From a virus, in the IMG/VR virus record IMGVR_UViG_3300047560_001548, positions 1-23,190 of that record: a stretch of DNA of 23,190 bases, one strand, 5' to 3'. Positions within the stretch are counted from its first letter, which is position 1; the number at the start of each line of letters is the position of its first letter. The translations under genes and the position numbers were made by a program. Under the pieces are notes generated by a model. The model saw nothing but the letters and a program-made list of their open reading frames with translations. It was not told the DNA's origin and ran no database searches. This document shows positions 1 through 23,190 of the stretch, piece after piece.

Positions 1-2
1 AA

Positions 3-1955
3 CAACTATCTGGTGTTGCTGGTCCAGTTGGCCGTGCGTTCGGCGAAATGGGCGGGCAAGTTGCAGAAGCTGGTCTTACTGTTAATAGATCACTAAACAC
101 TGTTGCTCAAAGCGGTGTTCACTTAGGGCAAAATTTAGGGCTATACGAAGAATCAGTATTAAAAGCTCGCATGAGCTTGCCTGAGTTTGAAAACACAATT
201 AGAAACAATGCTAGATCTCTTGCTGGTTTATCTACTAACATGGATAAGTCTGCGTTAATGTTTTTAGCTGTTGGTAGTAAAGTCCAAGACACTGAAGTAG
301 CATATCAATTAAAAGCAACAGGTACTAGCACAGAAGAGTTTGGCCAAGTTCTTGCAATGGTTGCACATAACGCTAGACAAGACGATATGACTCGTGCAAG
401 CTCACAAAAGAGTTTAATTGCAACTACATTATCACTTACTACTGAATTCGATAACACTGCTCGACTAACAGGTATTAGTAGACAAGAACAACAAAAAGCG
501 TTAGATGCTCAACTTAAATCCAAAGACATGCAACTGTCAATGATGGCAATGGATAAAGAGGAACGAGAGTCTGTTACTAAGAGTTTAGCTAGCACAAAGA
601 AATACGGCGATGCAGTTTCAGAAGCGGTTAAGATTTATGCAACTGGTGGTGTAACTAACGCAGAAGAACAGAAAACAATTATGGCAGCTGGCCCGTTGGC
701 ACAGTTTGCAGAACAGTTAGCAAACATTAAAGGCAATACACCTGAAGATGAAAAGCGCCGCGAATCTATTATGAAAAAGATGGACGAAGTTGCTATTACA
801 ATGGCAAACACTACGTCCGAAGAAAAGAGAATGTGGGCTGTTCAAGCCAAAGCTGGTAATGATACTACAAAAGCAATGGCAGGTGGAGTTCTTGAAATTT
901 CACGTTATGGACAAATTCTTAAACAAGCTGATAATGCAGCAGCACGTGAAGGTAAGACACGAGATCAGTACATTGCTGCTGAACTAGAAAAGGTTAAACA
1001 AGAACGAGAAGGTGCTGCAAGCGGTACAGGCGGACCAGAAGGTAATGCTGCTAAACTAGGACAAACATTAAACAAAGTTGATACATTGTTTAAAGATGTT
1101 ACAGCAGGTGCAGGCAAATGGTTTAGCGGTTTGAATGACAAAGCAGGACAATTAATTACTAACTTTGGTAACTTAAACACAGTACTAAGACGATACACGC
1201 CTGACCAATTAACAAATCTTCCAGGTAAAATAGTAGATAATGTTAAAGCAAACACTGGTGTTAGGGAAGGTAAGTTAGCACCGGAAAAAGGCCGTGCTGA
1301 CGGTAGTTTTGGTGCAATGGGTAAGTTAATCGAGGACTTTGGATCTGGCACAGAAATGATGCTGCACGGTAAAGAAGGTGTTATTACTGAGAAGCAATTG
1401 CAAGGTATTGTCGGGGCTTCGAAACAAATGGGTGCAAACATTGAAAGAAAAATGAGCTCACTTGACTCGATGATGTTAACTGGCGGACCTGCATCTCAAG
1501 CTGATCAGGAAAAACTAATTAGAAGTATGCAAGGTACGTTTGAAAAAGAACTACCAAAAATGCAAAAGAATTTTGAGCCAATGATGAAACAGTTTTCATC
1601 ATCTGCACAAACAATTGGTAAGCAAATGGAAACTCATATGCGTCCAATGGTAAACAGTATGCAAGGCAGTTTAAAGTCAGATTTAGAAAGAGCAAAAGCC
1701 CAAATGCCAACTACAAATACATTTGAAAAGATGTTTGATCAATTTAAACTTCCGACAACAGTTCCTGATGCGCCAAAAGATACCCAAAGTTCTTCGGATT
1801 TTATTAGTCAAACACAGTCTAACGACGCCATGACCGAGATGGCTAAAGGCGTAAATGAATTAAATAAACGTATAGAACGATTAATTTCAGCAGTCGAAGA
1901 CGGTCACAATAAGAGTGTTAAAGCAATTAAAAACACTAGTAATTTGATTGCTTAA
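3..1955 (+). CDS. Large helical virion protein, tape-measure-like (5' partial)
   Basis: The reading frame is open from the first bases of the window, so the true start lies upstream. The ATG at 48 is only the first internal Met. At least 651 residues are visible. The protein is rich in Ala, Lys, Glu and Met, with long predicted helical stretches, no signal peptide and no clear membrane segment. Near the visible C-terminal third (about 1340-1400) it has Gly-rich sequence followed by LHGKEGVITEKQ. This resembles the 'LHGxEAVIP' motif seen near the ends of many phage tape-measure and tail-assembly proteins. The last 40 residues look like a coiled coil. It ends 9 bases before the portal gene, in the same operon. 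A tail tape-measure or other tail-lumen role is inferred from composition and that motif only. In T4 the gene before gp20 encodes the tail tube (gp19), and this protein is not gp19. Confidence 0.55.
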   Translation, partial: QLSGVAGPVGRAFGEMGGQVAEAGLTVNRSLNTVAQSGVHLGQNLGLYEESVLKARMSLPEFENTIRNNARSLAGLSTNMDKSALMFLAVGSKVQDTEVAYQLKATGTSTEEFGQVLAMVAHNARQDDMTRASSQKSLIATTLSLTTEFDNTARLTGISRQEQQKALDAQLKSKDMQLSMMAMDKEERESVTKSLASTKKYGDAVSEAVKIYATGGVTNAEEQKTIMAAGPLAQFAEQLANIKGNTPEDEKRRESIMKKMDEVAITMANTTSEEKRMWAVQAKAGNDTTKAMAGGVLEISRYGQILKQADNAAAREGKTRDQYIAAELEKVKQEREGAASGTGGPEGNAAKLGQTLNKVDTLFKDVTAGAGKWFSGLNDKAGQLITNFGNLNTVLRRYTPDQLTNLPGKIVDNVKANTGVREGKLAPEKGRADGSFGAMGKLIEDFGSGTEMMLHGKEGVITEKQLQGIVGASKQMGANIERKMSSLDSMMLTGGPASQADQEKLIRSMQGTFEKELPKMQKNFEPMMKQFSSSAQTIGKQMETHMRPMVNSMQGSLKSDLERAKAQMPTTNTFEKMFDQFKLPTTVPDAPKDTQSSSDFISQTQSNDAMTEMAKGVNELNKRIERLISAVEDGHNKSVKAIKNTSNLIA

Positions 1956-1964
1956 GGATAAACA

Positions 1965-3704
1965 ATGAGTTGGAAAAAATATTTCACCCCTGTACCTGTT
2001 AATGGAACCGTCAGCCCTGTTGGCAGCAATTTAACAAAAGCAGGTCCTGCACGATCAAACTACTCTAGCTATTTGCCAGATGTATATGCAGGTGCGCCTA
2101 ATCGTATTGAGCGTTATCAACAGTACGAAGTTATGGATAGTGATCCAGAAGTAAATGCAGCACTAGACATTCTAGCAGAATTTTGTACACAAAAATTAAA
2201 AGACGGAAAAACTCCATTTGCAGTGCAGTGGAGACACAAAGCTACTAACAGCGAAGTACGTATTCTAGCAGAATACTTACAACAATGGTGTAAACTACAA
2301 AAGTTTGACACACGTATTTTCCGTATTATGCGTAACGTATTCAAATACGGTGATGCATTCTTCATTCGCGATCCAGAAACACAAAAGTGGAGTTATGTTG
2401 ATCCGAGTAAAGTTACTAAAGTTATTGTTAACGAAAGTGAAGGCAAGAAGCCGGAGCAATATGTAGTTAAAGATTTAGCACCTAATTTTATGGATTTAGT
2501 TGCTACACAAATTACACCAAACATTAATCCACGCAATAATGCAGGTGGTATTAGTGGCGGAGCAGGGTACTTAGGCCAAGGCGGCGCACAGAAAACTGGT
2601 AATTTTTCAGCAGGTTCTAGCAACGGAACACGTTTTGGTGTCAGTGAAACAGAACATGCAATTGATGCTGAACACTTCATTCACTTGTCATTAAGTGAAG
2701 GTTTAGACAACATGTACCCATTTGGAAATAGTTTACTAGAAAATATTTTCAAAGTTTATAAACAAAAAGAATTGTTAGAAGACGCAATTCTAATTTATCG
2801 TATACAACGTGCTCCTGAGCGTCGTGTATTCCACATTGACGTAGGTAATATGCCAGGACACATGGCTATGGCGTTTGTTGAACGTGTTAAAAATGAAATA
2901 CACCAACGCAGAATCCCGTCACAAACTGGTGGCGGACAAAATGTTATTGACTCTGCATATAACCCATTAAGTATTAACGAAGATTACTTCTTCCCGCAAA
3001 CAGCAGAAGGCCGTGGATCAAAAGTAGAAACATTACCTGGTGGTACTAACTTAGGTGAAATCGACGACTTAAAATACTTTACAAACAAGCTATTCCGCGG
3101 TTTACGTATTCCAAGTAGTTACTTGCCAACTGGCGCAGATGACTCTCAAGCGTCATATAATGATGGTAGAGTTGGAACTGCTTACATTCAAGAACTACGT
3201 TTTAACAAATATTGCGAACGTTTACAAGCACTTGTAACAGCAGTATTTGACGAAGAATTTAAGATGTACATGCACTCACGTGGTGTAAACATTGACTCAA
3301 ATTTGTTTGAATTAAAGTTTAATCCACCTTTAAACTTTGCAAGTACACGTCAAAGCCAATTAGATGCAGAACGTATTAATACTTTTACAGGTATTGTACA
3401 AGTTCCATTTATGTCAAAACGTTTTGCTTTAAAACGTTTCCTAGGACTAACAGACGAAGAAGTAGCAGATAACGAACGTTTATGGGCAGAAGAAAACGGT
3501 TCTGGCCAACCTACATACACTGACGCAGCAGGCGAATTACGCGGTGCAGGATTAAGTGCAGCGGGCATTGAAGGTGATTTAAGTGCCGCAGGCGACTTAT
3601 CTGCACCAGATGGAATGGGTGATGACACTGATGCAGAATTAGGCGCACAAGCATCTAATCCAACAGCAGCACCTGCAACACCTGCAACACCGCCGGCTGC
3701 ATAA
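1965..3704 (+). CDS. 20: Portal vertex protein of head, gp20-like
   Basis: At 579 aa it is slightly longer than T4 gp20 (about 524 aa). Recognisable gp20 blocks include SDPEVNAALDILAEF (59-73), FKYGDAFFIRDPETQKW (126-142), YRIQRAPERRVFHIDVGNMP (278-297) and VETLPGGTNLGEIDDLKYF (354-372). The ring of portal subunits would initiate prohead assembly, conduct DNA and later join the neck. There is a Gly/Ser/Asn-rich insertion at about 190-222. The C-terminus (from about 530) is low-complexity and rich in Gly, Ala, Asp and Pro, ending TPATPPAA, which is likely disordered. The start is supported by an AAGGA site (1954-1958) overlapping the upstream stop. The TAA stop lies inside a late-promoter-like box. 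The family assignment is very secure; the role of the tail is unknown. Confidence 0.96.
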   Translation: MSWKKYFTPVPVNGTVSPVGSNLTKAGPARSNYSSYLPDVYAGAPNRIERYQQYEVMDSDPEVNAALDILAEFCTQKLKDGKTPFAVQWRHKATNSEVRILAEYLQQWCKLQKFDTRIFRIMRNVFKYGDAFFIRDPETQKWSYVDPSKVTKVIVNESEGKKPEQYVVKDLAPNFMDLVATQITPNINPRNNAGGISGGAGYLGQGGAQKTGNFSAGSSNGTRFGVSETEHAIDAEHFIHLSLSEGLDNMYPFGNSLLENIFKVYKQKELLEDAILIYRIQRAPERRVFHIDVGNMPGHMAMAFVERVKNEIHQRRIPSQTGGGQNVIDSAYNPLSINEDYFFPQTAEGRGSKVETLPGGTNLGEIDDLKYFTNKLFRGLRIPSSYLPTGADDSQASYNDGRVGTAYIQELRFNKYCERLQALVTAVFDEEFKMYMHSRGVNIDSNLFELKFNPPLNFASTRQSQLDAERINTFTGIVQVPFMSKRFALKRFLGLTDEEVADNERLWAEENGSGQPTYTDAAGELRGAGLSAAGIEGDLSAAGDLSAPDGMGDDTDAELGAQASNPTAAPATPATPPAA

Positions 3705-3707
3705 ATA
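3700..3707 (+). promoter_or_regulatory. T4-type late promoter-like box (CATAAATA)
   Basis: CATAAATA matches the T4 gp55-dependent late promoter consensus TATAAATA at 7 of 8 positions. It contains the portal gene's stop codon (3702-3704). If it sits at about -13 to -6, as in T4, transcription would begin at about 3713, which is the A of the next ATG. Confidence 0.55.
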
Positions 3708-3712
3708 CAATT

Positions 3713-3952
3713 ATGATCCTTAGAGAATTATTTTATATCGACGCTGATACAAGACGTGTAGCTAATGACTTACGCTATCAGCCTGAGCGTGATCAATCGC
3801 AACTACATAGTTCCGATACAAGAAAGACACGCTTAACTCTACGTCAGATCAATGAATTAAGAAAATCAAGCGAAGCACACATTTTAGAACAAGAGGGTGA
3901 ACTAGAGTTTATTCACAGTATGTACGCAACACCGGCTGCACCGCCGGCATAA
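3713..3952 (+). CDS. Conserved small protein between portal and prohead core gene (79 aa)
   Basis: This is a charged 79-aa protein, likely mostly helical, with the central stretch TRKTRLTLRQINELRKSSEA (about 36-55) and an A/P-rich C-terminus (ATPAAPPA). I recall similar small proteins next to gp20 in aquatic T4-like phages but cannot name a function. It may be a head-core or portal-associated component; this is inference from position. It begins 8 bases after gp20 and lacks a Shine-Dalgarno sequence. The upstream bases form a late-promoter-like box whose predicted start coincides with the ATG, so translation may be leaderless or coupled to gp20. Its C-terminal Ala/Pro tail and the DNA just after it resemble the end of gp20. 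The gene ends inside a second CATAAATA box. Confidence 0.8.
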   Translation: MILRELFYIDADTRRVANDLRYQPERDQSQLHSSDTRKTRLTLRQINELRKSSEAHILEQEGELEFIHSMYATPAAPPA

Positions 3953-3955
3953 ATA
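3948..3955 (+). promoter_or_regulatory. Late promoter-like box (CATAAATA)
   Basis: CATAAATA contains the stop codon of the 79-aa gene (3950-3952). The predicted start would be near 3961, only a few bases before a terminator hairpin, so either the box is silent or it makes a very short RNA. Confidence 0.4.
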
Positions 3956-3965
3956 TAACAGATTG

Positions 3966-3995
3966 CAAAAATGCCTCTAAACGAGGCGTTTTTTT
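3966..3995 (+). terminator. Rho-independent terminator after the portal/79-aa gene unit
   Basis: GCCTC (3973-3977) pairs with GAGGC (3983-3987) around a 5-base loop. The stem is flanked by an A-run (3967-3971) and followed by seven Ts (3989-3995). It separates the gp20 unit from the prohead-core unit, which has its own promoter signals downstream. Confidence 0.85.
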
Positions 3996-4021
3996 GGCCA
4001 TTATAACACTATTTTTATAAT
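3994..4021 (+). promoter_or_regulatory. Possible sigma70-type promoter (TTGGCC - 16 bp - TATAAT)
   Basis: A perfect TATAAT (4016-4021) lies 16 bases after TTGGCC (3994-3999), which matches 4 of 6 positions of the -35 consensus. Start would fall near 4028, ahead of the prohead-core gene. Such matches arise easily in AT-rich DNA, so the call is tentative. Confidence 0.3.
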
Positions 4022-4025
4022 TAAG

Positions 4026-4033
4026 TGTAAATA
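4026..4033 (+). promoter_or_regulatory. Weak late promoter-like box (TGTAAATA)
   Basis: TGTAAATA matches the late consensus at 7 of 8 positions but differs inside the core. Start would be near 4039, giving a leader of about 33 bases with a good AGGAGA ribosome binding site (4059-4064) before the ATG at 4072. It would serve the gp67-gp21-gp22-gp23 unit. Confidence 0.4.
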
Positions 4034-4071
4034 TATTACAGCCTTGTATAACCATCACAGGAGAACGAACA

Positions 4072-4944
4072 ATGACTGATCGTAAGCAATTCGAAGCCAT
4101 GCTAGAGGCATTGATCAATGAAGATCAAGAAACAGCAAAAGAAATTTTCCATCAAATCGTAGTAGGAAAATCACGCGACATCTACGAAGAATTATTAAAA
4201 GAAGACTTTGACCTTTCTGAATCAGAAAAGGAAGAAGAGGAAGAAGAGAACGTTGAAGAGTCCTCAGAAGAGGAAGAAGAAGGTTCTGAAAACCCATTCG
4301 GCGCTGAAGAAGGCGAAGAAGAAGAGGGTGAAGAGGAAGAAGAAGGCGACGAATTCGGCGGCGACGAAGAAGGTGCTGAAGATGAATTCGGCGGCGAAGA
4401 AGGTGAAGGCGAAGGTGATTTAGAAGATCGCGTTCTAGACCTAGAAGACGCTTTAGACGAACTAAAAGCAGAATTTGAAGAATTAATGTCACAAGAAGCT
4501 GAAGAAGGCAACCACGATATTGGTGCTATTGACGCAGCTGGTGACGGCGAAGCAGGTGACGATTTCGGCGGCGAAGCCGAAGTTGACGAACTACAACAAT
4601 TCATGGAATATGTTGACAAAGTAGCTTTACCAAAGCATGGCGATAACGGTGCAAACACTAAATCTCCAGTAGCTGGTAAAAATAACATGGGTGGCACAGC
4701 AGCTAACATCGCTAATGGCGGCACAGAAAAAGGTGCAGTTGAAGCTAACAAGGGCCAACTAAAGGGCAACGGCGTGTTCAAAGGTAACAAGCCACAATTG
4801 CAAGATGCAGGTAACATCAACGTTCCAGGCGGCAATGCTGGTAAAACAGCGTTCAAGAAGAAAGAACCTGGACACGGCGCAGAAAAGAAAGGCGCAGGTG
4901 AGTCTGCAGCTAATACAAAGAGTATCGTTGGGTCACGTAAGTAA
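4072..4944 (+). CDS. 67: Acidic prohead core protein, gp67-like N-terminus with long extension
   Basis: Residues 8-45 (EAMLEALINEDQETAKEIFH and onward) form a helical segment like the start of T4 gp67, the small acidic prohead-core protein. T4 gp67 is about 80 aa; this one is 290 aa. Residues 49-170 are extremely acidic, with long Glu runs and repeated DEFGG-type units (93-101, 104-111, 163-170), interrupted by a short predicted helix at 116-140. Residues 187-290 change sign: basic, rich in Gly, Asn and Lys, with NTKSPVAGKNNMGG (195-208) and a near-copy NTKS at 281-284. A role in the prohead core, cut by gp21 during maturation, follows from the family and from its place just before the protease. 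AGGAGA lies 7 bases upstream of the start. The extension could also be considered a gp68-like or separate core function. Confidence 0.78.
   Translation: MTDRKQFEAMLEALINEDQETAKEIFHQIVVGKSRDIYEELLKEDFDLSESEKEEEEEENVEESSEEEEEGSENPFGAEEGEEEEGEEEEEGDEFGGDEEGAEDEFGGEEGEGEGDLEDRVLDLEDALDELKAEFEELMSQEAEEGNHDIGAIDAAGDGEAGDDFGGEAEVDELQQFMEYVDKVALPKHGDNGANTKSPVAGKNNMGGTAANIANGGTEKGAVEANKGQLKGNGVFKGNKPQLQDAGNINVPGGNAGKTAFKKKEPGHGAEKKGAGESAANTKSIVGSRK
4348..4581 (+). repeat. Repeated DEFGG-encoding units in the acidic domain
   Basis: Near-identical units encoding Asp-(Glu/Asp)-Phe-Gly-Gly-acidic occur at 4348-4374, 4381-4404 and 4558-4581. The first two are almost tandem and share GAATTCGGCGGCGA. The flanking sequence (about 4222-4420) is nearly all GAA/GAG/GGC codons, giving a strongly purine-rich coding strand. 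Confidence 0.75.
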
Positions 4945-4951
4945 TTAAATT

Positions 4952-5584
4952 ATGACGTCACTATATCTTCGAGAAAACCTAAGTTTTGATCAGGCTAAAA
5001 TTGTTGTTGAGTCTGACGGACATGAGGGAAAGAACTTATACATGTCTGGTATTTGCATCCAAGGTGGAATCCGTAATGCAAACCAGCGTGTGTACCCTGT
5101 GAAAGAGATTGACAAGGCTGTCAAAACCTTGAACGATCAGATTCAAAACGGTTATAGCGTTCTCGGAGAAGTAGATCATCCCGATGACTTAAAAATTAAC
5201 CTGGACCGTGTCAGCCATATGATAGTAAACATGTGGATGGACGGTCCAAATGGTTACGGTAAATTAAAGATTCTACCTACGCCTATGGGACAATTAATTC
5301 GCACTATGTTAGAAAGTGGTGTGAAATTAGGCGTATCGAGTCGCGGATCTGGAAACGTAAGAGATGACGGTTCTGGTGAAGTTTCAGATTTTGAGATTAT
5401 CACAGTAGATATGGTAGCTCAACCTAGTGCCCCGGGAGCATATCCTACACCAATTTATGAACACTTGATGAATAATCGTGGTGGTTATAATGCCTTACGC
5501 ATAGCGCAAGAAGTTAAGGGTGACCCTAAAGCACAAAAATATCTCAAAGAGAGCTTATTAGGAATAATAAGCAAACTCCAATAA
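4952..5584 (+). CDS. 21: Prohead core protease, gp21-like
   Basis: At 210 aa it has about the same length as T4 gp21 (212 aa). It carries the herpesvirus-type serine protease signature of this family. The catalytic His lies in GEVDHPDD (His76), followed by INLDRVSHM (82-90). The catalytic Ser lies in GVKLGVSSRGSG (123-134; Ser129 or Ser130). In T4 the enzyme sits in the prohead core, cleaves scaffold and capsid proteins after Glu in (L/I)-X-E contexts, and then degrades itself. The C-terminal part with PSAPGAYPTPI (158-168) is also typical. It starts 7 bases after the core gene. No Shine-Dalgarno is visible (only GTAAG), so translation is probably coupled to the upstream gene or kept low, as suits a protease. 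Confidence 0.95.
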   Translation: MTSLYLRENLSFDQAKIVVESDGHEGKNLYMSGICIQGGIRNANQRVYPVKEIDKAVKTLNDQIQNGYSVLGEVDHPDDLKINLDRVSHMIVNMWMDGPNGYGKLKILPTPMGQLIRTMLESGVKLGVSSRGSGNVRDDGSGEVSDFEIITVDMVAQPSAPGAYPTPIYEHLMNNRGGYNALRIAQEVKGDPKAQKYLKESLLGIISKLQ

Positions 5585-5597
5585 CAAGGAGAATCAC

Positions 5598-6701
5598 ATG
5601 TTGGATGCACTAAAAACGTTATTTGAAAACAATGTGATTTCTACAGAGATCAAAGAGTCAATCGAGCAAGCATGGGAACAGCGTATCGCTGAAAACCGTG
5701 AACAAGTTGCTCAAACTCTACGCGAAGAATTTGCACAACGTTATGAACACGATAAAGCAACTATGGTCGAAGCTGTTGACAGAATGTTAACAGATCGTTT
5801 AGCTGCTGAAATCGCTGAATTTAGCGATGATCGTAAATCTTTAGCTGAAATGAAAGTTAAGTATGCTCAGAAAATGAAAGCAGATGCTGGCGTAATGAAG
5901 GAATTTGTTACACGTCAATTAGCTGCTGAAGTTAAAGAGTTACACGAAGACCAAGTAATTATGGCTAATAAGTTCAGTACATTAGAACAATTCGTAGTAG
6001 AAGCTCTTGCTCAAGAAATTGCAGAATTTTACAAAGACAAACAAGATCTCGCTGAAACTAAGGTTCGCTTAGTTCGCGAAGGACGTGAACAACTACAGAA
6101 AGTTAAACAACAGTTTGTTGAACGTGCAGCTAAGAAAGTCGAAGCAGTTATTAACGAAGGACTACGTTCTGAGTTACATAGCTTGAAAGAAGACATCGAA
6201 GCAGCTCGTCGTAACGACTTCGGTCGTAAGTTATTCGAAGCTTTTGCTAGCGAATATCAAACAAGCTATCTTTCTGAGAAGTCAGAAACTGCAAAATTAC
6301 TCAAGGTCATAGACATGAAGGATTTAGCTGTTCAAGAAGCTGCTAAAGCTATCGAGGAAGCTAACGCTCTAGTAGAAAGTAAAGAAGCAGAAATTGCAAC
6401 TCTTAAAGAGTCGCAAGAAAGAAAAGAAATCATGAGTGAATTACTTGCTCCATTAAATTCAGAGCAACGTGAAATCATGGGTGAATTGATGGAGAGTGTA
6501 AAGACTACTAAGCTAAACGAAAGTTTTGATAAGTATCTTCCAGCAGTACTAAATGGTACAGCAGGTAAAGCTCCGCAGAAGAAACAGGCACTTGTAGAGG
6601 CTAAAGAAATTACAGGAAACAAGGTTTCCAACAGCATTCGTAGCGGCGAGGATGACTCAAACATTATTGATATCCGTCGTCTCGCTGGACTAAAAATTTA
6701 A
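5598..6701 (+). CDS. 22: Prohead core scaffolding protein, gp22-like
   Basis: This is a 367-aa, highly charged, almost entirely helical protein lying between protease and major capsid genes, the exact position of gp22. T4 gp22 is about 269 aa. Residues 70-205 show loose internal repeats that each begin with a motif such as LAAEIAEF, LAAEVKEL or LAQEIAEF, followed by a (D)(D/K)xxxLAE(M/T)KV-like stretch, consistent with extended coiled coil. The C-terminus IIDIRRLAGLKI is like the conserved end of gp22 relatives, which probably contacts the shell. The protein would form the internal scaffold and be degraded by gp21. Several L-x-x-E and L-x-E sites are present as candidate cleavage points. A clear AAGGAG site (5586-5591) precedes the start. 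Confidence 0.92.
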   Translation: MLDALKTLFENNVISTEIKESIEQAWEQRIAENREQVAQTLREEFAQRYEHDKATMVEAVDRMLTDRLAAEIAEFSDDRKSLAEMKVKYAQKMKADAGVMKEFVTRQLAAEVKELHEDQVIMANKFSTLEQFVVEALAQEIAEFYKDKQDLAETKVRLVREGREQLQKVKQQFVERAAKKVEAVINEGLRSELHSLKEDIEAARRNDFGRKLFEAFASEYQTSYLSEKSETAKLLKVIDMKDLAVQEAAKAIEEANALVESKEAEIATLKESQERKEIMSELLAPLNSEQREIMGELMESVKTTKLNESFDKYLPAVLNGTAGKAPQKKQALVEAKEITGNKVSNSIRSGEDDSNIIDIRRLAGLKI

Positions 6702-6712
6702 GGAGAATTTAA

Positions 6713-7873
6713 ATGTCAGAACTACTAAACGGCCGTTGGGCAGAGACTAAAGAAGCTCTTTTAGAAGGCCTACAAGGCACTAAAAAATCTGTAATGGGTG
6801 TTACACTTGAAAATACTCGTAAGTATTTGATGGAGTCCCCAACAGCAGGTGCTACTTCTGCCGGCAACGTTGCAACATTAAACCGCGTGATTCTACCGGT
6901 TATCCGTCGTGTTATGCCAACCGTTATTGCTAACGAGTTAGTTGGTGTTCAACCGATGACTGGCCCAGTTGGCCAAATCCATACATTACGTGTACGTTAT
7001 GCAGATAGCGCCACTGGTGTAACAGCAGGTGAAGAGGCATTAAGCCCATTCAAAATTGCTGAAGCTTATTCAGGCAATGACAGTTCAACTGCTAAAGCTG
7101 CTTCAACAGCAACTTTAGAAGGTGCTGCTGGTAAGCGTATGTCAATTCAAATCTTGAAACAAACTGTCGAGGCTAAAACTCGTAAGTTAAGCGCACGTTG
7201 GACATTTGAGGCAGCTCAAGATGCTCAAGCGCAACAAGGTATTGACATTGAAGCAGAAGTAATGGCTGCTTTAGCACAAGAAATTACAGCTGAAATCGAC
7301 CAAGAGATCCTAGCTAGCCTAGCATCTTTAGCTGGTACAGCTACAGAAAACTTCGACCAAGCTGCTGTATCTGGTACAGCTACATTCGTTGGTGATGAAC
7401 ACGCTGCTTTAGCAGTTCAAATCAACCGTGTTGCTAACTTGATCGCTCAGCGTACACGTCGCGGTGCAGGTAACTGGGCAGTTGTAAGTCCATTTGCTTT
7501 AACAATTCTACAATCTGCAACTACAAGCGCATTTGCTCGTACAACAGAAGGTACTTTCGAAGCTCCAACAAACACTAAGTTCGTTGGTACATTGAACAAC
7601 GCAATGAAGATTTATGTTAACACATATGCAACTGACTCTACTGACGTATTGATCGGTTACAAAGGTGCTAGCGAATCTGACGCAGCAGCGTTCTACTGCC
7701 CATACATTCCATTGATGAGCAGCGGTGTTGTTTTAGATCCATCAACATTTGAACCAGTCGTATCATTCATGACACGTTATGGTTATGTTGAGTTGTCTAA
7801 CACAGCTTCTTCTCTAGGTAACGCAGCTGACTACCTAGGTAAAGTAAGCCTATCAAACGTTTCTTTCAAGTAA
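6713..7873 (+). CDS. 23: Major capsid protein, gp23-like
   Basis: This 386-aa protein has the gp23 signature block VILPVIRRVMPTVIANELVG (59-78) followed by VQPMTGPVGQIHTLRVRYAD (79-98), which matches the equivalent T4 gp23 region closely. It should adopt the HK97-type capsid fold and form the hexamers of the head. T4 gp23 is 521 aa before processing, so this copy is compact. The helical N-terminus (1-41) is a likely propeptide: L-M-E at 39-41 and L-L-E at 16-18 fit the gp21 cleavage rule, and cutting after Glu41 would leave about 345 residues. Start is set by AAGGAG (6700-6705), which overlaps the gp22 stop. A strong terminator follows. No gp24-type vertex paralogue is seen in this window. 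Confidence 0.97.
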   Translation: MSELLNGRWAETKEALLEGLQGTKKSVMGVTLENTRKYLMESPTAGATSAGNVATLNRVILPVIRRVMPTVIANELVGVQPMTGPVGQIHTLRVRYADSATGVTAGEEALSPFKIAEAYSGNDSSTAKAASTATLEGAAGKRMSIQILKQTVEAKTRKLSARWTFEAAQDAQAQQGIDIEAEVMAALAQEITAEIDQEILASLASLAGTATENFDQAAVSGTATFVGDEHAALAVQINRVANLIAQRTRRGAGNWAVVSPFALTILQSATTSAFARTTEGTFEAPTNTKFVGTLNNAMKIYVNTYATDSTDVLIGYKGASESDAAAFYCPYIPLMSSGVVLDPSTFEPVVSFMTRYGYVELSNTASSLGNAADYLGKVSLSNVSFK

Positions 7874-7898
7874 TTCGTTACTTAACAGTAAACAAGTT

Positions 7899-7925
7899 AA
7901 AGGGCTCTTCGGAGCCCTTTCTCTT
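7899..7925 (+). terminator. Strong rho-independent terminator after major capsid gene
   Basis: A perfect 9-bp stem AAAGGGCTC (7899-7907) / GAGCCCTTT (7912-7920) closes a TTCG tetraloop and is followed by CTCTT. It ends the prohead/capsid unit and lies just before the next late-promoter-like box. Confidence 0.92.
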
Positions 7926-7930
7926 GATTG

Positions 7931-7938
7931 CATAAATA
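7931..7938 (+). promoter_or_regulatory. Late promoter-like box (CATAAATA)
   Basis: CATAAATA lies directly downstream of the gp23 terminator and about 90 bases ahead of the 329-aa gene. The terminator-then-promoter layout strongly suggests a new late transcript starting near 7944. Confidence 0.65.
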
Positions 7939-7943
7939 CAAAG

Positions 7944-8027
7944 TAATGATTCACATAGGGTGAATTTTATGCGGAAATCCAACCGCGTATGGCCTAGAAC
8001 GCCATGATTTCTTAAGGAGAAAACAAA
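7944..8027 (+). promoter_or_regulatory. Structured 5' leader of the 329-aa structural protein gene
   Basis: The roughly 84-base leader can fold into three consecutive stem-loops: GATTCAC/GTGAATT (7948-7954 with 7960-7966, one G-T pair), GCGG/CCGC (7971-7974 with 7983-7986) and ATGGC/GCCAT (7989-7993 with 8001-8005, 7-base loop). The AAGGAGA ribosome binding site (8014-8020) then precedes the ATG. The motif TGCGGAAATCCAA (7970-7982) recurs with a 2-base insertion in the leader at 14430-14444. It matches no riboswitch or RNA family I recognise. Confidence 0.45.
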
Positions 8028-9017
8028 ATGGGACGTCCTCTACATAAAAAATATTTTGGTAACCGTAACCAAGGAACTGGCGGTTATCAAGTAACTGGCG
8101 GTTTATCAAACAGCCGCGAATACTCAGACGATCGTATCGGTGGCGAAGGTATTGCTAGCATTAACTGGTCTAACTATGGTTCATGGTTATCAACTGCAGG
8201 TGGTGCAGCAGCTCCTCTAGCAGGTTTAGCATTACCAGCACCAACACTACCAGGTGGCGTACAAGCTGCTTGGACTAACTACTTTGGCGCAGCCGCAGTT
8301 ACAACTGGTGCAGGTTCAGTTGGCTTAGTAGTAGGTGAAACATATACATACGCACCTATTCCTGGTTTATTAGTTACTGTTGCTACATCAGGTAATGATG
8401 CTTCAAACGCTACATTTACTGTAACTACAGCCGGTAGCACAACTACATTGTTAACAGATTTACAAACTGTAAACCTTACTAAATCAGTAGGTATGACTGG
8501 TGCCGCTACATTTACAGTTGATATTAAACTTAAAATTGTTGATACTGTTATTACTGAAAAAGGTTCTGGCTATACTGGCGCAGAGACATTTACCGTTACA
8601 ACTGCAAACGGCGCAACTGGTACAGCACCCGCAGGTACTATTGTATTAACAACTGACACAGGCGCAGTTGGTTCTTCAACTAACCAAGAAAATGCAATCA
8701 TTATGTATGCAAACGTAACTGGTAGTGGTAGCACTGGTGTTCCAGTAGACGTTATTAAACAAGTTAGCAGTCGTCGTTACAAAGTATCTGATGGTTCAAA
8801 CGTTGGCATTGTTAAGTTAGGTACAGACAGCACACCAGCTACAGGTAATGCTTACCTTGTTGCTACAGCAACTGGCGGTACTTACTATGTTACTAAGTTA
8901 ACTGCTCACAAAGCAACCCTAGTTGCTAAGACAGGTGACGAGGCATTAGATGGCAAGTCAGTACAATGGACACTTGGTTCACCAACTGCTACTATTGTAC
9001 AAATCGAAAACGCTTAA
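8028..9017 (+). CDS. Virion structural protein of the 'MGRPL-KKYFG' type (329 aa)
   Basis: The N-terminus MGRPLHKKYFGNRN, followed by a Gly-rich segment with GGEGIASINW, is one I recognise from many aquatic T4-like phages, where such proteins are annotated as structural. The remainder (about 60-290) is rich in Thr, Gly, Val and Ala with alternating patterns typical of beta-sheet, including two Ig-like stretches (about 100-160 and 165-215). The C-terminus QWTLGSPTATIVQIENA is compact. It has no signal peptide or catalytic motif. It is the first gene after the capsid terminator and has its own promoter-like box and leader, which suggests a highly expressed surface or decoration protein. The exact location in the virion is unknown. 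A double stop (TAATAG) ends it. Confidence 0.8.
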   Translation: MGRPLHKKYFGNRNQGTGGYQVTGGLSNSREYSDDRIGGEGIASINWSNYGSWLSTAGGAAAPLAGLALPAPTLPGGVQAAWTNYFGAAAVTTGAGSVGLVVGETYTYAPIPGLLVTVATSGNDASNATFTVTTAGSTTTLLTDLQTVNLTKSVGMTGAATFTVDIKLKIVDTVITEKGSGYTGAETFTVTTANGATGTAPAGTIVLTTDTGAVGSSTNQENAIIMYANVTGSGSTGVPVDVIKQVSSRRYKVSDGSNVGIVKLGTDSTPATGNAYLVATATGGTYYVTKLTAHKATLVAKTGDEALDGKSVQWTLGSPTATIVQIENA

Positions 9018-9026
9018 TAGAGTAAT

Positions 9027-9042
9027 GGGGACTTTGGTCCCC
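9027..9042 (+). other. Intercistronic hairpin (GGGGAC-TTTG-GTCCCC)
   Basis: A perfect 6-bp GC-rich stem with a 4-base loop sits between the 329-aa and 331-aa genes, ending just ahead of the AAGG ribosome binding site (9047-9050). No U-tract follows, so it is more likely an RNA stability or processing element, or an attenuating structure, than a full terminator. Confidence 0.6.
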
Positions 9043-9057
9043 TATTAAGGAATAATA

Positions 9058-10053
9058 ATGTCAAAGATATTAAAAGTAAGCCAAGGCAATTACAAAGTCC
9101 AAGTTCAGACTAGCGGTACTATTACGCTCGATACTGGCAATAGTGTTGGAACTGTAGTTATCACAGGCAACTTAGATGTTAAAGGTACAACTACAACTGT
9201 TGAATCAACAAACACAACTGTAAAAGACAATATTATTCAAATTAATTACGGGCAGACTGGTGACGGCATTAGTGCTGCCCTTAATTATCAAGCAGGTATT
9301 CAAATTGGTCGCGGTAACTACCCAGACGCAAAAATTGTGTTTGATGAATCAGTTCAGCACTATGACCAAAATTCAAATTCGCAATTACCGGGTACGTTTA
9401 GTTTCCAATTTACAGATGGATCACTAGCAGGTATCCAAGCATCTGGTATTGCAGCAGGTTTAGCAAGTAACTTAAACTTAGACTTGCAAAATTCAACTAA
9501 CGTTGTTGAGATTGTTAATGCTGATGCAACAAGTTATTCGGCTCGTGTAACAGCTGGTGACGGCAATGTTGTTCCTAATAAACAATACATTACAGATTAT
9601 ATTTTATCTGGTGTTATTGTTCCTGGACAAGCCGACGTTGATAGAATCTATCACGGTCATGGCACAAGCCCTAAAATTATCGATACTGAAATTATTGCAA
9701 ATGCAACGAACCTTCAGTTTTTAGTTAATCCAGGCACAGGACTAGCACAACGAGCAGTTATTACAGCTAGCGGATTAACAGTTGACGATGTTAACACATT
9801 CCAACACACTATTTCAAGTGTTGGTGTATCGAATTTAATTTTAACTTCTTTATCAACTAACGAAGTTGAAATCAACGGTGTATTAGATTTAGATGACCAA
9901 GGCGGTTCAGTAACTGCTTCTGGCGGTAAGACTAAGTTGTATTCTACAGCAGTTGCAGGTCCGGGAAAAACAGGACTGTTCATTGCTAACAACACAACAA
10001 ACGACGAATTGGTAAGTAAAAACAGAGCAGTGCTATTGAGCATACTCTTATAA
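9058..10053 (+). CDS. Tail-fibre-like structural protein (331 aa)
   Basis: The N-terminal part (about 30-63) has the pattern GNLDVKGTTTTVESTNTTV followed by KDNIIQIN. I recognise this from fibre-like virion proteins of aquatic T4-like phages, where a beta-rich stalk is built of such 'G-DL-V-GTTTTV' turns. Residues 64-130 include a region with GIQIGRG and a DESVQHYD stretch. The C-terminal half has further beta repeats and ends ELVSKNRAVLLSILL. It has no enzyme motif, membrane segment or signal peptide. It starts 11 bases after AAGGAAT and lies in the adhesin cluster; a short fibre or baseplate-associated fibre subunit is the likely role. The precise counterpart in T4 is not evident. Confidence 0.7.
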   Translation: MSKILKVSQGNYKVQVQTSGTITLDTGNSVGTVVITGNLDVKGTTTTVESTNTTVKDNIIQINYGQTGDGISAALNYQAGIQIGRGNYPDAKIVFDESVQHYDQNSNSQLPGTFSFQFTDGSLAGIQASGIAAGLASNLNLDLQNSTNVVEIVNADATSYSARVTAGDGNVVPNKQYITDYILSGVIVPGQADVDRIYHGHGTSPKIIDTEIIANATNLQFLVNPGTGLAQRAVITASGLTVDDVNTFQHTISSVGVSNLILTSLSTNEVEINGVLDLDDQGGSVTASGGKTKLYSTAVAGPGKTGLFIANNTTNDELVSKNRAVLLSILL

Positions 10054-10063
10054 GGAAAACAAC

Positions 10064-10411
10064 ATGGCTTTGACAGCAACACAAATTACAGCAACAAGTA
10101 TTTCCGGTGGCAGTCCAAATGGGACTGTTGTTTATACTAGTTCAGGAAGCAATGCAATTACTTCAATGATTGCATGTAACAATAGCGGAAGTGCTATTAA
10201 CTTAACTATCTATGCTGTGCCTACTGGAAAAAATCCTTACAACTATCCAGAAACAACAATTGTATCTAGCCTATCTATACCAGCAGGTGAGACAGTTAGT
10301 TTTGACCAAGAAAAATTAGTATTAGGAAACGGTGATTCGATTAATGCTACTGCAAGTTCAGCATATTCAGGAACAGGTATTAGTATAGTTCTAAGCACAT
10401 TGGCGGTATAA
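10064..10411 (+). CDS. Small beta-rich virion protein (115 aa)
   Basis: The protein is rich in Ser, Thr, Ala and Ile, with a pattern of alternating strands. In the middle it has SMIACNNSGSAINLTIYAV (33-51) and near the end IPAGETVSFDQEKLVLGNGD (71-90). The layout 'contact with cell-surface or partner, hydrophobic strands, basal Gly-Glu turn, LVLGNGDSI' parallels the 109-aa protein at 19036 (GCNLAN..., VTNGEKIILAENSTM), so the two look like distant paralogues of a small beta-sandwich. Its ribosome site AAGGA (10052-10056) overlaps the upstream stop, and its own stop is 1 base from the next ATG, so it is tightly coupled to both neighbours. A fibre-associated or trimer-capping role is conjecture. 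Confidence 0.7.
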   Translation: MALTATQITATSISGGSPNGTVVYTSSGSNAITSMIACNNSGSAINLTIYAVPTGKNPYNYPETTIVSSLSIPAGETVSFDQEKLVLGNGDSINATASSAYSGTGISIVLSTLAV

Positions 10412-10412
10412 G

Positions 10413-11150
10413 ATGAGATTCTTAAAAACGTTAACTTTAAATCGTAGAGCAATTTATGACCCTCGTGTTGCAGTAGACACTAACAACACGTTTACAGTTG
10501 CTACTACTACAGACATGGTGCTACCAAAGAGTAGTTCATCATTATCTTCTGTCCAGACAGAAGGTATGCTTCGTTATAATACAAGCACACACGAAGTTGA
10601 AGTATATTCAGGCAATCCACAAACATGGAGAAGTTTACGTTATAAAGAAGCAGGTAAAATTGTTTTACAAAACTTAGGTAACATAGACGGCTATAGTTAT
10701 TTTTACGGCCCACTTAACGCAAGTTACGATCCAACAAACATTGCAAATAACAACGATAACTTTGATGGACAAAACATTCTTGTATTAATTGAAAACGTAT
10801 TTCAAATATTCAACACAAACTATGTAATTACACAAAACCCTTCAACTGGTATAGCTACAAGTGCCCAAGCAAATGCAGGATCAACTACAATTTCATTTGC
10901 TACTACTGCTGCTATCCCTACAGGTTCTGTAATAACAGGAAGTCCTTACTTGCAATCTAACACTGTAGCAACTGTAACAAGTGGTACAACAGTTTCTTTA
11001 GACAAAACTATTTCCGGTGGTAATATCCCTAACGGAACAGTATTAACATTTACGGCACCGACTGGATATTATTTAAATTTCACATCAGACCCTAACTATA
11101 TAGGCATGACTGGTAAACCTATTACAGTGTTACATGGGTTTGACAAGTAA
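10413..11150 (+). CDS. Virion structural protein with RYNT fibre motif (245 aa)
   Basis: Residues 51-75 carry GMLRYNTSTHEVEVYSG and then TWRSL. This matches the 'G-RYNT----E-Y-G--W' element that also occurs in the 1056-aa and 1515-aa proteins downstream, usually marking fibre tips or domain ends. The segment 80-143 (FYGPLNASYDPTN, ENVFQIFNTNYVITQNP) and the end KPITVLHGFDK resemble structural proteins of aquatic T4-like phages. Residues 144-214 look like an inserted Thr/Ser-rich beta domain, because the flanks read as one unit without it. It begins 1 base after the previous stop, with no strong ribosome site, which implies translational coupling. It is probably a tail or baseplate component; the exact role is unknown. 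Confidence 0.7.
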   Translation: MRFLKTLTLNRRAIYDPRVAVDTNNTFTVATTTDMVLPKSSSSLSSVQTEGMLRYNTSTHEVEVYSGNPQTWRSLRYKEAGKIVLQNLGNIDGYSYFYGPLNASYDPTNIANNNDNFDGQNILVLIENVFQIFNTNYVITQNPSTGIATSAQANAGSTTISFATTAAIPTGSVITGSPYLQSNTVATVTSGTTVSLDKTISGGNIPNGTVLTFTAPTGYYLNFTSDPNYIGMTGKPITVLHGFDK

Positions 11151-11163
11151 TTAAGGAACCGCC

Positions 11164-14100
11164 ATGGGCGCAGAATTAGGTAGAATAAGCGGCCCGTTAC
11201 TAGCAAATAATTTGCTACGTCGTGGCGTAGACTTAACATTTCGAAACTTTGACAGCGATCCTGACATCCTTTACTTGGATGTTATTAACGGTCGCATTGG
11301 TATCAATACTAGTACCCCTGCCCGCGATTTAACAGTTGCTGGTACAACTAACACAATTGATTTAATAGTTGACACACAGTCGACTATTGGCGATTTAACA
11401 TTCCTTACTAATCGCATACAAAATGCAATCGGTTCAATAAATGTTGTACCGGACCAATCTTCAAACCCTACTGTTGTTATTAACGAGTTACAATCTGATA
11501 ATTTAAAATTTTCAAATCGTACAATTACAACGTTAACAACAAATGATGATATAAATTTTGCATCTAATGGTACCGGCCGTGTTGTTTTCAATACTGATAA
11601 AGTTAATGTAAACGGGAACTTACACGCAACTGGTGATATTACGTGGGATGGTAACATTACCATTGGTAATAACGACCTTGATTCGGTATCGTTTAATTCT
11701 GATTTCACTAGCGATTTAGTTCCTAGTCAAAATAACAATTATGATATTGGTACTAGCTTAAAACAATGGGACACGTTGTATGCTGGTACTGTTGTAGCAG
11801 ATTTTACAAATTTAAATAATTTAACAGTTAACAACATTAATATGTTGTTTACACCTGGCAATACATTTTATGTTACTACAAACGGGTCTGACACTAACAG
11901 TGGTGAATATACATCAAACGCATTTAGAACAATTAAGTACGCTTTAAGTCAAGCAATTAAAGGCGATACTATTGTTATTTTTCCAGGTAACTATGTTGAA
12001 GAATTTCCATTAACAGTTCCAACTGGTGTAACGCTAACTGGATCAAGTTTGCGTAATGTAACAATATCTCCAACACCGTCGACTATCGACAAAGACGGCT
12101 TTTTATTCAACGGCGATGCTACTGTAGAGAATATTTTAGTTACTGGATTTAAGTATAATTCAACTAACGATACAGGCTATGCATTTAGATTTGCGCCAAA
12201 CATGAAGACGCTATCTAGAAGCCCTTACATTAGAAACGTTTCAGTTAAAACAGAAGCTCCTAATGCAGGTTATGGTGCGTTAATTGACGGTAGCTCTGTA
12301 GACCCAGACACAATTGAACCAGCAATGTTGTTCTATTCAACAACAATGTTAATTCCGGGTGCAAATGGTATTACTGTTACTAACGGCGCTCGAGTAGAGT
12401 GGTTAAACTCTTTTACATATTTTGCTTACCGAGGAATGTATCTAACTCGAGGTACACTAGGTGTTGCTGGATTAGGTGTTAAATTTGGCGCAGAAGTTCG
12501 ATCAATTAACTCTGCAAACGTATACGGTACATACGGCGCCGTTGCCGACGGCTTAGATACATTAGCATATCTAGTTGGACATAACTTTGGATATATTGGT
12601 ACAGAGTCTGATTCAACAAACGACACTACATTATCTTTACAAGCTAACGAAATTGTTCAAATTAACGGCGGTGTTATCTATTTTGATAGCATAGACCATA
12701 AAGGTGACTATCGTGTAGGTGAAATATTCTATGTTAATCAACAAACTGGGCAAGTTAGTTTTGATGCACAATCTATTAACTTTACTGCAACAGGTAATAT
12801 TACACTAGATGGCCCGACTGGCCAAATTATTTTAGATGCATCTAAAGTACAAGTTAGTAATCTTAAAATACACGATAATAATATTGATAGTTTAATTGGT
12901 CCTGTTAACTTCTTAGCACAATCTGGTACCACTACGCTGGACAGTGATGTGTATGTTACCGGAAACACCTATGTAACAGGTGATACTGTTGTTAAGGGAA
13001 ATGTATTCCTTGGTGATACACCGTTAGATTTAATTACAATTACTCCTAATTTAACACAAGATATTATCCCGGGTGCTAATAACACTTACAATTTAGGTAC
13101 TAAAACCCCAACTCCTAAAGTTTGGAATACAGCATACTACACTACGTTAAACGTTGATGGTATTACACAAATAACAAATAATACCATTTCAACGTTAGTT
13201 TCTAATAATGATTTAAGATTCCTTGCAGCGGGTACTGGTATTGTTCATGTAACAGGAACAAATATTCAAGTAGACCAAAATGCTATTTTTGGCGGTACTT
13301 TAACTGTTAACGGAGTAACAACTTTACAAGATACTACCTCTGTTGGATTAATAAACTTAACAGGTAACATTAGTCAAACAGGTGATACATATATTACCGG
13401 ACGTTTTGATAACAACAATATTCTTCTTACAGGAACACATTCTTATCTGCAAGTTCCGAATATTAAAATTCAAGACAATAACATTTCTGTAACTGCTACA
13501 GATAGTAATATTGAATTTTTTGGAAATGGAACTGGTGGTGTTGTAATTGAAAACAGATTAAAAATTGTTGATAACGTATTAAGTAACGTCTGGAGTGGCG
13601 CATCTAATAATACACAAAAGAGCATTATTTTTGCGCCTAATGGAACTGGTAACACTGTTATTAATTCATCAACGTTCTTAAAAGCACCAGTAGGCAGCGA
13701 AGCAACTAAAGTACTTTCAGCACCGGGCGAAGTTAGATATAATAATGCAATTTCTGCATATGAAGGATATTTAAGTACTGGTACAGAAAGTTTTGTAAAC
13801 GTTTATAGTACCGATAAAAAGACATACGTTACTCCAGAATTAACAATTGGTAACAACGATAATATTCTAAGATTTACAATCAATAATGTTGTTAAAGGAA
13901 CTATCGATTCTACAAAAGTTTCTTCTGCTGTTTTACAAGTAGGCAACTATGTGATGTCAGGAAATACTATTAATAACCCTGTAACAAACAGTGATAGTAT
14001 TTTTCAAGGTAACGGTTCTGGTTTTGTAAATGCAAACGGTATCTTAGTTAACTCGGGCGATATTACTAATCAATTAAACACACCAATTACCCTTGTAAGT

Positions 14101-14334
14101 ACCGGTACTGGATACTTTAAATTCGGCGGGACTTCTGCTATTGTATTCCCCCATGGTGACTCTAGTGAACGTAGACTTACTCCCGAACTTGGCGAATCGC
14201 GTTATAACACAGAATTAAACTATATGGAAGTGTATAACGGAACACAGTGGATCCCAGCAGTTGGTACTTCTGGTGCTGCATCACTAACTGATGTTATCGA
14301 CATCATGGACGAATTTGCCCTCATCTTTGGCTAA
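11164..14334 (+). CDS. Large tail-fibre/spike protein with right-handed beta-helix (1056 aa)
   Basis: The N-terminus (1-65) has GRISGPLLANNLLRRGVDLT and NGRIGINTSTP, shared with the 1515-aa neighbour and probably the virion-anchoring part. Residues 184-206 carry the fibre motif NNYDIGTSLKQWDTLY, repeated in altered form further on (NNTYNLGT). From about 233 to 480 it reads as a pectate-lyase-like parallel beta-helix: FYVTTNGSDTNSG, AFRTIKYAL, GDTIVIFPGNYVEEFPLTVP, SPYIRNVSVKT, FGAEVRSINSANVYGTYGAV. Six copies of a 24-residue 'N-I------D-L---GTG-V' unit are spread from 119 to near the end. Two RYN(T/N) elements lie near the C-terminus, which ends DEFALIFG. No catalytic residues can be assigned. 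It likely binds, and possibly degrades, surface glycans. AAGGA (11153-11157) sets the start. Confidence 0.85.
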   Translation: MGAELGRISGPLLANNLLRRGVDLTFRNFDSDPDILYLDVINGRIGINTSTPARDLTVAGTTNTIDLIVDTQSTIGDLTFLTNRIQNAIGSINVVPDQSSNPTVVINELQSDNLKFSNRTITTLTTNDDINFASNGTGRVVFNTDKVNVNGNLHATGDITWDGNITIGNNDLDSVSFNSDFTSDLVPSQNNNYDIGTSLKQWDTLYAGTVVADFTNLNNLTVNNINMLFTPGNTFYVTTNGSDTNSGEYTSNAFRTIKYALSQAIKGDTIVIFPGNYVEEFPLTVPTGVTLTGSSLRNVTISPTPSTIDKDGFLFNGDATVENILVTGFKYNSTNDTGYAFRFAPNMKTLSRSPYIRNVSVKTEAPNAGYGALIDGSSVDPDTIEPAMLFYSTTMLIPGANGITVTNGARVEWLNSFTYFAYRGMYLTRGTLGVAGLGVKFGAEVRSINSANVYGTYGAVADGLDTLAYLVGHNFGYIGTESDSTNDTTLSLQANEIVQINGGVIYFDSIDHKGDYRVGEIFYVNQQTGQVSFDAQSINFTATGNITLDGPTGQIILDASKVQVSNLKIHDNNIDSLIGPVNFLAQSGTTTLDSDVYVTGNTYVTGDTVVKGNVFLGDTPLDLITITPNLTQDIIPGANNTYNLGTKTPTPKVWNTAYYTTLNVDGITQITNNTISTLVSNNDLRFLAAGTGIVHVTGTNIQVDQNAIFGGTLTVNGVTTLQDTTSVGLINLTGNISQTGDTYITGRFDNNNILLTGTHSYLQVPNIKIQDNNISVTATDSNIEFFGNGTGGVVIENRLKIVDNVLSNVWSGASNNTQKSIIFAPNGTGNTVINSSTFLKAPVGSEATKVLSAPGEVRYNNAISAYEGYLSTGTESFVNVYSTDKKTYVTPELTIGNNDNILRFTINNVVKGTIDSTKVSSAVLQVGNYVMSGNTINNPVTNSDSIFQGNGSGFVNANGILVNSGDITNQLNTPITLVSTGTGYFKFGGTSAIVFPHGDSSERRLTPELGESRYNTELNYMEVYNGTQWIPAVGTSGAASLTDVIDIMDEFALIFG

Positions 14335-14346
14335 AAGCCCAAAATA

Positions 14347-14354
14347 GCTAAATA
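14347..14354 (+). promoter_or_regulatory. Late promoter-like box (GCTAAATA)
   Basis: GCTAAATA lies 13 bases after the stop of the 1056-aa gene. It resembles the CTAAATA late box of some T4-like cyanophages. Start would be near 14360, giving a leader of about 120 bases for the 1515-aa gene. Confidence 0.5.
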
Positions 14355-14359
14355 CTGTT

Positions 14360-14482
14360 ACTGCGGGATTTAGACCATATTTCCCCGATACTCAACTGTG
14401 GTAAACCAGCAAAGAGCCGTAAAAGCGGCTGCGGAGAAATCCAAAATAGGTTAACCGTGAAACACGGGGTAGAAGGAGAGCT
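14360..14482 (+). promoter_or_regulatory. Structured 5' leader of the 1515-aa fibre gene
   Basis: The 148-base gap has no gene. It holds a promoter-like box and then a leader with two tidy hairpins: AGCCGT-AAAA-GCGGCT (14415-14430, last pair G-T) and CCGTG-AAA-CACGG (14455-14467). GGATTT (14366-14371) can pair with AAATCC (14437-14442) to enclose the first hairpin. AAGGAG (14473-14478) follows, 4 bases before the ATG. TGCGGAGAAATCCAA (14430-14444) resembles 7970-7982 in the other long leader. No known RNA family is recognised. Confidence 0.45.
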
Positions 14483-17400
14483 ATGGCCGTTGGTCGAATT
14501 ACGGGTCCGCTCTTAAAGGCAAATCTCACACGACAGGGTGTAGATCTAGCTTTTGAGACGAACTTACTTTACATAGATGTTAATAATGGCCGTATTGGTA
14601 TCAACACTGCCACACCTTCTACGGACCTTCAAGTAAATGGTACAACACGTACTACTAATTTAGAAGTTACTAACCAAGCGGATATTGCTAGTTTTACAAT
14701 TAGTGGAAACACGATTGCTAGCAGTAACACAGTTATTAATCTTCAACCAAGCGGTTCTAACCCAGTCGTTTATCAAGCAAAATTATTAGTTAATAATAAT
14801 TTAGAAATAACTACAAATCAGATTAGTACTACAGATACCGACGCTGATTTAAACATTACAACAACCGGTACTGGCCAAGTAAATGTTAACAGCAATATGC
14901 TTGTTAACGGTGATTTACACGCAACTGGAAATATTACTGCTGATGGAAACATCACAATTGGTGATAGCCCAACAGATTCAGTAACATTCAATGCAGATAT
15001 TGCAAGTAATTTAACTCCAGATGCAAATGTAACTTACGATTTAGGTACTCCGTCTAAAAACTGGAAAACAGTATACACACAATCAGTACAAGCCGATTCA
15101 ATTACTTCAAACAGTATTTTAGTTGGCGGAATTGATTTAGCATTAACACCAGGAAAAACTTATTATGTTGCTGTAAACGGAAATGACAGCAATGCCGGAG
15201 ATCACGAACACGCACCGGTTGCAACTATTAAGCAAGCATTAAATCTTGCAACTGTTGGTGATACTGTTTTTGTATTCCCAGGCGTTTACGAAGAAATTCT
15301 TCCTTTAGAAATTCCAACAGGCGTAACAGTACGTGGTGCTAGTTTACGTTCGGTTCTAGTTAAGCCAACGGCTGCAACTAGATTCTTAGATATGTTCCAT
15401 ATGAATGGTGAAGCTACATTAGAAGACTTTACCTTAACTGGATTCTACCACGATCCTGCAGGAACATATGTAGAATTCCCAGGCGACACAAACGGAACCG
15501 GTCACTGTGTTCGTTTTAGCTTTGGTTGTTTAACAACTACCCGAAGTCCATACATTCGTAACATTTCTGTTCTTACAAGAGGCTCTCCAAGCGTTCTTTC
15601 TATAAACAGCATTAAGACAGAAGTTATTAGTAGCTTAAACAGAATTAAAAGTTTAATTCCAAATATTGTACAAAACATTGCAGTAACTGGAACAAGTGGA
15701 AATACGCAAGTACAAAATACTAGTTTACCAGCATCTGATGCAACAACAGCAACTGCACTACAAGGATTAATTGATACTGTAGTTTATGTAATTAATAACG
15801 GAACATTACAAGCAAATGCTCCTGCAATTACTGCTAACGGAACCGCAGTAACATCAGGAATGCTATACAAAGCAGCACAGATCCTTGAAGCAAACAGAGC
15901 TTGGATTGTACAAGAATCTTATTCATACCCAACATACACTTATTCACCAACTACATTTGACGAAACAAAAACTAAACGTGACATGGGATTAGTGTTAGAT
16001 GCATTAATCTATGACATTTTAAGAGGCGGCAACGAACATAGCTTCTACGCAGGCTATGGTTTTTGGGTTCATCCAGCAAACGATCCGTACGGATATGACC
16101 GTGGTGATGCAGGACACGGTGCATTAATCGACGGTGAAGTATTAGATCCAGCATGTTACAATCGTGCTATGTTGTTCCACTCAGTTACATTTATTACACC
16201 AGCAGCAGAAACACTTATTGCTAAAAACGGTGTGCGTGTAGAGTGGTTAAACTCGTTTACTTACTTTGCTGGAAAAGGTGCTTACTTATCATCCGGTCCA
16301 AATGGCTTTGCAGGCCAAGGTAAAACTAAGTTACGAATTGATAATCGCACAGGTACATGGGCAACCGGTAACACTGTAACTTATTATGATACAGATGGTA
16401 CATCTGTACTAGCATCTGGTACAATTGATTCTATTGACGGGAATTACATTTATCTAACTGGTAAATGTTTAGGTTTTGAAACAATTACAGATCGTGCTGG
16501 TAAAACAGTATACGCTCAAGGTAACGCCAAATTAAGTACATCTCAAAAGAAATTTGGTCCAACAAGTTTAGCATTAGACGGTGTTGGCGACTACATAACA
16601 TGTGCTACACAATCTGACTTTGCTTTTGGAACAGGGGCATTTTGTTTAGAAGCATGGATCTACAATACAAACCAACCTGCTGCTAATCAAGTTATTTTTG
16701 ATTTACGTACTGCAAATCCGCAAGTTGTTCCAACTTTTTACATTAATGCAACAACTAACACATTAAGATTAGCGGTTAATGGTTCAGCAGTTATTGACAG
16801 CGTATCAACAATTCCGTTAAACACTTGGACACACATAGCACTAGCTAAAAGTGGTTCGAGTACCAAGATGTTCATCAACGGCACACAAGTTGGAACAACG
16901 TATGCAGATACTAACAACTATATTCAAGGTGCTTTAACTATTGGTGCAAGATTTGACGGTACAACTCCGTTCTTTGGTTACATTGATGACGTGAGAATTA
17001 GTAAAGGTGTTGCGCGATACACAACTACATTCACTCCACCGACAAGTCAACTGTCCGGCGATTTAAACACTGTGTTGTTATTGAACTTAAATGGCAATAA
17101 CAACTCTACAACTATTTTAGATAACGGTATTACATTCCAAGATTTAAGATCTAGTGCCGGGGGCACTGCACAATTAATTAACTTTGCAGACTATTCAGAG
17201 TTTGGTGCAGAAGTTCGTTCTATTGGTTCTGCTTGCGTGTACGGCGATTATGGTATTTACGGTGATGGAGTTGGTGTAACTGGTTATTTTGTATCACATA
17301 ACGTTGCGTATGTTGGTGCTGGTAAGTTAACAACTAATGACCCTAATGATAGAATTGATGCAAATGAGTTTGTTGAATTAAACGGCGCCCACATTTATCA

Positions 17401-19030
17401 TACAAGTGTTGATAATGAAGGTAACTTTAGTGTAGGCGATAATTTTAACGTTAACCAAAAAACTGGTGAAGTTACATTTAATAATCAAAGTTTAAGTATT
17501 ACTAGTTTAACTGGTGTAACATTTACTGACGGTACTAACACTACTACAATTACATCTACTGATATTACAACCGGTAATATTAGAATCCATGATAACAACA
17601 TTGATAGTTTAACTGGTGATGTTAATATTACTGCTGCAAGTGGTGCTATTAATTTACAAAACAATACATATGTTACAGGTACATTGAATGTAACCGGTGA
17701 TGTTAATATTGGCGGTAACATTCAAATTGGTGATCAAACATCTGATACTATTAACTTTGTTGGTAGTATTGATAGTAATTTAATCCCGTCCGCAACAGCA
17801 ACTTACAATTTAGGTTCTTCGTCATATCGCTGGAATACGTTATATCTAAGTCGTTCTGAAATTGATAACCTTGTTATTGATAGTAATACTATACAAACAA
17901 CAAACGGAAACGATGACTTAACCTTAATTGCTAACGGATCCGGTCGTGTTTACATACCAAATAACAATTTGGTAGTTGACCAAAACGTTACAGTAACTAC
18001 AGACTTAACTGTTACTACTGGTGCCACTTACTTAAAGAACGTTGGTGTTACAGGAACTATTACCCAAACCGGTGATATTCAACAAACTGGTAATTTTGTT
18101 ACAAGTGGAAACACTCAAGTAACAGGTAATATTGTAGGTTCAGGTTATTTACAATTACCTCAAATTACAATTACAGGTAATCAAGTATATACAACTGCTA
18201 CAAATACCGACTTAAACCTTGTTGCAAATGGTTCCGGTAATGTTGTAGCTGAAGGAATTAAGTTTAGTGATAACACTATTCAAAGTGTTAATACAAATGC
18301 AGATATTACATTAGTACCACAAGGTACTGGCGGTGTGATAGTAAATAGCAACCAAAGTATTCAAATACCTGTTGGTACAACTGCGCAACGCCCAGGTGTA
18401 GGTACAGCTAGCAACGGTATGATTCGTTATAATACTGACTTAACAAGATATGAAGGTTATAACAACGGCTATTGGGTAAAACTTGGCGGCCTGCAAGATA
18501 TTGACGGAAATACTAAGATTATTGCTGAAGCATATCCTGGTGCAAACGATAACACAATTTATTTTTATGCAGATGGAAACCTAACTGCAACTATTGACAG
18601 TACAAAATTATTTGCACAGCGTTTCCAAACAGTTAACTTAGATATAACAGGCAACACAATCACACCAATTACTAGCGGTAGTGATTTAAATTTAACAACA
18701 ACCGGCACTGGCGGTGTGCGTTTAGGTAACTTAAAGGTATTCAACAACACTATTACTAACGTAGTTAGTGGTGCAATAACACAGTTCTTAGAAACTGGAG
18801 CCGGATATGTAAAAATTGCAGGAACTAACGGGGTAGTTATCCCGTCTGGTGACACACAGTTCCAACGCCCGCTAGTTCCTGAAACTGGAATGATGCGTTT
18901 TAACACCGACCTACAACTAGTTGAGGTATATACTGGTACAGGTTGGGCAAGCGTTGCAGGTGCATCAGGTGGTGTTACAACTGCTGAAGCAACTGACATT
19001 GGTATTGCATCTGCATTAATATTTGGATAA
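14483..19030 (+). CDS. Giant tail-fibre protein: beta-helix with helical and LamG-like insertions (1515 aa)
   Basis: This is a paralogue of the preceding gene. It has the same N-terminus (GRITGPLL, GVDLAF, NNGRIGINTATP), fibre motif (VTYDLGTPSKNWKTVY, 184-199), beta-helix (from 223: YYVAVNGNDSNAGD; GDTVFVFPGVYEEILPLEIP) and C-terminal SALIFG. Two blocks are absent from the paralogue. Residues about 366-545 form a helical domain with LYKAAQILEANRAWIVQE, DETKTKRDMGLVLDALIYDI and LRGGN, familiar from large aquatic-phage structural proteins. Residues about 612-907 contain a concanavalin/LamG-type fold at about 683-870 (KFGPTSLALDGVGDYITC, CLEAWIY, TWTHIALAKSG, MFINGTQVG, GYIDDVRISKGVARY). After the helix come a second TYNLGS motif and five more GTG-type units, then two RYNT/RFNT elements. 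A glycan-binding distal fibre is the likely role. AAGGAG sits 4 bases upstream. Confidence 0.87.
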   Translation: MAVGRITGPLLKANLTRQGVDLAFETNLLYIDVNNGRIGINTATPSTDLQVNGTTRTTNLEVTNQADIASFTISGNTIASSNTVINLQPSGSNPVVYQAKLLVNNNLEITTNQISTTDTDADLNITTTGTGQVNVNSNMLVNGDLHATGNITADGNITIGDSPTDSVTFNADIASNLTPDANVTYDLGTPSKNWKTVYTQSVQADSITSNSILVGGIDLALTPGKTYYVAVNGNDSNAGDHEHAPVATIKQALNLATVGDTVFVFPGVYEEILPLEIPTGVTVRGASLRSVLVKPTAATRFLDMFHMNGEATLEDFTLTGFYHDPAGTYVEFPGDTNGTGHCVRFSFGCLTTTRSPYIRNISVLTRGSPSVLSINSIKTEVISSLNRIKSLIPNIVQNIAVTGTSGNTQVQNTSLPASDATTATALQGLIDTVVYVINNGTLQANAPAITANGTAVTSGMLYKAAQILEANRAWIVQESYSYPTYTYSPTTFDETKTKRDMGLVLDALIYDILRGGNEHSFYAGYGFWVHPANDPYGYDRGDAGHGALIDGEVLDPACYNRAMLFHSVTFITPAAETLIAKNGVRVEWLNSFTYFAGKGAYLSSGPNGFAGQGKTKLRIDNRTGTWATGNTVTYYDTDGTSVLASGTIDSIDGNYIYLTGKCLGFETITDRAGKTVYAQGNAKLSTSQKKFGPTSLALDGVGDYITCATQSDFAFGTGAFCLEAWIYNTNQPAANQVIFDLRTANPQVVPTFYINATTNTLRLAVNGSAVIDSVSTIPLNTWTHIALAKSGSSTKMFINGTQVGTTYADTNNYIQGALTIGARFDGTTPFFGYIDDVRISKGVARYTTTFTPPTSQLSGDLNTVLLLNLNGNNNSTTILDNGITFQDLRSSAGGTAQLINFADYSEFGAEVRSIGSACVYGDYGIYGDGVGVTGYFVSHNVAYVGAGKLTTNDPNDRIDANEFVELNGAHIYHTSVDNEGNFSVGDNFNVNQKTGEVTFNNQSLSITSLTGVTFTDGTNTTTITSTDITTGNIRIHDNNIDSLTGDVNITAASGAINLQNNTYVTGTLNVTGDVNIGGNIQIGDQTSDTINFVGSIDSNLIPSATATYNLGSSSYRWNTLYLSRSEIDNLVIDSNTIQTTNGNDDLTLIANGSGRVYIPNNNLVVDQNVTVTTDLTVTTGATYLKNVGVTGTITQTGDIQQTGNFVTSGNTQVTGNIVGSGYLQLPQITITGNQVYTTATNTDLNLVANGSGNVVAEGIKFSDNTIQSVNTNADITLVPQGTGGVIVNSNQSIQIPVGTTAQRPGVGTASNGMIRYNTDLTRYEGYNNGYWVKLGGLQDIDGNTKIIAEAYPGANDNTIYFYADGNLTATIDSTKLFAQRFQTVNLDITGNTITPITSGSDLNLTTTGTGGVRLGNLKVFNNTITNVVSGAITQFLETGAGYVKIAGTNGVVIPSGDTQFQRPLVPETGMMRFNTDLQLVEVYTGTGWASVAGASGGVTTAEATDIGIASALIFG

Positions 19031-19035
19031 GAATT

Positions 19036-19365
19036 ATGACAACGTATTTTAGAACAAAGGTAGTTAACGATATTGGAACAACTCCGGTTGATGTATTAGC
19101 AACGTCAACAGGTAACAGATATACTTTAATTGGTTGCAACCTTGCAAACACAATAGACACCGATGTTATTGTTGATATACAAATAACAGATGGTAGTAGC
19201 AACACAGGGTATTATATTAGACAACTAGTCATATCTCCGTATACTAGTGCAAAAGTTGTTACTAATGGCGAAAAAATAATTTTAGCAGAAAACTCGACTA
19301 TGACTATTACTAGTGATACAGATAATAGTGTTGACATGGTAGCAAGTTACGCAGAAATTCTATAA
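19036..19365 (+). CDS. Small beta-sandwich virion protein (109 aa)
   Basis: This compact beta-rich protein has the order KVVNDIGTTPVDVLATS (9-25), RYTLIGCNLANTIDTDVIVD, GYYIRQLVISPYTSAKVVT, GEKIILAENSTMTITS and VDMVASYAEIL. I recognise this pattern from small proteins placed beside large fibre genes in aquatic phages, usually annotated as hypothetical or structural. It is likely related to the 115-aa protein at 10064. Strands ending in 'VD-(V/M)-(A/M)SY-EI' suggest a jelly-roll-like module that could cap or trimerise fibres; this is inference. It starts 5 bases after the 1515-aa gene, with only a weak GGATAAG ribosome site that spans the upstream stop, so translation is probably coupled. Confidence 0.75.
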   Translation: MTTYFRTKVVNDIGTTPVDVLATSTGNRYTLIGCNLANTIDTDVIVDIQITDGSSNTGYYIRQLVISPYTSAKVVTNGEKIILAENSTMTITSDTDNSVDMVASYAEIL

Positions 19366-19377
19366 TAGGATACTAAC

Positions 19378-19737
19378 ATGGCAAATAATTATCAATTTGG
19401 CAGATCAAAAGATGAATTACTAGGTAACGCACCCCGTTACATGTACGCACTTCGTAGAACAGACGACGGCGAGTTATATTTTGCAAGAATAGATCAACTT
19501 AGTAGAGTTGACAGCATTCAAATTAATAAAGAAGGCACAAGTGACGGAAACTATCAAGATTTTGAACAAGGTGTAGATATGTTTGAAGGAAGAGATGCCG
19601 ACCATAATTTAGTATTTGAAAATTTAAACTACGAACAGATGCGTTGGGATGACCGTAATTTATACTATTACATCGATGATGCAGGAAATTTAGTAGTCAG
19701 AACTGATACAAAATACCAGTATCCATCTGGTATATAA
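19378..19737 (+). CDS. Conserved T4-like phage structural protein (119 aa)
   Basis: This hydrophilic protein is rich in Asp, Tyr and Asn. Conserved-looking blocks are YQFGRSKDELLGNAPRYMYA (5-24), LRRTDDGELYFARIDQLSR, QDFEQGVDMFEGRDADHNLV and LNYEQMRWDDRNLYYYIDD. I recognise similar proteins adjacent to fibre genes in T4-like phages of aquatic bacteria, without an assigned function. Many acidic-aromatic turns and the absence of membrane or signal features fit a virion connector or baseplate accessory. AGGA (19367-19370) precedes the start by 7 bases. Its TAA stop lies within a perfect TATAAATA box for the next gene. Confidence 0.75.
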   Translation: MANNYQFGRSKDELLGNAPRYMYALRRTDDGELYFARIDQLSRVDSIQINKEGTSDGNYQDFEQGVDMFEGRDADHNLVFENLNYEQMRWDDRNLYYYIDDAGNLVVRTDTKYQYPSGI

Positions 19738-19740
19738 ATA
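19733..19740 (+). promoter_or_regulatory. T4-type late promoter, perfect TATAAATA box
   Basis: An exact match to the T4 late consensus lies 30 bases before the last gene's ATG and contains the stop codon of the 119-aa gene (19735-19737). Start would be near 19746, giving a leader of about 24 bases with GAGG (19760-19763). Confidence 0.7.
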
Positions 19741-19769
19741 ATGAATATTCATAATAACTGAGGTAAGAA

Positions 19770-22700
19770 ATGGCAGAATTTAAAATACCACGAATTAGAT
19801 TTACTTGGCAGGGCGATTGGGTTACTGGAACAGCATATACAAAAGACGATATAGTTCGCTATCGCGGTAAATCATATGTGTGTTTAGTTGGACACAATGC
19901 TTCTGCTGATTTCAATACAGATTTAAACTATATTGACATTTCAACGACTCCAGACTCACCGGCTCCGAAATGGGGATTGTGGTTTGACGGTTACGAGTGG
20001 AGAAGCAACTGGCAAATTAACACCTTATATAACTTAGGTGACATTGTTAGATACAACAGTTATGTTTATATTTGTAATACTTCTCATACCTCTGCAGAGA
20101 CTCCGACATTAGGTTTAGAAGCAGATCAGTCTAATTGGACTGTTTATGCTGCAACTGACGACTGGACTAAAAACTGGACTGTTAACACACGTTACAGAAA
20201 AAACGATATTGTTCGATATAGTGGAACAATGTATCGTTGTACAATCGGTCATACTTCGTCAGCAACTTTAGTGTTAGGTTTAGAAAATGACATTGCAAAC
20301 TGGACTCCAATCACCTACGGTACTGACTGGAAAACTGATTGGACTGTGTCTACTCGTTACAGATTAGGTGACATTGTTCGCTACGGTGGCATTGTTTATA
20401 AGTGTGTAACAGGTCACACATCTGCTGCAACAAACACTTTAGGTTTAGAAAATGATATTGCAAAGTGGAGCATTTTACACAACGGTATTGATTATAAAAC
20501 AAACTGGGCTCCTAGCACAAAATATAAAATCAATGACATCGTAAAATACGGTGCAGACTTGTGGATTTGTGTAGGATATCATACATCTAACGCAATTTTT
20601 GATATAGTAAACTTTAGTATGTATGTTCCAGGTTTGGAATATGCAAATGCTTGGAACATTACGACTTCATACATTCACGGAGATGTTGTAACATACGGCG
20701 GCTATCAATATTATAGTAAAACAACAAATAACGTTGGAAACGTTCCATCGCTTGACTCAGTAAACTGGGATTTATTAGTTCAAAATTATAACATTAGAGG
20801 CGAGTGGGATCCATTATTATCATACAGAGTCGGTGATGTTGTAAGAAGATCTGGTTATTTGTATGTTGCAATTGCTGATAACACTGGACAAGAAACTACT
20901 TTAACTGCATATTGGTTGTTGGTTAATCCAGGAATCCAATGGAAGGGACCGTGGGCTGCTGGGAATAACTACGTAATTGGTGATGTTGTTGCATACTATT
21001 CAACAAGTTATATTTGTTTAGTAAAGCACTCATCAACTACTGATAATGTTCCAGGAACTACTCCGACTCCATTAGATATTACTAGCGCAACGCATGACGG
21101 TATTAATGTTGTTATTAACTTTTCATCACAACCAACAATTCTATACCCAGCAGGAACAACCATTATTATTAGTGGAGTTACACCAAGCGCATATAACGGA
21201 ACATATGTTGTTTCTCAATCGTCAGCATCTAGTGTAACAATTACAAATGATACTGGATTAGATTTTGTGTCAGGTGGAACAATTGTAGCAGCAGACTCGT
21301 GGAAATATTATGTTCGCGGTGATCAGTTTGAAACATTGCAATATCAAGGCGATATCCAAACATATGATCAAGGTAAACATGCGCCGGTGGCACTAGGTGT
21401 TAATGGTAGTTTATTAAAAACTAAAGGCAACTTACTACCAGTTCCGTCATGGGGCAACTTTGGTACTGTTGATAAAGTTTATTATGTTGCCGGGGGCACT
21501 GGTGTTGATGCACCAGGTTACGGTTTAACATTAAATGCACCTTGGAAAACCATTAACTATGCATGTAAAAATGTAACTGGGCCAGCAACAATTTTTGTTA
21601 AAACAGGTACATACTCTGAATCGTTACCAATTAGCTTACCAGCAGGTGTTGCTATTGTTGGTGACGAGTTGCGCGGTACTGTAGTTCAACCAGCTACAAC
21701 AATTTCTACAATTGCAACAGCAACTGATGCAGCATCTGGATATATTAGTGTAAATTCTGTAACTAACATTGCAGATAAAACGCCTATTAGATTTACAAAT
21801 GCATCAGCAACAACAATCGCAACTTCAACCAACGCATCTGGTAGCGGTATTACTGTTATTAGTTCTGCAGGAATGGTAGTAGGTATGCCGATTACATTTA
21901 CAGGTGTCGGCTTTGGCGGAATTGTATCTGGAACAACTTATACTATTTTAACTATTCCTAATATTTCTACAATTACTGTTACATCAAACGGTGTAACGCC
22001 AATTACATTAACTACTGACACAGGTACTATGACTGTTAACGCAGGTAATTTTGGTAGCTTATTATCTGACCAAATTTACTGGGTAATCGGATCTACAATT
22101 AACCCAAGCGTATCATTATCTGGTTATATTTCGGGTACAACATTAACACAAACTGCACCGGCAGGAACACCGTTTGCTATTGGTATGACTTTATCTGGAA
22201 CTAATGTATTAGCAAATACTAAAGTTACAGCAATTAACACGGCTACAATAACTAGTGCTACTATCAATGGCTCAACATTGAACATTGTATCAGCAGGAAC
22301 TGGAACTGTTACAGTAGGTATGTATGTAACTGGTACAGGTGTATCAGCAGGTACATATATTATTGCCGGCAGCGGAAGTACATGGACTGTTAACCAAAAT
22401 CAAACCGTAACTCAAACATCGATGACTTGCTCAAGTTATACAGTGAGTCAAAGTCAGAGTGTTGCAACAACAACACTTACAGGTACATTAACTGGATTTA
22501 AAGTTTCAACTTCTCGATTCAGTTCGACTCCAGTAACATTAACATCAACATCTAATCAAAATATTACTATATACGGCGGTGATGTTTTAAATGATATGTT
22601 CTGGGTAAGAAATGCTTGCGGTATTCGCAACATGACTTTACGTGGTTTAAATGGGGTTTTAGGTGATGCTAACTCATACGGCACACGTAGACCTTTAGCA

Positions 22701-23190
22701 GGTTCTTATGTTTCACTAGATCCGGGAACAGGAACTAACGATACTAGTGTATGGATTACAACTAAATCACCTTATGTTCAAAACGTTACTACATTTGGTT
22801 TTGGAGCAACCGGATTAAAAGTTGATGGTACATTACACGGTGGCGGTAACCACTCTATTGTTGCTAACGACTTTACACAAATTATTAGCGATGGTATCGG
22901 CGCATGGGTAACTGGCCCAGGTGCGTTATCTGAACTTGTATCGGTATTCGCATACTATGGTCATTGCGGATACTTAGCAGAAAACGGCGGCAAGATCCGT
23001 GCTACAAACGGAAATACTTCATACGGTACGTATGGATGTGTTGCAGAAGGTTTTGATTCTACCGAAGTTCCAATTTCTGTTAACGTTACAAACAGAAACC
23101 AACAAGCTCAGGTAGCTACTGCGTTTACCGGCGAAGCAGCTAATAAGATTTATCGATTAGAATATAGCAACGCAGGACAAAATTATACTA
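19770..23190 (+). CDS. Giant adhesin: eight CBM-like repeats plus beta-helix (3' partial)
   Basis: The frame is open from the ATG at 19770 to the window edge, so at least 1140 residues are present and the C-terminus is missing. Residues about 11-425 contain eight repeats of about 50 aa with the pattern W----W----Y--GDIVRY-G--Y-C---HTS, like the carbohydrate-binding modules (CBM5/12 type) of chitinases and phage fibres. The eighth is interrupted by a small beta domain (434-505). Residues about 520-570 (YQGDIQTYDQGKHAPVALGV) link to a beta-helix: VYYVAGGTGVDAPGYGL, PWKTINYACK, ATIFVKTGTYSESLPI, GDELRGTVVQP. Residues about 642-932 are a Thr/Ser-rich insertion. The helix then resumes (NDMFWVRNACGIRNMTLRGL, WITTKSPYVQNVTTFG, ENGGKIRATNGNTSYGTYG). 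A glycan-binding fibre or baseplate adhesin is likely. GAGG lies 6 bases before the ATG. Confidence 0.88.
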   Translation, partial: MAEFKIPRIRFTWQGDWVTGTAYTKDDIVRYRGKSYVCLVGHNASADFNTDLNYIDISTTPDSPAPKWGLWFDGYEWRSNWQINTLYNLGDIVRYNSYVYICNTSHTSAETPTLGLEADQSNWTVYAATDDWTKNWTVNTRYRKNDIVRYSGTMYRCTIGHTSSATLVLGLENDIANWTPITYGTDWKTDWTVSTRYRLGDIVRYGGIVYKCVTGHTSAATNTLGLENDIAKWSILHNGIDYKTNWAPSTKYKINDIVKYGADLWICVGYHTSNAIFDIVNFSMYVPGLEYANAWNITTSYIHGDVVTYGGYQYYSKTTNNVGNVPSLDSVNWDLLVQNYNIRGEWDPLLSYRVGDVVRRSGYLYVAIADNTGQETTLTAYWLLVNPGIQWKGPWAAGNNYVIGDVVAYYSTSYICLVKHSSTTDNVPGTTPTPLDITSATHDGINVVINFSSQPTILYPAGTTIIISGVTPSAYNGTYVVSQSSASSVTITNDTGLDFVSGGTIVAADSWKYYVRGDQFETLQYQGDIQTYDQGKHAPVALGVNGSLLKTKGNLLPVPSWGNFGTVDKVYYVAGGTGVDAPGYGLTLNAPWKTINYACKNVTGPATIFVKTGTYSESLPISLPAGVAIVGDELRGTVVQPATTISTIATATDAASGYISVNSVTNIADKTPIRFTNASATTIATSTNASGSGITVISSAGMVVGMPITFTGVGFGGIVSGTTYTILTIPNISTITVTSNGVTPITLTTDTGTMTVNAGNFGSLLSDQIYWVIGSTINPSVSLSGYISGTTLTQTAPAGTPFAIGMTLSGTNVLANTKVTAINTATITSATINGSTLNIVSAGTGTVTVGMYVTGTGVSAGTYIIAGSGSTWTVNQNQTVTQTSMTCSSYTVSQSQSVATTTLTGTLTGFKVSTSRFSSTPVTLTSTSNQNITIYGGDVLNDMFWVRNACGIRNMTLRGLNGVLGDANSYGTRRPLAGSYVSLDPGTGTNDTSVWITTKSPYVQNVTTFGFGATGLKVDGTLHGGGNHSIVANDFTQIISDGIGAWVTGPGALSELVSVFAYYGHCGYLAENGGKIRATNGNTSYGTYGCVAEGFDSTEVPISVNVTNRNQQAQVATAFTGEAANKIYRLEYSNAGQNYT
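19800..21045 (+). repeat. Eight tandem carbohydrate-binding-like repeats (protein level)
   Basis: Repeat cores lie at about residues 23-43, 87-107, 142-162, 196-216, 251-271, 301-321, 351-371 and 401-421 of the last protein. Each has Y-x(3)-D-(I/V)-V, an aromatic about 10 residues later and, in most copies, Cys and His-(Thr/Ser)-Ser. Copies 3 and 4 are closest, sharing LGLENDIA. Confidence 0.8.

Follow-up and report, generated by a model that had tools for sequence, protein, structure and literature searches.

A phage that encodes several giant beta-helix proteins side by side raises the question of whether these are separate adhesins that can be exchanged one by one, or whether some of them work together. 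The stretch of DNA analysed here (the window) is a complete IMG/VR virus record of 23,190 bases, itself a genome fragment, and its source is an uncultured giant (jumbo) T4-like phage. Its gp20 is 48-50% identical to those of the jumbo T4-like phages Phosso, XbC2, CBB and BF, and the DNA of its gp23, the sole DNA match of the window among cultured phages, is 73% identical to that of the Erwinia/Serratia group. The named genes begin with gp20 (1965-3704), followed by a gene for an acidic 290-aa protein with long Glu/Asp runs (4072-4944; cultured relatives have a virion structural protein at this position), gp21, a gp22-type scaffold, gp23 (6713-7873) and small structural genes. Downstream of these lie genes A and B, two short genes (19036 and 19378) and gene C; A, B and C are all on the plus strand and are the three large open reading frames of the preliminary description, at the positions given there (1056, 1515 and 1140 aa, with the window ending before the frame of the last one closes). 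Relatives in IMG/VR repeat this gene order and have an additional C-like gene downstream of C. In L001-L010 this further giant gene is made of CBM repeats, helix pieces and blocks resembling residues 367-529 of B, which brings the array there to at least four giant proteins. Directly upstream of A, a 245-aa gene (10413-11150) carries a motif of the type 'GxxRYNT...EVYxGxxW' that recurs within and close to the C-termini of both A and B, and judging by this common motif its product may be part of the A/B appendage.

Gene A (11164..14334) and gene B (14483..19030), separated by 148 bases, encode fibre-like proteins of 1056 and 1515 aa that, on sequence comparison, are full-length tandem paralogues and true duplicates. 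Their N-termini are 46% identical (E 2e-85), the middle piece of the helix 42% (E 5e-21) and the remainder up to the C-terminus 38% (E 7e-103), so the common N- and C-termini described earlier hold, the alignments reaching both ends. Protein A opens with an N-terminal scaffold (aa 1-213, 11164..11802; conserved GxIxGxLL start) that takes in the first copy of a shaft module (aa 145-213, 11596-11802), followed by a right-handed beta-helix predicted from the AlphaFold model and structure matches (aa 231-535, 11854..12768), the second shaft module (aa 594-668, 12943..13167) and the C-terminal part of the shaft with the end of the protein (aa 669-1056, 13168..14331), of which the last residues are ALIFG. 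Protein B has the corresponding N-terminal scaffold (aa 1-213, 14483..15121), first shaft module (aa 137-208, 14891-15106), second shaft module (aa 1060-1131, 17660..17875) and C-terminal shaft and end (aa 1132-1515, 17876..19027; again ALIFG). Its putative beta-helix comes in three parts (aa 225-366, 15155..15580; aa 530-613, 16070..16321; aa 906-1010, 17198..17512), between which lie inserted block 1 (aa 367-529, 15581..16069) and inserted block 2 (aa 614-905, 16322..17197), the latter composed of a leader (614-690) and a LamG/ConA-like domain. Both blocks sit in helix turns and have no counterpart in A, in agreement with the earlier proposal that the pair diversified through block insertion.

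The preliminary description had counted C as a third paralogue of the same fold. As to the fold, the models agree with it. For A, pLDDT is about 90 across most of residues 231-535 and low outside the helix, and this segment superposes on 5olq with Z 21.4 (257 residues, rmsd 3.1), on the cyanophage Pam1 tailspike with Z 21.3 and on the Sf6 tailspike with Z 19.9; the model of the C helix reaches Z 14.7 (189-213 residues, rmsd 3.5-3.6). The top structural matches of both models are polysaccharide-acting enzymes and phage spikes, and both segments are predicted to have the right-handed beta-helix of the pectate-lyase-like / tailspike superfamily; for B the same fold is suggested by homology to A. 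Among proteins of known structure we found no convincing sequence relative of the C helix.

As to paralogy, homology over most of the length joins A with B and does not extend to C. Gene C (19770..23189, partial, 1140 aa within the window, about 1100-2800 aa in relatives) starts with CBM5/12 repeats (19770..21059; PF02839, seven stretches, E 5.4e-50, 167.6 bits against a curated cut-off of 26.2, placing them within that family), and its beta-helix (aa 569-641, 21474..21692, and aa 938-1106, 22581..23087) is split by an inserted block that is partly of low confidence in the model (aa 642-937, 21693..22580). Similarity of C to A and to B is confined to helix segments (E 4e-7, 3e-5 and 2e-8); its N-terminus differs from theirs and so does its end, as far as the window reaches. 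Within the helix, the profile built on the helices of A and B scores C at 31.7 bits, whereas 500 shuffles reach 7.4 at most, and thus the match is not driven by composition; a profile-profile alignment (hhalign) gives 99.5% probability and E 2.3e-23 over about 220 columns, covering the entire helix with the order kept. The landmarks noted earlier do occur in the same order in A (FYVTTNGSDTN, GDTIVIFPGNYVEE, SPYIRNV, YGTYG), in B (YYVAVNGNDSN, GDTVFVFPGVYEE, SPYIRNI, YGDYG) and in C (YYVAGGTGVD, ATIFVKTGTYSE, SPYVQNV, YGTYG), except that the first landmark of C is without the NG-D-N pattern. On these alignments C is a domain-sharing protein and not a third full paralogue, and we regard it as a fibre in its own right, CBM-fronted and encoded in the same gene block, that has the helix in common with A and B.

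What then is the common scaffold of A and B? It had been taken to be the helix, and the comparison with relatives reverses this, since the N- and C-terminal shaft is the conserved part and the helix is dispensable. The helix is a cassette between two copies of the shaft module, which is about 60 residues long, an arrangement that is new here. The relative L008 has a helix-less pair (A of 604 aa, B of 596 aa), and alignment of its two proteins with helix-bearing ones leaves a gap at 158-603 in A and at 151-1067 in B. Two copies of the shaft module were recognised in most helix-bearing proteins (44/52 for A, 39/53 for B) and a single copy in most helix-less ones (31/38 and 36/38, respectively). 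In L008 B the single module is similar to the first copy as far as about residue 145 and to the second from there on; for A the evidence of a chimera is weaker. Such a chimeric module fits a join within the repeat, but an insertion that duplicated its flank would look alike; because loss and flank-duplicating insertion give the same chimera, we took the direction of the change from the tree.

The state of the helix turned out to be a property of the pair. Among 193 distinct A/B pairs in IMG/VR, 95 have the helix in both proteins, 98 in neither, and none is mixed; the same holds for the first set of 91 pairs (53 both, 38 neither, 0 mixed), which three more scans enlarged to the 193, all pairs being classed with the helix profile. 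Scores on this profile are bimodal, either 0 or above 40 and mostly above 400 bits, and absence was scored only in complete open reading frames or in partial ones longer than 400 aa, which rules out cut contigs and weak detection as the source of the pattern. On a tree of the capsid genes gp22 and gp23 we counted nine changes of state, eight of them supported and all eight concordant between A and B (8/8, sign test p 0.008), and on the A_N and B_N trees six changes each, three supported and 3/3 concordant on each; all these trees come from rapid searches with a simple model, and their supports are somewhat optimistic. Every independent contrast on the trees was concordant between the two genes.

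We considered whether A and B evolve in concert within a phage and ruled this out, since in the helix tree the A-helices and the B-helices form separate clades, split cleanly by gene, so that helices have not been copied from A to B. In a combined tree of the scaffolds, A forms one clade and B another, and rooting on the A/B duplication makes the helix ancestral, from which it follows that A and B lost the helix jointly. Twenty phages form a supported helix-less clade with identical membership in A and in B. In the literature searched we found no description of joint loss in paired fibres.

We hypothesise an obligate partnership of A and B within a single host-attachment appendage, the two working as one device, a reading to which we give a probability of roughly 0.55. 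In it, A and B would be virion proteins of the fibre or tailspike type in which the conserved N- and C-terminal shaft holds the helix; the partnership could take the form of a hetero-oligomer, or of side-by-side fibres whose heads must match, and the helix would be kept or lost for the pair as a whole. Contact with the host surface is suggested by the fold, by the LamG and CBM domains and by the tail-fibre names of C's relatives, and the helix, LamG and CBM domains may bind surface polysaccharide. More tentatively, and with less confidence than in the partnership as such, we propose an obligate hetero-assembly of these two paralogous beta-helix fibre proteins, whose subunits could retain or shed the helix cassette only jointly. 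Such an assembly would be a paired modular switch, alternating between a spike-like long head and a short fibre.

The most serious competitor to partnership is simple linkage, in which the two adjacent genes are swapped as a block and the few real losses hit both by chance or in one long event. With A and B 148 bases apart and inherited as a linked pair, the concordance could be hitch-hiking; their trees are highly congruent, and the nine switches on the capsid tree exceed the six (three supported) on the A/B trees, pointing to block replacement for many of them. Within each helix state the A and B scaffold trees agree almost fully, sharing 16 supported splits in one state and 21 in the other, with one contradicted in each. 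To set A and B against their neighbours, splits with support 90 were compared across both helix states. The B tree contradicts 9/43 splits of A, 13/42 of gene 9058, 19/45 of gp22, 26/42 of gp23, 20/35 of gene 19378 and 22/38 of C, and because splits conflict less for A than for the neighbours, A and B appear largely as one travelling unit with a border just past B. Distance correlations are less informative than split conflicts (0.59 for A-B and likewise 0.59 for B-9058). Such a unit fits a constraint between partners, although adjacency alone could explain part of it. Against linkage only, gene 19378 lies just 348 bases downstream of B and still conflicts with it in 20/35 splits, compared with 9/43 for A (being shorter, it gives noisier trees); paired events are needed to explain the common helix-less clade and the loss of the helix from equivalent sites of A and B; and 193 pairs have yielded no mismatch. 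We thus think linkage on its own unlikely, while granting it a real share of the probability. The preliminary view, in which the set consists of independent adhesins offering alternative receptor binding, draws on the variety of domains (LamG in B, CBM in C) and on strain-level exchange of blocks, but alternatives predict that helices are gained and lost independently, and in A and B this is never seen (0/193 pairs mixed). For these two genes, as opposed to A/B versus C, which the argument leaves aside, we consider that view improbable and unsupported.

Two further readings place A and B elsewhere in the virion. That they are head fibres or capsid decorations would suit the order gp20-gp21-gp22-gp23-...-A-B, which puts them shortly after gp23, and the likeness of the A helix to phi29 gp12 (Z 19.5), one among many likenesses; the same block, on the other hand, has CBM-fronted C genes of a type called tail fibre, and in cultured XbC2, BF and CBB a gene annotated as tail (fibre) protein stands a few genes after gp23, making this reading about as improbable as that of independent adhesins. 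That they are baseplate wedge components we find a shade less probable still. The best PHROG matches of A and B are named 'baseplate wedge subunit' and one shaft match falls within an HTVC008M protein annotated as baseplate wedge initiator, but the highest-scoring stretches of the PHROG matches are the helix of A (221-438) and the helix plus inserts of B (532-1086), the termini are not part of this likeness, and the terminal scaffolds have no full-length relative in phage records, where the N-terminal scaffold of B is matched over at most its C-terminal two thirds, mainly the shaft module.

While the helix is all-or-none, what its turns carry varies between strains, as had been suggested. The LamG/ConA-like domain of B (aa 699-841; PF13385, E 4.6e-21, 76 bits against a curated cut-off of 27.6, and thus a member) occurs in 59 of 81 complete helix-bearing B proteins (four with two matches) as compared with 3 of 86 A proteins. 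Outside the helix, LamG was seen in the C-terminal shaft of one A (L102:2976-6881) and in one helix-less A (L014:5987-7978). A single LamG difference separates L098 from L100, which are 91% identical, and the 163-residue block 367-529 is what separates the window from its near relative L002. This block, by its sequence probably alpha-helical, is missing from A and most relatives of B and present in five B proteins; a search for its origin among cultured phages gave no match. The B of the window tracks L002 at both ends (mostly 70-95%) and is nearer L001 from about residue 241 to 600, a tract that therefore looks recombinant. LamG or other domains in the turns of B's helix may accordingly be viewed as exchangeable decorations.

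Bacterial genome contigs were also considered as a guide to the host and set aside: the only matches lie in two MAGs, one assigned to Neomarinimicrobiota (contigs of 335 and 153 kb) and one to Rickettsiales, and are probably phage sequence that was misbinned. The 335-kb contig, which has the entire block with a helix-less A/B pair, probably stems from a jumbo phage binned in error, and another contig of this MAG has the same gene layout (L193, L194). In the contigs of the Rickettsiales MAG (L195-L197), at least three nearby proteins have the N-terminal start of B, which suggests that the fibre family with this start is wider than A and B.

The full A/B scaffold was not found in any cultured phage record, and the nearest known systems each resemble a part of the pair. 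Beta-helix tailspikes (Sf6, cyanophage Pam1, CBA120 TSP2) represent the fold class of A, with Z about 19-21 over 237-259 residues; unlike in these spikes, the helix of A and B is a removable middle cassette flanked by repeated shaft modules in a tandem pair of paralogues. Cyanophage proteins named as baseplate wedge initiator or subunit (PHROG 13163, 1469, 32294) strongly match the helix part of the pair and, in the case of B, also the inserts, while the terminal scaffolds are unmatched as a whole and the descriptions consulted mention no paired state. Tail-fibre-like proteins of cyanophages and pelagiphages (P-SSM2, S-CAM3, Mosig) match C in CBM repeats and helix, at best with about 35% identity and 59% coverage. 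CBB, XbC2 and BF have a single tail-fibre-type gene of about 540-560 aa after gp23, where the window has the A/B pair instead. In the branched tailspikes of RaK2 and CBA120, several beta-helix spikes per phage are joined via conserved N-terminal domains, the assembly domains of those proteins being D1/D2/XD; the parts of that account consulted describe no paired helix state (PMC10253068).

The all-or-none rule in 193 pairs points to constraints that a partner places on the exchange of host-contact domains, and the coupling predicts that A binds B. Receptor-binding proteins of phages are commonly regarded as independently swappable. A module boundary that is used in nature is now marked, which aids the reading of those large jumbo-phage fibre genes that lack annotation.
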